Assembly: GCF_029395475.1 (NCBI RefSeq)
Contig: NZ_CP113917.1
Span: forward strand, 1,426,001-1,490,000
Direction: 5' to 3'
Source: Bifidobacterium sp. ESL0775
Lineage (GTDB): Bacteria > Actinomycetota > Actinomycetes > Actinomycetales > Bifidobacteriaceae
Length of the DNA stretch: 64,000 nucleotides
Part shown: piece after piece, positions 1 through 64,000 of the stretch
Layout of the letters: every line of letters starts with the position of its first letter
Position numbering within the stretch: the first letter of the stretch is position 1
The notes under the pieces: generated by a model
What the model was told of the DNA's origin: nothing
The model's input: only the letters and a program-made list of their open reading frames with translations
The model's database searches: none
Translations under genes and position numbers: made by a program

Positions 1-774
1 GTAGGCGTCCCAATCGGTAGGAGACCCCCAGAACTTGTCGAGGTCGAGGCGGCCGGCCCAGCCGGGCAGATAGCCGGAGCTGGAGTACTGGCGCATCATC
101 TCGCCGCGCGAATGGCTGCGCCACGGCTCATCCTGGTAGCCGGTCGGGTCCATGGTGGCGTACTGCGCGATCCACACGCCCACGTCCATCTGTGTCTCGA
201 TGCCCTGAATCTGCCAGTATGCGGAGTCCTGCAGGTAGACCACGGGGTTCACGCCGGTCAGGTCCTTGACCCGCTGGCACCACTGACGCACCCAGCCGCC
301 GTTGCCGAAGTTCGCATTGTCCTGCGACTCCCAGTCCAGAATCAGCATGGATTTGTACAGGTAGCCCATGCTCTTCACGGTGTTGACGAAGAAGTCGGCC
401 TGCTGCGTGGCATCGCCCGTCTGCGCGTACGCGTAGACGCCGGTCTTCTTGCCCGCCGAGGTCGCCTGGTCGAGCTGGCGCTGCGCGTCCGCGTTGACCC
501 CGTTGACCAGGCCGTTGGGGGTGGTGCCGGAATTCGGCCATGTGGTGCCGACGATGACGAAATCCCCTGGCGTCTGCGCGGTGTTGATGCCGGTCTGCCA
601 GTTCGATATGTCGTAGCCGTTCATGTCGGCGTACGCGGGTGTGGCCATCAGGCCCAGCACCGCCACCACCGCCACGAGCAGGCACTTAAGGTCGCGCTGC
701 ACCTTGGCCATAGAATGGCGCGCGTAGTACACCCCGACCTTGTGGCGCGGGCGGGCCTTGTTGCGGATAGTCAT
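1..774 (-). CDS. GH25-family endolysin (lysozyme), C-terminus outside window
   Basis: Cell wall hydrolase that cleaves peptidoglycan at the end of the lytic cycle. Translating from the ATG at 774 gives 258 codons open to the window edge, so the 3' end is missing. A basic N-terminus is followed by a hydrophobic stretch ending in a signal-peptidase-like site (ATPAYA then D) near residues 30-50, suggesting export by the Sec system rather than through a holin alone. The GH25 signature is seen as GYDISNWQ just after the signal and as LDWE about 100 residues later, the positions of the catalytic Asp and Glu in this family. A GAGAGAAGG ribosome site precedes the start. It lies last in the late operon, downstream of the holin candidate. 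Truncation here is only a window effect. Confidence 0.9.
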   Translation of the reverse strand, partial: MTIRNKARPRHKVGVYYARHSMAKVQRDLKCLLVAVVAVLGLMATPAYADMNGYDISNWQTGINTAQTPGDFVIVGTTWPNSGTTPNGLVNGVNADAQRQLDQATSAGKKTGVYAYAQTGDATQQADFFVNTVKSMGYLYKSMLILDWESQDNANFGNGGWVRQWCQRVKDLTGVNPVVYLQDSAYWQIQGIETQMDVGVWIAQYATMDPTGYQDEPWRSHSRGEMMRQYSSSGYLPGWAGRLDLDKFWGSPTDWDAY

Positions 775-808
775 GTTCCTTCTCTCCTTTGGATTTGGAT
801 ACGGTATA

Positions 809-831
809 GCCCGCACCGGGATGGTGCGGGC
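809..831 (-). other. Hairpin between holin candidate and endolysin
   Basis: A perfect 9-bp inverted repeat (GCCCGCACC / GGTGCGGGC) with a 5-base loop lies in the short gap between the two lysis genes. There is no clear U-run on the minus strand, so it is more likely an mRNA stability or attenuation structure than a full terminator. Confidence 0.5.
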
Positions 832-850
832 GAGGATTGTTGCCGGTCGT

Positions 851-1150
851 TTATTTCGTGTCGGGACCTACATGGGCTTCGACGATCTCCTTGTGCAGTT
901 GGGTGCCGACGCCGTTGCCTCCCATCTGGTGGTAGGCGTCGTAGACCTCGTCGGCTTCGGTCTTGACGTCGACGGGGACGGGTTTGCCGACCTTCACGGT
1001 CTGGGCATGGATGTCGATGAGTTCAGCCCGCAGCAGACAGCGCATGCCCTTGATGAGCGCGTGCCCGTACTTCCATGCCAGACCCAATGCGGTGACCAGG
1101 CTCCCTCCCACGAAGGGCACGAGCCAATCGATGATCTCCTGAAACGGCAT
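851..1150 (-). CDS. Small membrane protein, candidate holin
   Basis: A 99-residue protein with a single clear hydrophobic segment near residues 5-27 (around LVPFVGGSLVTALGLAW), followed by a soluble, mostly charged tail. Position directly upstream of the endolysin in the same orientation is the usual place for a holin, which forms the membrane lesion that times lysis. A start at the ATG at 1150 is preferred over a GTG nine codons upstream because AGGAAAG lies at good distance before it. No holin family motif can be named from sequence alone, and one membrane segment is few for a classical holin, so the function is inferred from context. Confidence 0.55.
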   Translation of the reverse strand: MPFQEIIDWLVPFVGGSLVTALGLAWKYGHALIKGMRCLLRAELIDIHAQTVKVGKPVPVDVKTEADEVYDAYHQMGGNGVGTQLHKEIVEAHVGPDTK

Positions 1151-1314
1151 GATTCCGGCTTTCCTGAAGGCCGACACCCTGAAGGCGCGGCAAAAGTAAG
1201 TTTGCTGAAGAAGCGGAGGATTGTACCACCGGACCGATTCAGGGGGTGCGGACGCGCGGTGCCCAGAACCTTGCCCCTATCCTTCTGCATTGAGTACGAA
1301 AGGTAGAAAAAAAC

Positions 1315-1707
1315 ATGTATCAGTCCAGGCATAAGAAAAATGGCAGGCGCAACATGAAACACGCCGTTAAAAAAGCGAATTCCTTTAAGGAAAGGCATCA
1401 GACGACAAGCCGAAAGAAATGTTCTCCAGGGTTTTGGGATGCCTTTGGGCGTCTCCCACTGCGGTTTATTGTTGCTATTCTGTTGATCCACCTGGTCACC
1501 CTCGAACTGACAGGCGGTTACGAGAAGGCCTGGATGAGCGAGGCCTATTCACTCTTCGGCATCGGTAGCCTGTGGCTGCAGTCGTCCAATCTGATCGGAT
1601 TCCTCAAGACCTTCGCCGAGAAATACTCACAGAAGGGGGCCGCGGCCATCGAACGGATCGCCTCGGTACTCGGAATCATGGGAATCTTCCTGATGATGAT
1701 CGCGTAA
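1315..1707 (+). CDS. Small plus-strand membrane protein, moron candidate
   Basis: A 130-residue protein transcribed against all surrounding late genes. The first 40 residues are very basic and hydrophilic; hydrophobic segments follow near residues 47-66 and at the extreme C-terminus (near 113-130), so it should be a membrane protein with a cytoplasmic basic tail. GAAAGG precedes the ATG. The 5' part is noticeably A-rich compared with the GC-rich neighbours. Orientation, base composition and placement between the lysis and tail modules fit a moron, a gene expressed from the lysogen and often tied to superinfection exclusion or host traits. No family was recognised. Confidence 0.6.
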   Translation: MYQSRHKKNGRRNMKHAVKKANSFKERHQTTSRKKCSPGFWDAFGRLPLRFIVAILLIHLVTLELTGGYEKAWMSEAYSLFGIGSLWLQSSNLIGFLKTFAEKYSQKGAAAIERIASVLGIMGIFLMMIA

Positions 1708-1763
1708 GGGAATGGCGCCTACCCGGCGGCACTTGCCCATCCCCGCAAGGACGCCGTCCATGA

Positions 1764-3833
1764 TCATTCCCGTGTGGTGGTTTTGGCGATGGGTCCGAGT
1801 GTCTGCCAGATGCGGTCGACGATGGCCTGCATGCCCTTGTCTCCGGGGTGTCGGGCCAGGCTGGGGTCGTCGATGGTGTGGGTGGTGCGGTCGGGCCAGG
1901 TCACGGTCGCGCCCATGGAGGCCTGGTTGTCCTTGGTGTTGAGGTCGCCGATGGTCAGGTGCCAGCCGCCCACGCCTGCCATGGCGTCGTCGATGGCGGG
2001 GTTGAGCGAGGGCTGGTCGAACCAGCCGCTGACGAACATGACGACCGCGCCGCGGGCCTTGGCGCGGATGGCGCGGGCCAGCGGGCCTACCTGCGAGCGG
2101 AACGCCGCGCGGCGCTGGTCGTTGTTGACGTTGTCGCCGAGCTGGATGAGCACGAGGTCCTCGTCGCCGTGCAGGGTGGCGGCGAACGCGTCGGCCCGCG
2201 CCTGTGTGGCGTCGACCTCGAAGCCGTACCCGCTGGATGTGGTGACCGTGTCGCCGGTCTTGTCCCCGTCGTCCCAGCAATGGTAGGTGACGCCGGGGTT
2301 GATGCCGTGCAGTTTCCCGGCGAGCAGGCTCACCCAGTCGTGTTCGGGGTCGCTGGCTGCCATGCCCGTGGTCAGGCTGTTGCCGAGCACGCGCACCCGT
2401 GTGATCGTCTTGGAGAGCGCCTGAATGGCGGGCGTGCCGTCGTTGCCGATCGTGATCCTCCATTTCGCCCCGTCGGGCGAGGTCAGGAGCTGTTCGGGTA
2501 CGGGCTTGGTCGCGAGCGCCTCGAGGCGTTGGAGGGTGCCGCGCAGGTCGCCGTCGTCGGCCCATTGGTCCTGGATGTCGATGGTGGCGGTGAGGTGGTA
2601 GTCGCCGTCCTCGGTTCCGGTGATCCAGATCCTGTCGAGGGGCGCGCCGGCGTGGGCGGATATCTCGTCGAGGTCGAGCCTGGTGTCGTGCCGGCCTGCC
2701 GGCACGTTGACGCCCATGGGCGGTTCGTGGAGTTTCCCGGAGGTGTCGAGGACGATGGGGCTGATGTTCAGGGGCTTGTCGCAGTCGGTCTGGATGGTGA
2801 GCCGGCCCATGTCCGAACCGACCATCGCGGTGATGCCGCCGAATGTCGATACGCCGTTGCGTTTGCCGCCCGTGACCGTCCATGTGGCGGTGGTGCCGTC
2901 GATGGAGGCGAGGGTCCCGGTGGTGACCGGCCCGAACAGGCCGACGGCCCGGGGCAGGCATGCGGGTTTGACCATGTCGATCTGGATGCCGTGGCTGTTC
3001 TCCCCGCCGAGCCACCGGTCGGCCACGGCGGCGAGTGTGACTCGGAACGCCGTGCCCTGTTCCGACGGGTCGGTCGGCCATTGCACGACGAGCCAGCGGT
3101 TGCCTGCGGGGTTCGACCCGGAGCACACCACGCTGGCCGAGAGATCGTCGTAGGAGGCCATCCGGCAGTCGAGCGCCCGGTCGGTGATGCCCTTGCCCGT
3201 GTTGGCGTCCCACACGCTCACCCTGACACGCGTGTCCATGCGTCCCGTCCCCCGGAGCAGCAGTTTCGGCCTGGGGCTGATGGTCACGCGCGCGTTGACC
3301 AGCGCTGGGGCGCGCAGGATCGGGACCATCACCACCACGCCCGTGTCGCCCGCGCCAGGCGTGGCGGCGGCGGTGTCCGAAGAGACGCCCGCCACCGTGT
3401 TATGCCTCGAGAAATCGTTGTCGGTGAACCCGATGGCGCGCCTCACGTCGAGGATCGTGTCGCTGCGGGCCACGAGCCCCTCGCCGATGCCGGCCGTGGC
3501 GTTGAGCCTCGCGCCGGTGAGCTCGCGGCCGGGCACCTTGTCGTCGGTGACCGCGCCCTGCTGTATCGCGCCGGCGTACACCGACGAGTCGCCCACCACG
3601 GCCACGTTCCCGCCGCTCATCGCCAGGCGCGCGTCCTGCGCGAGGTTCCTCAGGCTCACCTGCCCGGTGCCGTCCAGGTCGACCTTGCCGTCCACCAGGC
3701 CGCGCAGCTCGGCCGAGGCCCTGACCCCGGCCTCCCGGCCCGCCGCGCCGCCCGCGCCCGCGGCCACCGCGCGCACATCCGAGGAGCACGGGTCCACCGC
3801 CTCCACCACGTCCACGATCTCTTCGCTCATCAT
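1764..3833 (-). CDS. Tail fibre or tail tip protein with C-terminal SGNH hydrolase domain
   Basis: A 689-residue protein. The N-terminal 150 residues are rich in Gly, Ala and Val with a sequence around ELRGLVDGKVDLDGTGQ typical of phage receptor-binding proteins; the middle looks like beta-sandwich material. From about residue 480 to the end it resembles an SGNH/GDSL esterase: block I as LGNSLTTG (GNS in place of GDS), block III as IQLGDNVNN, and a C-terminal ARHPGDKG segment offering the catalytic His. Such domains remove acyl groups from polysaccharides, so it may deacylate host surface glycans during adsorption. AAGGAG precedes the start. The domain call rests on short motifs and is moderately sure; the tail role follows from its place between tail tip and lysis genes. 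Confidence 0.7.
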   Translation of the reverse strand: MMSEEIVDVVEAVDPCSSDVRAVAAGAGGAAGREAGVRASAELRGLVDGKVDLDGTGQVSLRNLAQDARLAMSGGNVAVVGDSSVYAGAIQQGAVTDDKVPGRELTGARLNATAGIGEGLVARSDTILDVRRAIGFTDNDFSRHNTVAGVSSDTAAATPGAGDTGVVVMVPILRAPALVNARVTISPRPKLLLRGTGRMDTRVRVSVWDANTGKGITDRALDCRMASYDDLSASVVCSGSNPAGNRWLVVQWPTDPSEQGTAFRVTLAAVADRWLGGENSHGIQIDMVKPACLPRAVGLFGPVTTGTLASIDGTTATWTVTGGKRNGVSTFGGITAMVGSDMGRLTIQTDCDKPLNISPIVLDTSGKLHEPPMGVNVPAGRHDTRLDLDEISAHAGAPLDRIWITGTEDGDYHLTATIDIQDQWADDGDLRGTLQRLEALATKPVPEQLLTSPDGAKWRITIGNDGTPAIQALSKTITRVRVLGNSLTTGMAASDPEHDWVSLLAGKLHGINPGVTYHCWDDGDKTGDTVTTSSGYGFEVDATQARADAFAATLHGDEDLVLIQLGDNVNNDQRRAAFRSQVGPLARAIRAKARGAVVMFVSGWFDQPSLNPAIDDAMAGVGGWHLTIGDLNTKDNQASMGATVTWPDRTTHTIDDPSLARHPGDKGMQAIVDRIWQTLGPIAKTTTRE

Positions 3834-3857
3834 CCACTCTCCTTATCGATTGCCTGT

Positions 3858-4220
3858 TCAGTCGTTCAACGCCCAGTAGCCCCAAGCCAGCGTGCGCACC
3901 GTACCGCCGTCCGGGCTCTCGACCACGCACTTCCACCGGCCCGACCGCCGCTGCGACCACACGGGGCCCGTGAAGGCCGACGGCGGGATATCGGCCACCG
4001 CGTACCCGTCCGAGGTCATCTCCCCGCACGGCTGCGAATACCACGGCTCCGACCCGACTGGCGGGTACAGCTGTACCCGCCCGGACCAGGCGGACAGGTC
4101 GACCGTCCTGATTGAGCCGTCCTTCAGGCTCCGCTGCCTCCACCGGCCGCCCAGACAGTTGCCGTCGCCCCGCACCAGGCGCACGTCCTTCCGGCCGACC
4201 GGCCTCCCATAGACACCCAT
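3858..4220 (-). CDS. Small tail-module protein, beta-rich, unknown
   Basis: About 120 residues, no membrane segment. The C-terminal half (around TSDGYAVADIPPSAFTG and RSGRWKCVVESPDG) has the pattern of a small beta-sandwich seen in phage tail-tip or baseplate accessory proteins. The ATG at 4220 is preferred because AGGAGG lies six bases upstream; a GTG one codon earlier sits too close. It lies between two minor tail genes, so it is probably a virion component. I cannot assign a family. Confidence 0.55.
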   Translation of the reverse strand: MGVYGRPVGRKDVRLVRGDGNCLGGRWRQRSLKDGSIRTVDLSAWSGRVQLYPPVGSEPWYSQPCGEMTSDGYAVADIPPSAFTGPVWSQRRSGRWKCVVESPDGGTVRTLAWGYWALND

Positions 4221-4271
4221 CACATGCCTCCTATCGGTTTTTTAAAAAACGCTGCTCGTATCCATGAACTC

Positions 4272-4844
4272 TCAGGCGATGCTCATGACCGTCACCGTCA
4301 TGTCCACGCCGCCGATCGGCGACGGCGCCTCCACGGTGGAACGCCCGTAGAGGGTGATGACCTGATCGGCATTGACTATCAGGGAAGTGGTGCCGCCGAA
4401 GCTGTCGCCGTTGGCGGTCACGCCGGGGAACGAGCCGATGCGGGTACCACCGATCATCGCCTCAAGCAGCGGAATGCCCTCGCCGCTCTTGACGGCAGTG
4501 ACCCCGACGAGCAGCAGGGCTCTGGTCTTGCCATGGCCGGTGTCACGTCGCACCGGCATCGACTCCAATGCGACCCACCCGCCACCGAGGCTCACCCCGC
4601 CGATGGACTGTTTGTAGGTGGCCACGGTCGGCATGGCCCGAAGGATCTGCTCCTGCTGCTCCTGCAGCTTGCGCTTGATCTGCTGTATCTCGGTGCCCGT
4701 GGGACGGTTCGCCTCGTGCTTCTCACGTTCCCGCTTTTCCGCGGCGCGTTGGGAAACGAGGAAGGGGTCGGCGGTGCCAGGCATGTAGTAGCGTTGCGGG
4801 GTCCACGCCTCCGAGGCGCGGACGGACGGGGATGCGGTTCCCAT
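4272..4844 (-). CDS. Minor tail protein with coiled coil
   Basis: A 190-residue protein. Residues about 30-70 (AAEKREREKHEAN through IQQIKRKLQEQQEQIL) form a likely coiled coil that could trimerise. The C-terminal 100 residues are rich in Gly, Val and Thr and look like a beta-fold. AAAGGGG precedes the ATG at 4844, and the gene starts three bases after the stop of the next upstream gene, so the two are probably co-translated. Tail tip or fibre base attachment is inferred from position. Confidence 0.6.
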   Translation of the reverse strand: MGTASPSVRASEAWTPQRYYMPGTADPFLVSQRAAEKREREKHEANRPTGTEIQQIKRKLQEQQEQILRAMPTVATYKQSIGGVSLGGGWVALESMPVRRDTGHGKTRALLLVGVTAVKSGEGIPLLEAMIGGTRIGSFPGVTANGDSFGGTTSLIVNADQVITLYGRSTVEAPSPIGGVDMTVTVMSIA

Positions 4845-4847
4845 AAT

Positions 4848-5996
4848 CTATCCCCTTTCACGCGCCTGCACGGTCAGCCAGTCCGAATCGGACGAGCCGG
4901 AAACGTCGGTGACCTTCAGACGCAGCTTGCGGTCGCTCAGGTAGTCGTCCTCGACGCGCAGATCGAGGTGGTCGCCCACGTGCGGGTCGTATTCCGCGCC
5001 GATTCTGACCGAATAGGTCTCGTCGGGCCACGCGCCGGTCGATGCCTGGCTGCGCGCGTACGTGCGCAGAGTACTGATATCACTGACGGTGGTGTGCTCG
5101 GTGTTCGTCGACTGCAAAAAAGGCATGCCCGGGTCGCGGTACTGCGGGGGTATGGTGGCGCGGGCCATGACGGTCTTGTCATCATCCTTGCCACCCGAAG
5201 CCCACACCTCCGAGGTCAACGGCGTGCCGTCCTCGGCCACCGAATCAAGCTTCACATGCTGTCCGGGCACCGCCGCGTTGAGGTTGAGCTCGTGGTCGAC
5301 CAGCTCGTGCGCGGCCTCGAGACTGTAGGAAAGCCGGCCACCGGCATCGAGCGTGGGGGTGAAACGGTATTCCATCGCCGCGTCCAGCTCGGAGAGGTCG
5401 CGGAGCCGGTCGCCCGTGGTGGCCAGATCGTACCCGCCGTACGTGCGCGTGTACGAGCCGCCCTCCAAAGGCGGGAGGCTGAACGGCAGTTCGCCCCATT
5501 TCAGCGTCTCGGCAATCAGGCCTCGCGCGAGGTCGCGGTAGGAGCCAGTGAGCGTCAACCCCCAGTCGCCGATCGGATGATCCTCGTCCACCAGCACATC
5601 ACCATCCGCAAACGACGAGTCGAGCCCGTGGTTGAGGACGAGCCGTTTGCCCAGAAGCGTCCAGCCGCCCCCGCAGGTGAACGTCAGTTTGCGGCTTTCG
5701 GCGTCCCAGGCGCGCGAGGTCGCCACACCCGCATGAATCACATGCTGGCCGCGCTGCACCGCCAGGATCACACGCCACGGACGCAAAGCCGCGTGCATGT
5801 CCTCGTCATCGATCCTGAGATCCCTGGCCGTCGCATTGAACCCAATTTCCACAGACAGCTGGCCCGGCTCATTGATCGAATCCGACCACGAGCAAGACGT
5901 AAACGGCAGACGCGTCAGATGCCCACCGGTCACCGCACTATAGGCGTGCACCATCAACGGCTTCAAATTTTCCAGCGGCTTCGAATATTCGACCAT
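4848..5996 (-). CDS. Tail tip protein, Gp37-like (ReqiPepy6 type)
   Basis: A 382-residue protein beginning with a beta-rich segment and a conserved-looking stretch around SWSDSINEPGQLSVEIGF, followed by residues on a ring-like fold (WRVILAVQRGQHVIHAGV). This pattern matches actinophage tail proteins of the Siphovirus Gp37-like family, which sit at the tail tip below Dit, much like a Tal or baseplate hub. It follows the Dit gene with a three-base gap. The family call is from recall of the pattern and is moderately sure. Confidence 0.65.
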   Translation of the reverse strand: MVEYSKPLENLKPLMVHAYSAVTGGHLTRLPFTSCSWSDSINEPGQLSVEIGFNATARDLRIDDEDMHAALRPWRVILAVQRGQHVIHAGVATSRAWDAESRKLTFTCGGGWTLLGKRLVLNHGLDSSFADGDVLVDEDHPIGDWGLTLTGSYRDLARGLIAETLKWGELPFSLPPLEGGSYTRTYGGYDLATTGDRLRDLSELDAAMEYRFTPTLDAGGRLSYSLEAAHELVDHELNLNAAVPGQHVKLDSVAEDGTPLTSEVWASGGKDDDKTVMARATIPPQYRDPGMPFLQSTNTEHTTVSDISTLRTYARSQASTGAWPDETYSVRIGAEYDPHVGDHLDLRVEDDYLSDRKLRLKVTDVSGSSDSDWLTVQARERG

Positions 5997-5999
5997 GAT

Positions 6000-6728
6000 T
6001 CACCTCCAGGCAGGGCGTACCAGCATGCGCAGCCCCGACCCCGAATACGACGCGTTCACCGTACTATCCCCCGGCGGGATACGGAACGCGTCATCCACAC
6101 CCACCACGCCCTGCGAGGGCATCATGTCCGCGAAATCAAGCCTCAACCACGACGGCGAGCCGCTCCACACCACCCGCTGGCCGTTCAAATCCAGTGTGAA
6201 CGAGGAAACAGAATCGGCCTCCACAATCGGCCATGTCGCCACATTGCCCGCGTTCGACACCCTGATCGAACCTCCCGATGCGGGGAACGACGCCCAGTCG
6301 CCGTACTTGTGCGGATCTGGGCAATACAGCACGAGGCCGAAACCGAAACCCTGCTCCCGCCTGTGCATCGTCGGCGAAGGATCGTCGGCGAGCGCCCCGG
6401 TGAGCTGGTACCGTCCGTTGGCGTCCTCGACGGTGATGGTGAGCCTGCGGCCGAACAGGTCGCACACGCGCCGTACGGCCTGCGCGGCCTCGACGGAACT
6501 GAGCCGGTTGGCCTCGCAGTCGAGGGTTATCGTTCGGCCTTTCTGGGTGAGCCTGCTGGGCCAGTAGTCGCCGTCCTGCTGCGGGATGCTCTCGAACGAC
6601 TCCTTGTACTGCGGGGTGCCGAGCAGCCCCTGGATGCCGTCCTTTTTAATGCCCCAGACGTCATGGCGCCAGACGAAGGAGTCCGAAAGGACGATGGTGT
6701 CGACGTCACTGGTCAGCGTAATACGCAT
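6000..6728 (-). CDS. Distal tail protein (Dit)
   Basis: A 242-residue protein lying immediately after the tape measure gene, which is the standard place for Dit. It starts with a short beta-strand region and contains WGIKKDGIQGLLGTP and DYWPSRLTQKGRTITLDCE, typical of the Dit N-terminal ring domain, followed by a C-terminal galectin-like segment. Dit forms the hexameric ring that joins the tail tube to the tip complex. Confidence 0.75.
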   Translation of the reverse strand: MRITLTSDVDTIVLSDSFVWRHDVWGIKKDGIQGLLGTPQYKESFESIPQQDGDYWPSRLTQKGRTITLDCEANRLSSVEAAQAVRRVCDLFGRRLTITVEDANGRYQLTGALADDPSPTMHRREQGFGFGLVLYCPDPHKYGDWASFPASGGSIRVSNAGNVATWPIVEADSVSSFTLDLNGQRVVWSGSPSWLRLDFADMMPSQGVVGVDDAFRIPPGDSTVNASYSGSGLRMLVRPAWR

Positions 6729-6731
6729 CGT

Positions 6732-8294
6732 TTACCACCTTTCCACGGCCGCCTTCGAACGTTGCCCCCATACCGCCAGCAGCGTGTCCGGATCCATTCC
6801 GCGCGCGTCGATGCTGGCCGGAGCGTAGATGTTTTTGGTGGAACTTATGGTTTTCTGGTTTGTTTCGATTTTTCCGGTCCGGTTCATTCGGTCAAGATTG
6901 CCGATGCCTATTTTTCTTGCCGATGCGGCTTTGATGACGTATTCCTGGTCGCTGAGCAGTGTGAGATTGCTGTCGCTGGTCGTTGTGCCGGCGCCTCGGA
7001 ACCAGCCTGAAAGCCCTCCAGACGCGAATGCCTGTATTGGTCCTCCCCCGGCTCGTCCGATCTGTCCGCCATTGGCTTTTCCGGTGAAGAACATTTCGAT
7101 GTTGCTTGGGATTTTCTTGATCCAGTCGATGATGTTACTGATGACGCCGCTGGCCCTGTCTTCCGCAGTGACGGTTGCGTCGACGTTTCGGCCGTTGTAG
7201 CTGTCAAGGGCGCTGTTGGCGTTGCCGGCTCCCTGGATGGCGTTCGACGGGTCGGAGTTCAGTGTGGAGTTCGCCGACTTGCCATTGAACGCGTCGAGGG
7301 TTCCACGCGCGTATTGGGTTCCGCCGATGACGCTGCTGTTGTCAGCCAGGAGCTTGGAGCCGGCCGTCTTGCCGTTGAACGAGTTCAGTGTTCCGGAGGC
7401 GCCGTTGGTCTTGTTCACGACATCGCTGTTGTCGGCGGTGAGTTTCCCTGTCGCTTTCTTGGTGCTGAACGTGCGCATGCTGGTGACGGCGCCTTCGGTC
7501 TTTGCTTTCACGTCGGTGTCATCTGCGGTGAGTATCGACTGCACCTTTTTGGGCAGCTTGTCCATGTTCTCGTGGAGTTTCGCGACGTCGCCGCCGGCTT
7601 CCGCCGTCAGCGCCTTCATGACGGTGGTCTTCTGGCTTGGCGTGAGCCCCAAAGTGTCGAGATACGCCTGGATCTGGCCTTTCGACAGGGTGGTATCGGC
7701 CTTGAAGGTCGTGTTGACGTTCTTGGGTATCAGTCCGAGGCTGTCGGCGTATTGGTTGGCGGCCTGCTCGCTCATGCCCTGCTGCTCTAGAGTCTGCACG
7801 AGCTGGTCGCGCATCTGCTGGACACTGTTCTTCGCGTTCTGCACCGCCGTGGACATGTCGCCGGAGGCCTTGCCGTACTGCAGCTGGGCCTGTACGTTCT
7901 GCCAGAGCGCATCCGTGGCACGGTTGATCGCCTGCTGGGACTCGTTCGTGAGCTGCCCGTTGCTGGCGAGGCTGTCGCCGTTGGCCTTGAGGGTCGTGGC
8001 AAGCTGGCTGAAAGCGGATTGCACGCCGCTGGTGCCGTTGGCGATGCCCTGCTGGGTCTGCGAATAGGTGACCATTTCGGCGATAGTCGCCTTGTACTGG
8101 TCGCGCAGCTTGCTGACGGCGTCGTTCACCCCGCCCATGCCGGTCATGACTCCCTCGGTCTTGTCCTGCAGCTCCTGATAGGCGCTGCCTGACCCTTCTA
8201 CGGCTTTCTGGAAGGTCTGGAAGCTGATGCCGTTGTGCTGGAGAGTGTCGGAGAGGTTCTTGTCGCGCCCGAAGGTCGCGATCTTGCGAGCCAA
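6732..8294 (-). CDS. Tape measure protein, C-terminal part (separate frame)
   Basis: A 520-residue stretch that continues the tape measure protein in the -1 frame relative to the upstream part. It begins with helical sequence (ARKIATFGRDKNLSDTLQ), carries roughly four imperfect repeats of about 37 residues near 225-375 (NSFNGK, DAFNGK, DSYNGR are the shared cores), then a Gly-rich segment (GRAGGGPIQAFASGG), and ends in a tail-tip-binding helix. The open frame begins just after a TGA at 8301-8303. A TTG at 8294 has AAAGGTGA six bases upstream, so internal initiation is possible. Otherwise a one-base deletion has split the gene. Confidence 0.8.
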   Translation of the reverse strand: MARKIATFGRDKNLSDTLQHNGISFQTFQKAVEGSGSAYQELQDKTEGVMTGMGGVNDAVSKLRDQYKATIAEMVTYSQTQQGIANGTSGVQSAFSQLATTLKANGDSLASNGQLTNESQQAINRATDALWQNVQAQLQYGKASGDMSTAVQNAKNSVQQMRDQLVQTLEQQGMSEQAANQYADSLGLIPKNVNTTFKADTTLSKGQIQAYLDTLGLTPSQKTTVMKALTAEAGGDVAKLHENMDKLPKKVQSILTADDTDVKAKTEGAVTSMRTFSTKKATGKLTADNSDVVNKTNGASGTLNSFNGKTAGSKLLADNSSVIGGTQYARGTLDAFNGKSANSTLNSDPSNAIQGAGNANSALDSYNGRNVDATVTAEDRASGVISNIIDWIKKIPSNIEMFFTGKANGGQIGRAGGGPIQAFASGGLSGWFRGAGTTTSDSNLTLLSDQEYVIKAASARKIGIGNLDRMNRTGKIETNQKTISSTKNIYAPASIDARGMDPDTLLAVWGQRSKAAVERW

Positions 8295-10537
8295 CTGTAG
8301 TCACCTTTAACGCCGGTCTGGAGCTGGCCCATGAAGGAGGCGTAGGCGTCAGCCCCGCCTTTCATGGATTGGCTGAACTCATCCGAAAGCTGCTTGCTGG
8401 TGGTGAGCTTGTTCGCCACCAGCCCGAGAACTGCGGTGATTGCCACGCCGGCCGCAACACCCTTCAGAGAGATGCCGCTGAAGGCGCCTTCCGTCTTCTT
8501 GCCAGCCGTTTCGGTCTTGCTGCCGGCGGAAGCGGTCTGGCTGGCGGCGTTCTGCGCGGCAGTTCCGACTCCGCTGAGCTCCCGTTCGGCGTTCATGATC
8601 GGTGTGGCGTCGAAAAGTTTCCGGCTGAAGAACTCGCCGATCTTGCCCGAAGCGGTGCCGATGGCTCCAGCCACTCCGGTGACGCCTCTGGTGAGTGTGG
8701 CGATTGGTCCGATGACGGATCCGATCTTGCCGCCGAAGATAGCGGTCACACCAATGGCCCCCTGCACGGGAGCAGGCAGCTGGGCGAACGCCTTGGCGAC
8801 GTTGGAGACGATTTCGATGGCGGGTCTGAGGATGTTGAGGGTTGTGGTGAGTGTCTGCACGCCGCGCGTGGCGATGCCCATGCCGGATACGGTGCCTTTG
8901 AGGCTGCCGTTGACGGATGTGATGGATCCGTTGGTGCGCACGAATTCGCCGCGCACCCCTCTCAGGGCGCGCTCGAAGTTGCTGACGGTCTTGGAATCCA
9001 TGCCCCGCAGAGCCTGGTTGAAGGCCTTGCCGAAAGAGCCGGTCTTGAGGAAATCTACGAGTCCTTTGACGGCGCTCTTGGCGCGTCCGGTGACGTTCTC
9101 GATGCTTTTCGCTGTGGAATCGTCGACGTGGAACGCATCTTTGAAAGCCTGATTGACACCGCCTGTACGGAGAAGGTTGACCGACCCGTCCACAGCTTTG
9201 GGCAGCCATTGGAAGAACCCTTGCAGCTTGCCGTTGACCTTGTCGATGACGTCGATGCCCATGTCGCCCAAGGCGCCGATGGCGGAGATGAACCCGCTGC
9301 CGATGGTCGTCTTGATGCCGGCCAGCTGGTGCTGCAGGATGACGTACTTGCCATAAGGCGTGTCGGCGAGCGCCTTGTTGACGCCGCCGAAGTTCTGTTC
9401 GAGTACCTGGGCGGCGACGGCGGCTTTCTGGCTTTCGGTGCCGTTCTGCAGGAGCTTTTTCTGGTTGGCGTCGAGGGTGACGCCGTAGCGGCTGAGCGCA
9501 CCGACATTGCCGGTCATGACCTTGCCGAGCAGGTTGGCCATCTGGACGCCGTCATCGGCGGTGGCGTTGTAGCCTTTCTGGTTGGCGATCAGGTCGGCGA
9601 GCGCCGGTGTGAGTGTTCTGACGCTGTCTCCGGTGAGTTTGAAGGTGCCGAGTTGCGCTTGGGCGGCTTTGAGTGTTCCGGCGCTGATGACGCCTGTTTT
9701 GCCGAGGGTCTTGTTGAGGTCGAGCAGGCCGTTGACCTGGTCGCTGCTCCATTTGTTGTTGGAGGCGATCTGCTGGAATTTGGCGGTGGCTTCGCTGGCC
9801 TGATTGTAGGTGTCGATGGCGCTGCGGCCGAAGTTGACGACGTTGCGCACGCCGGTGGCGATGAGGCTGCCGATGGCAACGGTGCTGGCCTTGATGCCGC
9901 CGGAGACCTTCTGGTAGGCGCCGGCGAACCCGTTGACCTCGCCGGTGGCTCCGTTGAGTTTGGTCTGGTTGAGTCCGTGGACTGAGCTTCGAATTTTGTC
10001 GACGGCGGCGGTGAACAGGCTGGTCTTGGGCGGCTGGACGGTTGCTTTGGAGTCGCTGACCGCCTTTTGGGCGTCCTTGAGCCGTTTGTCGGCCTTGGCG
10101 AGGGTGTCTGAGGCGGTTTCCTCTTTGCGTCTGGCGCTGGCGAGTCGTTCGCTGGCGGCGACTGCTTTGGCGCTGTCCGCGCCGAATTTCGCGATGGTCT
10201 CGTTGAGCTGGGCTTCGGCTACTTTGACCTTGCCGGCGGCGTCCTGCTGCTTGAGGCGGGCGTTGGTCATGGCACGCGCCGCGCTGGCGACTTCGGACTG
10301 GAGCTTCTTGAGTCCTGGTGAGGCGAAATCGCCGGCAGTGCCGTTGAACGCGCTTTTCATGTCGCGGCCAAGCTGGCTGCCGGTCTTGCGGCCGACACCC
10401 TTGAACGCGTTGCCGAAGATGTTGCCGCCCTCGCGGCCGGAGGCCTGCATCTCCTTGTTGACCAGGGATCGGAAGCCGGTCATGACCGGGAAAATCGATA
10501 CGTGGCCGCTGCCGACCTCTGCGCCATTCCCGCTCAT
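8198..10537 (-). CDS. Tape measure protein, N-terminal part
   Basis: The first 779 codons of the tape measure gene, whose length sets phage tail length and which threads the tail tube. Residues about 85-175 are Ala/Lys/Glu-rich and strongly coiled-coil; a hydrophobic stretch follows near 220-245 and more membrane-like helices near 560-620 and 715-730, common in this family. The last 30 residues (after KGDYSWLA) switch to a Ser, Arg, Thr and Pro-rich run that looks like out-of-frame reading, which places the frame break at about 8290-8300. With the downstream part the full protein would be close to 1,270 residues. Confidence 0.85.
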   Translation of the reverse strand: MSGNGAEVGSGHVSIFPVMTGFRSLVNKEMQASGREGGNIFGNAFKGVGRKTGSQLGRDMKSAFNGTAGDFASPGLKKLQSEVASAARAMTNARLKQQDAAGKVKVAEAQLNETIAKFGADSAKAVAASERLASARRKEETASDTLAKADKRLKDAQKAVSDSKATVQPPKTSLFTAAVDKIRSSVHGLNQTKLNGATGEVNGFAGAYQKVSGGIKASTVAIGSLIATGVRNVVNFGRSAIDTYNQASEATAKFQQIASNNKWSSDQVNGLLDLNKTLGKTGVISAGTLKAAQAQLGTFKLTGDSVRTLTPALADLIANQKGYNATADDGVQMANLLGKVMTGNVGALSRYGVTLDANQKKLLQNGTESQKAAVAAQVLEQNFGGVNKALADTPYGKYVILQHQLAGIKTTIGSGFISAIGALGDMGIDVIDKVNGKLQGFFQWLPKAVDGSVNLLRTGGVNQAFKDAFHVDDSTAKSIENVTGRAKSAVKGLVDFLKTGSFGKAFNQALRGMDSKTVSNFERALRGVRGEFVRTNGSITSVNGSLKGTVSGMGIATRGVQTLTTTLNILRPAIEIVSNVAKAFAQLPAPVQGAIGVTAIFGGKIGSVIGPIATLTRGVTGVAGAIGTASGKIGEFFSRKLFDATPIMNAERELSGVGTAAQNAASQTASAGSKTETAGKKTEGAFSGISLKGVAAGVAITAVLGLVANKLTTSKQLSDEFSQSMKGGADAYASFMGQLQTGVKGDYSWLARSRPSGATRTSPTLSSTTASASRPSRKP

Positions 10538-10549
10538 GATCCGCCTCCC

Positions 10550-10906
10550 TTAGTTGTTGATGCCGCTGCCGGGTATGGGGCTGAGCAGGCTTTGCGCCTG
10601 CTTGAGCTCCTCATCGCTAGGTTCCTCTTCGCCGCCGGTTTGTTTGTACTTGATTGGTGTCGGCGCTCCGACGCCATGCCTTATGAGGTCATCGACAAGA
10701 TCGCCCCACGTGACGGGGAACAGCAAATCCATGTGCTTGGCGCCGGTGAGCGTGCTCGAATCGTCAAGTATCGCAGCACGAAGCGCGATGGCGTCCCCGT
10801 AGCGGAGCCGGTCGCCCACATCGCCGGTGAGCGACCAACCGTAACGGGCGAAGTCGGCGGCTACTTCTGTGCGGTCTGGTTCGACTTGCTGCCAGAAGGT
10901 TCGTAT
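10550..10906 (-). CDS. Tail assembly chaperone T part, made as a GT fusion by -1 frameshift
   Basis: These 118 codons are open in the -1 frame from the slippery site at 10906-10912 to the stop at 10550. Continuous reading from the slip gives FWQQVEPDRTEVAADFARYG followed by SLTGDVGDRLRYGDA, the usual layout of actinophage T proteins. A GTG near 10819 lacks its own ribosome site. The fusion would be 239 residues (121 from the upstream gene plus 118). GT proteins coat the tape measure protein before tail tube polymerisation. The gene ends 13 bases before the tape measure start, as is standard. Confidence 0.88.
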   Translation of the reverse strand: MRTFWQQVEPDRTEVAADFARYGWSLTGDVGDRLRYGDAIALRAAILDDSSTLTGAKHMDLLFPVTWGDLVDDLIRHGVGAPTPIKYKQTGGEEEPSDEELKQAQSLLSPIPGSGINN

Positions 10907-11268
10907 TTTCCCAGTGTCGCCATCTGGACGTTCTCGACGACATCCCCGTATTTGCTCGCAATGGCCAGAAGACTTGCGTTGAGTTCCGCCCTGATCGCCT
11001 TCTTCTTGCCGGGGTTCTCCTTTTCGAGCATCCGGATGATCTGATCCAGGGGCGAGAGGTCGTCATCGATGTCATCGAAATAGTTTCCTGGAATGGCGAG
11101 CGCCATCTTGTAGGTGTTGCCGGAGATGGTGCGGATGTAGAGATTGGGGTATTTGACGATGTACTTGTTCTCCAACTGCCTGCCGGCATCCTTAATGCCC
11201 TGTTCGAGTTGTTCTTCGGTGGCGTTGTCGAAGTCGAGGCCGGCGGGGATCGTGTTGTTCTTTTCCAT
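10861..11268 (-). CDS. Tail assembly chaperone G
   Basis: A 135-residue acidic helical protein lying between the tail tube gene and the tape measure gene, the fixed place of the G chaperone in siphoviruses. It has MALAIPGNYFDDIDDDLSPL in the middle and a charged helix after it. Frame 0 continues 14 codons past the slippery site to a stop at 10861. Most ribosomes should finish here and a minority shift into the T frame, setting the ratio of G to GT needed for tail assembly. Confidence 0.88.
   Translation of the reverse strand: MEKNNTIPAGLDFDNATEEQLEQGIKDAGRQLENKYIVKYPNLYIRTISGNTYKMALAIPGNYFDDIDDDLSPLDQIIRMLEKENPGKKKAIRAELNASLLAIASKYGDVVENVQMATLGKYEPSGSKSNQTAQK
10906..10912 (-). promoter_or_regulatory. 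Programmed -1 ribosomal frameshift site (GGGAAAA)
   Basis: On the minus strand the heptamer GGGAAAA is read as CTG GGA AAA in the G frame, which is the exact X XXY YYZ arrangement for tandem -1 slippage. The -1 frame is open from here for 118 codons. The lambda G/GT site is a close relative of this heptamer. Any downstream stimulatory structure was not evaluated. Confidence 0.88.
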
Positions 11269-11316
11269 AGGTTGTTCACTCCTTTTTGAATCTCACTTTT
11301 GGATGGTTTTGAAAAT

Positions 11317-11354
11317 CCCTCCGCCGTGGAGAGTGAGAAAACCACGGCGGAGGG
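11317..11354 (-). terminator. Strong hairpin after the major tail protein gene
   Basis: A perfect 13-bp GC-rich inverted repeat (CCCTCCGCCGTGG and its complement) with a 12-base loop starts about ten bases past the tail tube stop codon. On the minus strand it is followed by ATTTTC, a weak U-run. It may reduce read-through, so that tail tube mRNA exceeds chaperone and tape measure mRNA, or protect the 3' end of the upstream message. Confidence 0.7.
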
Positions 11355-11364
11355 AAATGCTGAA

Positions 11365-12201
11365 TCAGGCGGTGACGGTGACCTCGCATGAAGCCGTTTT
11401 GCCGCCGCTGTTGGTGGTCGCAGTGATAGCCGCTGTTCCTGTGGCCTTGGCGGTCACGGTTCCGGCGGAATCGACAGTCGCCACAGACGTGTCCAAAGAT
11501 GCCCAGGTAACGGTCTTGTCCGAGGCATCATCGTTGGTCACGGTGGCGGTGAGGCTGCCGGTCTCGCCGACCGTGAGATCGAGCGTCGCCGGGGTGACCG
11601 ATACGCCAGTGGCAGGAACGGAGTTCTTGGTGTCGATGACCCATTCGTTGAACTTGGTGGTCGCACCGTCGCCGATAAGAGAGTCGGTCTGCCATTTCAG
11701 GGTCACGTCCCGGCCTTGGGCGGTGCCGCGTTCGGACTGGTCGACTTCGGTGGTATCGATCTGGATGACACCGTTGCGCCGGCGGATGACGCCGTTCTTG
11801 AACACCTCTTCGGTGAACAGCAGCCACTTGGTATCGGGCGTGTAGGTGCTGACCGGGATCATGCCGTTTTCGTCCGGATCCTTGCCGGTGATGAACTTGC
11901 GCACTACCTTGTTGAATTCGGCCAGCCCGACCTTCAGGGTCATATCCGGCGAAGCGTTGAGCTGGTAGCCCTGCTGGTAGAACTCGATTGCGTCGCCCTT
12001 TTCCTGGCCTTCGCTGAAGCCTCCGTCCTTCTTGATGAGGCCCAGCCACAGGTAGGGGTTCGGCTGCGGCCATGTCACGGTCTTGCCGCCTCCCATCTGA
12101 GAGGTGAGCACGTTCGCCGCCGAATACGGGGCGATGGCGATCTGGCCGGTGACCGGTACGTCTACGGCGGTCAGGTCATTGCCTTTGGCATCTGCTGCCA
12201 T
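11365..12201 (-). CDS. Major tail (tube) protein with C-terminal Ig-like domain
   Basis: A 278-residue virion protein. Residues 1 to about 190 form the tube domain (with FYQQGYQLNASPDMTLKVGL and KWLLFTEEVFKNGVI), which polymerises into the tail tube. After a short linker, residues from about 195 to the end match a bacterial Ig-like (BIG2) domain: VSVTPATLDLTVGETGSL, VTWASLDTSVATVD and GTAAITATT are its hallmark strands. Such domains decorate the tube surface and may help bind host glycans. The gene is followed by a strong hairpin, fitting high expression. Confidence 0.85.
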   Translation of the reverse strand: MAADAKGNDLTAVDVPVTGQIAIAPYSAANVLTSQMGGGKTVTWPQPNPYLWLGLIKKDGGFSEGQEKGDAIEFYQQGYQLNASPDMTLKVGLAEFNKVVRKFITGKDPDENGMIPVSTYTPDTKWLLFTEEVFKNGVIRRRNGVIQIDTTEVDQSERGTAQGRDVTLKWQTDSLIGDGATTKFNEWVIDTKNSVPATGVSVTPATLDLTVGETGSLTATVTNDDASDKTVTWASLDTSVATVDSAGTVTAKATGTAAITATTNSGGKTASCEVTVTA

Positions 12202-12211
12202 GATTGTTCTC

Positions 12212-12649
12212 CTAACTGGCCGCCGTTGCGGTGGCCGAATCCATTGGTTTGCCGACCACCGTGTATTCGATGGTCATGTATCGTCGCGCATAATCGTGAT
12301 CGTCCTGCACCGCGTACGGCCCGTTGCAACCCTCATCGACGACTGCGGCGATCGGCGACCCCTCTGCGATGCAGATGTCGGGATCGGTGAGATGGGCGTA
12401 GATGAGACGGGCGAGGTCGTTCGCTGGCTTGTCGTCGGTCTTGGAACCGGCGAGAACGGTGACCCCGATGCTCCGGTCGAACGTGACGGGCGAGCCCTTG
12501 GGCCCGGAATCGTCACGGACGATGACCACGGGCTGTTCAAGTGGTGTGGTCAGATTGTTTGGCTCCTTGTTCGCCGCACGGATATCCGGAAGCCGTGAGC
12601 GCAGGTAACCGGTGAGATAGAGTTCAAGGTCTGGCGGCAGGACGGTCAT
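12212..12649 (-). CDS. Tail terminator protein
   Basis: A 145-residue protein placed just before the tail tube gene. The start DLELYLTGYLRSRLPDI and the later DDKPANDLARLIYAHL fit the alpha/beta fold of phage tail terminator or tail completion proteins, which cap the tube and join it to the head. It overlaps the upstream connector gene by four bases. Assigned mainly from position and size. Confidence 0.6.
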   Translation of the reverse strand: MTVLPPDLELYLTGYLRSRLPDIRAANKEPNNLTTPLEQPVVIVRDDSGPKGSPVTFDRSIGVTVLAGSKTDDKPANDLARLIYAHLTDPDICIAEGSPIAAVVDEGCNGPYAVQDDHDYARRYMTIEYTVVGKPMDSATATAAS

Positions 12650-12981
12650 TTCGCCGCCTTTAATGCGCGGGCAAGGTTGCCGGTCCTGCTTTCTACAAAC
12701 ATTGTCTTCGCGTCGGTGCCGACCACCATGTACGTGTTGCGGTGGGCATGCGCGACTTTCTTGATTTGCAGTCCCCTGCGGTAATCACCTGGACGACCCG
12801 GATGTTTCTCAGGATCCGAATATGCGGGATCGTTGGGATCCCCGACTGGTGCCGTCGCCTGTGCTTGTGCGAGCACCGCTTCGGCTTTCTGTTTGCAGAG
12901 GCTGTCGACCTTTGCGCTTTTCATGATTTCGTCAAAGAACTTGTCGTTGAATTCGACTGTTGTCTGTCCTTTTGCGGGCAT
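12646..12981 (-). CDS. HK97 gp10-like head-tail joining protein
   Basis: A 111-residue protein with an N-terminal helix pair (FNDKFFDEIMKSAKVDSLCK then KAEAVLAQAQATAPV) and a C-terminal beta part with GDYRRGLQIKK. This is the pattern of HK97 gp10-type neck proteins: a helix ending in a TAPVxTG-like turn, then strands. It overlaps neighbours on both sides by one to four bases, indicating coupled translation of the connector genes. Confidence 0.7.
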   Translation of the reverse strand: MPAKGQTTVEFNDKFFDEIMKSAKVDSLCKQKAEAVLAQAQATAPVGDPNDPAYSDPEKHPGRPGDYRRGLQIKKVAHAHRNTYMVVGTDAKTMFVESRTGNLARALKAAK

Positions 12982-13373
12982 CAGCCGATCACCTCCTCAA
13001 GGCTGGCGACGAGAGTGGGCTGCCAGCCGGTAAACACGTTCTGGTCGCAGGTCGGATAGCCGACCACGTTCCAGATTCGTCCGTCAGAGGTTTGCAGCCG
13101 GTCGCCGCGTTGTATGTCGATGGCCGGATCGTCGGAGACGAATTGCGCGGTGGAAATGACTTCGCTGCGCGTGGCGTCGTCCTGCTCGACACTGGATTTC
13201 GAAGACAACATCCCGACTATCTTTTCCTGGTCAGCTTTTTCCCATCCACTAAGCGTGGTGTGGTCAGGATCGTACGGGTCTTTGACCTGTGTACGTCTGA
13301 GACGGGTGAAAGTCTGCTGCGCCCCGAATGCGAAATTGTTCGGATCAGAAGCGATGAAATCCTGGGCTTTCAT
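12981..13373 (-). CDS. Head-tail connector (stopper-like) protein
   Basis: A 130-residue protein between the adaptor and gp10-like genes. Its size, the central acidic and Ser-rich part and the C-terminal strand region (DRLQTSDGRIWNVVGYP) fit head closure or stopper proteins, which typically contain a DRI/V...G..Y.V strand pair. Assigned from order in the connector cluster and that strand pattern. Confidence 0.6.
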   Translation of the reverse strand: MKAQDFIASDPNNFAFGAQQTFTRLRRTQVKDPYDPDHTTLSGWEKADQEKIVGMLSSKSSVEQDDATRSEVISTAQFVSDDPAIDIQRGDRLQTSDGRIWNVVGYPTCDQNVFTGWQPTLVASLEEVIG

Positions 13374-13906
13374 GAGACGCCCCAGGTGAGCTTGTATGGG
13401 CTGAGGCTGTCTTTCTCTATCTGCAGGAGCGGCACTGATATGGGTGCGCCACCGGCCGTCAAATAGGAGACGGTCGAGCCGTTGGCTGACTGGCTAGCGA
13501 TGACTCCGGGGCCGTTGGCCGCCCGTTTCGCAACGCGAAGAATAAGGGACACCACGTCGGCGACTTGTTCCACGTCGTAGCCGTGCTTCAGCTTCACTTT
13601 GATGGAGCTGAGCCCTTCGGGGAATACGCCGTGCCTGCGCTGGATGATGCCCTTAACACTCCAGTCGATGTCATCGACGATTTCCTTATCTTCGACGAGC
13701 ACACTGGTGATGCCGGTGACATGAAGCGACGGGAGCAGAAGCGTCCTGGTGCCATCACCATCCAGAGTGATGGTCTGCTCGAGGTTGGGGGCGATGTGCC
13801 AGCCGCAGTACGAGCGGACCGACTGTTGCGCAGCATTCAGCCACAGCGACGAATTCACCGTGGTATCAGCTTTTACGATGTCAGGAGTCTGGCACATCGC
13901 CATCAC
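13370..13906 (-). CDS. Head-tail adaptor protein
   Basis: A 178-residue protein directly after the capsid gene. It has a helical N-terminus, SYCGWHIAPNLEQTITLDGDG, and VDDIDWSVKGIIQRR near the middle; adaptor proteins of gp6/gp15 type often carry such a cysteine/tryptophan turn after an N-terminal helix. It probably binds the portal ring. Overlaps the next connector gene by four bases. Confidence 0.55.
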   Translation of the reverse strand: MMAMCQTPDIVKADTTVNSSLWLNAAQQSVRSYCGWHIAPNLEQTITLDGDGTRTLLLPSLHVTGITSVLVEDKEIVDDIDWSVKGIIQRRHGVFPEGLSSIKVKLKHGYDVEQVADVVSLILRVAKRAANGPGVIASQSANGSTVSYLTAGGAPISVPLLQIEKDSLSPYKLTWGVS

Positions 13907-13917
13907 CTCATTTCATT

Positions 13918-15156
13918 TCACTTGCCGGATTTCGGAGCCGAGGCCTGGCCGAGCGTGACCTTGACGAAGGCCTTGGGGTACTTGACCTGCAGGCCGAGGC
14001 GCTCCTTGATGCGTACGGTGACCTTGTCGTTGGTGAAATCGTCCTCGTGGCTGTTGGTGGAGTCGATGCGCAGCCCGTTCTTGCGGAAGACTTTGCCGCC
14101 TTGGGCGAAGGCGCCGACGAGCGCGGTGCCGATCGGCACGCCTGCAGTGACCACCGTGCGCAACCCCCAGATCGGAGGCTGCTGCAGGATCGCCCCGTTC
14201 CCGTACTGGCCTCCGAAGTATCCTCCGCCGTAATACTGGCCATTGGAGTCCTTGCCGAGGCGGAGGGCCTCGTAGTCCTTCGGGTTGATGACGATGCCGT
14301 CGGCGTTGAGCTTGGTGGCGTTGGAGATCATGGCGAAGGTCTTGAACAGCCGGTCGGCGTCGGAGTCGTCCGATTGGCCGAGCGTCTGAATCTCACGGGA
14401 GAACAGGCCCTTGATGTTGGTATCGACGCCATCACCGTTGAGAAGCTGGTCCTCCTCGACTTCACGGAGGTTGTAGGTGGCGTAGTCGTTGACCTCGGAT
14501 TGCAGCCATTCGAGATCCTCGAGCATGTTGTCGGAAACCTTGAAGAACGCCGCCACTTCCTTCAGCGCATCGGTCACCCAGGTGGGATCCGCAAGATGGA
14601 CCTGTGACTTCTGCTTGCCTTCACCGACTGTTTTAGCGGTGCCTTCGAGCGATCCGAACACAGGGTATTCGATCACGTTGCCTGACACGGTGCCGGAGCC
14701 GAACAGGTCGGCGATGACCAGCGGACGCTGGTAGGGCATCACCGCTTCGCGGTCAATGTCGGTGATATACGGCCCGTAAGCCCCGTCATGGCCGCCTACG
14801 GTCTGGGTGTCGCTGTTGGCCTTGTATTCGACATGCATGTCGGCCTTCAGATGCCCACCGAGGTCGGCGACCTTCTTGGCGAACATGGAACCGGGCGTAC
14901 GCTGCTTGGGCTCGCTGCCGTCACCTTCCGATGCTGGAGTTGGCCCGTCGTCGCCGAGTGCCGCGATCTTGCCGACCAATCCGGCGGTCTCGTTGGCCTT
15001 GCTGATCTTTTCGTCGAGGTCGCCGACCTGTGCGATCAGGTCGTTGATGTTCTTCACATCGTCGTCGGAGAGACTGTCGCCGCCGTCCTTGAGTTTAGCC
15101 TGGTATTCCTTGAGCTGGTTGTATGCTGCAGCTCGCTTTTCCTTCAAAGTAGCCAT
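13918..15156 (-). CDS. Major capsid protein, HK97 fold with scaffolding domain
   Basis: A 412-residue protein. The first 70 residues are a charged coiled coil (TLKEKRAAAYNQLKEYQAKL), the delta scaffolding domain that the prohead protease removes. From about residue 85 it shows the HK97 capsid pattern: AVMPYQRPLVIADLFG, EGKQKSQVHLADPTW, a long spine helix and WGLRTVVTAGVPIGTALVG near the end of the P-domain. The ATG at 15156 is chosen because GAAGGAG precedes it; reading further upstream gives only Arg-rich out-of-frame sequence. Upstream lies the protease gene, as expected. Confidence 0.9.
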   Translation of the reverse strand: MATLKEKRAAAYNQLKEYQAKLKDGGDSLSDDDVKNINDLIAQVGDLDEKISKANETAGLVGKIAALGDDGPTPASEGDGSEPKQRTPGSMFAKKVADLGGHLKADMHVEYKANSDTQTVGGHDGAYGPYITDIDREAVMPYQRPLVIADLFGSGTVSGNVIEYPVFGSLEGTAKTVGEGKQKSQVHLADPTWVTDALKEVAAFFKVSDNMLEDLEWLQSEVNDYATYNLREVEEDQLLNGDGVDTNIKGLFSREIQTLGQSDDSDADRLFKTFAMISNATKLNADGIVINPKDYEALRLGKDSNGQYYGGGYFGGQYGNGAILQQPPIWGLRTVVTAGVPIGTALVGAFAQGGKVFRKNGLRIDSTNSHEDDFTNDKVTVRIKERLGLQVKYPKAFVKVTLGQASAPKSGK

Positions 15157-15160
15157 TCCG

Positions 15161-15964
15161 CTACTCCTTCCCGCCCATAAGGGCGATGTTGATGGCAAGT
15201 TCCAGCGCTTTCCGGTTCGCTGCCGGGCTTGGCTCCTCGACCTTGGCCTTTGGCGGCTCCTCGGTCTTGGCTGTGCTCTTTGCGGATGCCTTCGCACTTT
15301 CGCTTTGGTTGTTCTTACCGTCTGGATCGGGTGTTACCTGGTCCAGAAAATCATTAATCTTGGTGGCCGAGTCGGTCAGCTCTTTGGCGATGCCGCGGAA
15401 CATGTCGGTGTTGGCGGCGCTCAATACTCGGCCGGATTTGATGGCCGTGCTGATGGTGTCAGTGGCGCTTTTGATGGCGACGACACTGGTGTCCTGGTTG
15501 GCTCCCACGGGCACGAAACTGGCCTCGTAGATGTCGAGTTTTCTCAGCTCGTTGGCTTTCGTGCCGTCATCGAGGGTGACGGTGCCCTCGTCCTCCACGT
15601 CGTAGGCAAAGGACAGTTGGGAGAGCCGCTTGGCTTTGAGCAGACGATAGACCTGCGGCGCTTTGGGCGAGTCCATGTCGAAAACGCCTTTGATCCAGAA
15701 GCCGTGGTCGTCCTCGCCCATGTCCTCAACGCCGGCCACGTTGTAGTCGGGGTCGTCCATGCGGTGCCCGTACATGACCGGTAGCGTGTTGCCGCTGTCC
15801 TTCCAAGCCTTGATGGTGTCGGTGAACGCGCCTTTGGCCACGATGTCGCCGTAACAGTCGGGCGTCTGCGTGAAGGTTGACGGGTAGGCGATGAATTCGC
15901 CTTCCTTCAACTGGTTGTCGTCATCGTTGGTCTTGAATTCACAGGCCCGTTGTTTGATTTGCAA
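15161..15964 (-). CDS. Prohead maturation protease, S78 family
   Basis: Removes the scaffolding domain of the capsid protein during head maturation. With the TTG start at 15964 (GGAGG six bases upstream) it has 267 residues. The catalytic His is in MYGHR (residue 67) and the Ser in QLSFAYD (residue 118), the family's usual spacing; FYDSYGDxVxxGAF-like sequence appears as DCYGDIVAKGAF. The C-terminal 70 residues are Lys, Glu, Ala and Ser-rich and may act as a linker to the scaffold. It overlaps the end of the portal gene by 26 bases. Confidence 0.88.
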   Translation of the reverse strand: MQIKQRACEFKTNDDDNQLKEGEFIAYPSTFTQTPDCYGDIVAKGAFTDTIKAWKDSGNTLPVMYGHRMDDPDYNVAGVEDMGEDDHGFWIKGVFDMDSPKAPQVYRLLKAKRLSQLSFAYDVEDEGTVTLDDGTKANELRKLDIYEASFVPVGANQDTSVVAIKSATDTISTAIKSGRVLSAANTDMFRGIAKELTDSATKINDFLDQVTPDPDGKNNQSESAKASAKSTAKTEEPPKAKVEEPSPAANRKALELAINIALMGGKE

Positions 15965-17453
15965 TAGTGGCCTCCTTCTCGAGTTTTTTGCGCATTTCGG
16001 TTGTCTGCTGCAAGGCGGTGATGCCTGCCGCATACTGGTTGACGTTCGCTTTCACCACGAGGTCGGCCTGCAGCTCGTCCTGCCATTTCTTCCAGTCGAT
16101 GTCATCCGGGCTGATGCCGGCCCCGAGTTTGGATCGCACGGATTTCTCCATGCGCGTCTTCCACGCGGCGATGACCTGTTTGGCCTCGTCGGAGTCAGTG
16201 CCTGTGGCAGGCCGCTTGGGTTTCCCACCGTCTTGCGGACTTGCTTGTCCGCCTTGTGTGACGTTGAGCGGGACCACGAGCTGGTCGCCGCCGTCGATTC
16301 TTGGCAGATTCTGAGTGGCCCGCGCCTCGTTGGGTGTGATCCACGGCGCCCCGACCGAGGTGGAGAGCACCGATGCCATTTCCTCGAAGTCGCCGGAGAG
16401 TTTGCTGTGCACGTCGAATTCGAGATAATCGTCGACATCCGTGCCAAGCATGGGGGCGAGGAAGGTGTTGAGACGGTCCTCGATCATGCGCAGCGTGGGG
16501 CCGAGGGTTTCGCTGTAGAGCATCTTGCGGAATTCGCGGGTGTTGCTGAAGTTCGCATTGTCAAGGTCGCCAACCATGGTGGGCGGCACATGGTAGACCT
16601 GCGCCACGGTCTGGAGGCTAAGCTTGGTGACCTCCATGAACTCTTCCTCGCGAGCCGTGAAGCCGACACGTTTGAGCTCCATGCCGTCTTCGAGTACTGG
16701 GCTTTCACCAGCTCTTGCGCCTTTGTCTTGGAAGTCCTTCCAACCCCGTTTGAATCTTTCTCGTGCGGTTTCGTCCCAATTCGGGGCGTCCTTGGGGCGG
16801 CTGACGTACATGCCAATTCGTCCGCCACGTTTCCACATCTGGGTGCGGAAGCTCCATGCCTGAATCTGTTCGTTGAGAACGTCCTTGAGCGCTTTGATCG
16901 GAGAGGTGCCGGCGACTGGGTCGGTCGGGTTCCAACCGTGGAACACGAGCATCGAACTAGCGGGCACATCCTGAGTCTGCCCGCCCATTGGAGCATGAAT
17001 TCTATAGGTTTTGGGTGCGAAGGCGCTGCCGTCGCTTTTGGCGACCACCCATGTGGGTGGTATCGGCCTGATCTCCCAACTTGCGAAGCGCTCCACGTCA
17101 CGCCCCGGGTTCTGGTAGACGAGCCAGTATGCGTTGTCATAAAGGGCGAGGTCGGCGGCAAGCTGGCGGATGAGCTCATAGCCGGTCATGGTCGCATTGG
17201 GCTGTCTAAGCAGGTTGATGAGCGGCGCATCGGTGACGCGTTGGCGGTCGGTGTCGCTGACCCGCTGGAATTCCTTGAGCTTTATCTGTGCGACGTTGTC
17301 GGCAAGGAAGCCGATGACGGTGCGCAGGTGAGGCTGGGTCTTGTAGAGTTCGGCCGCGCTCTGTCCCTGAATCATCTCCAGTGCGTCGTCGACGGTGAAT
17401 TCGATATGGTATTGGGGCTGGAAGAGGCTCTTGATTGTGCTCCAGATGGACAT
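15939..17453 (-). CDS. Portal protein, HK97 type
   Basis: A 504-residue protein forming the dodecameric DNA gate at the head vertex. Visible family features are LYKTQPHLRTVIGFLADNVA near the start, ALYDNAYWLVYQNPGRDVE, the HGWNPTDPVAGTSPIKALKD segment, and VYHVPPTMVGDLDNANFSN before a long C-terminal helix region. The start is supported by GGGAGG before the ATG at 17453. The gene lies between the large terminase and the protease. Confidence 0.9.
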   Translation of the reverse strand: MSIWSTIKSLFQPQYHIEFTVDDALEMIQGQSAAELYKTQPHLRTVIGFLADNVAQIKLKEFQRVSDTDRQRVTDAPLINLLRQPNATMTGYELIRQLAADLALYDNAYWLVYQNPGRDVERFASWEIRPIPPTWVVAKSDGSAFAPKTYRIHAPMGGQTQDVPASSMLVFHGWNPTDPVAGTSPIKALKDVLNEQIQAWSFRTQMWKRGGRIGMYVSRPKDAPNWDETARERFKRGWKDFQDKGARAGESPVLEDGMELKRVGFTAREEEFMEVTKLSLQTVAQVYHVPPTMVGDLDNANFSNTREFRKMLYSETLGPTLRMIEDRLNTFLAPMLGTDVDDYLEFDVHSKLSGDFEEMASVLSTSVGAPWITPNEARATQNLPRIDGGDQLVVPLNVTQGGQASPQDGGKPKRPATGTDSDEAKQVIAAWKTRMEKSVRSKLGAGISPDDIDWKKWQDELQADLVVKANVNQYAAGITALQQTTEMRKKLEKEATIANQTTGL

Positions 17454-17475
17454 GCCGCCTCCCGGTCGTAGGTTT

Positions 17476-19059
17476 TCAGAGGATCATGAGGTCGTGTTCC
17501 GTATAGGCGGACGCTGTGGCCTGCTGTTGTTTGGGTTCGAACATTTCAAGCCCATAGAGCGCGTACGTTTCGGCGATGAGTCCGGAGATGTCCATCATGG
17601 AGCCTTTGCGGTCCCAGATATCCACGTCGCCGAGCTTTCGGGCTACCGCCCCGCTCACCGCTTCATCTATCGCGGGTTGTGGCAGGTGCTTGAGGTGTTC
17701 CTCTCGTACACGGTCGCGGAACTGGCCGGTGGAGGCTCCGAGCTTGGGACCTTCGATGGCGTCGATTTGGAATCCGAGTTCGGAGAGCGGGTCGATGAGG
17801 TCGAGGGCTCTGCAGCCGCGTCCTTGGATGGCGATTTCGTTGGCGCCGGTGGTGTCGCGTATCTGTTGGGCGAGTTTCGGCACCCACATCATGCCGTCAC
17901 GTCTGGTGACGATCTCCACATGCGGATAGCCGTCTTCGCGCAGCCCTGCGGCCGCGATCCAGGTGACCGAACCGTCCATGGTGGTGTCGATGCCCAGCAC
18001 GATGCGCTGCCCGTCGGCGATCTTGGAGGTCGGGTCGTTCCCCTTGGCCCATTTCTTCGGGTCAAGGTAGGTGTCTACGTCGGCGGTGACCCATTGGCAG
18101 AGCACTTCGGTCCGGTATCCTGCTTCGGTCATTCCTGCCGCCTGACTGGCGATGCTGCGTACGGTCGCCCCGTTGTATCCGATGCTGGGGTTGGCCTGCA
18201 GTATGCCATCCTCATCGTCGAGCGCACACCCGTCTGATGCCGACCATTCGAAAATCGCAGTGTCTATATCATGGTTTTTCGCATACCGAGTTGGCGTTTG
18301 CAATCCGGATTCGACGTTTTTCTCCCAGTCGGACACTTGTTTGAGGGCGACCTCGCGCTGTTGCTTGAGTACGACGCTTGAACCGTCTCCGGCGTTGCTG
18401 ATACCCCAGAGCTGACCACTCCAAAAGCTCGTAGTAGTCGGTTTGATGGCATTCCATGCGACCCACGTATGCTGTTCGCGCAGCTCATCCATGAGCACAC
18501 GTGCGGCCGGCTTGCCACGGGCGTTCGCCGCCGACCTGATCTCATAATGCGCAAGATTTCTTGCCCGTATCGATTCCTTGCCGTTGGTTTTGGAAACCTT
18601 CAAAGTTGCTGCTTGCAATGAAGGTATGGCCAACTCGGCCTCAGCATCATTATCCGGCTCGGGATTGCACCATAGCTTGACCTGCTCGTACGGCTCACGA
18701 GCGATGTCCAGGTTCTGGGCAGTGCCGAGAATCTTGAACTTCAATGGCGGCACCATATCGGGGTGACGGGCGGAATCGACGTGCAGCCACCAGTCGGCCA
18801 GCACGCTTGCAAGCAGCGTCTTGCCGTTCTGACGAGCCACCAGCACAATGACGATCCGGTAGCGGTATGATCCGTCGGGATTGAGTTCGAGAGCGTGGAC
18901 AAGGAGCCATTTCTGCCATGGACGCAGTTCGATGCCCAGGATCTCCGTGGCATAGTCGATAACCTCGAAGCCGAGGCTGGTCTTGCGGGTAAGCTTTCTA
19001 AGTGGTTTCGTCCAAATTCGAGGCTCGGTCGTGCCGAACACCACGGCCTTGCCAGACAT
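17476..19059 (-). CDS. Terminase large subunit
   Basis: Motor and nuclease that packages phage DNA. At 527 residues it is of normal length. The ATPase part shows Walker A as VARQNGKT (74-81) and Walker B as RVLMDE (Asp191, Glu192). The nuclease part has LGIDTTMDG with Asp358 and a C-terminal DRKGSMMDIS acidic motif, fitting an RNase H-like fold. GGAGG precedes the ATG at 19059. The start lies only 22 bases from that of an oppositely oriented gene, so the two leaders overlap in the same short interval. Confidence 0.93.
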   Translation of the reverse strand: MSGKAVVFGTTEPRIWTKPLRKLTRKTSLGFEVIDYATEILGIELRPWQKWLLVHALELNPDGSYRYRIVIVLVARQNGKTLLASVLADWWLHVDSARHPDMVPPLKFKILGTAQNLDIAREPYEQVKLWCNPEPDNDAEAELAIPSLQAATLKVSKTNGKESIRARNLAHYEIRSAANARGKPAARVLMDELREQHTWVAWNAIKPTTTSFWSGQLWGISNAGDGSSVVLKQQREVALKQVSDWEKNVESGLQTPTRYAKNHDIDTAIFEWSASDGCALDDEDGILQANPSIGYNGATVRSIASQAAGMTEAGYRTEVLCQWVTADVDTYLDPKKWAKGNDPTSKIADGQRIVLGIDTTMDGSVTWIAAAGLREDGYPHVEIVTRRDGMMWVPKLAQQIRDTTGANEIAIQGRGCRALDLIDPLSELGFQIDAIEGPKLGASTGQFRDRVREEHLKHLPQPAIDEAVSGAVARKLGDVDIWDRKGSMMDISGLIAETYALYGLEMFEPKQQQATASAYTEHDLMIL

Positions 19060-19081
19060 GAGACCTCCAAGGGAGCAAAAA

Positions 19082-19369
19082 ATGAAGAATAATCAGAAGC
19101 CGGCAACGAAAGCCGGAATGTCAAGCGCCATTTTGGGCATAATCGCTATTGTGCTGTTTCTTATCGCCTATCTGACCAGTTCCGCATTCAGGGCGTTGTT
19201 AGCTTTGGGAATCGTCGTCGCTGTGGCCGGGATTGTAACTGGAATCATCGGGACAATAGCTGCACGAACAAAAGGCAGCAGATCAGGCCAGCAAATAGCC
19301 GTTATCGGATTGATTCTTTCCTGCATTCCGTTCATCGTGATGTTTGTTTTCACAATCACGCAGGCCTGA
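19082..19369 (+). CDS. Small three-helix membrane protein, DUF4190-like moron
   Basis: A 95-residue plus-strand protein inserted between the small and large terminase genes, which are on the minus strand. It has three hydrophobic segments near residues 12-34, 38-60 and 70-92. The middle-to-end pattern ARTKGSRSGQQIAVIGLILS resembles the G(R/Q)xxAxxGLxLG signature of DUF4190 membrane proteins. GGGAG precedes the ATG at 19082; an upstream in-frame start near 18983 would run through terminase coding sequence and is not preferred. Orientation and place mark it as a moron, possibly expressed in the lysogen. A role such as superinfection exclusion is only a guess. Confidence 0.7.
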   Translation: MKNNQKPATKAGMSSAILGIIAIVLFLIAYLTSSAFRALLALGIVVAVAGIVTGIIGTIAARTKGSRSGQQIAVIGLILSCIPFIVMFVFTITQA

Positions 19370-19379
19370 CTTCGAAAAA

Positions 19380-19688
19380 TCAGGTTGCGTGGCGTTGTTT
19401 GAACGCCGAGAGCGGGTCAGCGGTCTTGGCTTTGGATTTACCCGAGGGCTTTTCAACAATTGCAGATGTCAAACCGAGCGCCTGAAGATATTTCAGGAAA
19501 GTCGGAACGGTCACGTTGTCCAATTTGCCGTTTTCATCGGTGAAACCATTCTTGGCAATCGAATCGATACGCGCTGCAAGCACCCGAGCAGTGGCTACCG
19601 TGGCCGAATCCTTCGCAGAAAGATGCTTTGCGTTGCGAATCGACCGGTTCAGAGCATCGAAAACGCTTGTATATTCGAATTTCGCCAA
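19380..19688 (-). CDS. Terminase small subunit
   Basis: A 102-residue helical protein that should recognise the packaging site. The pattern SATVATARVLAARIDSIA followed by KLDNVTVPTFLKYLQALGLT is characteristic of small terminase proteins of actinophages. Translation appears to start at a TTG (19688) with GGAGG seven bases upstream. It lies between an HNH nuclease gene and the large subunit, the standard cos-type arrangement, although the plus-strand moron at 19082 separates it from the large subunit. Confidence 0.8.
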   Translation of the reverse strand: MAKFEYTSVFDALNRSIRNAKHLSAKDSATVATARVLAARIDSIAKNGFTDENGKLDNVTVPTFLKYLQALGLTSAIVEKPSGKSKAKTADPLSAFKQRHAT

Positions 19689-19860
19689 TTTTCAGCCTCC
19701 AGCCTCGCGCGCGCGACCCCCCTATCAAAATTCCGGAGGGAGGGGAGCCGGCCCGCGCGGATAGTAAGCCACAAAAGCGGGTTTCCAGCGATTCGAACGC
19801 CCCTACCCCATCAACAATTCGCAAATTCCGAAGAAAAATAGATGAAGACACGGCCGAAGA
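19689..19860. other. Non-coding interval, candidate cos/packaging region
   Basis: The 172-base gap between the HNH and small terminase genes has very GC-rich runs (GCGCGCGCGACCCCCC and GGAGGGAGGGGAGCCGGCC at about 19705-19760) followed by AT-rich sequence. In phages with an HNH next to the terminase, the cohesive-end site commonly lies here. No direct proof of a cos site is visible. Confidence 0.4.
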
Positions 19861-20157
19861 TCAGTACCAGCGTCTCGAATGCATGCCGACACTGAGCTTC
19901 GGAGGCTGATTGCCTCGCAGGACGTTGCAGATCTTATGCGAGTGCCTGAAGTTGCCCGGATCATACTGCAGGCTGGGATCTTGCGAAACGGGAACATAGT
20001 GGTCAAGCTCGTGGCTCTCATCGGTCGTGCCAGGTTTCACGCTGTAATCTATCGGCTGCCCGCACAACCAGCACGGGGCGTTCTCCCGCTGCCCTTCTTC
20101 GAAGAACTCTTTGCGCTGCTTGTTGAACGCCCGCGTGCTGACACGTTTCGTAGCCAT
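19861..20157 (-). CDS. HNH endonuclease
   Basis: A 98-residue nuclease. Zinc ligands are CWLCG (Cys29, Cys32) and a later HSHKICN (Cys77); the HNH core is HELDHYVPVS (residues 49-58) with Asn69 in GNFRHSHK. Encoded beside the terminase genes, it probably assists cos cleavage and packaging, as shown for HK97 gp74-type proteins. The ATG at 20157 follows GAAGGA. The start lies inside the end of the preceding gene. Confidence 0.88.
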   Translation of the reverse strand: MATKRVSTRAFNKQRKEFFEEGQRENAPCWLCGQPIDYSVKPGTTDESHELDHYVPVSQDPSLQYDPGNFRHSHKICNVLRGNQPPKLSVGMHSRRWY

Positions 20158-20363
20158 GCGCCAATCCTTCCGTTGAACCGTTTGAACGCTTCGACCAGGA
20201 AACCGTCTTCGACGGCGGCAAGGTCTTCGAAATACTGATGCTCTTGTCTCATGACTTCGCGTATGTGTTCCTGATCTGCGAATATTTCTTTAATCATGCG
20301 TTTCTGATCCTCGGTCGCGTCTTTGGGTATCTGATCAGAATCAATGGCTTGAGGTGAGCTCAT
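20049..20363 (-). CDS. Small helical phage protein, unknown
   Basis: About 104 residues from the ATG at 20363, which has TAGGAG five bases upstream. The N-terminal 75 residues (with TEDQKRMIKEIFADQEHIRE) are acidic and helical. The last 30 residues are Ser, Arg and Lys-rich and are read over the start of the HNH gene in another frame, an overlap of 109 bases that is long for this phage. It is the first gene of the late operon. Function is unknown. Confidence 0.55.
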   Translation of the reverse strand: MSSPQAIDSDQIPKDATEDQKRMIKEIFADQEHIREVMRQEHQYFEDLAAVEDGFLVEAFKRFNGRIGAWLRNVSARGRSTSSAKSSSKKGSGRTPRAGCAGSR

Positions 20364-20710
20364 GGCATCTCCTATCATGCCGCAAGGGGATTGGTTTGAA
20401 AGTAGATGCCCTGCGCTCGCGGGAATACAGGAAAGTCGTTGGCAATGTGCGCGAGTGTAGGGCAAAAATAAAAAATAAAGGGTTTACTGAAAGCGGAAAA
20501 AGAGTGCCACATTCCGATTCGATAGGAATAAAGCCGAAAACTCGGATTTTCGGAAATATACAAAATAAGCAAATCGTGAATTATTCGTGATTTGTATGAC
20601 GGATTTACTTGAGTATGTTAACTAGATGATAACAAACGCATTTTTTCATAAAAAATCCCTTTCCGATTCCGAGTATCATGCCCAGAAACACAACAGTTAG
20701 GAGGTGAACC
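20364..20710. promoter_or_regulatory. AT-rich control region between early and late gene blocks
   Basis: This interval is much more AT-rich than its surroundings. It contains a TCGTGA direct repeat around 20573-20590, an A/T hairpin near 20640-20656 (ATTTTTTCATAAAAAAT) and a strong AGGAGGTGA ribosome site at 20699-20707 for the plus-strand gene that follows. Promoters for that gene and, on the other strand, for the late operon are expected here, but no promoter box stands out clearly. Confidence 0.5.
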
Positions 20711-20887
20711 ATGAAAATGAAATGCCCAAAATGCGGAAACCTGATCTCGGTTTTGTTACATCAGAAGCCATCTTTGGTAAGAAGCATGGCAGGTCCTTGC
20801 CCGCCAAGACGGTACGGTCTTTATGACTGCGAATATTGCGGGCTGTCAGGTGACCGCGATATGGAAGGTGTGGAGTTGTTCGATTAA
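20711..20887 (+). CDS. Small zinc-ribbon protein (58 residues)
   Basis: Read directly: ATG at 20711 preceded by a near-perfect AGGAGGTGA, stop TAA at 20885-20887. The product has two CxxC pairs, CPKCGN near residues 5-10 and CEYCGL near 40-45, separated by about 30 residues, the layout of a zinc ribbon. It is on the plus strand in a region where all other phage genes are on the minus strand. A weak hairpin (GGGCCGAGGC / GCCCCGACCC, two mismatches) follows the stop and may terminate it. It could be a small regulator or an interaction module; nothing more specific can be said. Confidence 0.75.
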   Translation: MKMKCPKCGNLISVLLHQKPSLVRSMAGPCPPRRYGLYDCEYCGLSGDRDMEGVELFD

Positions 20888-20948
20888 CCGAAAGGGCCGA
20901 GGCTTCTTGCCCCGACCCAATAAAATCAATAATACAAAAATAACGCAA

Positions 20949-21281
20949 TCACGAGAAGATGTCAAGCATCTGTTCTGCTGTGAGGTTGCTGCATTTCTCT
21001 TCATCGAGCCCGATTTGCAGAGTCAGTCTTACCCGATTGTCAGATTGTTCGATTTTCTCGCTCTTGATCTTCGTAGGCAATCCATGGAATGTCCTGTCGA
21101 TTGAATCCGACGCGGACTGCACCATCCGATCAATCACCATCTGAAGTATCGGCTTGTTCTCTGGTTCAAGGATCTGCGGATCGCGTTCGATGCGAACAAT
21201 CGGGAAACGTTTCTGCATAAAAGCGTTCAACTTTTCGTAGGATACGTTGACTTCCCTGAGTATCTTCGCCTTGTCACTCAT
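20949..21281 (-). CDS. Phage protein, unknown, last of early operon
   Basis: About 110 residues from the ATG at 21281, which overlaps the stop of the preceding gene as ATGA and has GGAG upstream. The product is soluble, charged, and predicted helix plus strand; no cysteines in pairs and no membrane segment. No family recognised. The four-base overlap with the preceding gene implies coupled translation. Confidence 0.55.
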   Translation of the reverse strand: MSDKAKILREVNVSYEKLNAFMQKRFPIVRIERDPQILEPENKPILQMVIDRMVQSASDSIDRTFHGLPTKIKSEKIEQSDNRVRLTLQIGLDEEKCSNLTAEQMLDIFS

Positions 21282-22042
21282 CGTTCCAGCTCCGTCCTTT
21301 GTGCGCATTGAAGCAATTCTATCGAGTCGAATATCCAAGTTCCCTTGATGTTTCCTTGTTTAGCCGACGGCAATTGTCCTCTGGCTATCCAGTTGCTGAC
21401 GTTCGACCTCTTGACAGGCAGGTTGGTCTGCTTGTGCAGCCATTTGGCCGCCTCTGCAGGAGTTTTGGTTATCTGCCTTCTTGGGTCGTTTTCGAGTCTG
21501 GCAAGGCGTTGCAACGCGAGAATACGCACGTTCCATGTGTTCCCACAGACTTTGCACGTCACTTCCTTCGAACGCGCCGGCCCATCGACCAATGACGAAC
21601 ATTCGGGGCAATCTCCGTAGATGACCCGCTCCGACGCCGGCACAATCATGTCATGCACTTTGCTTTCAATCTTTGCAATCGACCTATACGCCTCGCCACA
21701 TTCGGAGCACGTCGCGATACGCCCTACATGGTTGATGAGCGCACGGATAAGACGCGGCGTCCTCGGCTCCCAAACCCCCACATCGGCACCGATCGGACGC
21801 AGCACCCCGCTGACCTCATCCATCAAATCACCCCACGCAAGCGCATACGCCGCCTGCGGGTACGGGCTGCGAGCACCGCCCCCAGTGTTCGGCTTGGCCT
21901 GCCTGAGCGCGTATTGCTGGATCTGGTAGTAGTCGATTCTGAGAGCATGCAGGTTGTCGGCAAGCGCCTTGCGGTGCTTCCTACAGAGCGTTCCTCCATG
22001 CGGCATCTGCTCACAGATTGGGCAGAGTTTCTGATCGGTCAT
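21278..22042 (-). CDS. Multi-zinc-motif DNA-binding protein
   Basis: A 254-residue protein with several metal-binding pairs: CPICEQ with CRKH in the first 25 residues, CSECGE near 113, CPEC near 145 and CKVCGN near 162. The C-terminal 60 residues (TPAEAAKWLHKQTNLPVKRS, NVSNWIARGQLPS) look like a helix-turn-helix that reads DNA. This suggests a phage transcription factor, possibly the switch to late expression since it is near the end of the early operon and next to the late start. The function is inferred. Confidence 0.6.
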   Translation of the reverse strand: MTDQKLCPICEQMPHGGTLCRKHRKALADNLHALRIDYYQIQQYALRQAKPNTGGGARSPYPQAAYALAWGDLMDEVSGVLRPIGADVGVWEPRTPRLIRALINHVGRIATCSECGEAYRSIAKIESKVHDMIVPASERVIYGDCPECSSLVDGPARSKEVTCKVCGNTWNVRILALQRLARLENDPRRQITKTPAEAAKWLHKQTNLPVKRSNVSNWIARGQLPSAKQGNIKGTWIFDSIELLQCAQRTELER

Positions 22043-22173
22043 TTATCCCCTTCCGAATGGTTGTTGCGTTTATGGTCATAATGATGCTCGCGAATAATCA
22101 ACCAAGAAAATCCAGCGATGTCAATGGCGAACATGGCTGCGAATGCGGTCGCGAATCCTATCCAGAACATCAT
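22039..22173 (-). CDS. 44-residue single-span membrane protein
   Basis: Read directly from the gap between two annotated genes. The ATG at 22173 (or 22170) follows GTAGGAGAACGGAC, and the start overlaps the upstream stop; the stop overlaps the downstream start as ATGA. The product has one hydrophobic helix of about 24 residues (around FATAFAAMFAIDIAGFSW) and a charged His-rich tail. Tight overlaps on both sides argue that it is real. Role unknown. Confidence 0.7.
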   Translation of the reverse strand: MMFWIGFATAFAAMFAIDIAGFSWLIIREHHYDHKRNNHSEGDK

Positions 22174-22643
22174 GTCCGTTCTCCTACGTTCAGGTGTTTC
22201 AATTCGTCAAGTGGCATGTTCCAGATCCTTTCGAACTCCTTGGTCTCCTGTTTTGTGGGTTTGATGTTGATGGGGAATGGTTTGCCGGGTCTGCGTGGTT
22301 GCCGCGGCGGCTTGTATGGCGTGTGGCTGATGGGTGCGAACTTACAATCGTGGAGGCTGAGGTATTGGCCGTCCGGTGTGATGCCGTATCGTCCGCACAC
22401 GTCCTCCAACTGGGCTTGTCGTAGTCCTGGTATCCATTGGATGCGGGTGAGCGGGCGTTCGAGGATGATGGCGACGGTGAGGTTCTGGCCGGTAATGATG
22501 CCGGGGTCCCATGATTCCCATACGCCTTGCCTGCAGCTGACTACCCATCGGCCGCATCCTTCGCATCGTTGTGCCTCGAGCTTGGCGAGGTTGCCTGGCG
22601 GGCAGAGGAGGCGCAGCCATGGCGGCTTCGGTTCACGAGTCAT
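22170..22643 (-). CDS. Early phage protein with CxxC pair, unknown
   Basis: 157 residues. CEGCGR near residue 27 and a Cys at about 37 suggest a small metal site near the N-terminus; the middle holds GIITGQNLTVAIILERPL and the C-terminus is Pro and Lys-rich. GGAAAG precedes the ATG at 22643. It overlaps both neighbours. No family recognised. Confidence 0.55.
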   Translation of the reverse strand: MTREPKPPWLRLLCPPGNLAKLEAQRCEGCGRWVVSCRQGVWESWDPGIITGQNLTVAIILERPLTRIQWIPGLRQAQLEDVCGRYGITPDGQYLSLHDCKFAPISHTPYKPPRQPRRPGKPFPINIKPTKQETKEFERIWNMPLDELKHLNVGERT

Positions 22644-23016
22644 GATGGGCTTTCCGGAATGGCGTACGGCTCATGCGCAGGCAGAGCTGATGGTATTCAT
22701 CCTCGAGTTTTCTTGCGGTTTCCGTCGGGATGAAGAACACGGGGTTGGTGAATATCCAGCCGATGACGTGCATCCAGTAGACAGCGGTGACTGTATCGAA
22801 CTCTTCGTGCTGTTTGCAGAGATCATCGATCGCGTCGTGAAGGCGTTCGTTGAGGTCGGGGTCTCCGGTCATCTCGAAGAGGGTCAGAATTCTGTCAGCG
22901 CTGGCGCAGAGGATGCCGAACGACGTGGCTTCTTTTGGAGGTTCGGGTAGGATTCCCCTCGCCCATTCGGGAAGGCGTTCGCTGTTGCTTGGCTGTTTGA
23001 ATTCAATGCCGTCCAT
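22633..23016 (-). CDS. Early phage protein, helical, unknown
   Basis: 127 residues with a start supported by AAGGAG before the ATG at 23016. Mostly helical with acidic patches (GDPDLNERLHDAIDDLCKQH). A somewhat hydrophobic stretch near residues 80-97 is amphipathic rather than clearly membrane-spanning. It follows the helicase-primase gene by nine bases. Confidence 0.5.
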   Translation of the reverse strand: MDGIEFKQPSNSERLPEWARGILPEPPKEATSFGILCASADRILTLFEMTGDPDLNERLHDAIDDLCKQHEEFDTVTAVYWMHVIGWIFTNPVFFIPTETARKLEDEYHQLCLRMSRTPFRKAHHDS

Positions 23017-23025
23017 AACTACTCC

Positions 23026-25341
23026 TTAGTTGCGATGTTGGCTGATGGTGTTCTGCACCGAATTCCAGATTGTATTCAGCTCACTGTCCGGCAATCCGGA
23101 CGCGCGTCCACGCTCGTAGAATTCGATTCTGATATTGGCCTCGTTCTCGGGATGGTTCAACAGCCGCCCCAACAGCCACTTGAACATCGTGTCGTTGCGC
23201 TGGCCCACAGGAATCAGCGACATGTCAGGCGTGCCAGTCTTGCTGTTGCCGACAGGTTCGGCCAACAGCTCGTCAAGCGACGACAACGAAGTGTCCGCGC
23301 GTTTTGCTGATACGAACGTTCGCGGCTTTTCATCGCATCCTTCGACGTAGCCGTTGTCTTCGAGCCATTGGGCCATTTTTGGGGGCATGACTGGCACTTG
23401 GTTGTCGGGCATGTCGAGGAGCCGGTAATCGCCGTTATGGGTGTGGCTGCCGGGGCCGATGACGTAGCCTTTGCGCTCGCAACGGATGTCCACGGGGATG
23501 CCGTTGGAATGCACAGAGTTTTTCAGCGTGCCCATGAGTTCGGCGGGTAGGGCGTAGTAGGCGTGGACTCCGCCGGATGGCGTGCCGACGAGATACGTTG
23601 TAGGGAAATCCTCGGAACCGTATTTGCCGATTTCCTGGTTGAGGACGTTCCATCCATCTGCGGTCTTGCCGTCCTTGCTTTTGTCCAAGTCGATGATGGC
23701 CATGCCCTTGTTGGGCACAACGGCATAGGATTCGGTATTCGGCCGGAGGCTGGTGTCGAGATTCTTGTCTTCGGTGAGTCGCTTCCAGTTTTTGGCGACT
23801 TTCTGTTCGGCGGGGACGAAATCGCAGTTGAATCCCATCGTGTTCGGCAACGGAACCGGGTCGGCCTCGATAGGCTGGGGAATATCAGGGGTGTCGTCGA
23901 TTTGTTTGGCGAGCTGTTCACGGTCATGCTCGTAGGCTTTGCGGTAGGGGGCGAACCTTACTTCATCCTTCACGGCAAGAATACGAATGGATGTTCCTTG
24001 TTCGGGGATCCATTTCACTCCGCCTCGGGTGAGTCCGAATCGTGCAAGTAGGTCTCGTTGTTCGTAGCGTTTCAGACTTTCCAGCATGCTGCTGGGTGCG
24101 TATCCGTTGGCGCATATCGCGTTGATGATGGATTGTTCGAGGTCGGTGACATCGTTGGCGCTGCCGACGCTGACGTCGTCGAACGGGTTTTCGCCGTGGT
24201 TTTCCCAGAGTTTGCAGCTGGCCATGATGAACGGCGCGGCCCCGTATTGTTGACGGAAGTCCAGTAGTGGTTGGAATTCCTGTGGTTTCCTGCCGTCTTT
24301 CATGCGGATATAGGCGAAGCGGCGTGCAACGGCGGCGCTCATGGTGGTGATGACAGGGTTGTTGGTAGCGACGATGAAGGTGCATTTGGGCGTGAAGCTG
24401 ACGGCGTTCTCTCCGATCCTTCGGGCGGTGACGCTGTCGCCAGTCGAGATTTTCTTCAGGTAGGTGAGCTGGTCTATGCCGATGGTGTCGGCGTCCTCGT
24501 CGTAGGCCCAGAGGGCTCCGATGAGTTTGCCGGTCTCCTGCTGGGTATCGAACCCGCCCGAGCCTCGCCGTCCTCCAAGGATTTTCTGGGAGTCCACGGC
24601 CACTGCAAGTCCGGGGAACGAACTGGCGAGTGTGCCGAGGAGGATGCCTTTGCCGTTGCCCCCGTCCCCATAAAGCACGTAGGTGAGGTGCTTGTAGGGT
24701 TCGAGCAGTGGAGTGGCGAACATCCTGGCAAGATTCATGGCCGAGTGTTCGTCTTCGGTGATGTCGCGCATGAAGGCGACGGCCTGTGTGGCGAGTCCGG
24801 CATCAAAAGGCTGGTCGATGGTCAGCTCGTATGATTCGTCGAACATCTGGTCGCCGGTATGGTAGCGGACGATACCGTTGGTTTCGCGTTTGAAGGCGGT
24901 GTCCTGAAATTTGATGCCGTGGCGGACGCGTTTGTCGAGTTTGCGGCATTCGACGACGAGCTGCTGGTTCCAGGGCAGGTAGGCTTTGTTACTTTTGACG
25001 TGATATTCGGCTTCGAGGCTGGTGATCGCATGCCAGGTGTCGAGTAACTGGTTGTTGCCGGTCTGGTCGACATCGCGAACATAGAGCGTGTGATCGTCGT
25101 CGCCAAGCAGCAGGGAGTCGTTGCGATAATCCCATAACGCCTTGGCGTATCCGTCATCGGCGTATGGCGTGGGGTTTTTGCCCCACGTGTTCCTCGGAAT
25201 CTCCACGGTCTGGCCGACTCTGTCGATGAACGTGTTCGACGTGTTCTCAAATCTGGCCACTTTCATATTCAGCAGCAGATCGGGAACATGCTGAGGACCA
25301 TTGGGGATCTTCGAGCAGGAATGATGGTAGAAAGCGTCCAT
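23026..25341 (-). CDS. Replicative SF3 helicase-PrimPol fusion with permuted domain order
   Basis: A 771-residue replication protein. The N-terminal half is a D5/SF3-type helicase: Walker A GDGGNGKG (225-232), Walker B WAYDED (278-283), sensor ATNN (325-328) and arginine finger pair at 340-341. The C-terminal part is an archaeo-eukaryotic primase fold: AIIDLDKSKDG (Asp551, Asp553), TPSGGVHAYY (587-596) and VDIRCERKGYVIGPG (617-631). A PriCT-like helical tail (WLLGRLLNHPENEANIRIEF) ends it. In known PrimPol-D5 proteins the primase comes first; here it is second. The ribosome site (AAGGA) lies in one of the iterons upstream. It should unwind and prime phage DNA. Confidence 0.85.
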   Translation of the reverse strand: MDAFYHHSCSKIPNGPQHVPDLLLNMKVARFENTSNTFIDRVGQTVEIPRNTWGKNPTPYADDGYAKALWDYRNDSLLLGDDDHTLYVRDVDQTGNNQLLDTWHAITSLEAEYHVKSNKAYLPWNQQLVVECRKLDKRVRHGIKFQDTAFKRETNGIVRYHTGDQMFDESYELTIDQPFDAGLATQAVAFMRDITEDEHSAMNLARMFATPLLEPYKHLTYVLYGDGGNGKGILLGTLASSFPGLAVAVDSQKILGGRRGSGGFDTQQETGKLIGALWAYDEDADTIGIDQLTYLKKISTGDSVTARRIGENAVSFTPKCTFIVATNNPVITTMSAAVARRFAYIRMKDGRKPQEFQPLLDFRQQYGAAPFIMASCKLWENHGENPFDDVSVGSANDVTDLEQSIINAICANGYAPSSMLESLKRYEQRDLLARFGLTRGGVKWIPEQGTSIRILAVKDEVRFAPYRKAYEHDREQLAKQIDDTPDIPQPIEADPVPLPNTMGFNCDFVPAEQKVAKNWKRLTEDKNLDTSLRPNTESYAVVPNKGMAIIDLDKSKDGKTADGWNVLNQEIGKYGSEDFPTTYLVGTPSGGVHAYYALPAELMGTLKNSVHSNGIPVDIRCERKGYVIGPGSHTHNGDYRLLDMPDNQVPVMPPKMAQWLEDNGYVEGCDEKPRTFVSAKRADTSLSSLDELLAEPVGNSKTGTPDMSLIPVGQRNDTMFKWLLGRLLNHPENEANIRIEFYERGRASGLPDSELNTIWNSVQNTISQHRN

Positions 25342-25351
25342 TTTATACAGT

Positions 25352-25573
25352 CCTTACGCTCCTTACGCTTTCCTTACGCTGTAGCGTAAGGCATGTCAGC
25401 CCAATAATTTCAATGCTTTTCACTATGTTCCTTACGCTCTTACGGTTCTTATAGGGGTGATACGCAATAAATAAAAGGTATATATGCTCAGCAGCGTAAG
25501 GAATCAGCGCCGGAATGTTCCGGAATCGTTGATATTTCAATGGTTTCATTTCCTTACGCTTCTTCCTTACGCT
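25352..25573. repeat. Iteron array, candidate phage replication origin
   Basis: The 9-mer CCTTACGCT occurs at 25352-25360, 25361-25369, 25372-25380, 25430-25438, 25552-25560 and 25565-25573, and in the opposite orientation (AGCGTAAGG) at 25383-25391 and 25493-25501. A 14-bp palindrome CCGGAATGTTCCGG lies at 25510-25523, and AT-rich sequence fills the gap. The whole 25342-25625 interval is non-coding. Repeat arrays beside an initiator-helicase gene are typical of theta-type origins, but binding sites for a repressor are an alternative. Confidence 0.8.
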
Positions 25574-25625
25574 GCTGGGGTTTATTCTCTGAATTTGTTG
25601 AATTCAAAGGGGTTAGATTTTTGGT

Positions 25626-26552
25626 TTAGAAGTCTCCGACTCCGAATTCGTCCTCGCTGCCCTGGTTGGGTTGGAGCACGTTGACGACAGTGGTTTCAGG
25701 CAATCCGGTGAGCGCGGCGATCTCCTGCGGGCTCTTGCCGGCCGCCTGGAGCTGCTGCAGTTGCTGCAGGTTGATCTGGGGGCCGGATTGCATCGGCGGG
25801 TTCGCTGCTGGCTGGGGCTGCGGCTGGTATTGCTGGCCTTGCGTCTGCGGGGCCGTGTTGGCATGCTGGAACTGCTGGTTCTGGGCTGGCGCGGGCTGTT
25901 GCATTGTGGGCTGTTGGAATTGGCCTTGCTGTTGCGGCGTGTAGCCGGTCTGCTGGTTTTGCATTGGTTGGGTTGGCTGGGGGTTGAGGAGGCTGTCGGG
26001 GCTGTTGGCGGGTTGGATGACGAAGCTGTAGAGTTTGGCCGGCATGGCGGGGTTCTTGCTTTGCGGGTCGGCTCCGACGTAGGTCTCGGTGATGGTGTCG
26101 CCGGGCTTGGGGGCCTTCTTGATTCCCGCGTTGCGCATGGCTTCGCGGAACGCCTTCAATTGGACTCCCCAACCTTTCACGTAGAGGCTGCGTCGGCCGT
26201 CATCCTCGTCCACACTGGGGTCGCGAAGATTGGTCTGGATGACCATATGGATTTCCTGCATTGGTCTTCCATCATTCCAGAAAGAAGGCTGCTGAGTGTT
26301 GAAGTCGCGCATCTGCTGGGTCTCGATGAGCTCGAGCGTTCCGGTGACCGAACTGCCGGGCTGGCTGTCGCGGCCGAAGAAGGATTTGGCGCCGCTGCCG
26401 GAGAGCAGATCGTCCAATCCGCTCAGCTGGCCTCCCTGTGGCTGCGCAGGCTGTTGGCGTTGCTGGCCTTGCTGCGGCCACGTGTTGCCGCCGCCGTATT
26501 GGGGCTGCTGGCCGTACTGGTTGTTGTACTGCTGGTTGTTGTTTGCGAACAT
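25626..26552 (-). CDS. SSB-like single-stranded DNA-binding protein with Q-rich linker
   Basis: 308 residues from the ATG at 26552 (GGAGAA upstream). After a Gln/Asn/Gly-rich lead, residues about 55-185 carry an OB-type pattern found in actinophage SSB-like proteins: SGSGAKSFFGRDSQPGSSV, RSLYVKGWGVQLKAFREA, and KPGDTITETYVGADPQ. A long Gln, Pro and Asn-rich linker of about 100 residues follows, and the end is acidic with a terminal Phe (EDEFGVGDF), like the partner-binding tip of bacterial SSB. It lies between the nuclease and the origin, so it probably protects ssDNA in replication and recombination. Confidence 0.75.
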   Translation of the reverse strand: MFANNNQQYNNQYGQQPQYGGGNTWPQQGQQRQQPAQPQGGQLSGLDDLLSGSGAKSFFGRDSQPGSSVTGTLELIETQQMRDFNTQQPSFWNDGRPMQEIHMVIQTNLRDPSVDEDDGRRSLYVKGWGVQLKAFREAMRNAGIKKAPKPGDTITETYVGADPQSKNPAMPAKLYSFVIQPANSPDSLLNPQPTQPMQNQQTGYTPQQQGQFQQPTMQQPAPAQNQQFQHANTAPQTQGQQYQPQPQPAANPPMQSGPQINLQQLQQLQAAGKSPQEIAALTGLPETTVVNVLQPNQGSEDEFGVGDF

Positions 26553-26572
26553 GATTGTTCTCCTTTTGGTTG

Positions 26573-27556
26573 TTATTTGGTTGGTTGTGGCTGGTAGGTA
26601 GGTTCGAGAAGCGGAATCAGTTGCCGCCATTTCTCGGGGACTTCGGGCCGGGGTTTCTCGTCGATGCCGAGGCCGAGCTGGTCGTTGTCGGGCCATGTGC
26701 CGTCGTTGAAATCGTGGGTGGGGCTTTCGGGCAGCAGACTGATCCATGCGTCGCGCATCTCGGGCCCGTCGGTCTGTTCGATGACGTCCATCAAGTTGAC
26801 TAGAAGCTGCGCTCTGGCGAGTGCCCATTGGCCGGGCTTGGGGTCGAACGGCCAGCGTCTGGGAACCGTGTCGTTGAGACTGAGCCCGGTACGGGGCAGG
26901 AAGATGTCGCTGACCCATTCGATGGGCAGGTTGGCGTTCTGGATGCCGAGCCCGTAGAGCGAGACTTGGACACGGTATTGCTGGCTGACGCCGTTGGCCT
27001 TGACGGTCTTGGCGGTGGTGGCGCCGACGTTTTTCCAGTCGATGATGGTGGCGGCTCCGGGGATGTAGAGGTCGATGCTGCCCGTTACGTCGTAGCCGCC
27101 GTAGATGCCTTCCAGGTGGCCGACGGTGACGCGTTTCTCAGTCTCGAAGCGCGGGTGGCCGCGGATTCTCTGGCCGAACATGCGGTCGAACATGCTGACG
27201 GTCTCGGGGTCCTTGGCCTGGCTGGCGTTGTCGAATTCGCGTTGGAGCTGGGCGTGGACGGCGGTGCCGACGAATGCGCCCCAGTTGGGCTGTTCGGGGT
27301 GGGGCCATCCGGCGAGTTTGGCGGCCAAGGTGTGGAGGCTGTCGGTGCCGAGCTCGCTGGGGCCTATGGTCTTCTGCAGGCTGCGCGGGTTGTTGACGAT
27401 GGCGTTCTCGATGACCGCGCGGATCCTCGGCCACAACACCGTGTCGTCGCCGGAAGTTGTTGCTTCCTGTTTGACGGGCTGTTGTGGTTTTTGTTGTTGT
27501 TGGGCTTTGGCGACGGCGAGCACCGCATTGTCGGCGCTATCGGTTGTCTTGCTCAT
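26573..27556 (-). CDS. PD-(D/E)XK nuclease, Cas4/RecB-like
   Basis: 327 residues. The nuclease core is visible as GTAVHAQLQREF (His101), an FETEKRV acidic motif (Glu140), GSIDLYIPGA (Asp162) and IIDWKN (Asp173-Trp-Lys175), the order found in RecB-family exonucleases. An Ala and Gln-rich N-terminal region precedes it. With the SSB-like protein and RusA in the same operon it probably serves phage recombination. GGAGC precedes the ATG at 27556. No CRISPR array or other cas gene is near, so a CRISPR role is not suggested. Confidence 0.8.
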   Translation of the reverse strand: MSKTTDSADNAVLAVAKAQQQQKPQQPVKQEATTSGDDTVLWPRIRAVIENAIVNNPRSLQKTIGPSELGTDSLHTLAAKLAGWPHPEQPNWGAFVGTAVHAQLQREFDNASQAKDPETVSMFDRMFGQRIRGHPRFETEKRVTVGHLEGIYGGYDVTGSIDLYIPGAATIIDWKNVGATTAKTVKANGVSQQYRVQVSLYGLGIQNANLPIEWVSDIFLPRTGLSLNDTVPRRWPFDPKPGQWALARAQLLVNLMDVIEQTDGPEMRDAWISLLPESPTHDFNDGTWPDNDQLGLGIDEKPRPEVPEKWRQLIPLLEPTYQPQPTK

Positions 27557-27737
27557 GCTTCAGCTCCTTTAACGCGCGTCCGGCTTCACGGCGGATATAT
27601 TCCACGTCCGTTTTGCTGAGCCGCATCTCGAATCCGCCGCCGTTCCAGATTCGCATTTTGAATCCGATGCCGTTGCCTGGGGAGTCGCTGGTCTTGTCGC
27701 GGGTGATGGTGAACCCGCCGTCGGTGATGTTGCTCAT
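27537..27737 (-). CDS. 66-residue phage protein, unknown
   Basis: A short basic protein with a beta-like first half (TRDKTSDSPGNGIGFKMRIW) and a helix in the second (DVEYIRREAGRALKELKHEQ). GGGGAAATGAG supplies both ribosome site and start; the start overlaps the stop of the gene before it and the end overlaps the nuclease gene by 20 bases. Function unknown. Confidence 0.6.
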   Translation of the reverse strand: MSNITDGGFTITRDKTSDSPGNGIGFKMRIWNGGGFEMRLSKTDVEYIRREAGRALKELKHEQDNR

Positions 27738-27904
27738 TTCCCCAGCCTCGCTTCCTGCTTCTGAATCTGCAGCGCGGCGTCACGGCATACCTGGTCGAAC
27801 TTGTCGCTCTTGATGATGTACAGGTCATCGGTGAGATCCAGGTCATGCTTCTGGATCGCATGGCCGACGGCCTTCTCGATGTCGCTTCCCGGTTGTCGGA
27901 TCAT
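27734..27904 (-). CDS. 56-residue acidic helical protein, unknown
   Basis: Read directly. ATG at 27904 overlaps the stop of the preceding gene as ATGA; the stop TGA at 27734-27736 overlaps the ATG of the next. The product is charged and helical with no membrane segment (DIEKAVGHAIQKHDLDLTDD). The tight overlaps on both sides, repeated elsewhere in the operon, support that it is translated. Confidence 0.7.
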   Translation of the reverse strand: MIRQPGSDIEKAVGHAIQKHDLDLTDDLYIIKSDKFDQVCRDAALQIQKQEARLGK

Positions 27905-28317
27905 TTGACCACCACCGTGCTCTTGCCCTGGTCGAACAGGCCGGCCAAAGCGTCCTCGCCAAGTTTTTTCCGTGCGCCGGTTGAATCCGGGGCTATCTTG
28001 TACAGTTCCGGATAGTCCGCGGCCGGGAACTTCTTCTGGAACCGGCCGGCATTCAGACGCTTCGACCCTTCGCGCACCTGCACCTTCAGGCCGCCGGCCA
28101 CATAGGTGCCGGGCTCATGGGTGTCGAGGATATCCTGCTTCAGCTGATCCACCTTCTGCTGGCGTTCCTCAATCTCGGCCTGCAGGCTCACGATCTTCCG
28201 CGCCTGCGCCATAAGCAGATTTTCCTTTGCCTGTGCGTCCTCCTTGGCGCGTTCGATCTGTTCCGGTGTGGCTTGTGTCTGCAGGATGGGTTGCTGGTTG
28301 ATGATTGCTGTTGTCAT
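27901..28317 (-). CDS. Coiled-coil phage protein, unknown
   Basis: 138 residues from the ATG at 28317 (AAGGAG upstream). The N-terminal 70 residues form a long coiled coil (ERAKEDAQAKENLL, IEERQQKVDQLKQDIL). The C-terminal 65 residues have a compact region (GGLKVQVREGSKRLNAGRF, FPAADYPELYKIAPDS) seen beside recombination genes in other actinophages. Role in DNA metabolism is suggested only by operon position. Confidence 0.55.
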   Translation of the reverse strand: MTTAIINQQPILQTQATPEQIERAKEDAQAKENLLMAQARKIVSLQAEIEERQQKVDQLKQDILDTHEPGTYVAGGLKVQVREGSKRLNAGRFQKKFPAADYPELYKIAPDSTGARKKLGEDALAGLFDQGKSTVVVK

Positions 28318-28490
28318 TTTGTTTGCTCCTTGTTTTGTCTCTTGTATTTGATGGGTACCCACACGGTCTTGTGGGTCTTATGGGCGAAACGGTGCATGTT
28401 GCACGCCTCTATCGCCTTTTCGAGGGTCGTAGGCGGTTCCAGGGCCCCGCAGGTCTTGCATCGTGGCAGGTAATAGTTTGAATGGGCCAT
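28314..28490 (-). CDS. 58-residue protein with CxxC and His residues
   Basis: Read directly. ATG at 28490 overlaps the upstream stop and the stop at 28314-28316 overlaps the next ATG. CKTCGA near residue 11 and CNMHRFAHKTHK near 31 could bind one zinc ion. The rest is basic. No family recognised; the overlaps support that it is a real gene. Confidence 0.65.
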   Translation of the reverse strand: MAHSNYYLPRCKTCGALEPPTTLEKAIEACNMHRFAHKTHKTVWVPIKYKRQNKEQTK

Positions 28491-29077
28491 CAGTCCACCG
28501 TCGCCAGTTTCGGCTGCGTCGCCTTCAGTTCGCGTTTGATGCGCCTGATCTGCTTCTCCGAATCGGCAATAGCGGTATAGGCGAGCTGTCCATCAACGTA
28601 TTTGAACCGTTGCCCGCACTTCAGGCAGTACACCGGATCGGGATTGCCCTTGTACAGGTCGATCAGCCACTTGTTGTCGTTACTGCTCGGCTGCCCCCAC
28701 AAGCTTGTGCCGCATCGCGGGCAGATGGAATACGGAGGCTCATCGATAACTGCCTTAGGGCCGGAAGTACAGTAGCCCATGACTTTCCACGGGTCTCCGT
28801 CCTTGTCCAGCTGGTCGGCGAACTCAGTGATAAGCCGATCGATATATTCGCAGGTTACAAACTGGTATTTGAAGTTTTCGAATGTCTTGTAACTGTTGAA
28901 CATCGAATTCTTCTCCGCCAAGTAACTGATGGCAACGCGCATCGAATCCGGCCACGCCTTTGTCGGATCGACCTCGATTGTCACCGTAGTCGGCTTCGGC
29001 ATCTCGTTCTTCGGAACATCCTGGAACACTTCCAGGTTCACCGTTACCTTCTTCTGTGGAATAGTTAAAAAACTCAT
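28490..29077 (-). CDS. Phage protein with zinc ribbon, unknown
   Basis: 195 residues from the ATG at 29077 (AAAGGAG eight bases upstream; an ATG two codons earlier is too close). The N-terminal 110 residues have a mixed fold with an acidic helix (CEYIDRLITEFADQLDKDG). Two CxxC pairs, CPRCG near 132 and CLKCG near 160, form a likely zinc ribbon. It overlaps the RusA gene as ATGA. Possibly a DNA-binding accessory protein. Confidence 0.6.
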   Translation of the reverse strand: MSFLTIPQKKVTVNLEVFQDVPKNEMPKPTTVTIEVDPTKAWPDSMRVAISYLAEKNSMFNSYKTFENFKYQFVTCEYIDRLITEFADQLDKDGDPWKVMGYCTSGPKAVIDEPPYSICPRCGTSLWGQPSSNDNKWLIDLYKGNPDPVYCLKCGQRFKYVDGQLAYTAIADSEKQIRRIKRELKATQPKLATVD

Positions 29078-29547
29078 TGCCATTGCTCCTTTCCGATTTG
29101 GCTGATCTCTGCGATGTAGATGTGCGTGTGCGCCTGGTAGGGCACGCCGTTGTGGGTGAGGGGGTCGCCGGCCTTGCGGTTGCGCATGCCACGCTTGCCC
29201 TGGACCCTTTTGTCGGGGAGGATTTTGCGTACGGTGGCCTGCATGATCTGCTTGTCGTCCACGTAGGCGACGCCGTTCAACGCGTCCGTGGCCAGTTTCG
29301 CAATATTGTCCCAATCCTTGCCACTGCGGTCGGGCATCCAGAAATCCAAAGCGACCTGAATATCGCCGGTGAGCGGCCGAGCATCAGGGTATTTCGTGAT
29401 GAACGTGCTGTAAACACGATTCTCAGCCGTCTTCGTCTTTTCCGGCGTGACACCATGCACGCCCCTGCCGCCAGGGTTCCGATAGACCCGCGGACGGCCC
29501 TTCGACTGCGGTGGCCCCGGAACGACGAACCTGAATTCACTTGACAT
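29074..29547 (-). CDS. rusA: RusA-type Holliday junction resolvase
   Basis: 157 residues. RusA family motifs are KGRPRVYRN near residue 16, the acidic GKDWDNIAKLATDALNG (Asp78, Asp80) and YVDDKQI (Asp97, Asp98), which chelate magnesium for cleavage of four-way junctions. It probably resolves branched intermediates before packaging. The middle of the early operon is the usual position. Confidence 0.88.
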   Translation of the reverse strand: MSSEFRFVVPGPPQSKGRPRVYRNPGGRGVHGVTPEKTKTAENRVYSTFITKYPDARPLTGDIQVALDFWMPDRSGKDWDNIAKLATDALNGVAYVDDKQIMQATVRKILPDKRVQGKRGMRNRKAGDPLTHNGVPYQAHTHIYIAEISQIGKEQWQ

Positions 29548-30073
29548 CCTTCTCGTCCTCCTTTGTGGCGCTACTGAGTCTGTTTTGGAGTTTCTTGTTG
29601 GCGTCGGCCAGCGCGATGCAGGTGGTCTCCAGCGAGCTGATGCGGCTGTCGCGCCAGTCCTCGCCAGTGGAGAGCTCGTTCCACTTGTCGAGCAGGAACA
29701 CGGTCAGGGGGATGGTGACGAGTACGGCTGCGAACTGCTGCAGGCCGAGCGTGCCCTCGCCGATGCCTGCGACCAGCCAGATGATGCTCACACACATGAC
29801 CACGGCGCTCACGGAGCCCCCGACAAGGCAGACAAGCGCGACCCTTCTGGACTTAGCCGGATCCGTTTTCGCTGCCTTGGTGTCCTGCAGCCATTTACGG
29901 TATTCGGGTGTGAGCGACCCGTTTTCGAATGCTTTGAGGGTCGGGACGATTCTGTGGTCGAGGACGTTGTCCACGTCCCCGCAGTCGTAGAAATCATGAC
30001 CGCTGATCTGTTTGGTTCCGAAGGTGAGACGACTCGCCTCCTGCGAGGTGATTGCTGTGTTCTTCCTGCTCAT
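29537..30073 (-). CDS. Membrane protein with DivIVA-like N-terminus
   Basis: 178 residues. The start (SGHDFYDCGDVDNVLDHRIV) resembles the DivIVA N-terminal motif that binds curved membrane and precedes a coiled coil. Two hydrophobic segments follow near residues 75-100 and 112-130, then a C-terminal coiled coil (LETTCIALADANKKLQNRL). In bifidobacteria DivIVA marks poles and septa, so a phage copy could act at the division site or with host growth. The DivIVA resemblance is short and should be tested. Confidence 0.6.
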   Translation of the reverse strand: MSRKNTAITSQEASRLTFGTKQISGHDFYDCGDVDNVLDHRIVPTLKAFENGSLTPEYRKWLQDTKAAKTDPAKSRRVALVCLVGGSVSAVVMCVSIIWLVAGIGEGTLGLQQFAAVLVTIPLTVFLLDKWNELSTGEDWRDSRISSLETTCIALADANKKLQNRLSSATKEDEKDVK

Positions 30074-30378
30074 GCTTCACCTGCGTATTCGTTGGTGGCC
30101 ATGTGCATGTGCTCGCGCAGGCATTTCAGCACGGCTTCCCTGCTGTACATGACGCGTCGGCCGACTTTCAAAAACGCCGGACCGTCACCACTCCCCCGCC
30201 ATTCCGACAATGTGCTCAGCGGTATGCCGGACAGTTCGCTCAGCTTCACCGGCGTGACCACAGGTGGCAGTATGGCTTCGAGTGCTGCAAAATCAAGATG
30301 TCGATTGAACTTTTCCAAACTTGTCGAAGTGATGTTTTTGTTTGAAGATTCGAGCACCTTCATTTTTTGTTGTTTCAT
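30070..30378 (-). CDS. Helix-turn-helix protein, excisionase-like
   Basis: 102 residues. The second half has a winged-helix-turn-helix pattern KLSELSGIPLSTLSEWRGSG then PAFLKVGRRVMYSREAVLKC, the order of small MerR-like or Xis proteins. Such proteins either direct excision or set early transcription. It overlaps genes on both sides. Xis is not proven because it is far from int. Confidence 0.7.
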   Translation of the reverse strand: MKQQKMKVLESSNKNITSTSLEKFNRHLDFAALEAILPPVVTPVKLSELSGIPLSTLSEWRGSGDGPAFLKVGRRVMYSREAVLKCLREHMHMATNEYAGEA

Positions 30379-30677
30379 CGTTGCCCGTTTTCTTCAAGTT
30401 TTCTTGTATTGCTAATCCATTCATTTCCCTCACCGGTGATCTCGTCGTGGATGAACTCGCAGATAGGACATATGGTGATGGGCCCTGATTGCCGGCTTTT
30501 ATTTTTGATAATGTCGCAATGCTTGCGCTCCATGATCCTGTCGCATAATGTATGCATGCATTCATCGTTGCTGTTGACGATTATGTGATAGACCAATGGT
30601 GCGTTATCGGCCGATTGGGATGGTTGGGGTTTGGTTGCGGTCTTGTTTGGCCGTTTCTCTAATATTGATGTTGGCAT
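30375..30677 (-). CDS. Phage protein with CxxC, unknown
   Basis: 100 residues with a Lys and Pro-rich N-terminus and CPICEF near residue 70 plus Cys residues near 40-45 and 54. The pattern may bind zinc. AAAGAGAAAA is a weak ribosome site before the ATG at 30677. No family recognised. Confidence 0.5.
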   Translation of the reverse strand: MPTSILEKRPNKTATKPQPSQSADNAPLVYHIIVNSNDECMHTLCDRIMERKHCDIIKNKSRQSGPITICPICEFIHDEITGEGNEWISNTRKLEENGQR

Positions 30678-30723
30678 TGTTTTTCTCTTTCAGTGTCTTG
30701 CCGCAGTTCCAGCTGCGGCATTT

Positions 30724-31548
30724 TCATGCGGCTTGTATGGTATTGAACGGGAGTTGCCCTTGCTGTTGGGGAATGACGAATCGGTCGATGAACCAGTTCA
30801 GCCCTTTCGGCGTGAACACGGCATAGGGGTGTCCAAGACTGCCGTCATTCTTCCGTCCGCATTTCTGTTTGAGATAACCGGGTTTCACGGCCTTCATGGT
30901 GGGCGCGTTCGAACGTTGTTCCAAATACCCGGCCCCGCGCAGCAGGCCGAATACCATGTCCCGCGTCATCGTCCTGTCGAGCGTGCGTAGGTGGCGTGCG
31001 GCCTGCGTGACGGTGAGTGTCCCGTCGGTGCCGAGGAACAGTTCGCCTAGACGGGCCATCGGCTTCTGCGCCTCGATCGTCTCCCGCTGCGTCTCGTTGT
31101 TGTGACGGAGAGTCATGATCTCCTCGTCTTTCAGTCCCAGTTGTCGTTGTGCGGCCAACAGACCGCGAGAGATAAGTGACAAGTCGTCGTCGGGTACCGG
31201 ACTGGGAGCAGTGTAACCACCAGTTTTCCGGATTTGTGGGAGCACCTCGTGCGTCACCCAACGCTGGAACGCTTTTGCTTGAGGCTTGCGGGATTTGAGA
31301 ATCAGCTTGTAAAGACCAGGCTCGGAAATAATAAGCGGTGATTTTCCGCCGTTCTGATCAATGTGGATAGTATCCACATTGATCAGAACGGCCATTTCGT
31401 CGATGTCGAGAATCTTGCGAAGATCTCTAGTAGCTGTTCCTAAAATGTCTGTGACATCTTTGGCGAGCCACCATGTTTCGCCGTTTTGACCAACGAACGT
31501 TCGTACTTGATTCCCTTCAAAGTTGAAGGTTTGGATGTCGTTGTTCAT
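30724..31548 (-). CDS. BRO-type phage antirepressor
   Basis: 274 residues from the ATG at 31548 (AAAGGAAAA upstream). The N-terminal 110 residues match the BRO-N domain: VRTFVGQNGETWWLAKDVTD, ILGTATRDLRKILD, SEPGLYKLILKSRKPQAKAF and RWVTHEVLPQIRKTGGY. The C-terminal part (TVTQAARHLRTLDRTMTRD and NWFIDRFVIPQQQ) fits a KilA-C/ANT-type domain. It likely relieves repression when expressed. Residues 53-67 are encoded by a perfect inverted repeat described separately. Confidence 0.85.
   Translation of the reverse strand: MNNDIQTFNFEGNQVRTFVGQNGETWWLAKDVTDILGTATRDLRKILDIDEMAVLINVDTIHIDQNGGKSPLIISEPGLYKLILKSRKPQAKAFQRWVTHEVLPQIRKTGGYTAPSPVPDDDLSLISRGLLAAQRQLGLKDEEIMTLRHNNETQRETIEAQKPMARLGELFLGTDGTLTVTQAARHLRTLDRTMTRDMVFGLLRGAGYLEQRSNAPTMKAVKPGYLKQKCGRKNDGSLGHPYAVFTPKGLNWFIDRFVIPQQQGQLPFNTIQAA
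31348..31392. repeat. Perfect 21-bp inverted repeat inside the antirepressor gene
   Basis: Positions 31348-31368 and 31372-31392 are exact reverse complements with a three-base centre (AGT). It encodes residues 53-67 of the antirepressor without breaking the frame. A structure this strong is unusual inside a coding sequence and could form a stable hairpin in mRNA or ssDNA or serve as a protein-binding palindrome. Confidence 0.9.
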
Positions 31549-31562
31549 TGTGGTTTTCCTTT

Positions 31563-31796
31563 CTATGCGGCTTCCGTAACTGCGGAAGCCTTTTTGGTTT
31601 TGTCTGTTGTGATGCGTCTGCTGGCGGCGAGCCATTTGTCCACGTCGCTTTTCAGGTACAGAATCGTTCGAGGCGCGGGCTTCATGTAAACGGGCCCTTG
31701 ACCGGAATAGCGAAGCTGGGAAAGATGGTTCCGCTTGATGTGGTAGATTTCTTCGACCTGCTTCGGCGTCAGCACCGCATCGTCTTGTTCCTGCAT
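31563..31796 (-). CDS. Small HTH DNA-binding protein (AlpA/Xis-like)
   Basis: 77 residues preceded by AAAGGAGG. A single winged HTH is seen: LTPKQVEEIYHIKRNHLSQ followed by GPVYMKPAPRTILYLKSDVDKWL. This is the first gene of the leftward early operon after the divergent operator region, the position of cro in lambda-like phages, so it may act as a Cro-like or excision regulator. Confidence 0.75.
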   Translation of the reverse strand: MQEQDDAVLTPKQVEEIYHIKRNHLSQLRYSGQGPVYMKPAPRTILYLKSDVDKWLAASRRITTDKTKKASAVTEAA

Positions 31797-31817
31797 GTTT
31801 ACAACCTCCTTTCACAA

Positions 31818-31913
31818 GCCGCCATCATGGCGACATGAAGAATGATATAACAAGTCGCCGTTATGGCGACTACATTATGCTTACAGAATAACTCATGTCG
31901 TTAAAATGATGAC
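31818..31913. promoter_or_regulatory. Divergent lysogeny switch region with repeated operators
   Basis: A 17-bp dyad occurs at 31854-31870 (GTCGCC-GTTAT-GGCGAC, perfect 6-bp arms) and, with one mismatch, at 31818-31834 (GCCGCC-ATCAT-GGCGAC). A weaker related dyad with ATGTC/GACAT arms lies at 31895-31915 and touches the repressor start. They lie between the leftward HTH gene and the rightward repressor gene, as expected for shared operators. The repressor ATG at 31914 has no ribosome site, which fits a leaderless transcript starting at or near the ATG. Confidence 0.8.
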
Positions 31914-32882
31914 ATGAGAATTAATCAGGCAATTAATGATTGGTTAGACCAAGTTAGGGAGGCTAATAACCTAACTTTGGATCAGATTGCGACTGAATCT
32001 AAGAGATATGGAACTTCTTGGACTACTGGTTTCGTATCTAAAATTAATAATTCAAATACGATTTCTGAGGTTCCTAATCTCATAATTCTCGTTCAGACAG
32101 TCAACTCCCTTACCGGGCAGAAACTGACCTTGGCCGACGTCTTCCCCGGCGACGGGGAAATCGAACTCAACGATGAAGGCGGACACGTAGACCGTGCAGA
32201 TCTGAGAAAAATCCTAACCGGGAATGAAGTAGAGATCGACCCCGCATTGACCGCTGACGACATTTTCTCTTTCATCGATAGACTCACCGAAAAGCTTTAT
32301 GAAGGCATCCCCGAAACAATGAGGAAAGTATCGATTTATATTGTTGAAATCGGCCAAAAGGTCGACGTAACGACCGATGGCCGCAAACCCAGTCTGGCCG
32401 AACAGCGAGCGGCAAAGAAGATCGGCATTATTCCGCAGGCTCTGATGGTTCTTTGCCAGCTGGTTTTTCACCGGTCTTTGGATGAGGAATCGGCGTATCG
32501 TGCCGGCAAGAACGCCTCACCACAGAAAAAAGGCCGCGAGACGCGCAAGATTATCGAATACCTCGATCTCTATATAGACAATCTTGTAAACAATGGGCCT
32601 GCTCGTTTGCTTTCCGATGCATCCAAATACGATATTTCGGATGCACAAAATGGTTCCTCAATACAGCTTTCTGGAGAAGAATTGAGACGCTTAATAAACG
32701 AAAAGGATAGCGCACAAGAAAACACTGGGAAAAAATCCGATTCGACTTTTAACGATTCTTCCGTTGAGTTTCGTGCTGATCGGACTATGGAGCAGTTGAA
32801 GAAGAATCCGCAGGTGCTGGCTGCATATCATGATTCCAATAAGGAAAGGGAGATGGATCCATTTGCCGACGATGACGACTAG
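31914..32882 (+). CDS. Phage repressor with N-terminal HTH
   Basis: 322 residues. The first 75 residues have an XRE-like helix-turn-helix look (INQAINDWLDQVREANNLTL, DQIATESKRYG), followed by a mostly helical part that may oligomerise and an acidic C-terminus (MDPFADDDD). Its orientation away from the early genes, its divergent operators and the downstream ImmA-like protease identify it as the lysogeny repressor, comparable to ImmR. Base composition is more AT-rich in the 5' third. No LexA-type autocleavage domain is visible, consistent with cleavage by the neighbouring protease. Confidence 0.8.
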   Translation: MRINQAINDWLDQVREANNLTLDQIATESKRYGTSWTTGFVSKINNSNTISEVPNLIILVQTVNSLTGQKLTLADVFPGDGEIELNDEGGHVDRADLRKILTGNEVEIDPALTADDIFSFIDRLTEKLYEGIPETMRKVSIYIVEIGQKVDVTTDGRKPSLAEQRAAKKIGIIPQALMVLCQLVFHRSLDEESAYRAGKNASPQKKGRETRKIIEYLDLYIDNLVNNGPARLLSDASKYDISDAQNGSSIQLSGEELRRLINEKDSAQENTGKKSDSTFNDSSVEFRADRTMEQLKKNPQVLAAYHDSNKEREMDPFADDDD

Positions 32883-33300
32883 CCTCGCACCGTTGCGAGG
32901 TAAGGATTATGCGGGCATGCGCTATTGGGTTGACAACAACCTTGAAGTGCATGTGGCCAGCCGGACACTGCCGTCCGGCCTTATGGGAATTTATAACAAT
33001 CTGGAGAACACCGTGCTCATCGACCCGAGACTGACTTACGCGCAGAAGCGGTGCACCCTGGTTCATGAACTTGTCCACTGGAGTCATGGGGATCAAGGCT
33101 TTTGCCTGAATTTCGCCAAGGATCCGGAGCGGCGCACACGTCTTGAATCCGCTGGGATTCTGATTGATACCCCTGAATATGCGCTGCTTGAATTGGAGTA
33201 CGGCCCCGATGTCTGGCGGATAGCCGAGGAACTTGAACTCACACCGGCTATCGTGCGTGACTACCAGAATCTGGTGTTACCGTATCGTCGGCTGCGTTAG
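32872..33300 (+). CDS. ImmA/IrrE-type metallopeptidase
   Basis: About 142 residues from the ATG at 32872, which overlaps the repressor stop. An HExxH zinc motif appears as VHELVHW (residues 64-70), flanked by DPRLTYAQKRCTL and, later, a C-terminal helix region (EYALLELEYGPDVWRIAEEL). In ICEBs1 and many phages such proteins cleave the adjacent repressor upon DNA damage or a signal. An upstream ATG at 32830 is possible, but neither start has a strong ribosome site. Translational coupling to the repressor is likely. Confidence 0.85.
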   Translation: MTTSLAPLRGKDYAGMRYWVDNNLEVHVASRTLPSGLMGIYNNLENTVLIDPRLTYAQKRCTLVHELVHWSHGDQGFCLNFAKDPERRTRLESAGILIDTPEYALLELEYGPDVWRIAEELELTPAIVRDYQNLVLPYRRLR

Positions 33301-33372
33301 ATTCCTATGGTTTTCGGCATGCGAAGAAGGGAGGAGGAGATGGTGAAACAGCTAGTTGCTAGGGTCAGTGGT

Positions 33373-34296
33373 TCAGAAGAGTCTTGGCTGTTCGCCGACG
33401 GATTCGTGGTTGATGACCTTTTCGATCGCGATGTAGCGTGCGGTGAGCCTGTTGTGTTCGTCGAACGCCTTTTCGACCCGCATGACGACCCGGTAGATGT
33501 CGTTGGCGCGCAGGGCCTCCTCGCCGTCGAGGACCTTCTTCTTGAACGCCTCGTCCTCGAGCGCGACGAACTGTGTCTTGATGCCGTCGGTGACGCGCCA
33601 TTTACCGTTGGGGCGGAAGGACGGGTCGAGCGCCTGCACGACCATCTCGGTGGAGGATTCGGTGATGTCCTCCTCCTTGGGATTGTAGTGGGCGAAGGCG
33701 TCGGCCTCCTCGGAGTCCACGGTTTCGGTTTCGTGTTCGTTGCTCAGTGCGACGGAGTCGATGCCGTCCGTGAGCGCGGGGGCGGTTGCGTCCTTGACGG
33801 CTTGGGCGAACCGTTCGTCGGAGACCAGTGCGAGGGATGTCTTGGTGGCTTTGATCTTGGTGCCGTCGGCGAGTTCCATGTCGACCTCGACGAATGCGTC
33901 GTCGTCCGGTTTCGCCTCGACTTTTTTGGGTTTCCCGTGCTTGACGATCTTCTTGAGAAGACTTATGGCCTTCATGGCGATGTTCGAAAGACCGTCGAGG
34001 GCGAGGATAGCGGTCACCGTGGTGCCGGTCAGGACGGCTGGCCCTTCCTGGAAGAGGTGGACGATGAGATCGACGATGAAGGACCCTTCCTCCGTCGCCT
34101 TGGCGTTGAGCTTTACCCGCGCGTCCGGCGCCACCTGTTCCTGGACCGCGTCGAACATGGCGGAGAACGCGAGGAGTGCGGGCGCGAGCTGTTTGACGTC
34201 TATCTCGTGGTTGTCCAACGCCGCCCCGTCGTATTTGACGTAGAGTTTCTCGATGGATTGGACATCATCCTTGGTATCCTGCAGTTCCTGTTCCAT
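33373..34296 (-). CDS. Unknown protein in lysogeny module, possible immunity or defence gene
   Basis: 307 residues from the ATG at 34296. N-terminal part: KYDGAALDNHEIDVKQLAPA and LLAFSAMFDAVQEQ, followed by a beta part with EEGSFIVDLIV. A hydrophobic stretch near residues 88-115 (VLTGTTVTAILALDGLSNI) may touch the membrane. The C-terminal half is acidic and helical with YRVVMRVEKAFDEHN near the end. It lies between the repressor cassette and the small basic gene, facing them, with its own promoter presumably upstream. That place in temperate phages often holds superinfection exclusion or anti-phage genes. I do not recognise the family and assign no activity. Confidence 0.7.
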   Translation of the reverse strand: MEQELQDTKDDVQSIEKLYVKYDGAALDNHEIDVKQLAPALLAFSAMFDAVQEQVAPDARVKLNAKATEEGSFIVDLIVHLFQEGPAVLTGTTVTAILALDGLSNIAMKAISLLKKIVKHGKPKKVEAKPDDDAFVEVDMELADGTKIKATKTSLALVSDERFAQAVKDATAPALTDGIDSVALSNEHETETVDSEEADAFAHYNPKEEDITESSTEMVVQALDPSFRPNGKWRVTDGIKTQFVALEDEAFKKKVLDGEEALRANDIYRVVMRVEKAFDEHNRLTARYIAIEKVINHESVGEQPRLF

Positions 34297-34371
34297 ACTG
34301 ACGATTGTAACGTCAAGAGCGAACACAAACGGGAATATCAGTTCATCGCATAACCGGGAAAGAGGTTCATT

Positions 34372-34572
34372 ATGAGATTCGGTATGAGGAAGCCCAGTCC
34401 GAAGAGCTCGCTGAGGGCGATGACGACGGGACGTGCGAAACGGGCGGTGAAACGTGCCGTAATTCCCGGCTACGGTCGGAAGGGCATGGGTTGGATCCGC
34501 AACCCGCGCAAGGCGATGTACAACAAGGTCTATCGCAAGACGAGCTTCGGCTGGCGGGACCTGTTCAAATAA
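34372..34572 (+). CDS. Small basic phage protein, unknown
   Basis: 66 residues, highly basic (many Arg and Lys). GKGGMGW-like and NPRKAMYNKVYRKTSFGW near the C-terminus match a pattern I recall in small proteins of Gram-positive prophages and ICEs. AAGAGG precedes the ATG at 34372 and a hairpin follows the stop. No domain is known to me; nucleic-acid binding is possible given the charge. Confidence 0.65.
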   Translation: MRFGMRKPSPKSSLRAMTTGRAKRAVKRAVIPGYGRKGMGWIRNPRKAMYNKVYRKTSFGWRDLFK

Positions 34573-34578
34573 ATAATA

Positions 34579-34608
34579 GTCCCGCATGGGGTGCGACCCA
34601 AGCGGGAC
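34579..34608 (+). terminator. Terminator after the small basic gene
   Basis: A 7-bp perfect inverted repeat (GTCCCGC / GCGGGAC) with an inner GGGT/ACCC stem starts a few bases after the stop at 34572. No long T-run follows, so strength is unclear. Confidence 0.6.
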
Positions 34609-34682
34609 AAGCGGTAGTAGACGTTCGAAAGTACAGCTAGCCGCATGGCCTATTCTAGCCATGCGCGTGGAGGGAAACAAAC

Positions 34683-35960
34683 ATGGCTAAGGTGTTCATT
34701 CAGGATCTGTGGCTCCGCACGGCCGACGACGGCACGGACCCGTCCGGCCAGGCAAAGCGTTCGCTGACGCATACCAGGGATCCGATGAAGGCCAATGTGC
34801 CGGAAAAGTGGCGGTCGAGTCGGTACGGTAAGGGCGGCAGGTGGCGTTGCTGCTGGTATCAGGCCGGCGTTCAGGGGCGTGGGCAGCGGACGAAGACGTT
34901 CGACAAGCTCGCCGACGCCGAGGAGTTCCAGGCCGCGATGGAGGATGACGTCAGGCGAGGCAGATACCACGATCCAAGGCAGGAGAACCGTCTGTTCGCC
35001 GACGTGGCTGAAGAGTGGGTCAACAGCAAGCTCGATATCCGTCCTGGCACTTTGGGCCGTTACCGGCGGGAGCTTCGTCTGTATGTCAATCCGATGTGGG
35101 GTGACAAGCCGTTGCGCTCGATTACGGAACGTGGGCTGCAGGAATGGGTGAAGCGGCTTTCCGAAGGCGGCTACCCTACCGACGATGACTCCAACGCCCG
35201 TGGTACCAAGCCGTTGGCGCCGCGTAGCATCCGTAACATCGTGAGGGTGGTGACGGGCGGGGTGCTTGACTATGCGGAACGCCGTCATTGGATCACCGGC
35301 AACCCGATGGACAACGTGTCGACGCCGAAAATCACGACCGAAGACGACGACATGGTCCTGCTCTCCATCGGCGAGGTGGAGGAACTGGCCGAAGCCGCAC
35401 AGACCGTGAAGGGCAACCCGCAGGACGCCCTTATCGTCAGGTTCCAGGCCTACGTGGGTACGAGGATCGGCGAGACGTTCGCGTTGAGGGTGCGTGACAT
35501 GGATTTCGGCACACGTAGGGCGAGGATACGGCAGACCTGGACCGACGACGGCAAGGGAAGGCAGATGCTTGGCCTTCCGAAAAACGGGCACCAGCGCTCG
35601 GTGGCCTTCCCCGATTTCCTCGAAGAGAGCCTCAGGTTCCAGTGCGAGGGGCATTCCGCTGACGATTTCGTGTTCCGCGCGAACCGTGGCGGAAATCTGT
35701 GGGTCAACACGTGGCGCACCCGAATCTGGTATCCGGCCCTGCGGCTGGCGGGCATGGAGCATGTGAGGATTCACGACCTGCGTCACACCTATGCGTCGAT
35801 AGCCATCGCGAACGGCACCGATGTGAAGACACTGCAGGAGCAGCTCGGGCATGCGAGCGCCACGATCACGCTGAACACGTATGCGAGGTTGTGGCCGGAG
35901 CGTCTGGATGAGGTGGCGGACGCCGTCGCCAGGGCGCGGGCTTCGGAGCTGGGAAGCTGA
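34683..35960 (+). CDS. int: Tyrosine recombinase, prophage integrase
   Basis: 425 residues. Arm-binding and core-binding parts occupy about 1-220 (FADVAEEWVNSKLDIRPGTL is the core-binding SAM-like start). The catalytic domain has Arg261 (GTRIGE), His364 and Arg367 (HDLRHT), His390 (LGHAS) and Tyr400 (NTYARLWP), all as in active enzymes. GGAGGG precedes the ATG, and a 7-bp hairpin (GCATGGC / GCCATGC) lies a few bases further upstream. It ends 127 bases from the tRNA-Pro target. Confidence 0.95.
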   Translation: MAKVFIQDLWLRTADDGTDPSGQAKRSLTHTRDPMKANVPEKWRSSRYGKGGRWRCCWYQAGVQGRGQRTKTFDKLADAEEFQAAMEDDVRRGRYHDPRQENRLFADVAEEWVNSKLDIRPGTLGRYRRELRLYVNPMWGDKPLRSITERGLQEWVKRLSEGGYPTDDDSNARGTKPLAPRSIRNIVRVVTGGVLDYAERRHWITGNPMDNVSTPKITTEDDDMVLLSIGEVEELAEAAQTVKGNPQDALIVRFQAYVGTRIGETFALRVRDMDFGTRRARIRQTWTDDGKGRQMLGLPKNGHQRSVAFPDFLEESLRFQCEGHSADDFVFRANRGGNLWVNTWRTRIWYPALRLAGMEHVRIHDLRHTYASIAIANGTDVKTLQEQLGHASATITLNTYARLWPERLDEVADAVARARASELGS

Positions 35961-35966
35961 CCTGCG

Positions 35967-36025
35967 ATGTTGACTGGATGTTGACTGTGGCGGGGTATGT
36001 GCGGCAATGTTGACTAATGTTGACC
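35967..36025. repeat. Paired integrase arm-type repeats
   Basis: ATGTTGACT at 35967-35975, 35978-35986 and 36007-36015, and ATGTTGACC at 36017-36025, form two direct-repeat pairs with 11 and 10 base spacing just after int. This is the pattern of arm-type binding sites flanking attP. The crossover core should lie to the right, in the 3' end of the tRNA. Confidence 0.8.
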
Positions 36026-36083
36026 GGATGGCTTTTCCGAGGTTTTGATGATACCTTGAAACTCCAGTGTTTCCAAGGGTTCC

Positions 36084-36160
<77 letters not shown>

Positions 36161-36474
36161 ATGTGCCAACAAAACAAAGCACAAGTAATAAGTATAGCGC
36201 AACCCCGGTCAGGCGACTCGCTAGAATGAGCAATAGCAAAACAATAAACGAATACAGAGTCAACAGAAGCGGCAGACTCGGCAAGTCAATCACCAAATAT
36301 GATTAACGGCATCATTTGGGGTAACAGATAACCATTGCGTGGCATAACGCAACTGGCATCGGCACGACATCAACCGGTAGCAAGCCGAAAGTCTGCACAC
36401 GTCTGAACCATACGCATACCAGCGAAATAAACTACGGAAACATCAACCGCGAATACGAAGGGTAACAACCAACA
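36161..36474. other. Intergenic, tRNA promoter and leader of next gene
   Basis: Contains the -10 of tRNA-Pro (TATACT, minus strand, 36191-36196). Otherwise AC-rich sequence without clear repeats; I see no coding potential. Confidence 0.6.
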
Positions 36475-37668
36475 ATGGGACTGCATCAGCGCACGGAGAC
36501 CTCGGGGCTCGTCTCCTTCATCCTCTGCGCGATCGCCGGGGCGAGCGTGATGGAGCTGTGCGTCTCGCTGTTGCCGGCCGCGTGGATGATCAGCCGCCGC
36601 CAGTTCGTCATCGCCTCCATCATCATCGCCGCGTGCGGCACCGTATCCTTCATTTTCGGCTACGCACGGCGCTCAAGCTCGTTCAACACGCACAACCGTT
36701 GGATCACAATCCTTCGCCGCCTGGTCGAAATCCTGGCGCTGGCGACAGTCTACGCCTCGACGCTGTTCCTCACCTCGTTCGCCATTTTGAGCATGGCCAG
36801 CAACCTCATGGGCACGATGTTCCTCGAATACATCGTCCCGGTCTGCGCCGGCTTCTCAGGCATCGCCGGCTACGTCACCTTCGTGCAGGCCGAGCTGATG
36901 GACGCCAAAACGCTGGCGGGCCTGTTGCCGCTATTTGTGGTCGCCGGCGTGAGCGTCGCAGGCCTGACCACCGACGACCCGAACTGGTACACCAATAATT
37001 TCTCCCAGCTCGGCGACCGCACCACTTTCGCCGCGCACATGTTCAACTCGACGCTCATCCTCGCCGGCATCTGCATCATCATCGTCAGCTACTTCGCCAT
37101 CTCCGAGCTCGTCACCTCGTATCGCCAGCGCCGCGAATGGCATCAGGAGCAAGGCCCGTTGCGTTCCAGCCACATCAAGCACTACAAAGCCCGCCTGACC
37201 TGCCTTTCGGTCATGCTCGCCTTCTCAGGCATCGCTTTCATCGGCATAGGTATGTTCCGCTATACACCGCATCCCATCCTGCACAACGTTTTCGCCCGCG
37301 GCATCGTCGTGGTCATGGGTCTGCTTCTACTGACCCTCCCCTGGCTCGCCCCGCAGCTTTCCATCGCCATCTACGCGGCCGGCTACCTCGCCATCGCGGT
37401 CTGCGGCGTGGTGCTCATCCAATGGCTCAACGGCACCAACACGATGACCAACGTCGAGGCGCTGGCCGGCCTCGTCTTCCTCGGCTGGTTCATCATGTTC
37501 TCGCGTCAGATCGCCGCCATCGAGGCCGACCGTATCGCCGAGCAGGTTCTTCGTGCCGACGAAGAAGAGGAGAAAGCCGACCTGGATACGGCCAATATCG
37601 CCGACACGATTCCGTCTTCGGTCAAGAAAAACCAGCGCATGCATTCGCGTCTTGCAGCCACGCAATAA
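36475..37668 (+). CDS. Polytopic membrane protein, unknown
   Basis: 397 residues with about nine to ten hydrophobic segments from residue 10 to 350 and a charged cytoplasmic C-terminal tail (EADRIAEQVLRADEEEEKAD). GAAGGG lies 12 bases before the ATG, at the edge of the usable range. It is the first host gene after the prophage. No transporter motif was recognised; it is a multispan inner membrane protein whose substrate, if any, is unknown. Confidence 0.6.
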   Translation: MGLHQRTETSGLVSFILCAIAGASVMELCVSLLPAAWMISRRQFVIASIIIAACGTVSFIFGYARRSSSFNTHNRWITILRRLVEILALATVYASTLFLTSFAILSMASNLMGTMFLEYIVPVCAGFSGIAGYVTFVQAELMDAKTLAGLLPLFVVAGVSVAGLTTDDPNWYTNNFSQLGDRTTFAAHMFNSTLILAGICIIIVSYFAISELVTSYRQRREWHQEQGPLRSSHIKHYKARLTCLSVMLAFSGIAFIGIGMFRYTPHPILHNVFARGIVVVMGLLLLTLPWLAPQLSIAIYAAGYLAIAVCGVVLIQWLNGTNTMTNVEALAGLVFLGWFIMFSRQIAAIEADRIAEQVLRADEEEEKADLDTANIADTIPSSVKKNQRMHSRLAATQ

Positions 37669-37935
37669 TAAACTCTGGGCTCAGTGCATTCAAATCACAA
37701 AAGCCTATCCACCTACCGTCTCCCACGGCGTTTGTTCTATGTAATACTTTGATAATAGCGCTATCGAAAGCGACCAAAAGATCCCGAATATTTCGTCACA
37801 AATATATGTCAACACGGCAGAGAACATCGGCGATATATCGTCCAATGGAATCTAAAACAAGATTTCAGATTTAAACGTAATACAATTAGGACGCACGCAA
37901 TTAAATACATGGGATCGATGAAAAAGCCGACGCGA

Positions 37936-38592
37936 CTATTCGCGTGCAGCCAATTGCTGGCGTAACCGGCGAATCTCCTCGTACTGGATGGCGATGGTGG
38001 AATCCGCGGCTTGAATCCCGAGGCCGGTAAGCTCCTCCCACGTCACCCATGTGGACTGCACGTGCTCGTCCTTGTCGAAATGACGCGGCTCCTGCCTCCA
38101 AGAAGACAAATGAATGACGAAGATATGCGTCAACTCATTGGTCATACCACCTGAGGAATAGAAGTCGCCGACACGCTCGATACGAACGGATCGCTCGTCT
38201 TTCGGTGTCACTCCCGTTTCCTCCCGCAACTCTCGCAGGGCCGAAGTTTCGGGCTTTTCGCCGTCTTCCATAAGTCCCGCAGGAAATCCATAAGTGAACT
38301 TGTTGGGGCCGACACGGTATTCACGTTCCAGCAAATACTTGTCCTGAATCTCGTCGTGGACGAGCATCACCACGGCCTGCGGATGAACCAGAATCTGCCG
38401 CCGCACCGGTACTTCCCCGCCGTCGGTTTTCGCGAGCGCCAGCTTGCGGTCGTCGATATGGAAAATAGCCCCGCGATAGACGGTCTCGCTGGAAACCAAA
38501 CGCACCGGCGCCTCCATGTCAACGCCGTCGGTTGAATCCTGCAGACGCTTGTTGACTTCCTTGCGGATACGTTCTGTCGCTTCTGTGATCAT
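37936..38592 (-). CDS. Nudix hydrolase, ADP-ribose pyrophosphatase-like
   Basis: 218 residues. A complete Nudix box spans residues 106-128: G, then Glu112, Arg120-Glu121, Glu124, Glu125 and Gly127. Preceding VEYRVGP-like sequence (REYRVGPNKFTYGFPAGLME) and the SSGGMTNE loop fit ADP-ribose or nucleotide-sugar pyrophosphatases. It should hydrolyse nucleoside diphosphate derivatives, releasing AMP from ADP-ribose. AGAGGAAG precedes the ATG at 38592. Confidence 0.85.
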   Translation of the reverse strand: MITEATERIRKEVNKRLQDSTDGVDMEAPVRLVSSETVYRGAIFHIDDRKLALAKTDGGEVPVRRQILVHPQAVVMLVHDEIQDKYLLEREYRVGPNKFTYGFPAGLMEDGEKPETSALRELREETGVTPKDERSVRIERVGDFYSSGGMTNELTHIFVIHLSSWRQEPRHFDKDEHVQSTWVTWEELTGLGIQAADSTIAIQYEEIRRLRQQLAARE

Positions 38593-38767
38593 TTCAGACT
38601 TCCTCTACGTGACTTTCTTGCGAATAAGCTCTGCCATTTCTGCTCTCATTACCAACTGCCTTTGTCATGACTTCCAAGGCCACGGATAATGGCGTGCCGA
38701 TATATCGATATCGCGTATTCGTTTTATGGGAAACGAACCGAAGCATACCCTCAATCATTTCAACTGA

Positions 38768-39646
38768 CTAATCCCGTCCCAGCACCAGTTGCCACGGATC
38801 GGTGACGATGCCAACGCGTTGCGTTTCTGGACGGAAACCGGTGGCCTGTTCCACCCCATCAACAATGTCGTCAAGCGCATACCTGAACCACATCGATTCG
38901 ATGGCCGAATGTGGCGTGTTGATCAGCGCTGGCTTCATGGTCGCATGGTTGAGCGTGGCCTCATACCAAGCCTGCTGCAATGCGTCCGTGGCCGGGTGAT
39001 GGCGCAGATCGCTGGTCACATAAACGTCAGCACCACTCGCGCGCACCTCATCGAAATCAGAATCCCCCGACCCTGGCAACACCGCGATTTTCCGGACTTC
39101 GGCATCAAGATCACCGGCGACTTGTATGCCATAGTTCGTCTTCGGCACCTCCGCTGCGACGCGCTGCGCAAACGCACGCAAGGTCATCGGTTCCGCCAGC
39201 GTACCGACACGCCCGAGCCCCACGGCATGGCCGTTTTCCTCGCCAACAGGCACTAGCGGCGTCTGGTCCTGCAACCCGAACGCGTCGGCCGCGGCCTGTG
39301 CGACCCCACGATAGGCGACATCGGCGTTGGTGTGCCCGACCCATAGCCCGCAGTGCGCCCGATACAGCTTTCCGGCGATGGCGCCGTGGACGCCAAGCCC
39401 CGAGACCTCATGCACCGCGCGGAAGAACAACGGATGATGGCAGATGAGCAGGTCGGCGCCCATCGCAATCGCCTTGTCGACCACGGCCATGGTCGGGTCG
39501 GCGGCGAAGACGATTTTGCCGACGGTATCGTTCAGATCTCCGACGATCAACCCAGGAAAATCCCAGTCCTCGGCATAGTTAAGCGGATACAGCCGCTCCA
39601 GCACGTTGACGACTTGCGCAAGCCTTGGCTTTTCCTGATCTGACAT
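38768..39646 (-). CDS. NIF3/DUF34 family metal-binding protein
   Basis: 292 residues with hallmark ICHHPLFFRA near residue 68 (metal ligands), GHTNADVA near 104, and a C-terminal PHSAIESMWFRYAL. Family members are hexameric toroids once called GTP cyclohydrolase I type 2; the true role is unsettled. GGAGGG precedes the ATG. It is next to polA in this genome, but transcription is likely separate. Confidence 0.88.
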   Translation of the reverse strand: MSDQEKPRLAQVVNVLERLYPLNYAEDWDFPGLIVGDLNDTVGKIVFAADPTMAVVDKAIAMGADLLICHHPLFFRAVHEVSGLGVHGAIAGKLYRAHCGLWVGHTNADVAYRGVAQAAADAFGLQDQTPLVPVGEENGHAVGLGRVGTLAEPMTLRAFAQRVAAEVPKTNYGIQVAGDLDAEVRKIAVLPGSGDSDFDEVRASGADVYVTSDLRHHPATDALQQAWYEATLNHATMKPALINTPHSAIESMWFRYALDDIVDGVEQATGFRPETQRVGIVTDPWQLVLGRD

Positions 39647-39913
39647 ATTCCCTCCAACTATTCGCCACTATTCCAAATGATATCGGCTATCGACCACACC
39701 GCCGCACACACATCACTCATGCAACGGCTTTGCCGCGTTTCCAGCCTTCATACGCAAAATGGCTCCATTGCCTACCAACAATAGAGCCATCATCGAACAC
39801 CGGCATGAAGTTCCACCCATGAGTCGGCAAACTGGCCAACGCCAACCTATCCACGGGAACAGCAATCAACACACCGATGGAAGCGGAATCGTATCAGCGA
39901 TTTCCGTCAGCCG

Positions 39914-42900
39914 TCAGTGCGCGGCGGATTGCCAGTCGGAACCGATGCCGATGGACACATCCAGCGGCACGGCCAGGTCGACGGCGTGCTCCATGGCGTC
40001 GCGCACCAAAACGCTTACCTGCTCGCTCTCGCCAGGCGCGACCTCCAGCACGAGTTCGTCGTGAATCTGCAGGATGACGCGGCTTTTGATACCAGCCTCA
40101 CGCAGCGCGTAGTCGGCGCGAATCATGGCGATCTTCATGATGTCGGCAGCGGAACCTTGGATCGGCGCGTTGAGCGCCGCGCGTTCGGCGGCGTCCCGCA
40201 CTTGCCGACGAGTGGAGTTGAGGCCCGGGAAATAGCGTCGACGCCCGAACATCGTCTCCGTATAGCCCTTCTCACGTGCGGTGGCGACCAGCGATTCCAG
40301 ATAATCATGCACCTTGCCAAACGTGGCGAAGTACTTAGATTTCAAGATATCGGCCTCGGCCGGGCTGATCTTGAGCTGTTGCGAAAGCCCGTAAGTGCTC
40401 AAGCCGTATGCCAGCCCGTAGCTCATCGCCTTGACGTGGCTGCGCTGGTCCGGGGTGATTTGATCGACCGGAATGTCATAGACCAGGCTGGCCACATACT
40501 TATGGAAGTCCGCTCCGGACTTGAAGGCCTCGATCAGCGATTCGTCGCCGGAAAGGTCGGCCATGATGCGCAGCTCAACCTGCGAGTAATCGCAGCTCAG
40601 CAATGACTCGAACCCTTCGCCTGGCACGAACGCGGAACGAATCTCGCGTCCGGTGGCGTTGCGGTTGGGGATGTTCTGCAGGTTCGGGTCGACCGAACTC
40701 AGGCGCCCGGTGGCCGCGACGGTCTGCTCGAAGGTGGTGTGGATCCTGCCGTCCTTGGGGTTGACGGATTCCAGCAGGGTTTGAATGATCTGCTTGAGCT
40801 TGTTGGTCTCGCGGTGCCTCAGCAGCGCTCCGAGGAAATTGCTCGCCTTCTCGTCCTGCGCGTATTTGATGTACAGGTTTTGCAACGTGGCGGCATTGGT
40901 GGTGTAGGAGCCGGACCGCGTGCGTTGCGAGGGTTTGAGCCCCATCTCATTGAACAGCACGTTGCGCAGCTGCTTGGGGCTTTGCAGGTTGAGCTCATGG
41001 CCCACGGCATCGAAGGCGATCTGCTGGGCCTGGTTGGCCTCGGCCGCGAACCCGTCGAGCAATTCGTGCATCCGATCCAGATCGACCTTCGCGCCAGCGT
41101 CCTCGATGCCATGGAGCACCTGCGAGACCGGCAGCTCGATCGAACGCAACAAGCCATACTGCTTGCGCTCGTCGATGGGCGTCTTGAGGAAGTCGGCGAG
41201 CGCCCGCACGATGGCGGCTTGCCTGGCGACCTTCCGACGGGCTTCCTCGAGGGTGTCCTCGTTGTCGTCCGCAGAGCTTTCATCATCGCCGAAGTCCAGC
41301 TCGCCTTGCACATGACTGGGCTCGTCGTTCATCTCAAGCTTCAGGAAATGCGCGGCCGCCTTTTCCAGCGAGTCGGCGTGGAAATCTGGTTGGGCGAGAT
41401 AGCCGGCTAGTTTGGTGTCGAACAGCGGGCGACGCATGATCACGCCGATTGAGTCCAGCATGTGCAGATGCTCTTTGTAGCCATGCACCACCATCGAGGT
41501 GTGGAACCGGTCGAACAGCCGCTGCAACTCGTCGCGCATGGCGTCGTCCACGTTTTCCGCGCCGAACACCGCGGCCTCATCGCCGGCAAGCAGGGCCACG
41601 GCCCCAAGCCTGGCATCCCCCGGCTTGCTGCGTCCCGAGGCGTAGAACACCCAGGAATGGCTGACCTGCCCGGAGCAGCGCATATCCCGGTCAATCAGCT
41701 CCGGGCCTTTGGCCCCGTCGATAATGGCCTGCTCGTCCGCCTTCTCCTCGGCGAGGATGAACGTGGCCTCGTGCCGGCCCGCGTCCGCATCCGAACCGTC
41801 GCCGCCATGGCCGTCCTCGCCCGCCGTCGTCTCGTGCGCGGTCTCGGGATATTCGCCGACGATATGCTTGTCGATCCAATCCTTGAGCCCTTCCGCATCG
41901 TTGACCTCGGTGACCTTCGGTTTCACGATGCTGATCTCGTCGTCATCGGCCTTGGCCCGCGCCGTGCCCGTGTCGTCGGGCATGACCCCGCCATTGAACG
42001 ACTTGACCAGGCGGTTCTTGGAACGGTTGCTGAACTCGAGTTTGGAGAAGACCTCGTTGACCTTGTCCATGTCCATGCCGCCAAGGGTGAAGTCGTCGAT
42101 GGAGGCTCCGAGATCGAGGTCACGCAGCACGGCGTTGACGCGGCGGTTGAGCTTGACCTGGTCGATGTTGTCGCGCAACGACTGGCCTTTCTTGCCTTTC
42201 AGCTCGTCGGCGTGCTCGATGATGCCCTCAAGGCCGCCATACTCGTTGATCCATTTGGCCGCGTACCCATCGCCGACGCCCGGCACACCGGGGATGTTGT
42301 CGGCCGTCTCGCCGCGCATGGCCGCGAGATCCGGGTATTGCTGCGGGGTGACGTGGTATTTCTCGACGATCGCCTCCGGCGTCATGTGCTTCAGGTCCTT
42401 GAAGTGGTGGCCTGGGTAAAGCACGGTGATGTCGTCGTCGATCAGCTGGAAGGCGTCGCGGTCGCCGGAAAGCACGAGCGTCTTGTAACCGGCGTCCTCG
42501 CCCATCGAGGCCATGGTGCCGATGATGTCGTCGCCCTCATAGCCTTTCTTCTCGATGTATTTGACGCCCAAGGCCTTCAAAAGCTCCTGGATGATCGGCA
42601 GCTGGCTTAAAAGCTCCTCCGGCGCGGCGTCCCTGGTCCCCTTGTATTGCGGAAGCATCTTGTTGCGGAAGGTGCCGCCGGCCATGTCGAAGGCGACGGC
42701 GAGATGGTCGGGTTTTTCGGAGTCGAGGACCTGCGCGAGCATCGTCGAGAAGCCCCAGACGGCGTTGGTCGGCTGGCCGGTCGAGGTGGCGAAGCTTTCG
42801 ACGGGAAGCGCGAAGTAGGCCCGGAAAGCCAAGGAATGGCCATCCACCACCAGCAAAGGCCCCTTCGCCTTCGCCTCGTCGTTTTCATTGCCGCTCGCGC

Positions 42901-42916
42901 TTGTGTTATCGCTCAT
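39914..42916 (-). CDS. polA: DNA polymerase I
   Basis: 1,000 residues. The 5' nuclease domain starts with VVDGHSLAFRAYFALP and includes EGDDIIGTMA and GVPGVGDGYA. The polymerase domain has motif A DYSQVELRIMA, motif B KAMSYGLAYGLS and motif C IHDELVLE. The middle (3'-5' exonuclease) domain lacks the DxE and later Asp motifs (YASGRSKPG and GYKEH replace them), so proofreading is probably lost, as in Taq and mycobacterial enzymes. A roughly 30-residue acidic, His and Gly-rich insert lies before it. The protein fills gaps and removes RNA primers. Confidence 0.95.
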   Translation of the reverse strand: MSDNTSASGNENDEAKAKGPLLVVDGHSLAFRAYFALPVESFATSTGQPTNAVWGFSTMLAQVLDSEKPDHLAVAFDMAGGTFRNKMLPQYKGTRDAAPEELLSQLPIIQELLKALGVKYIEKKGYEGDDIIGTMASMGEDAGYKTLVLSGDRDAFQLIDDDITVLYPGHHFKDLKHMTPEAIVEKYHVTPQQYPDLAAMRGETADNIPGVPGVGDGYAAKWINEYGGLEGIIEHADELKGKKGQSLRDNIDQVKLNRRVNAVLRDLDLGASIDDFTLGGMDMDKVNEVFSKLEFSNRSKNRLVKSFNGGVMPDDTGTARAKADDDEISIVKPKVTEVNDAEGLKDWIDKHIVGEYPETAHETTAGEDGHGGDGSDADAGRHEATFILAEEKADEQAIIDGAKGPELIDRDMRCSGQVSHSWVFYASGRSKPGDARLGAVALLAGDEAAVFGAENVDDAMRDELQRLFDRFHTSMVVHGYKEHLHMLDSIGVIMRRPLFDTKLAGYLAQPDFHADSLEKAAAHFLKLEMNDEPSHVQGELDFGDDESSADDNEDTLEEARRKVARQAAIVRALADFLKTPIDERKQYGLLRSIELPVSQVLHGIEDAGAKVDLDRMHELLDGFAAEANQAQQIAFDAVGHELNLQSPKQLRNVLFNEMGLKPSQRTRSGSYTTNAATLQNLYIKYAQDEKASNFLGALLRHRETNKLKQIIQTLLESVNPKDGRIHTTFEQTVAATGRLSSVDPNLQNIPNRNATGREIRSAFVPGEGFESLLSCDYSQVELRIMADLSGDESLIEAFKSGADFHKYVASLVYDIPVDQITPDQRSHVKAMSYGLAYGLSTYGLSQQLKISPAEADILKSKYFATFGKVHDYLESLVATAREKGYTETMFGRRRYFPGLNSTRRQVRDAAERAALNAPIQGSAADIMKIAMIRADYALREAGIKSRVILQIHDELVLEVAPGESEQVSVLVRDAMEHAVDLAVPLDVSIGIGSDWQSAAH

Positions 42917-42970
42917 AAGTTCCCGTCCCTCGGTCTGTTGTGACCTTTACCTTTTACTACTATACAAATA

Positions 42971-43004
42971 TCGCCTGCCGATTCATAGTCGAATCGACAG
43001 GCGA
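42971..43004 (-). terminator. Terminator of the ANTAR regulator gene
   Basis: A 14-bp inverted repeat with one mismatch (TCGCCTG and CAGGCGA outermost) follows the stop at 43022, with TATTTGTAT after it on the minus strand. Confidence 0.75.
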
Positions 43005-43021
43005 CGAATCACAACACCCGT

Positions 43022-43801
43022 TCAGCGCTGGGTTGGCTCCGGCTTCGGATCGCCGTACTTGGCGATGATGGCCATGGCCAGGCGCTTCTTGGGGATGCGC
43101 TGATCCATGGAGGTCTTCTGGATCCAGCGGAAGGCGCCCTGTTCGGAGAAGTCCGCCTTGTCCATCAAGAGGCCCTTGGCGCGGTCGACGAGCTTGCGCT
43201 CCTCGAGCGAATCCTCGGCCTTCTTAAGCTTCTCCTCGGTCTCCTTGAGCTGGGACTGGGTCTCCTGGAGCTTGCCTTCGTTCGCCTCGACGGTGTCGAG
43301 CAGATCGTTGATCTCGGCGAAGCGGCCCATGGCGACTTCCAGCGCCGGCAGCAGCTTGGATTCCTCGTAGGGCTTGGTGACATACGCCATCGCACCCGCG
43401 CCGGTGGCCTGCTTGACCAGGTCGGGCTGGGAATAGGCGGTCAGCATCACCACGGGGGCGATGTTCTCGTCGCAGATCGTGCCGGCCGCGGTGATGCCGT
43501 CCATACGCGGCATCTTGACGTCCATGCACACCACATCGGGGCGCTCCTTGCGGGTCAGCTCGACGGCCTCCTCCCCGTTGGCCGCCTCACCGACGACCTT
43601 GTAGCCGTTGTCCTCGAGCATCGCCACGAGGTCCATGCGGTTGACCGATTCGTCCTCGGCCACCACCACGGTGCGCTGACGGGGCTTGCCGTCCTCGGGG
43701 GTCTTCTCGGCCTTGGTCTCGTCGGCCACGGCCTGGATATCGTCGTCAGCCGCCGCCTTCAATTCATCATCGGTTAGAATCTGGTCCATTGCATCATCCA
43801 T
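43022..43801 (-). CDS. Response regulator with ANTAR RNA-binding output domain
   Basis: 259 residues. A 40-residue acidic leader precedes a receiver domain with acidic pocket EDE (49-51), phospho-acceptor Asp94 (VCMDVKMPRMDG) and YVTKP near 143. A coiled coil of about 50 residues follows (LQETQSQLKETEEKLKKAED), then the ANTAR domain (ERKLVDRAKGLLMDK to AMAIIAKYG). ANTAR proteins prevent transcription termination when phosphorylated. It resembles PdtaR of mycobacteria. No kinase is beside it. Confidence 0.9.
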   Translation of the reverse strand: MDDAMDQILTDDELKAAADDDIQAVADETKAEKTPEDGKPRQRTVVVAEDESVNRMDLVAMLEDNGYKVVGEAANGEEAVELTRKERPDVVCMDVKMPRMDGITAAGTICDENIAPVVMLTAYSQPDLVKQATGAGAMAYVTKPYEESKLLPALEVAMGRFAEINDLLDTVEANEGKLQETQSQLKETEEKLKKAEDSLEERKLVDRAKGLLMDKADFSEQGAFRWIQKTSMDQRIPKKRLAMAIIAKYGDPKPEPTQR

Positions 43802-43925
43802 TCTGTGTTCACTTCCGTACTGGTTTGTCTTCGCGCCTTCTCAGTCTCTTACGACAACATGTCAAGTACAGAGCACTTTGATACCATGATATATCAATCA
43901 TTCAAAAGTGATAACCCACTTAGCG

Positions 43926-43999
43926 TGCCCTTGGTGGGACTCGAACCCACACTGCACAGATTTTGAGGCTGTTTCCTCTACCAATTGGGATACAAGGGC
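43926..43999 (-). tRNA. tRNA with CAA (Leu) anticodon and short variable loop
   Basis: Acceptor GCCCTTG pairs with CAAGGGC, T-arm GTGGG-TTCGAGT-CCCAC, discriminator A, no encoded CCA. The anticodon loop CTCAAAA gives CAA at 34-36, a Leu codon reader (UUG). The variable loop is only five bases (GCAGT), whereas bacterial tRNA-Leu is class II with a long variable arm. The anticodon stem has a mismatch at 31-39 and the D stem at 13-22. The identity is therefore uncertain. Confidence 0.75.
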
Positions 44000-44138
44000 T
44001 TGTATCTGGCCGCGACCCGCGAGGTCGCAACCCTATAAAAATATCATAATGAAGCGACGTAAACCGTCTGGTTTCGTAATCTGCGTGTCTTTGCGCACCA
44101 TCTGAAACATCGGACATGCGAACGCCGCCTAACGGAAA

Positions 44139-44170
44139 GTCGGCCCCGGCATTCATTCGCCGGAGCCGAC
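44139..44170 (-). terminator. Terminator downstream of pyk
   Basis: A 12-bp inverted repeat with one mismatch (GTCGGC ... GCCGAC) and an eight-base loop follows the stop at 44248 on the minus strand. A short CTTTCC tract follows it. Confidence 0.7.
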
Positions 44171-44247
44171 CTCGTACTTCCTAAAAGCATCACACCTTCA
44201 GTGAGCGGTCAAGCCGACCGTCCAAAGAGCGTGTGCGTCAGCCGATC

Positions 44248-45696
44248 TCAGTCGGCGTCGCAGGCGCCCACGGTGTGGACGTAAATCGAGTCGGTGCGGC
44301 CGGACTGCTGCGAGCCCTGGGCGGAGCTCAGCACGACGATCTTGTCGCCGTTGACGACCTTGCCGGCGTCGCGAAGGAGCTTGTCGGTGAAGATCATCAG
44401 CTCATGACGGTTCATGTCATGGTAGTCGGCATCGGTGCAGAACGCCTCGGTGCCCCAGCTCAGAGCCAGCCAGTGATAGGTGTGCTCGTTGTTGGTGATG
44501 CCGTAGATCGGGGCGGCCGGACGCTCGCGGGAGACGCGGTGCACGGTGGAGCCGGTCTGCGTGTAGGCCACGATGGCCTTGGCGTTGACCTTGTCGGCCA
44601 AATCGACGGCTGCGGAGGAGACCGCGCCGGTGCTCGACATGTCGAGGTTGTTCAACGCGGGGATGCGGTCGAAGCCGTGCTCGGTGGCATAGCCGGAGAT
44701 GCGGGCCATCGTGTTGACGGTCTGCGCCGGGTACTTGCCGACGGCGGTCTCGTTGGAGGTCATGGTCGCATCGGCGCCGTCGAGGACGGCGTTGGCGCAA
44801 TCGGAGGCCTCGGCGCGGGTCGGGATCGGGGAATTGACCATGGAGCCAAGGACCTCGGTGGCGACGATAACGGGCTTGGCGTATTCGCGGGCCAGCTCGA
44901 TGCAGCGCTTGGTGACCAGCGGCACCTCTTCGAACGGCATCTCGACGGCCATGTCGCCGCGGGCGACCATGATGCCATCGAACGCCTTGACGATGTCCTC
45001 GAGGTTGTCGACTGCCTGCGGCTTCTCAATCTTGGCGACGATCGGGATGCGGCGGCCCTCCTCGTCCATGATCTCGTGGGCGCGGTCGATGTCGGTGGCG
45101 AAACGCACGAAGGACATGGCGATGATGTCGGCACCGGTCTGGATGGCCCAACGCAGGTCGGCCTCATCCTTCTCGGTCAATGCGGGGAGGCTGACGGCCA
45201 CGCCCGGCAGGTTGATGCCCTTGTGGCTGGAGACCGGGCCGCCCACGACGACCTTGGTGTGCACGTTGTTGCCTTCGACCTTGGTGACCTCGAGGCGAAC
45301 CTTGCCGTCATCGATCAGGATCGGGTCGCCGGGATGGCAATCGCCGGGAAGCCCCTTGAAGGTGGTGGAGGTGATGTGCTCGTCGCCCTCGATGTCATCG
45401 GTGGTGATGATGAATTCGTCTCCAGCCTTGAGCTGGACCTTGTCCTCGCCCTGCGCGTTCTTCTTAAACCAGCCGCAGCGGATCTTCGGGCCCTGCAGAT
45501 CGACCAAAGCGGCGACGTTGCGGCCTGTGGTCTTGGAAGCCTGACGGACGTTGTTGTAGACCTTCAGATGGTCATCGGTGGTGCCGTGCGAACGGTTGAG
45601 ACGCGCGACGTCCATGCCGTTCTTGACCAGCTCGGTCAGATTCTCGAGCGATTCGCTCGCGGGTCCGATGGTATCTACGATTTTTGCTTTCCTCAT
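44248..45696 (-). CDS. pyk: Pyruvate kinase
   Basis: 482 residues. Converts phosphoenolpyruvate and ADP to pyruvate and ATP in the lower bifid shunt and glycolysis. Active-site signatures: KIVDTIGPAS at the start, ARLNRSHG, the IVAKIEKPQA lysine motif, VARGDMAVEMPFEEV, and the TSNETAVGKYPAQTV segment. The start at 45696 (GGCAGG upstream) is preferred over an ATG nine codons earlier, which lacks a ribosome site. Confidence 0.95.
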   Translation of the reverse strand: MRKAKIVDTIGPASESLENLTELVKNGMDVARLNRSHGTTDDHLKVYNNVRQASKTTGRNVAALVDLQGPKIRCGWFKKNAQGEDKVQLKAGDEFIITTDDIEGDEHITSTTFKGLPGDCHPGDPILIDDGKVRLEVTKVEGNNVHTKVVVGGPVSSHKGINLPGVAVSLPALTEKDEADLRWAIQTGADIIAMSFVRFATDIDRAHEIMDEEGRRIPIVAKIEKPQAVDNLEDIVKAFDGIMVARGDMAVEMPFEEVPLVTKRCIELAREYAKPVIVATEVLGSMVNSPIPTRAEASDCANAVLDGADATMTSNETAVGKYPAQTVNTMARISGYATEHGFDRIPALNNLDMSSTGAVSSAAVDLADKVNAKAIVAYTQTGSTVHRVSRERPAAPIYGITNNEHTYHWLALSWGTEAFCTDADYHDMNRHELMIFTDKLLRDAGKVVNGDKIVVLSSAQGSQQSGRTDSIYVHTVGACDAD

Positions 45697-45821
45697 GAAT
45701 ACCTGCCTATTCTTGACTGACATGTTGTATGGCGGGAGTCACCCGCAACATATATCCAGTCTACTAGCATTCACAAGCGTTCGAGGCAGTTATGCGCGTT
45801 TTTATGTGAGCGTTCACATAT

Positions 45822-46820
45822 TTATCGGCCTTGATGGTCCCCGGATTTGCTGCCATCGAGCCTCATCTTGACGACGCTGGCGATGGCCGCGGTGCCGATT
45901 GCAATGACGATAACGATCAGGGAGACCCACGTCGGAATCTCAGGTACTTGCGGAATCGGCCTGCCGCCATTGATGAAGGGCAAGGCGTTGCCATGCAGCG
46001 CCTCCATCACCAGTTTGACGCCGATGAACCCGAGCACCACCGCCAGGCCGTACGGCAGGTATTCCAGCTTGTCGAGCAGGGCGCCGAGCAGGAAATAGAG
46101 CTGCTGGAGGCCGAGCAGCGCGAAGATGTTGGAGGTGAAGACGATGAACGGGTCTTTGGTCAGCCCGAAGATGGCCGGGATCGAATCGAAGGCGAACATG
46201 ACGTCGGTGGTGCCGATCGTCAGGAAGACGATGAGCATCGGGGTGAAGAACTTCTTGCCGTCGCGCACCGTGCGGATCTTCTCGCCGTCGTACTCGTCGG
46301 TGATCTTCACCACCTTGCGCAACACGCGGATGATGGCGTTCTCGTGGTATTCCTCGTCGTCATCGTCACCCGCCACCAGTTTCACGGCGGTGTAAATGAG
46401 GAAGGCGCCGAAGATGAAGAAGACCCAGGTGAAGCGTTGGACGACGGCCGCTCCGACGAGGATGAAGAGGCCGCGCAGCAACAACGCGATGGTGATGCCG
46501 ACGCTCAGCACGTAGCGCTGCAGTTTCTTGGGCACGGCGAAATTCGTCATGATGATGACAAAGACGAAGAGGTTGTCGATGCTCAGCGAATACTCGGTGA
46601 GCCAGCCGGAATAGAACTCGAGCGCGGGCTGGGAGCCGGAGACCCACCAGATCAATCCCCCGAAAACCAGCGCCGCGGCGACGAAGAACGCGATGTGCTC
46701 CACGCACTCCTTAGTGGAGGGGACATGGGGCCTGCGGCCGATGACGAACAAATCGACGACGAAGAAAATTGCAAGCACCACATAGGTGGCGATCATAAAC
46801 GCAAGAGGGGTTTCGGCCAT
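45822..46820 (-). CDS. TerC-family membrane protein
   Basis: 332 residues with eight to nine membrane segments. TerC hallmarks: SLSIDNLFVFVIIMTNFAVP with conserved Asp-Asn and TTDVMFAFDSIPAIFGLTKD. TerC proteins export or protect against manganese in several bacteria. A negatively charged loop (GDDDDEEYHEN) lies between segments. GAGGGC precedes the ATG. Confidence 0.9.
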   Translation of the reverse strand: MAETPLAFMIATYVVLAIFFVVDLFVIGRRPHVPSTKECVEHIAFFVAAALVFGGLIWWVSGSQPALEFYSGWLTEYSLSIDNLFVFVIIMTNFAVPKKLQRYVLSVGITIALLLRGLFILVGAAVVQRFTWVFFIFGAFLIYTAVKLVAGDDDDEEYHENAIIRVLRKVVKITDEYDGEKIRTVRDGKKFFTPMLIVFLTIGTTDVMFAFDSIPAIFGLTKDPFIVFTSNIFALLGLQQLYFLLGALLDKLEYLPYGLAVVLGFIGVKLVMEALHGNALPFINGGRPIPQVPEIPTWVSLIVIVIAIGTAAIASVVKMRLDGSKSGDHQGR

Positions 46821-46891
46821 GCCCTCAAGGTTACGAGGGGCGGGTGACCTCAGATAACTTTACTTACCATCATACTTTTCGTAGTTGGTCG

Positions 46892-46974
46892 TTGGGGATT
46901 GGGATAAACTTTCACGGGACACTCAAGGCCGTTCGGCCAAGCCTACGCCCGAGAAAGTTTATCCCAACCCCCAA
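46892..46974. repeat. Long imperfect palindrome between uvrB and terC
   Basis: Arms at 46892-46913 and 46953-46974 match over 22 bp with one mismatch. The inner 39 bases include GGCC-GTTC-GGCC. It lies about 30 bases after the uvrB stop, so may terminate or stabilise uvrB mRNA. Its size and AT-rich outer arms resemble a repeated intergenic element rather than a simple terminator. Confidence 0.7.
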
Positions 46975-47001
46975 CTTATGTCGCGTAAATATTAAGAGCT
47001 T

Positions 47002-49116
47002 TTACTTCTGGGCCTCGGTGATCTGGCGGAGTTCCTTCTTCAAGTCGCGGATCTCGTCGCGCAGGCGGGCGGCGAGCTCGAACTGGAGCTGTTCGGCAGC
47101 AGAATGCATCTGGTCGCTCATCTGGCGGATGAGGTCGGCCAGATCCTGCGCGGGCAGGCCCGCCTTGACGATGGCGTCGTGGTTCTTTCGCAAGTCCGCG
47201 TCGTCCAGGCTGGTCAGCGCGATGCGCTTGTCGCTGCCGGCGCGCTTCTCGTCGCGGTATCCGCCGGCCAGAAGCGTTTCGGTGTCCACATCCTCCTTGG
47301 CAAGCATGTCGGTGACGTCGCTGATCTTCTTGACCAATGGCTTCGGGTCGATGCCGTGCTCCTTGTTGTAGGCGATCTGCTTCTCGCGACGACGATTGGT
47401 CTCGCTGATGGCCGTCTCCATCGCGTCGGTGACCTCGTCGGCGTACATGATGACGGTGCCGGATACGTTGCGGGCGGCACGGCCGATGGTCTGGATCAAC
47501 GAACGGTGCGAGCGCAGGAAGCCTTCCTTGTCTGCATCGAGAATCGCCACCAACGAGACCTCGGGCAGATCGAGGCCCTCACGCAAGAGGTTGATGCCGA
47601 CGATGACGTCGATCTTGCCCTCACGCAGCTCGCGCAGCAGCTCGACACGGCGCAGCGTGTCGACATCGGAATGCAGGTACTCCACCTTGATGTCTCGTTC
47701 CAGCAGGTAATCGGTCAGGTCCTCGGCCATCTTCTTGGTCAGGGTGGTCACCAGCACACGCTCGTGCTTGGCGACGCGGTCCTTGATCTCGCCGAGCAGG
47801 TCGTCGATCTGCCCCTTGACCGGGCGCACCTCGACCTTCGGGTCCAGGAGACCGGTGGGCCTGATGACTTGTTCGACCACGCCGTCGGAAAGTCCGAGCT
47901 CATAGTCGCCGGGGGTGGCGGAAAGATAGACGGTCTGGCCGATGCGGTCAAGGAACTCCGGCCATTTGAGTGGCCTGTTGTCGAGCGCGGAGGGCAGGCG
48001 GAACCCGTTGTCGACCAAGGTGCGCTTGCGGCTGGCGTCGCCTTCGTACATGCCGCCGATCTGCGGGACGGTGACGTGGGATTCGTCGATGACCAAGAGG
48101 AAATCGTCGGGGAAGAAATCGAGCAGGGTGTGCGGCGGGCTGCCCGGCTCGCGTTCGTCGAAGTGGCGGGAGTAGTTCTCGATGCCGGAGCAGAAACCGA
48201 CCTGCTGGATCATCTCCAGGTCGTAGTTGGTGCGCATCTCCAGGCGCTGGGCCTCCAGCTCCTTGCCCTGTTTGCGCAGCTCGGCGGTGCGGTCGACCAG
48301 TTCCTCCTTGATGGTCTTCAGCGCGTGTTCGGTGCGCTCGAGGCCGGCGATGTAATGCGAAGCCGGGAAGATGTGGACCTGCGGCTCGTGGGCGATGACG
48401 TCGCCGGTCAACGGATGTAGCGTGGAGATGCGGTCGATCTCGTCGCCGAAGAACTCGATACGGATGGCCAATTCCTCGTAGACGGGGATGATCTCGACGG
48501 TGTCGCCGCGCACGCGGAAGGTGCCGCGGGTGAAGGCGATGTCGTTGCGTTTGTATTGCATGGCAACGAACTTGCGCAAGAGCGCGTCCCGGTTGATCTC
48601 CTCCCCCTCGTGCAGGAAGAGCATGCGTCCGGCGTATTCCTCCGGCGTGCCCAAGCCGTAGATGCAGGAGACGGTGGCCACCACCACGCAGTCGTCGCGG
48701 GTCAGAAGGTTCGCCGTGGCGGCGTGCCGCAGGCGCTCCACGTCGTCGTTGACGTTCGAGTCCTTTTCGATGTAGGTGTCGGTCTGGGGAATGTAGGCCT
48801 CGGGCTGGTAATAATCGTAATACGAAACGAAGTAGCTCACCGCGTTGTCCGGCATAAGCTCGCGGAACTCGGCGCACAGCTGCGCGGCCAGGGTCTTGTT
48901 GGGCTCCAGGATAAGCGTGGGCCTTTGCAGCCTTTCAATGAGCCAGGCGGTGGTCGCGGTCTTGCCGGTGCCGGTCGCGCCCATGAGCACCACGTCGTTC
49001 TCGCCGTTCTCGATGCGCCGCGCGATCTCCTCGATGGCCTCCGGCTGGTCGCCGGACGGCTTGTACGGCGCCTTCACCACAAACGGATGATGCGTGCGCT
49101 CGATGTTGAACCCCAT
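47002..49116 (-). CDS. uvrB: UvrABC excinuclease subunit B
   Basis: 704 residues. Nucleotide excision repair helicase-like subunit that loads damage to UvrC. Walker A GATGTGKT (46-53), beta-hairpin region with [24 protein letters not shown]-type [11 protein letters not shown], motif [11 protein letters not shown] and a C-terminal UVR domain ([17 protein letters not shown]). Length and order of motifs are normal. The start is supported by AAAGGA upstream. Confidence 0.97.
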
Positions 49117-49262
49117 GCCTGTTCAGTTCCTTTCGCCGACCCGATGTCTCTCCTGCGATCGCCTTCAAACGTGAAAGCCTTCGTCCGCTTCCGTCTCATG
49201 ACGTATTCACGGCCATCCGGCCGTGCTCACACTGCCTTACTTTATGGCGAACCCGACCCCGC

Positions 49263-49973
49263 TCACCGCCATTGTGCGAACAGCATATCAAGACGCTCGA
49301 ACATTTGTTCGATTGGAAGTGTCGAGTCGATGATCACGTCGGCGATGGCCTCGCGCTCTGCGCTGCTGGACTGGTGGCGTATCCTGCCCTCGGCCTGCTC
49401 ACGGCTCATCCCCCGCGTCTCCATCATCCGTTGAACGCGGATCTCCTCCGGCGCCTCGACAGTAAGGATGTGGTCGAACGTAAATGGAATGGCGTCGATG
49501 ACCTCGGCCAGCAACGGCACGTCGTGAACAATGACAGGGCCGGAAAAAGAATCCTCGGCAGACGACGAGTGGGCATCCGATGAACGAGCTTCATTCGCGG
49601 TATCGGTATCGCCTCCATCTTGGGAGCCCCGCCCACCTTCCTTACGTTCACAGTCATCGGCAATCTGCCGTTCGAGTTCTTGGGCGCGCCGGTAAATCAA
49701 CGGATGCTCGATGTCGTCAAGCCGCCCTTTGGCGTCAGGAGCGGCCTGCGGGGAGAACACATGCGCCGCCATCCATTGGCGATCCAGCGAGCCATCAGCT
49801 TGCACCGCATCGTGGCCGAATTCCTCGGCAATCCGGCGGATTCCCTCGCTCCCAGGCTCGACCACCTGACGGGCCAGCTGGTCGTAATCGATGAGATGGG
49901 CGCCACGCTGCCTCAGATGGGCGGCGACGGTGCTTTTGCCGGCCGCGATGCCTCCGGTGAGTCCAATGCGCAT
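49263..49973 (-). CDS. coaE: Dephospho-CoA kinase
   Basis: 236 residues. Last step of CoA synthesis. P-loop GGIAAGKST (7-15), DYDQLARQVVEPGS near residue 29, VVHDVPLLAE and a LID region (QRMMETRGMSREQAEGRI). The ATG at 49973 follows GGGGGTG; an earlier in-frame start would lie in unrelated sequence. A hydrophilic insert of about 35 residues (DCERKEGGRGSQDGGD and more) lies before the VHDVPLL motif and looks like a species-specific expansion. Confidence 0.93.
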   Translation of the reverse strand: MRIGLTGGIAAGKSTVAAHLRQRGAHLIDYDQLARQVVEPGSEGIRRIAEEFGHDAVQADGSLDRQWMAAHVFSPQAAPDAKGRLDDIEHPLIYRRAQELERQIADDCERKEGGRGSQDGGDTDTANEARSSDAHSSSAEDSFSGPVIVHDVPLLAEVIDAIPFTFDHILTVEAPEEIRVQRMMETRGMSREQAEGRIRHQSSSAEREAIADVIIDSTLPIEQMFERLDMLFAQWR

Positions 49974-50131
49974 TGTGCACCCCCGCTGTCCACGATGATT
50001 CCGATTATCCGCTGACCACCATGGTACACACCACGCCTCATCCGCCATCGCCCGAAAAGTATCAGGCCCTGGTCACCCGAAAACATCCAAAAGACGGAAC
50101 GCCTCTGGCGAAGCCTCCGGAATCATAAAAA

Positions 50132-50168
50132 GTTGGCCTGCCTCTTCTTAGCAAAGAGACAGGCCAAC
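50132..50168 (-). terminator. Terminator of the ula/gnd operon
   Basis: A 15-bp inverted repeat with one mismatch (GTTGGCCTG / CAGGCCAAC) lies after the gnd stop, followed on the minus strand by TTTTT. This is a textbook intrinsic terminator. Confidence 0.9.
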
Positions 50169-50202
50169 CCCAACAGCAGTCAATCAAAGAATAGACAATT
50201 AC

Positions 50203-51078
50203 TTACTTCTTGGTGACGTGACCTCCAAACTCGGCGCGCATGTACGAAACAGCGCGCAGGACGTCATCCGCGCCCCCACGCGACATCTGACGAACCTGCA
50301 GCGAGGCACCGGTCACCGGCGTGGGCACACCGAGCTCCATCGCGGATTCCACCATCCACTTGGCCTCTCCGGACTCATTGGCCACCGGAGGCATTTCGGA
50401 AAGCGTGGGATCCTTGCTGAACGCGTCGGCGAGCAGGTCGAGCAGCCACGAGGCGACCACGGAACCGGAGCGCCATGAGGTCATGACCTTGCCCGGATCT
50501 TCGATGTACGGGCTGCGCATCATGGTGGCGAAGCCCTCGCCAAGCGCCTGCATCATGCCATACTCGATGCCGTTGTGAATCATCTTCGCGTAATGTCCGG
50601 CGCCGACCGGGCCTGCATAGACCAAGCCGTTCTCATCGTCGGGCTTCAGCGTCTCAAGCAGGGGCTTGACCATGTCGAAGTCCTCGCGCGAGCCACCGGC
50701 CATCAGCGCGTAGCCGCGGGAGGAGCCCCACACGCCGCCGGAGACGCCGCAGTCCATGAAGTGGATGCCTTTGTCGACAAGCGTCTTCGCGTGGCCCTCG
50801 TCATCGCGATAGCAGGTGTTACCGCCGTCGATGACCAGATCCCCGGCCTCAAGCTGCCCGGCCAACTGCTCGACCATCGAGTCGGTCGGCTCCCCTGCGG
50901 GCACCATGATCCATACGATCCTTGGCGTGGGCAGGGCCTCGATCAACGCGGACAGGCTGTCGACGTCGCGCGGCGTGTCGGCGGAACGGTCGTAGGAGAC
51001 GACCTTATGCCCTCCCTTGCGCAGACGCTCGGCCATCTTGCTGCCCATCCGGCCCATACCGATTATGCCAGTTTCCAT
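50203..51078 (-). CDS. gnd: 6-phosphogluconate dehydrogenase, short (GntZ/NAD) type
   Basis: 291 residues, the short family form. Rossmann motif GIIGMGRMG, the sugar-phosphate motif DCGVSGGVWGSSRGYALM and the KMIHNGIEYGMMQA catalytic segment (Lys-Asn) are present. It would oxidise and decarboxylate 6-phosphogluconate to ribulose 5-phosphate. It is the last gene of an ascorbate PTS operon, 76 bases after ulaG, so it may act on a sugar acid phosphate from that pathway instead. The bifid shunt does not need it for carbon flux. Confidence 0.9.
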   Translation of the reverse strand: METGIIGMGRMGSKMAERLRKGGHKVVSYDRSADTPRDVDSLSALIEALPTPRIVWIMVPAGEPTDSMVEQLAGQLEAGDLVIDGGNTCYRDDEGHAKTLVDKGIHFMDCGVSGGVWGSSRGYALMAGGSREDFDMVKPLLETLKPDDENGLVYAGPVGAGHYAKMIHNGIEYGMMQALGEGFATMMRSPYIEDPGKVMTSWRSGSVVASWLLDLLADAFSKDPTLSEMPPVANESGEAKWMVESAMELGVPTPVTGASLQVRQMSRGGADDVLRAVSYMRAEFGGHVTKK

Positions 51079-51154
51079 TGTTTCCTTCTCTTTTTGTCTT
51101 ATATATCTTTATCTGCCCGAGGCGGCCTGGGACGGGCCCAGGCCACCGGCCCGA

Positions 51155-52231
51155 TCACAGGAAAGCCGTGAACGGAACGTTGACGGGGTGCGTGTACCTG
51201 TCTTCGAAGCCACGCTCGTGATAGTATTCCAGCTTGCCTTTGTCGTCGGGATAGACGAATTTCCCGCCCGGCATCCAGCACATGGGATGGAACTTGTAGT
51301 CGAAACGCTCGCGGCGCATGCGCCAGAGCGTCTCGACCTCATGGGGATTGGCGAGCATGTTGCTCCACACATCCCAATGAAGCGGGATGAGCACCTTGGC
51401 CCCCAACGCCTCGGTGGCCCTCAGCACGTCGACCGAGGTCATCTTGTCCTGCACCGAAATCGGGTTCTCGCCGTAGGCGAGCAGCGCCACGTCGATGTCG
51501 AAGCGCTTGCCGTGCTCCGCGTAATACGTGGAGTAGTGCGAATCGCCGCCGTGGTAGATCGTGCCGGCGGAGGTCTCGATGACGTAGTTGACGGCGCGCT
51601 TGTCCATGTCCGGGACCTTGTCGTCGTCCGGCCTGTCCTCGGGCTTGACCGGATCGGTGATGAGCACGGTTCTGTCGAAGGACTCGACAACGTTGATAGT
51701 GATGTCCTTGATATGCAGCACATCGCCCGGGCGCACGACGCGGCAACGCTCCTGCGGAACGCCCCAAGCCACCCATTGGTCGACCGCGTATTGCGGACCG
51801 ATGAACGGGATCGGCTCCTTGACGTTCTGCAGGATGGCAGCCACAACGTTCATATCGATATGGTCATGGTGGTAATGAGTCACCAACAGCGCGTCGAGCG
51901 CCGTCACGGAGAACGGATCCATCACCATGGGGATTGTGCGCAGGTTGGGCTGAATCGTCCGACCCCCGGTCAACCTCGACCATTGATGTCGATCGGACAT
52001 CTCCGGTTTGTCATGGGTCTTCTTGCCGGTGCCGCACCAGAAATCAACCACGAGGTTGGTCTGCTGGTCCGTCTTGAGCCAAATGCCCATGTTGCCGAGC
52101 CACCACATGGCGAATTTGCCCTGTGGCACCTTGGTCCTATCGATTTCCTCGTTCAGCCACGTTCCCCATTCCGGGAAGACCTCTTGCATCCAAGTCTCTC
52201 TGGTGACTTCGCTGACGTTGCGTGCTGCCAT
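51155..52231 (-). CDS. ulaG: L-ascorbate 6-phosphate lactonase
   Basis: 358 residues with a metallo-beta-lactamase fold: HYHHDHIDMN near residue 117 and DSHYSTYYAEH later. UlaG opens the lactone of L-ascorbate 6-phosphate to 3-keto-L-gulonate 6-phosphate in the cytoplasm. It is longer than minimal MBL proteins but the right size for UlaG. GAAAGGG precedes the ATG. Its neighbours are ascorbate-type PTS genes. Confidence 0.92.
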   Translation of the reverse strand: MAARNVSEVTRETWMQEVFPEWGTWLNEEIDRTKVPQGKFAMWWLGNMGIWLKTDQQTNLVVDFWCGTGKKTHDKPEMSDRHQWSRLTGGRTIQPNLRTIPMVMDPFSVTALDALLVTHYHHDHIDMNVVAAILQNVKEPIPFIGPQYAVDQWVAWGVPQERCRVVRPGDVLHIKDITINVVESFDRTVLITDPVKPEDRPDDDKVPDMDKRAVNYVIETSAGTIYHGGDSHYSTYYAEHGKRFDIDVALLAYGENPISVQDKMTSVDVLRATEALGAKVLIPLHWDVWSNMLANPHEVETLWRMRRERFDYKFHPMCWMPGGKFVYPDDKGKLEYYHERGFEDRYTHPVNVPFTAFL

Positions 52232-52276
52232 GTTGCCCTTTCTTGAAAATCTTCGGTTTCTTATCGACCGAATCCG

Positions 52277-52561
52277 TTATTTGCCCATCGATGCCAGACG
52301 TTCGTCGAGATGCGTCTTGATGTCATCCTTGTCGACGAAATTGGTGAGCACGATGGTCTTGTCCCTGCAATCGTCGGGGAACTGGTCGAACAGCTCCCTG
52401 GTGGTCACATAGATGTCGGCAGGTGCCCCCTGTATGCTGCCCAGATCGACGGTCTCCACCGAGATATCGTCCTTGCCTTCCTCAGAGAGGATGCTTTCGA
52501 TGTTCATCTTGGCGATGACGCTCGATCCGACTCCGAATCCACAAACGCATACAATTTTCAT
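52277..52561 (-). CDS. ulaB: PTS L-ascorbate-type IIB component
   Basis: 94 residues. The phosphorylated Cys is in VCVCGFGVGSSVIAKMN near residue 6, the IIB(Asc) P-loop. It passes phosphate from IIA to the sugar through IIC. AAGGAG precedes the ATG. Confidence 0.92.
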   Translation of the reverse strand: MKIVCVCGFGVGSSVIAKMNIESILSEEGKDDISVETVDLGSIQGAPADIYVTTRELFDQFPDDCRDKTIVLTNFVDKDDIKTHLDERLASMGK

Positions 52562-52620
52562 AATGACTCTCCTTTATTGTCATTTATTTGAAACCGGGTG
52601 CAGAAGGCACCTGGCCTAAA

Positions 52621-53937
52621 TCATACAAACAGGCCGGTGATGAACTTGAGCACGTACATGATCGGGGTCCACACCAACGCGAAGTCGATGTTCGACCAGG
52701 TCAGGCCGGAACCGTAAACAGCGCCGGTGAGCGGGTAGAACAGGATGACCGCGAGGGAGGAAATCGCGCCGGTGACGAATCCAGCCGCCAGAGCGCCCCT
52801 CCAGCCACCGGCCTTGTTGCCGAACACGCCCATGACGTTGCCGTCGAAGTACATGATGATCGGGCTGGGGAAGACGATGACCGGCGAATGGAAGATGACG
52901 GTACCCAGGCACACCAGGATGCAGGCCACGGTGGAGCCGAGGAAGCCGAACATGCCGCCCATCGGCGAATACGGGAAGTACGTCGGGGCGTCAAGCGCGG
53001 GCACGGCGCCAGGCAGGAACTTGTCGGAGATGCCCTTGAACGCCGGGACGATCGAGCCGATGAACATACGCACGCCCTGAAGCAGGATGACGATGCCGGC
53101 GGTGAACGAGAAGCCCTGCAGGATGAGCCACAGGATCCAGTTGGTGGAGCCGGCGCCCGTGCCGGAAAGCGCCTGGATGCCCTGCTGGCCGACGGCCAGA
53201 CCGATGCCGATGAAGATGATGGGCATCAGGAAGAACATGACCACGGTGTTGTCGCGGAACATCGAAGCCCACTTCGGCAGCTTCATCTTGTCCGCGTCCT
53301 GGTTGGGATCCTGGCTGCCGCACCACTTGCCGATGAAGTGCGCGAGGATGGAGCCGACCTGGTCCATGAAGCCCAACGTTGAGACGTCATGGGTCCAGTC
53401 ACGAGAAAGCTTACGGGTGATAGCCGGCGAATAAGTGTAATACACAGCGTTGAGCACCGTGCCAACGGCGATGATGGCGATGGAGTTCTTGGTGTGCAGG
53501 ACACCGGGCAACGTCACGGCCATGAAGGCGGCAAGGAAGAGCTCGAGGTGCGCGGTGAGGTACACGTTCTTGAAATCCTTGCCCGGAGTGATACGCACGA
53601 GCAGCAGGTGCAGGAAGAACGCCAGCAGGAAGATGATGACCGCGTTCTGCGCCGGCTCGGCGTACTTGAGCACGACACCGAACACAGCGTCGTTGGTCGG
53701 CAGCACGCCCTTGACGTTAAGGGTCTTGTTGAGTTGCTGGACGACCGGCGAGAGGGTGCTCATCAGGATGCCCGCGCCGGAAGTCAGCACGGTCAGGCCG
53801 ATGATGGTCTTGACGACGCCGTCAATGACCTGAGGGAATTTCTTCTTCTGCAGCAGCAGACCAATCAGAGCGATCAGGCCAAGGAATATGGTCTGGTTGC
53901 TCAGCAACTGGTAAACAATAAAATTGAATACAGCCAC
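52621..53937 (-). CDS. ulaA: PTS L-ascorbate-type IIC permease
   Basis: 438 residues with about eleven membrane segments. The family segments LLQKKKFPQVIDGVVKTIIG, GVLHTKNSIAIIAVG and CILVCLGTVIFHSP are visible, and a Pro/Gly-rich loop (MGGMFGFLGSTVA) is typical of UlaA/SgaT. It imports L-ascorbate with phosphorylation. The stop lies 59 bases before ulaB. Confidence 0.92.
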   Translation of the reverse strand: MAVFNFIVYQLLSNQTIFLGLIALIGLLLQKKKFPQVIDGVVKTIIGLTVLTSGAGILMSTLSPVVQQLNKTLNVKGVLPTNDAVFGVVLKYAEPAQNAVIIFLLAFFLHLLLVRITPGKDFKNVYLTAHLELFLAAFMAVTLPGVLHTKNSIAIIAVGTVLNAVYYTYSPAITRKLSRDWTHDVSTLGFMDQVGSILAHFIGKWCGSQDPNQDADKMKLPKWASMFRDNTVVMFFLMPIIFIGIGLAVGQQGIQALSGTGAGSTNWILWLILQGFSFTAGIVILLQGVRMFIGSIVPAFKGISDKFLPGAVPALDAPTYFPYSPMGGMFGFLGSTVACILVCLGTVIFHSPVIVFPSPIIMYFDGNVMGVFGNKAGGWRGALAAGFVTGAISSLAVILFYPLTGAVYGSGLTWSNIDFALVWTPIMYVLKFITGLFV

Positions 53938-53939
53938 TT

Positions 53940-54401
53940 CTATTCTCCTTCGTTGATTTTGTTAACTATTGCCTGGATGTCGTCTTCCGTTTCAGCGCCA
54001 CGGAGCATGGCGAAGCCATTCCCGGCGTTGAGGAAGGTGACAATCTTTTGCAACATCTGAATATGGGCGTCATCGCCCGTGGCGGCCAGAATGGCGACAA
54101 TGTCGACGGGGTCGTTCTCTTTATTGCCGAACTCGACCGGTTCCGCCAGCGTGGCCAGCGAGAAGCAGGTGCGGTGCACGGCCGCGCTGGGACGCGCGTG
54201 GCCAAGGGCAAACCCGGGCGCCAGGACGATGTAGGGGCCAAGCTTGTTGACCGCGTCGACCATGCCCTGCACATACGACGGGTCGATGCTTCCGTCATCG
54301 ACCAACGGCTGGGCCGCGGACGAAAGGGCTTCCTGCCATCCATTGACATGAAGATTCAGTTGAACGTGCCGCGCCTGCGCGACCTTCTCTTCTACAGACA
54401 T
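53940..54401 (-). CDS. ulaC: PTS IIA component, mannitol/fructose type (UlaC)
   Basis: 153 residues. Active His in FALGHARPS near residue 69, preceded by ALSSAAQPLVDDGSIDPSYV and followed by DIVAILAATGDDAHIQMLQ, typical of the IIA(Mtl/Ntr) fold. It accepts phosphate from HPr. First gene of the operon, with CAGGAGAAGG before the ATG. Confidence 0.92.
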   Translation of the reverse strand: MSVEEKVAQARHVQLNLHVNGWQEALSSAAQPLVDDGSIDPSYVQGMVDAVNKLGPYIVLAPGFALGHARPSAAVHRTCFSLATLAEPVEFGNKENDPVDIVAILAATGDDAHIQMLQKIVTFLNAGNGFAMLRGAETEDDIQAIVNKINEGE

Positions 54402-54712
54402 TTCCTTCTCCTGGTGAAAAAAATCATCACTGATATTTAATTTTTATGATTTTATTTTACATAATGCCGTCGATGAAGTCAAACAGAAACGCCCGTGTTT
54501 CATTTTTTTAGACAAATAAAATTTTATCCTCTAATTATCGTATCATCGATTGTTTCCGCATCACGAACGATGAGGGCAAACACCATTGTTTCCCTGTGTT
54601 CGTGCCGAAAACGACAATCCCCCAGGACACGCCCGGGGAATCCGAAAATCGCGTCACCTACCTTGGCGACACACGAGACGACGAACGAATCTTCATTGAA
54701 AAACGGAAGCCG
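54402..54712. promoter_or_regulatory. Control region of the ula operon
   Basis: Very AT-rich in the part near ulaC. A 12-bp perfect palindrome ATAAAATTTTAT lies at 54516-54527 and could bind the RpiR regulator. Promoter elements for ulaC on the minus strand are expected in 54440-54560. The rest, up to the rpiR stop, is ordinary sequence without clear repeats. Confidence 0.6.
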
Positions 54713-55558
54713 TCAGACCTGGTGCTTCATCGAAATGACCTTGCGGATCCTGTCGCGGTTCTCATCGCCGAGCTTGCCGAAGTACTGCGCGGCCATGGCA
54801 TAGAGGCAATCGTTGATCGCCAACTGCGAGGTGAGCGATTCCAGGGCCTCGAAATGCGTCTTCGAGTCCTTCGAAATCGAGTAGAAAACCACGTCCCCAT
54901 ATTCGGTGAGCGGGGAGTTGGCGAAACTGGTGACCACGATGATGGGCACCTTGTTGTTCTGCAGGGACTTGGCAAGGTCCAGCGTGTCCGTGTCGTTGCC
55001 GGTATGCGAGATCACGATGGCGCAGTCCTTGGGCCCCATGGAGGTCGTCTGCATCAGCGCCATGTGGTATTCGATGTTGTAGATCACGTTCAGCGGCATG
55101 CGCATCAGCTTGTGGTAGGCGTCCAGCGCCACGATGTTGGAGCCGCCGAGCCCGTAGAAAGCGATCTTGCGCGAATGGACGATGTATTCCTTGGCCTGCT
55201 CCAGGTCATGCTCGTTGATAAGCGCGAAGGTCTCCGTCAACGTCGCGATATTGGCCGTCAGGGTCTTTTTCGCCACCGTCTTCGGCGAGTCCTCGGCGCT
55301 GATGTCCTCCACCGATTTCGCCTGGGAATTGATCTCGCTGGAAAGCGCCCAACGCAGCTGGGAGAACGTCTCGTAGCCAAGGGTGCGGGCGAAGCGGGAA
55401 AGCGTGGCGGTGGAGACGCCGCTTTCGCGGGAGACCTCGGTGATCGTCTTGGAGGCGGCGTTGGTGCTGTTGTTGATGATGTAGTCGGCCAGTTGGCGGC
55501 TGCTCGCCCCAAGTCTCGGATAACACGCCTTGATTCGTTCGATGATGCTCAAATCCAT
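54713..55558 (-). CDS. RpiR-family transcriptional regulator
   Basis: 281 residues from the ATG at 55558 (CAGGG upstream). N-terminal HTH: SSRQLADYIINNSTNAASK, ITEVSRESGVSTATLSRFA. A SIS sugar-phosphate-binding domain follows (AFYGLGGSNIVALDAYHK, CAIVISHTGNDTDTLDLAK). RpiR proteins sense phosphosugars. It lies just upstream of the PTS operon in the same direction, so it most likely controls it. Confidence 0.9.
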   Translation of the reverse strand: MDLSIIERIKACYPRLGASSRQLADYIINNSTNAASKTITEVSRESGVSTATLSRFARTLGYETFSQLRWALSSEINSQAKSVEDISAEDSPKTVAKKTLTANIATLTETFALINEHDLEQAKEYIVHSRKIAFYGLGGSNIVALDAYHKLMRMPLNVIYNIEYHMALMQTTSMGPKDCAIVISHTGNDTDTLDLAKSLQNNKVPIIVVTSFANSPLTEYGDVVFYSISKDSKTHFEALESLTSQLAINDCLYAMAAQYFGKLGDENRDRIRKVISMKHQV

Positions 55559-55883
55559 GATCAACCCTGCCTGATATGACCCATGGCCATCGCGTATCGA
55601 ACAGCGCGGGCGCAAACGCTTGCGCAAGAGCCCGTCGGCCGAAAAACCGGTACCATCAATGGCCAATCAGTATCGTGTGCAGCCTTTCTTTCTCTTCAAA
55701 CCGTATAAACCGCCATCATAGCCGGACTTTCGACAACTTCCAACGCATTGCCCATCTTGGGACAAGTCATGGCGTGGCTGCGCCATCGCGACTTGGCGTT
55801 GCGCGGCCTTCATGCCGGCAAAAGAAAAGGACCGGCACGCCCCGAAAGGCATGCCAGTCCCTTAAGCAAAGCTAACGCTCAGC
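55559..55883. other. Intergenic region with rpsA terminator
   Basis: Contains the intrinsic terminator of rpsA at 55820-55860. The remainder, including about 200 bases upstream of rpiR, shows no gene; promoters for rpiR are expected but not clear. Confidence 0.6.
55820..55860 (-). terminator. rpsA terminator
   Basis: A 13-bp stem with two G-U pairs (GGACTGGCATGCC pairing with GGCGTGCCGGTCC) and a short loop is followed on the minus strand by TTTTCTTTT. Confidence 0.9.
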
Positions 55884-57368
55884 TCACTTCTTTTCCTTGA
55901 GGAGCTCCTCACGAAGCGCCGCGAGCTTGTCGGAACCGGCAAGCGTGCCTTCGGATTCGTTGTCCGAAGAGTACTTGGTGGATTCCTGCTGAGGGGCCTT
56001 CTCGGCGCGCGAGCCCTGGCCGTCCTCGGCGGCGGATTCCTCCGCGCCTTCGAGTTCCTTGGCGACGAACGCCTTATGCTGCTCCCACAAATCGTGGGCG
56101 GCCGCATACTGGTTCTCCCACTCCTCGCGCTGCTTCTCGTAACCGGCGATCCATTCGTTGGTCTGCGGGTCGAAGCCTTCGGGGTACTTGTAGTTGCCAT
56201 CCTCGTCGTAATCGGCGGGCATGCCGTAGAGCGCCGGATCGAAGTCCTCGCTGGACGGATCGACGGAGTCGTTGGCCTGCTTCAGCGACAGGGAGATGCG
56301 GCGACGGTCGAGATCGACGTCGATGACCTTGACGAAGATCTCCTCGCCCTGCTTGACGACGGTCTCCGGGTTGTCGACGTGACGGTTGGCGAGCTCGGAA
56401 ATGTGGACCAGGCCCTCGATGCCGTCTTCGACGGAAACGAACACGCCGAACTGCACGATCTTGGTGACCTTGCCCTTGACGATCTGCCCGGGAACGTGGG
56501 TGCGCGCGAAACGCTGCCACGGATCTTCCTGCGTCGCCTTGAGCGAGAGCGAAATACGCTCGCGATCCATGTCGACGTCGAGCACCTCGACGGTGACCTT
56601 GTCGCCGACCTTGACGACCTCGGACGGATGGTCGATGTGCTTCCAGGAAAGCTCGGAAACGTGGATGAGTCCGTCCACCCCGCCGAGATCGACGAACGCG
56701 CCGAAGTTGACGATGGAGGAAACGGTGCCTTCACGGATTTGGCCCTTCTTGAGCTGCGCCAGGAAGGTCTCGCGGACCTCGGACTGGGTCTCCTCAAGAT
56801 ACTGGCGACGGGAGAGCACCACGTTGTTGCGGTTCTTGTCGAGCTCAAGGATCTTGGCCTTGATCTTCTGGCCGATGTAAGGCGAAAGGTCGCGGACGCG
56901 ACGCATTTCGACCAGCGATGCAGGCAGGAAGCCACGCAGGCCGATGTCGACGATCAGGCCGCCCTTGACAGCCTCGATGACGGTGCCTTCGACAACGCCG
57001 TCGTCGTTCTTGATCTTCTCGATATCGCCCCAGGCGCGCTCATACTGGGCACGCTTCTTGGACAGGATAAGACGTCCTTCCTTGTCTTCCTTGGTGACGA
57101 CAAGGGCTTCGACGGTGTCGCCGACTTCAACGACTTCGTCGGGATTGACATCCTTCTTGATGGAAAGTTCGCGGGAGGGAATGACACCCTCGGTCTTGTA
57201 GCCGATGTCGAGCAGCACTTCGTCGTGATCTACCTTGACGACCGTGCCCGTGACCAGATCACCATCATCGAAATTCTTGATAGTGGAATCGACTGCCTTG
57301 ATGAAGTCTTCTTCGGTGCCGATATCGTTGATCGCGACCTTGGTGACTTCGTTATTGTTTTCTGCCAT
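55884..57368 (-). CDS. rpsA: Ribosomal protein S1
   Basis: 494 residues, typical for actinobacteria. Four S1 RNA-binding repeats are visible, starting around residues 37 (GDLVTGTVVKVDHDEVLL), 124 (GTVIEAVKGGLIVDIG), 210 (GTVSSIVNFGAFVDLGG) and 296 (GKVTKIVQFGVFVSVEDG). The C-terminus is acidic and disordered. The leader (AAGAAACCACGTTTA) has no Shine-Dalgarno sequence, as for rpsA in other bacteria where S1 regulates its own translation. Confidence 0.96.
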   Translation of the reverse strand: MAENNNEVTKVAINDIGTEEDFIKAVDSTIKNFDDGDLVTGTVVKVDHDEVLLDIGYKTEGVIPSRELSIKKDVNPDEVVEVGDTVEALVVTKEDKEGRLILSKKRAQYERAWGDIEKIKNDDGVVEGTVIEAVKGGLIVDIGLRGFLPASLVEMRRVRDLSPYIGQKIKAKILELDKNRNNVVLSRRQYLEETQSEVRETFLAQLKKGQIREGTVSSIVNFGAFVDLGGVDGLIHVSELSWKHIDHPSEVVKVGDKVTVEVLDVDMDRERISLSLKATQEDPWQRFARTHVPGQIVKGKVTKIVQFGVFVSVEDGIEGLVHISELANRHVDNPETVVKQGEEIFVKVIDVDLDRRRISLSLKQANDSVDPSSEDFDPALYGMPADYDEDGNYKYPEGFDPQTNEWIAGYEKQREEWENQYAAAHDLWEQHKAFVAKELEGAEESAAEDGQGSRAEKAPQQESTKYSSDNESEGTLAGSDKLAALREELLKEKK

Positions 57369-57509
57369 TAAACGTGGTTTCTTTGTTATTAGTTGGATGG
57401 ATATTATCGTTATTAAGTTATGTTGGCGGCCTTTCGGCCACGCAAGTCATAAGATTACTAGTCGCCCTAGTCAAAGAGCTTTGAACAATCCGGGCGTGTC
57501 GCGAGCGCC

Positions 57510-58406
57510 TCAGCCAAGTTTTCGCTCGGCCATCTCCACGACGTTCGCCAGGAGCATCGCGCGGGTCATCGGCCCCACTCCCCCGGGGTTCGGCGTATAC
57601 GCGGAACTCAAGGCGTGGCAGGCCTTGTCGATGTCGCCGCGCACGCGGTAACGTCCGGCCTCCTCGTCGTAGACGCGGGAGACGCCGACATCGACCAGCA
57701 CCGCCCCCGGCTTGACGTCCTCGGGCTTCACAAATCCGGCACGGCCGACGGCGGCGACAATCACATCGGACGCACGCAGATGCTTCTGGATGTCCTTGGT
57801 GCCGGTATGGCACAACGTCACGGTGGCGTTCACGTCTTTCGCCGTAAGCATGAGGCCGATGGTGCGGCCCACGGTGATGCCGCGGCCGACGACGCAGACG
57901 TCCTTGCCCTTGAGATCGATGCCGTAATGCCTCAAAAGCGTGATGATGCCACGCGGCGTGCAGGGTTGCGGCGCGGGGTTCCTGCCGTCGATATGCGTGA
58001 CGAGCTCGCCCAGATTGGCCGGATGCATGCCGTCGGCGTCCTTGGCGGGGTCGACGTGGGCGATGACCTTGTTGGCGTCGACGCCCTTGGGCAGCGGCAG
58101 CTGGACGATGTAGCCCGTGCATTTGGGGTCGGCGTTGAGCCGCTCCACCTCGTCGATGATCTCCTGCTGGCTGGCGGTCTCCGGCAGCTCGACGGCGATC
58201 GAGGCGATGCCGACCTCGGCGCAGTCCTTGTGCTTGCCGGCCACGTATTTGCGCGATCCGACGTCATCACCCACGAGGATGGTTCCAAGCCCCGGTTCGA
58301 CGCCTTGGGCCTCGAGCCTCTCCACACGCTCACTCAGGTCCTGCTTGATCGCCGCCGCAGCGGCCTTTCCGTCGAGTTTGAGAGGAGTCTGTTCCCCGTC
58401 AGCCAT
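57510..58406 (-). CDS. folD: Methylenetetrahydrofolate dehydrogenase/cyclohydrolase
   Basis: 298 residues. FolD motifs: [16 protein letters not shown] with the catalytic Tyr-xxx-Lys, [37 protein letters not shown] and [13 protein letters not shown]. It interconverts methylene- and formyl-THF in one-carbon metabolism. AAGGAA precedes the ATG. Confidence 0.96.
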
Positions 58407-58756
58407 AATCGTTCCTTAATACGTATGTCTCTTTTATCGCTATCCGCGCCAAAATTCCATAGCGGACGCCATATCTATGAATGGTACGCGAACGCCTGCC
58501 GCGGGATGCGGCGTGTCCTTTATACGTCATATCCCTTGTTTATAGCCAATTATCACCATCGTGCAGATTCGTCATTGCCATTGATATATGGTTTCGTGGA
58601 TAAAGCCTACAAAATGCCATTCACCGCAAGCTCTAGACACGTCACGAATCGTCAATGGTCTACTCTATCTTTAGTTGAAAATGATTTTCATTTTCGCACT
58701 GTTTTCATGCCGCTATACTGGAATGAAAAATGCGTGACGCACAACAAGGGGTCAAC
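58407..58756. promoter_or_regulatory. folD-znuA intergenic region with Fur-family box
   Basis: Holds a perfect 7-1-7 dyad TGAAAAT-G-ATTTTCA at 58676-58690 (Fur/Zur type), then a -10-like TATACT at 58714-58719 with a weak -35 (TTTTCG) at 58691-58696. The remainder upstream shows no coding potential. Confidence 0.8.
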
Positions 58757-59854
58757 ATGAAACGAATTGGATGGGCCACAAAAGCCGCGGCATTGCTGGG
58801 CGCGATATGCATGACGCTCGGCTTCGCGGCCTGCGGCGCCGGCAACGACTCCCAGCCCCAATCCTCGGGCAATGGCGGCAATGCCAAGCAGTCAGCGAAA
58901 GGCCCGATCAACGTGGTCGCATCCATCAACCAATGGGGCACGCTGGCCAAAGAGATCGGCGGGCCGGACGTCAAGGTGACCTCGATCGTCAACACCGTTT
59001 CCGTGGACGCACACGACTTCGAACCGCAAACGGCCGACATGGCCAAGCTGCAAACCGCGGAAATCGTCGTGGTCAACGGAGCGGGATACGACAGCTGGGC
59101 GAGCAAGTCCATCGTCAAAGGCGCCACAAGCGTTTCGGCGGCCTCGGCGGTCGGCGCCAGCACCGGAGACAACCCGCACCTGTGGTTCTCCAAGGACGCG
59201 CGCCGAGCCACGGCGACAGAACTCGAGGACGTCTTCGCCAAGGCGAGGCCGGCCAAGGCCAAGCAATTCGAGGCAAGGCTCAAGATCTGGAAGGCCAGCG
59301 AGACCAAACTCGAGGACTCCATGAAGACGTTCGCGCAAAAACACAAGGACGCGACCTACGGCGCCACAGAACCTGTCGCCTATTACCTCATGGACGATCT
59401 GGGCTTCGACGACAAGACGCCCAAGGGTTATACGCAGGCGGTCAGCTCCGAAGGCGAGCCCGCGCCAAGCGACCTGCAGAAATTCCAGCATCTGATTTCC
59501 GGACGCGACGTCAACCTCCTGATCAACAACACGCAGGAGGCCAACAACACCACCAACCTCTTGACCGGGACGGCCGGACGTACGGAGGTGCCGGTCGTCG
59601 ACGTCAGCGAGCAGATGCCGCAAAACCAGACCACGCTCACCGGGTGGATCACGGCGCTCATGAAAAGCATCGACAAGGCCATGGCCGACTTCAAAGCCAG
59701 CGAGGCCGACCACCAGAAGGTGGGCGCCCCAGGCAATTCGGGGCAATCCTCACAGCCTGCCGAATCCGGCAATGGCGCGAGCTCGAACCAACAGCCTTCC
59801 ACTTCGAATGGCTCGGTACCTTCCAATGAGGGGCAGACCGACCCTGGTAAGTGA
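58757..59854 (+). CDS. znuA: Metal-binding lipoprotein of a zinc/manganese ABC transporter
   Basis: 365 residues. Signal peptide with lipobox ending LGFAACG (Cys25). Metal ligands expected in the cluster A-I family: His85 in VDAHDFEP, His140 in DNPHLWF, and in the third position Glu204 (ATEPVAYYL), with Asp281 or Glu284 as candidates for the fourth. A Glu third ligand is seen in Mn-binding PsaA/MntC, while Zn-type ZnuA uses His. The C-terminus is a Ser, Gly and Asn-rich tail. AAGGGG precedes the ATG at 58757. Confidence 0.88.
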   Translation: MKRIGWATKAAALLGAICMTLGFAACGAGNDSQPQSSGNGGNAKQSAKGPINVVASINQWGTLAKEIGGPDVKVTSIVNTVSVDAHDFEPQTADMAKLQTAEIVVVNGAGYDSWASKSIVKGATSVSAASAVGASTGDNPHLWFSKDARRATATELEDVFAKARPAKAKQFEARLKIWKASETKLEDSMKTFAQKHKDATYGATEPVAYYLMDDLGFDDKTPKGYTQAVSSEGEPAPSDLQKFQHLISGRDVNLLINNTQEANNTTNLLTGTAGRTEVPVVDVSEQMPQNQTTLTGWITALMKSIDKAMADFKASEADHQKVGAPGNSGQSSQPAESGNGASSNQQPSTSNGSVPSNEGQTDPGK

Positions 59855-59941
59855 TTACACGAAGCCTGCAGATTCATTCATTGAATCGACATCTATAGAT
59901 GGATGGATCTGTTCACTTTTGGAACAATCATATCTACTAGT

Positions 59942-59970
59942 TGAAAATGATTCTCAGTTTCAGTTATGAT
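59942..59970 (+). promoter_or_regulatory. Fur-family box and promoter of znuC
   Basis: The dyad TGAAAAT-G-ATTCTCA (one mismatch from perfect) at 59942-59956 overlaps a TTGAAA -35 at 59941-59946; 18 bases later is TATGAT (59965-59970). A repressor bound there would cover the promoter. Confidence 0.85.
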
Positions 59971-60039
59971 GAAGTAAGCATCATTACTTTCGGGAAACCC
60001 ATATCTCCGGTGATTGCACCGGACGGAAAGACGCGGACC

Positions 60040-61116
60040 ATGGCACACCACACCACCGAAGTGCAACCGAACGGGAAACCAGGGGGAACCAACGAGGTAC
60101 CCGCACTGGTCTTCGAGGATGCAGGTATCAAACGCGGCGAGCGGATCATCTGGCAGCACGGCAACTTCTCAATACCCTCCGGCTCCATCACAGCCATCGT
60201 CGGCACGAACGGAGCGGGCAAGACCACCATGATGAAAGCGGAGCTGGGCCTTCTACCGCTGGCGAGCGGCCGGCTGACCGTGCTTGGCGGGCCGGCGGGG
60301 ACCACCAATCATCTCATCGGCTACGTCCCCCAGAACTACGCGGGTGACATCGAATCGAACCTCACCGCGGAGCAATCCGTGCTGCTGGGGCTCACCGGAA
60401 CAAGATTCGGCATCCACCCCACCACGCGGGCGCAACGGACGCGGGCGCGCGAGGCCATGGCTTTCACCGGTGTCGATGGCATACGGCATTACCGGCTTTC
60501 CGAGCTTTCCGGAGGGCTGCGCCAGCGCGTCGCCATCGCGCAGGCTCTGGTGAGCGGGCCGAAACTGCTGATGCTCGACGAGCCGCTGGCCAACCTCGAC
60601 CTGGCCGCACAACGCGAGACGGTGCATGTGTTGGCCAAGCTCAACCACGAGATGGGCATGACCATCCAGGTGGTCGCCCACGACCTCAACATGCTGCTGC
60701 CCATCCTCGACGGCGCGGTGTATCTGCTCGATGGACACCCGCACTACGCGAGGATGAACGAGGTCTTGGACGCCGACCTGCTTACCCACCTCTACGGCAC
60801 GAAGGTGCAGGTGGTCACCACCCCTCAGGGCGACATGTTCGTCACGCCCGGCCCGGACGAACCCGACGACGTCACCCCGGACATCCACAAGCCGGTTGAG
60901 GTGGCCCGCTTCCATCGCCATGGCGGCGCCAGCCCACGGACCAGTGGCGCCAATCCGCCAGGCGCCGGCGAATATCCCAACTCGGCCGTTAGCGGCGAAA
61001 CACCACGGCTTTTCGAAGGCGCACTTTCACGCGCACGTGACCATTCCTCGCAACGAGGAAACGGCCACGACGATAACGATAATGGCAACGACAATCGGCG
61101 GGAGGATGGACGATGA
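60040..61116 (+). CDS. znuC: ABC transporter ATPase, zinc/manganese uptake type
   Basis: 358 residues. Walker A GTNGAGKTT, Q-loop YVPQNYAGDIESN, signature LSGGLRQRVAIAQ, Walker B LLMLDEPL. The C-terminal 80 residues are an unusual His, Asn, Asp and Gly-rich tail that might bind metal. The ATG at 60040 follows GGAAAG; an earlier in-frame start would run through the operator. It overlaps the permease gene by four bases. Confidence 0.92.
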   Translation: MAHHTTEVQPNGKPGGTNEVPALVFEDAGIKRGERIIWQHGNFSIPSGSITAIVGTNGAGKTTMMKAELGLLPLASGRLTVLGGPAGTTNHLIGYVPQNYAGDIESNLTAEQSVLLGLTGTRFGIHPTTRAQRTRAREAMAFTGVDGIRHYRLSELSGGLRQRVAIAQALVSGPKLLMLDEPLANLDLAAQRETVHVLAKLNHEMGMTIQVVAHDLNMLLPILDGAVYLLDGHPHYARMNEVLDADLLTHLYGTKVQVVTTPQGDMFVTPGPDEPDDVTPDIHKPVEVARFHRHGGASPRTSGANPPGAGEYPNSAVSGETPRLFEGALSRARDHSSQRGNGHDDNDNGNDNRREDGR

Positions 61117-61949
61117 GCGACGTGCATTTCGGGTTCAATGGGGAATGGCAATCCATACTGCTGGCGCCGTTCATGCACAACGCCTTCATCGCCGGCCTGT
61201 GTATCGCTTTGGCCGCCGGGGTGATGGGCTACTTCACCATCGCCCGCCACTCCACCTTCGCAGCGCACGCGCTGGCGCACATCGGGCTGCCGGGGGCCAC
61301 GGGGGCCGTCCTGCTCGGGCTGCCGGTCTCGCTGGGGCTCGGCGTCTTCGCGCTGGGCGGGGCGATCACCATCGGCGCGCTGGGCAAGAAGGCCTCGCAA
61401 CGGGAGATCGCCACGGGCACCGTGCTCGCCTTCGCCACCGGCCTTGGGCTGTTTTTCTCGCGCATGTCGAGTTCGGCCTCGCAGCAGATGCAGGCCATTC
61501 TGTTCGGCTCGATTCTGACCATCACGGACGACCAGGTATTGGGCTTCGCGATTTTCGACGTGCTGCTGCTGGCGGTGATGGCCATCGTCTACCGACCGCT
61601 GCTCTTCAGCTCCTTGGACGAGCAAGTGGCGCAGGCCAAGGGCGTGCCGATCGGGGTGATGAACGTGCTGTTCATGGCCATCATGGCCGGCGTCATCACC
61701 ATCGCCGTGCCAGCCGTCGGCACGTTGCTCATCTTCGCGCTGGTGGTGACCCCAGCGGCCACGGCGAACATCCTCACCAGCACGCCGCTGCGTTCGATGG
61801 TGCTTTCCAGCGTGCTGTGCCTGGTTTCGATCTGGGGCGGGCTCGTGTTCTCCGCGATGTTCCCCACTCCCCCGAGCTTCATCATCGTCACGATCTCAAC
61901 GCTCTTCTGGCTCATCGCCAAAGGCGTGGAAGCGTTGCGTCGCCACTAA
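61113..61949 (+). CDS. znuB: ABC-3 family metal permease
   Basis: 278 residues with about eight membrane segments. ABC-3 permease signatures are SSLDEQVAQAKGVPIG and GTLLIFALVVTPAATANIL. Overlaps znuC at ATGA, so the two are co-translated. It is the membrane channel of the ZnuACB-like system. Confidence 0.92.
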   Translation: MSDVHFGFNGEWQSILLAPFMHNAFIAGLCIALAAGVMGYFTIARHSTFAAHALAHIGLPGATGAVLLGLPVSLGLGVFALGGAITIGALGKKASQREIATGTVLAFATGLGLFFSRMSSSASQQMQAILFGSILTITDDQVLGFAIFDVLLLAVMAIVYRPLLFSSLDEQVAQAKGVPIGVMNVLFMAIMAGVITIAVPAVGTLLIFALVVTPAATANILTSTPLRSMVLSSVLCLVSIWGGLVFSAMFPTPPSFIIVTISTLFWLIAKGVEALRRH

Positions 61950-61964
61950 AAAGCATGACTTACG

Positions 61965-62007
61965 CGTTGGGGCCATCCTGTTGATTTCACAGGATGGCCC
62001 CAACGCA
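61965..62007. terminator. Bidirectional terminator between znuB and carD
   Basis: A perfect 18-bp inverted repeat (GCGTTGGGGCCATCCTGT) with a seven-base loop lies between convergent genes, ending both transcripts. Confidence 0.9.
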
Positions 62008-62051
62008 TTTGAAAGACCAGAAAGCACTCTCACCAGCCGCCGCTGGTTTCG

Positions 62052-62663
62052 CTACTTCTTTTTCGAATTGCCCTTGGCGTCCTTGTTCTCGGCCTCGACC
62101 CTCGCCAAAGTCTGGCTCGCCGGTTCCTCGGGAGCCTGCGAATGGTGTTTGGCGTCTTGCGCGGTCGGTTCGGCATAGCCGAGATTGACATCGAGCAGGT
62201 GCTGGGCCTCGTCCTCGTCGATCTTCTCCGAAAGCGCGATTTCCGAGGTCAGGATGTTGCGGGCGCGGGTCAGCATGCGCTTCTCGCCGGCGGAGAGACC
62301 GTGCTCGTCGACGTCACGCTGCGCCAGGTCACGTACGACCTCGGCGATTTTGTTGACCTCGCCGGTGGCGATCTTCTCGACGTTCAGCTTGTAGCGCCGC
62401 GACCAGTTCATCTTCTCGTTGTCGACGATCGGCGTGCGCAAAATCTCGAAGACCTTGGCGACTTCCTTGCCGTCGACGATGTTGCGGATACCGACTTTCT
62501 TCGCGTTCTCGACGGGGACCTCGATGACCAAACCGTCGCTGGAAAGCACTGAAAGCTGCAGATAGTCGCGCGTGACACCCTTCACCGTACGTTTTTCGAA
62601 AGCTGTGACCTTAGCCGCACCGTGACGCGGATAAACGACGACATCGCCAACTTTGTAATCCAT
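62052..62663 (-). CDS. carD: CarD-like RNA polymerase-binding regulator
   Basis: 203 residues. N-terminal CarD/RID domain: MDYKVGDVVVYPRHGAAKV and GLVIEVPVENAKKVGIR; C-terminal helices with NWSRRYKLNVEKIATGEVNK. CarD stabilises open complexes at rRNA and many other promoters. The start at 62663 follows GGAGGTTCC. It has a Lys-rich tail. Confidence 0.93.
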   Translation of the reverse strand: MDYKVGDVVVYPRHGAAKVTAFEKRTVKGVTRDYLQLSVLSSDGLVIEVPVENAKKVGIRNIVDGKEVAKVFEILRTPIVDNEKMNWSRRYKLNVEKIATGEVNKIAEVVRDLAQRDVDEHGLSAGEKRMLTRARNILTSEIALSEKIDEDEAQHLLDVNLGYAEPTAQDAKHHSQAPEEPASQTLARVEAENKDAKGNSKKK

Positions 62664-62846
62664 GGAACCTCCGGGAACGCTCATACGCAACATTGCTAAG
62701 TTTTTCACGCGCCGCGGACGTTTGCCCTCGCCGCGAACCTACGAAACCTTAAGAAAAACGGCTGAAAACCTCAAACGGCCGCGAATTGGGTGCGCCGGAA
62801 CCTATACTGGATTGTTTGTAGCAATGTTTTTGAAAGGCGGAGACAC

Positions 62847-63593
62847 ATGCTCAACACTTCGGCACATCAGAAGACACCGCGCACCATCTTGGTGGTCGAG
62901 GACGAGCCCGATCTCGCCACGGCCATCGCCCAGCGCATCACGGCCAATGGGTGGACCGCGCGCGTGGCGGGAGATGGAGCGAGCGCGGTGCGCGCCGCCA
63001 GCCAAATCAAGCCCGATCTGGTGATCATGGACATCATGTTGCCCGTCATGGACGGCATCGAGGCCACCAAGCGCATCATCGCCGAGCGCCCGGTGCCGGT
63101 GCTGATGCTGACCGCCCGCGATTCCGAGGCCGACAAGGTCATGGGCCTTTCCGCCGGTGCCGATGACTACATGACCAAGCCTTTCTCCCCACGCGAGCTC
63201 ATCGCCCGCTGCGAGGCCCTGCTGCGCCGCGTCGAACGCGCCACCTTGATCGCCAAGAACAACGAGAACGAGAAGGTGCTGGACTTCGGTTCCTTGGTCA
63301 TCGATCCGCGCCAACGCATCGTCACCCAGGACGGCAAGCAGGTGCATCTGACCCCCACGGAATTCGATCTGCTCGCCACGCTTGCCCGCAAGCCGAAGTC
63401 GGTGTTCAAGCGCGAGAAGCTTTTGGAAGAGGTCTGGGACTGGCCCGACGCCTCGGGCACCCGCACCGTCGATTCGCATGTCAAGGCGCTGCGCCACAAG
63501 CTCGGCAGCGACATGATCCGCACCGCGCATGGCGTCGGTTACGCCTTCGAGCCGCCCGAGGATGGCGACGCCGCCTCGCAGCCCGCGCAATGA
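62847..63593 (+). CDS. OmpR/PhoB-family response regulator
   Basis: 248 residues. Receiver: VVEDEPDLA (Glu18-Asp19-Glu20), phospho-acceptor Asp62 (MDIMLPVMDG), YMTKPF with Lys near 111. Winged helix effector: LTPTEFDLLATLARKP, RTVDSHVKALRHKLG and GVGYAFEPP. AAAGGCGGAG precedes the ATG at 62847. It is followed by a histidine kinase gene, forming a two-component pair; MtrA/RegX3-type roles in cell wall or phosphate control are possible. Confidence 0.93.
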   Translation: MLNTSAHQKTPRTILVVEDEPDLATAIAQRITANGWTARVAGDGASAVRAASQIKPDLVIMDIMLPVMDGIEATKRIIAERPVPVLMLTARDSEADKVMGLSAGADDYMTKPFSPRELIARCEALLRRVERATLIAKNNENEKVLDFGSLVIDPRQRIVTQDGKQVHLTPTEFDLLATLARKPKSVFKREKLLEEVWDWPDASGTRTVDSHVKALRHKLGSDMIRTAHGVGYAFEPPEDGDAASQPAQ

Positions 63594-63683
63594 CAGAAAC
63601 CACAGCCCTGCGGGGCTGCTTTTCATATAACCCGTTTTTCGTATAATCCCCAGTCGTAAATAAAAGAACGCAGTGATCGCAGC

Positions 63684-64000
63684 ATGACCAACCACACACA
63701 CCAATCCGGCAAGAGGATTCTGGACAACGAACGTCCGATAGGGTTCTTCTCATCGCTCAAGGTCGAGCTGAGCGTCATCATCGTCATCGCCACGGCCATC
63801 GCCTTCGTCATGGCCTGGTTCCTTTTGAAAGTGGGCCTGAGCGGCTGGATCGCCATGCCGCTGACGCTGGTGGTGGCGCTGGGGATCACCTATTTCTTCT
63901 CGCGCGGGCTCACCTCCCCTTTGCGCCAGATGCGCGACGCCGCCAAGGCGATGAGCGAGGGCGACTACACGGTGCGCGTCAAGGTCAACGACCAAAGCCA
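63684..64000 (+). CDS. Sensor histidine kinase, N-terminal part only
   Basis: The first 105 codons (the final codon incomplete) before the window ends. Two hydrophobic segments near residues 28-50 and 55-72 are separated by a very short loop, followed by a HAMP linker (TSPLRQMRDAAKAMSEGDYT). The catalytic domains lie outside. GATCGC precedes the ATG weakly; translation may be coupled to the regulator gene 90 bases upstream. Confidence 0.85.
   Translation, partial: MTNHTHQSGKRILDNERPIGFFSSLKVELSVIIVIATAIAFVMAWFLLKVGLSGWIAMPLTLVVALGITYFFSRGLTSPLRQMRDAAKAMSEGDYTVRVKVNDQS

Follow-up and report, generated by a model that had tools for sequence, protein, structure and literature searches.

A helicase-first helicase-primase beside a candidate replication origin in a Bifidobacterium prophage

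Helicase-primases of the SF3 type serve as models of a replication engine; in those studied well, the primase lies N-terminal of the helicase. In Bifidobacterium sp. ESL0775 one gene encodes the two parts in the opposite order, which raises the questions of whether this order is real, how it arose and what the protein does. The analysed window is the whole stretch of 64,000 nucleotides from contig NZ_CP113917.1 (positions 1,426,001 to 1,490,000). Since terminase, integrase and antirepressor genes share the window, the setting was taken to be a prophage. The gene and the domains of its product are as follows.

23026 to 25341, minus strand: gene of 771 aa encoding the helicase-first helicase-primase; uninterrupted ORF with an ATG start
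24802 to 25341, minus strand: N-terminal alpha/beta domain, residues 1-180 (structure model)
24196 to 24801, minus strand: AAA+ SF3-type helicase domain, residues 181-382 (Pfam, TIGR01613, residue conservation, model and fold search)
23971 to 24144, minus strand: predicted winged-helix domain, residues 400-457, candidate origin-binding domain (from the model's secondary structure we infer the name and the DNA binding)
23347 to 23844, minus strand: AEP PrimPol domain, residues 500-665, with D551, D553, H593 and D618 (Pfam, residue conservation, model and fold search)
23032 to 23214, minus strand: helical C-terminal domain (CTD), PriCT-1-like, residues 710-770 (model and a weak profile match)

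The first-pass annotation had placed the helicase in the N-terminal and the primase in the C-terminal half, and the profiles agreed. Pfam located DUF5906 (PF19263) at residues 223-329 (E 5.5e-10, over the gathering score) and Prim-Pol (PF09250) at residues 519-653 (E 3.4e-13, 50.8 bits against a cut-off of 22.8). These were the sole Pfam matches at E values up to 10, and no PolB domain was found in the 771-aa chain. TIGR01613, the profile of the P4 family of phage/plasmid primases, covered residues 186-349 with 58.6 bits, under its cut-off of 108.7. Among the PHROGs, the C-terminal parts of DNA primase families aligned to residues 151-350, and residues 36-269 of the 704 in phrog_695 (DNA polymerase/primase), near its N-terminus, aligned to residues 516-767. 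For the N-terminal domain, sequence profiles gave no Pfam match at E up to 10, D5_N included, and none to enzymes whose SF3 helicase is C-terminal. The sequence search of solved structures returned a single match, MreC (E 0.19), which was attributed to chance. The predicted winged helix consists of helices at residues 400-412, 417-420 and 425-435, followed by strands at 437-445 and 450-457 in the model's secondary structure.

Walker A was found at residues 225-232, Walker B around 281-283, the sensor at N327 and the arginine finger at R340/R341, all at the expected places; the helicase half thus combines Walker A, Walker B, sensor 1 and arginine finger within an AAA+ fold, the set that is asked of an SF3 helicase. 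The conservation alignment held 121 rows including the query, and the 113 rows longer than 700 aa were counted. K231, N327, R340, R341, D551, D553, H593 and D618 were identical in all 113, and D281 was kept in 112. The motifs named in the first-pass annotation (Walker A and B, sensor, arginine finger, Asp551/Asp553) therefore lie where it had put them. The structure models were confident (pLDDT 88 and 91). The higher value belongs to the second half, which had been predicted to model as an AEP fold and did so, with DxD, histidine and a third acidic residue in place; its best fold match was the pRN1 PrimPol. The best match of the helicase region was the SaPI5 primase-helicase. Searched against the viral library, the top fold match was a 959-aa viral protein (BFVD A0A6G5YN77; 806 aligned columns), and this alignment possibly spans both halves in the same order.

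It might be argued that the primase half has decayed and that the protein acts as a helicase only, since the primase is missing from 10 of the 141 proteins of the family, some of them perhaps clipped by contig ends. This reading is most improbable given that D551, D553, H593 and D618 are unchanged in every long row and that the AEP domain was modelled mostly above 90 pLDDT.

The helicase-first order is real and conserved, beyond a one-off. A search for homologues of either order, as the first-pass annotation had advised, yielded 141 distinct proteins, which are close relatives by construction (the query plus 140 database clusters, namely the 120 listed out of 152 relatives and 20 new ones from 95 profile-search matches). 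The order helicase-PrimPol-CTD was present in 126, helicase-PrimPol in 5 and the helicase only in 10 (481-718 aa), and none was PrimPol-first; likewise, the CTD followed PrimPol in 126 proteins and preceded it in none. In IMG/VR, all 18 core ORFs with both domains were helicase-first. Four further core ORFs were helicase-only: two are split genes (L126, L132), one lies at a contig end (L134) and one has its primase in a second ORF (L141). Among distant PrimPol relatives in IMG/VR, a helicase was detected C-terminal of PrimPol in six ORFs (two of them alike), and the profiles used found none in 61. In three relatives (L002, L005 and L037) the gene is broken by stop codons, so these are decayed copies or sequence errors.

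The limited host range that had been proposed was also observed, as the family hardly extends beyond Bifidobacteriaceae in the genomes and records searched. The 14 named sources comprised 12 Bifidobacterium, one Alloscardovia and one Granulicoccus, the latter with a partial protein. The genome profile searches scored at most two candidates per genome, so that weak relatives were possibly missed; with this setting, 33 of 189 genomes of the host family gave some match, 21 of them with a helicase-before-PrimPol ORF; some match was also seen in 51 of 396 in the order sample and 23 of 396 in the phylum sample. Besides the window's own genome, a strong match in the order sample was found in one genome of the same genus (G029, helicase part), where the primase half was not found within 16 kb around the helicase; the next best reached E 9.8e-14 across one domain. 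In the phylum sample, the own genome excepted, the best was a partial match of the primase half (E 1.3e-18). Nine of 50,697 phage records matched, eight being Bifidobacterium phages, and six covered at least 80% of the query. Two more divergent helicase-first queries matched 12 and 9 phage records, none with more than 80% coverage, and among plasmid records there were seven partial matches, none reaching 80% of the query.

Databases already name members of the family 'bifunctional DNA primase/polymerase' or 'SF3 helicase domain-containing protein', so the proteins as such are known. No title or abstract describing the helicase-first family was found in the open-access literature searched, and the architecture is thus apparently undescribed there.

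The statement that known fusions place PrimPol first stood as a rule and failed in one case. In pRN1 ORF904 an AEP domain and a helicase share one chain, PrimPol first (PMC4538821, in the portion available). This enzyme, of the Prim-Pol clade (PF09250), resembles the present protein in its AEP domain and helical part and was the top structural match of the C-terminal half; however, its AEP domain is N-terminal and its helicase C-terminal, whereas here PF09250 lies at residues 519-653 of 771. Vaccinia D5, mpox E5 and ASFV PrimPol, which scored high in the fold search, also join an AEP domain to an SF3 helicase in one chain, but in D5-type enzymes the primase is N-terminal (in D5 the helicase spans residues 323-785; PMC9611036, in excerpt) and the order is again the reverse. 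The exception is GP55 of lactococcal phage 1706, a helicase - PriS-like - aHD - PolB protein of 1317 aa with over 1000 homologues (PMC12205980, in excerpt). It shares with the present protein an SF3 helicase ahead of an AEP domain in one chain and differs in having PriS-like, aHD and family B polymerase parts instead of Prim-Pol and a PriCT-like domain within 771 aa without PolB. The helicase-first order thus has a described precedent in a different architecture. The InversePrim family (PrimPol-PV1) is similar in its unusual domain order around the AEP domain; there, as far as the excerpt of PMC5862659 goes, PriCT-1 stands ahead of the primase with a RepA-type helicase, whereas in the present family the PriCT-like domain is last and the helicase is of DUF5906 / SF3 type.

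How the order arose was approached by aligning profiles of the five parts to 21 ORFs whose SF3 domain is C-terminal, of which 16 come from actinobacterial genomes and 5 from viral contigs. Ten of these ORFs directly showed a PrimPol or PriCT-like match ahead of the helicase. The profile of the helicase matched template positions 492-684 (99.3%, E 1.5e-20) and the PrimPol profile positions 89-188 (97.1%, E 4.9e-11). The CTD profile matched weakly (E 0.0069) at positions 238-303, the segment that follows PrimPol, and the winged-helix region had no profile match among the 21 ORFs. Given these matches, and the lack of any for the N-terminal domain and winged helix, the two groups of enzymes share, and have swapped, their catalytic modules, with the PrimPol-PriCT order retained and the remainder not plainly rotated.

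The first-pass annotation had suggested a circular permutation by fission and refusion. That a PrimPol-first ancestor was truly permuted, either by splitting and rejoining of the gene or through a tandem duplication that lost its outer halves, agrees with the matches of the helicase and PrimPol profiles to the C-terminal-SF3 ORFs, and with the inner PrimPol-PriCT order, which the weak CTD match indicates was kept. Three observations make it improbable. The N-terminal domain and the winged helix are unmatched in those ORFs. In the helicase tree, a branch of 2.17 (99*; a quick search with long branches flagged) separates 57 rows (the family and its nearest kin) from 28 far ones, only 3 of these showing a PrimPol or PriCT-like match ahead of the helicase. 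The PrimPol tree groups 49 rows, the fused primases and stand-alone ones from the same host family, apart from 73 others (98*), and three stand-alone PrimPol-PriCT genes abut a RepA/DnaB-like helicase gene. On a possible fission of the fused gene into stand-alone primases, the tree is poorly resolved: L035, L036 and L056 group with the fused PrimPols, and L039 starts at a contig edge. The permutation thus stays unproven. Since the N-terminal domain and winged helix are unmatched and the halves also stand alone, module fusion was ranked above it: judged from the sequences, the helicase-first order is no less likely to have come from two existing genes that fused.

The three abutting pairs, of a stand-alone PrimPol-PriCT gene and an AAA_25 / RepA-DnaB-like helicase gene, lie at L054:9768-11773, L055:521-2514 and L056:9806-11817. 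Their primases are about 300 aa long and 37-38% identical to the C-terminal half, so that the same kind of primase module occurs with another helicase type. Regarding the 3' end of the gene, the DNA match to the relative L009 ends at 23143, leaving window positions 23026-23143, and residues 701-771 are 50% identical to P0001, the rest of the protein being 82-100% identical. This suggests that the 3' end may be mosaic.

The region directly upstream of the gene contains a repeat array, absent from the first-pass annotation.

25342 to 25625, no strand: 284-bp gap before the upstream neighbour gene, candidate replication origin (mechanical ORF list)
25352 to 25573, six copies on the plus and two on the minus strand: eight exact copies of CCTTACGCT, an iteron-like array (word count and shuffles)

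The mechanical list gives only short ORFs in this gap, one of 68 aa at 25343-25549 on the minus strand and one of 66 aa on the plus strand that extends beyond it. The gene on the far side (25626-26513) matches phrog_1911 and has a Q-rich tail; it is a putative partner of the replication module. The eight copies span 222 bp, and the nearest lies 10 bp ahead of the start codon. No copy was found elsewhere in the window; shuffles gave a mean of 0.13 and a maximum of 2. The whole 2.26-Mb genome holds 18 copies, the other 10 being scattered, and since the pattern read backward has 17 genome copies, the unusual feature is the clustering. A scan of 25300-25700 found no promoter and one terminator-like site, near chance. 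Clustered short repeats beside a putative initiator gene are what is expected of an iteron origin, and the gap with its array is probably a replication origin.

Similar arrays were found at part of the related loci. In the 320 bp upstream, 8 of 23 loci had clusters above all 60 shuffles (L006, L007, which is the present gene, L008, L009, L028, L030, L031 and L032); L029 exceeded all but one shuffle, and 14 had no array. A 700-bp test with 12 shuffles and a stricter margin was passed by 12 of 30 non-redundant helicase-first loci; in three of these (L006, L020, L143) the top word formed no array directly before the gene or was coding-repeat-like, and strong arrays lay somewhat farther upstream at L059 and L034/L060. 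A subgroup near 50% identity (L001, L003, L004, L012, L013, L016, L026, L124) had no upstream array; in a whole-locus scan of it, repeat clusters away from the gene were seen at 10158-10373 in L013 and 3848-3976 in L016, which could be relocated origins or unrelated. The window's own core, CGTAAG, was 14.7-fold enriched upstream in 28 other loci, L028, L031, L135 and L140 accounting for 18 of the 20 copies. In Bifidobacterium phage BP742P1 (L115), inspection of the sequence and the cluster scan showed GTTAACGNATG-like repeats at regular steps at about 3490-3900, upstream of the gene, and several CCTACAT words in the last 300 bp before 4890, near the start; this locus did not pass the 700-bp test.

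Alternatively, the repeats may be, rather than an origin, operators for some regulator or sites at which the protein represses its own gene. The short distance of 10 bp to the start codon and the presence of copies in both orientations would suit such a role. Eight copies across 222 bp are, however, many for an operator, and at L006-L009 the arrays keep position and similar spacing while the repeat word changes. Comparable repeats serve as origins in SaPIs and as a putative origin in SCC elements (PMC7581432, in excerpt). An operator in place of an origin is thus rather unlikely, and the two roles may coexist.

In the available portion of the same source, the C-terminal domain of Cch2 binds putative origin repeats and the SaPI Rep is described likewise; for this reason the origin-binding role was given to the winged helix. 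These P4-type proteins (TIGR01613 / D5_N), the SaPI5 primase-helicase and Cch2, resemble the present one in helicase fold and in origin repeats near the gene. In the excerpted account, however, the SaPI repeats lie downstream of rep, whereas here they are upstream, and in the present protein D5_N was undetected and TIGR01613 scored below cut-off. Whether winged helix and repeats change together gave a mixed picture across four pairs: compared with P0002, which has other repeats than the query, the winged helix has diverged faster than the remainder (15/58 vs 73/642, p 0.003), but compared with P0004, which has other repeats as well, it has not (20/58 vs 202/642, p 0.37).

Domain content, order and catalytic-residue conservation were read from the sequence and the models, and the repeat array from the DNA. 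We consider it likely that in one chain the protein supplies a Bifidobacterium-type prophage with its replication initiator, helicase and primase, that origin repeats lie upstream and that the order came about by fusion followed by inheritance. The chain would run from the N-terminal domain through the SF3-type AAA+ helicase, the winged helix and the AEP PrimPol to the PriCT-like helical domain. The winged helix would bind the CCTTACGCT repeats directly upstream, where helicase rings would assemble and melt the DNA. The ring would then travel along one of the strands, while the PrimPol, tethered C-terminal of it, would prime the emerging template. As for its history, a PrimPol-PriCT module would have been appended to a helicase gene at its 3' end, and the fused gene would then have been inherited as one family in Bifidobacteriaceae phages. 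That placing the primase C-terminal of the ring alters the strand or side primed is a speculation. It is possible, though somewhat doubtful, that the family forms a separate one-protein class of replication start found almost solely in Bifidobacteriaceae phages. An origin-binding winged helix would lie between helicase and primase, the primase would be on the other side of the SF3 ring than in enzymes of the D5/ASFV/ORF904 type, and every lineage would have a repeat array of its own that co-changes with the winged helix.

Such a conserved family, in which the primase sits at the other end, offers a test of whether the position of the primase relative to the moving ring affects priming, and the adjoining repeat array renders a role in replication directly testable. 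To our knowledge, few Bifidobacterium replicons are understood; the compact unit of gene and repeats is a candidate origin/initiator pair for Bifidobacterium.
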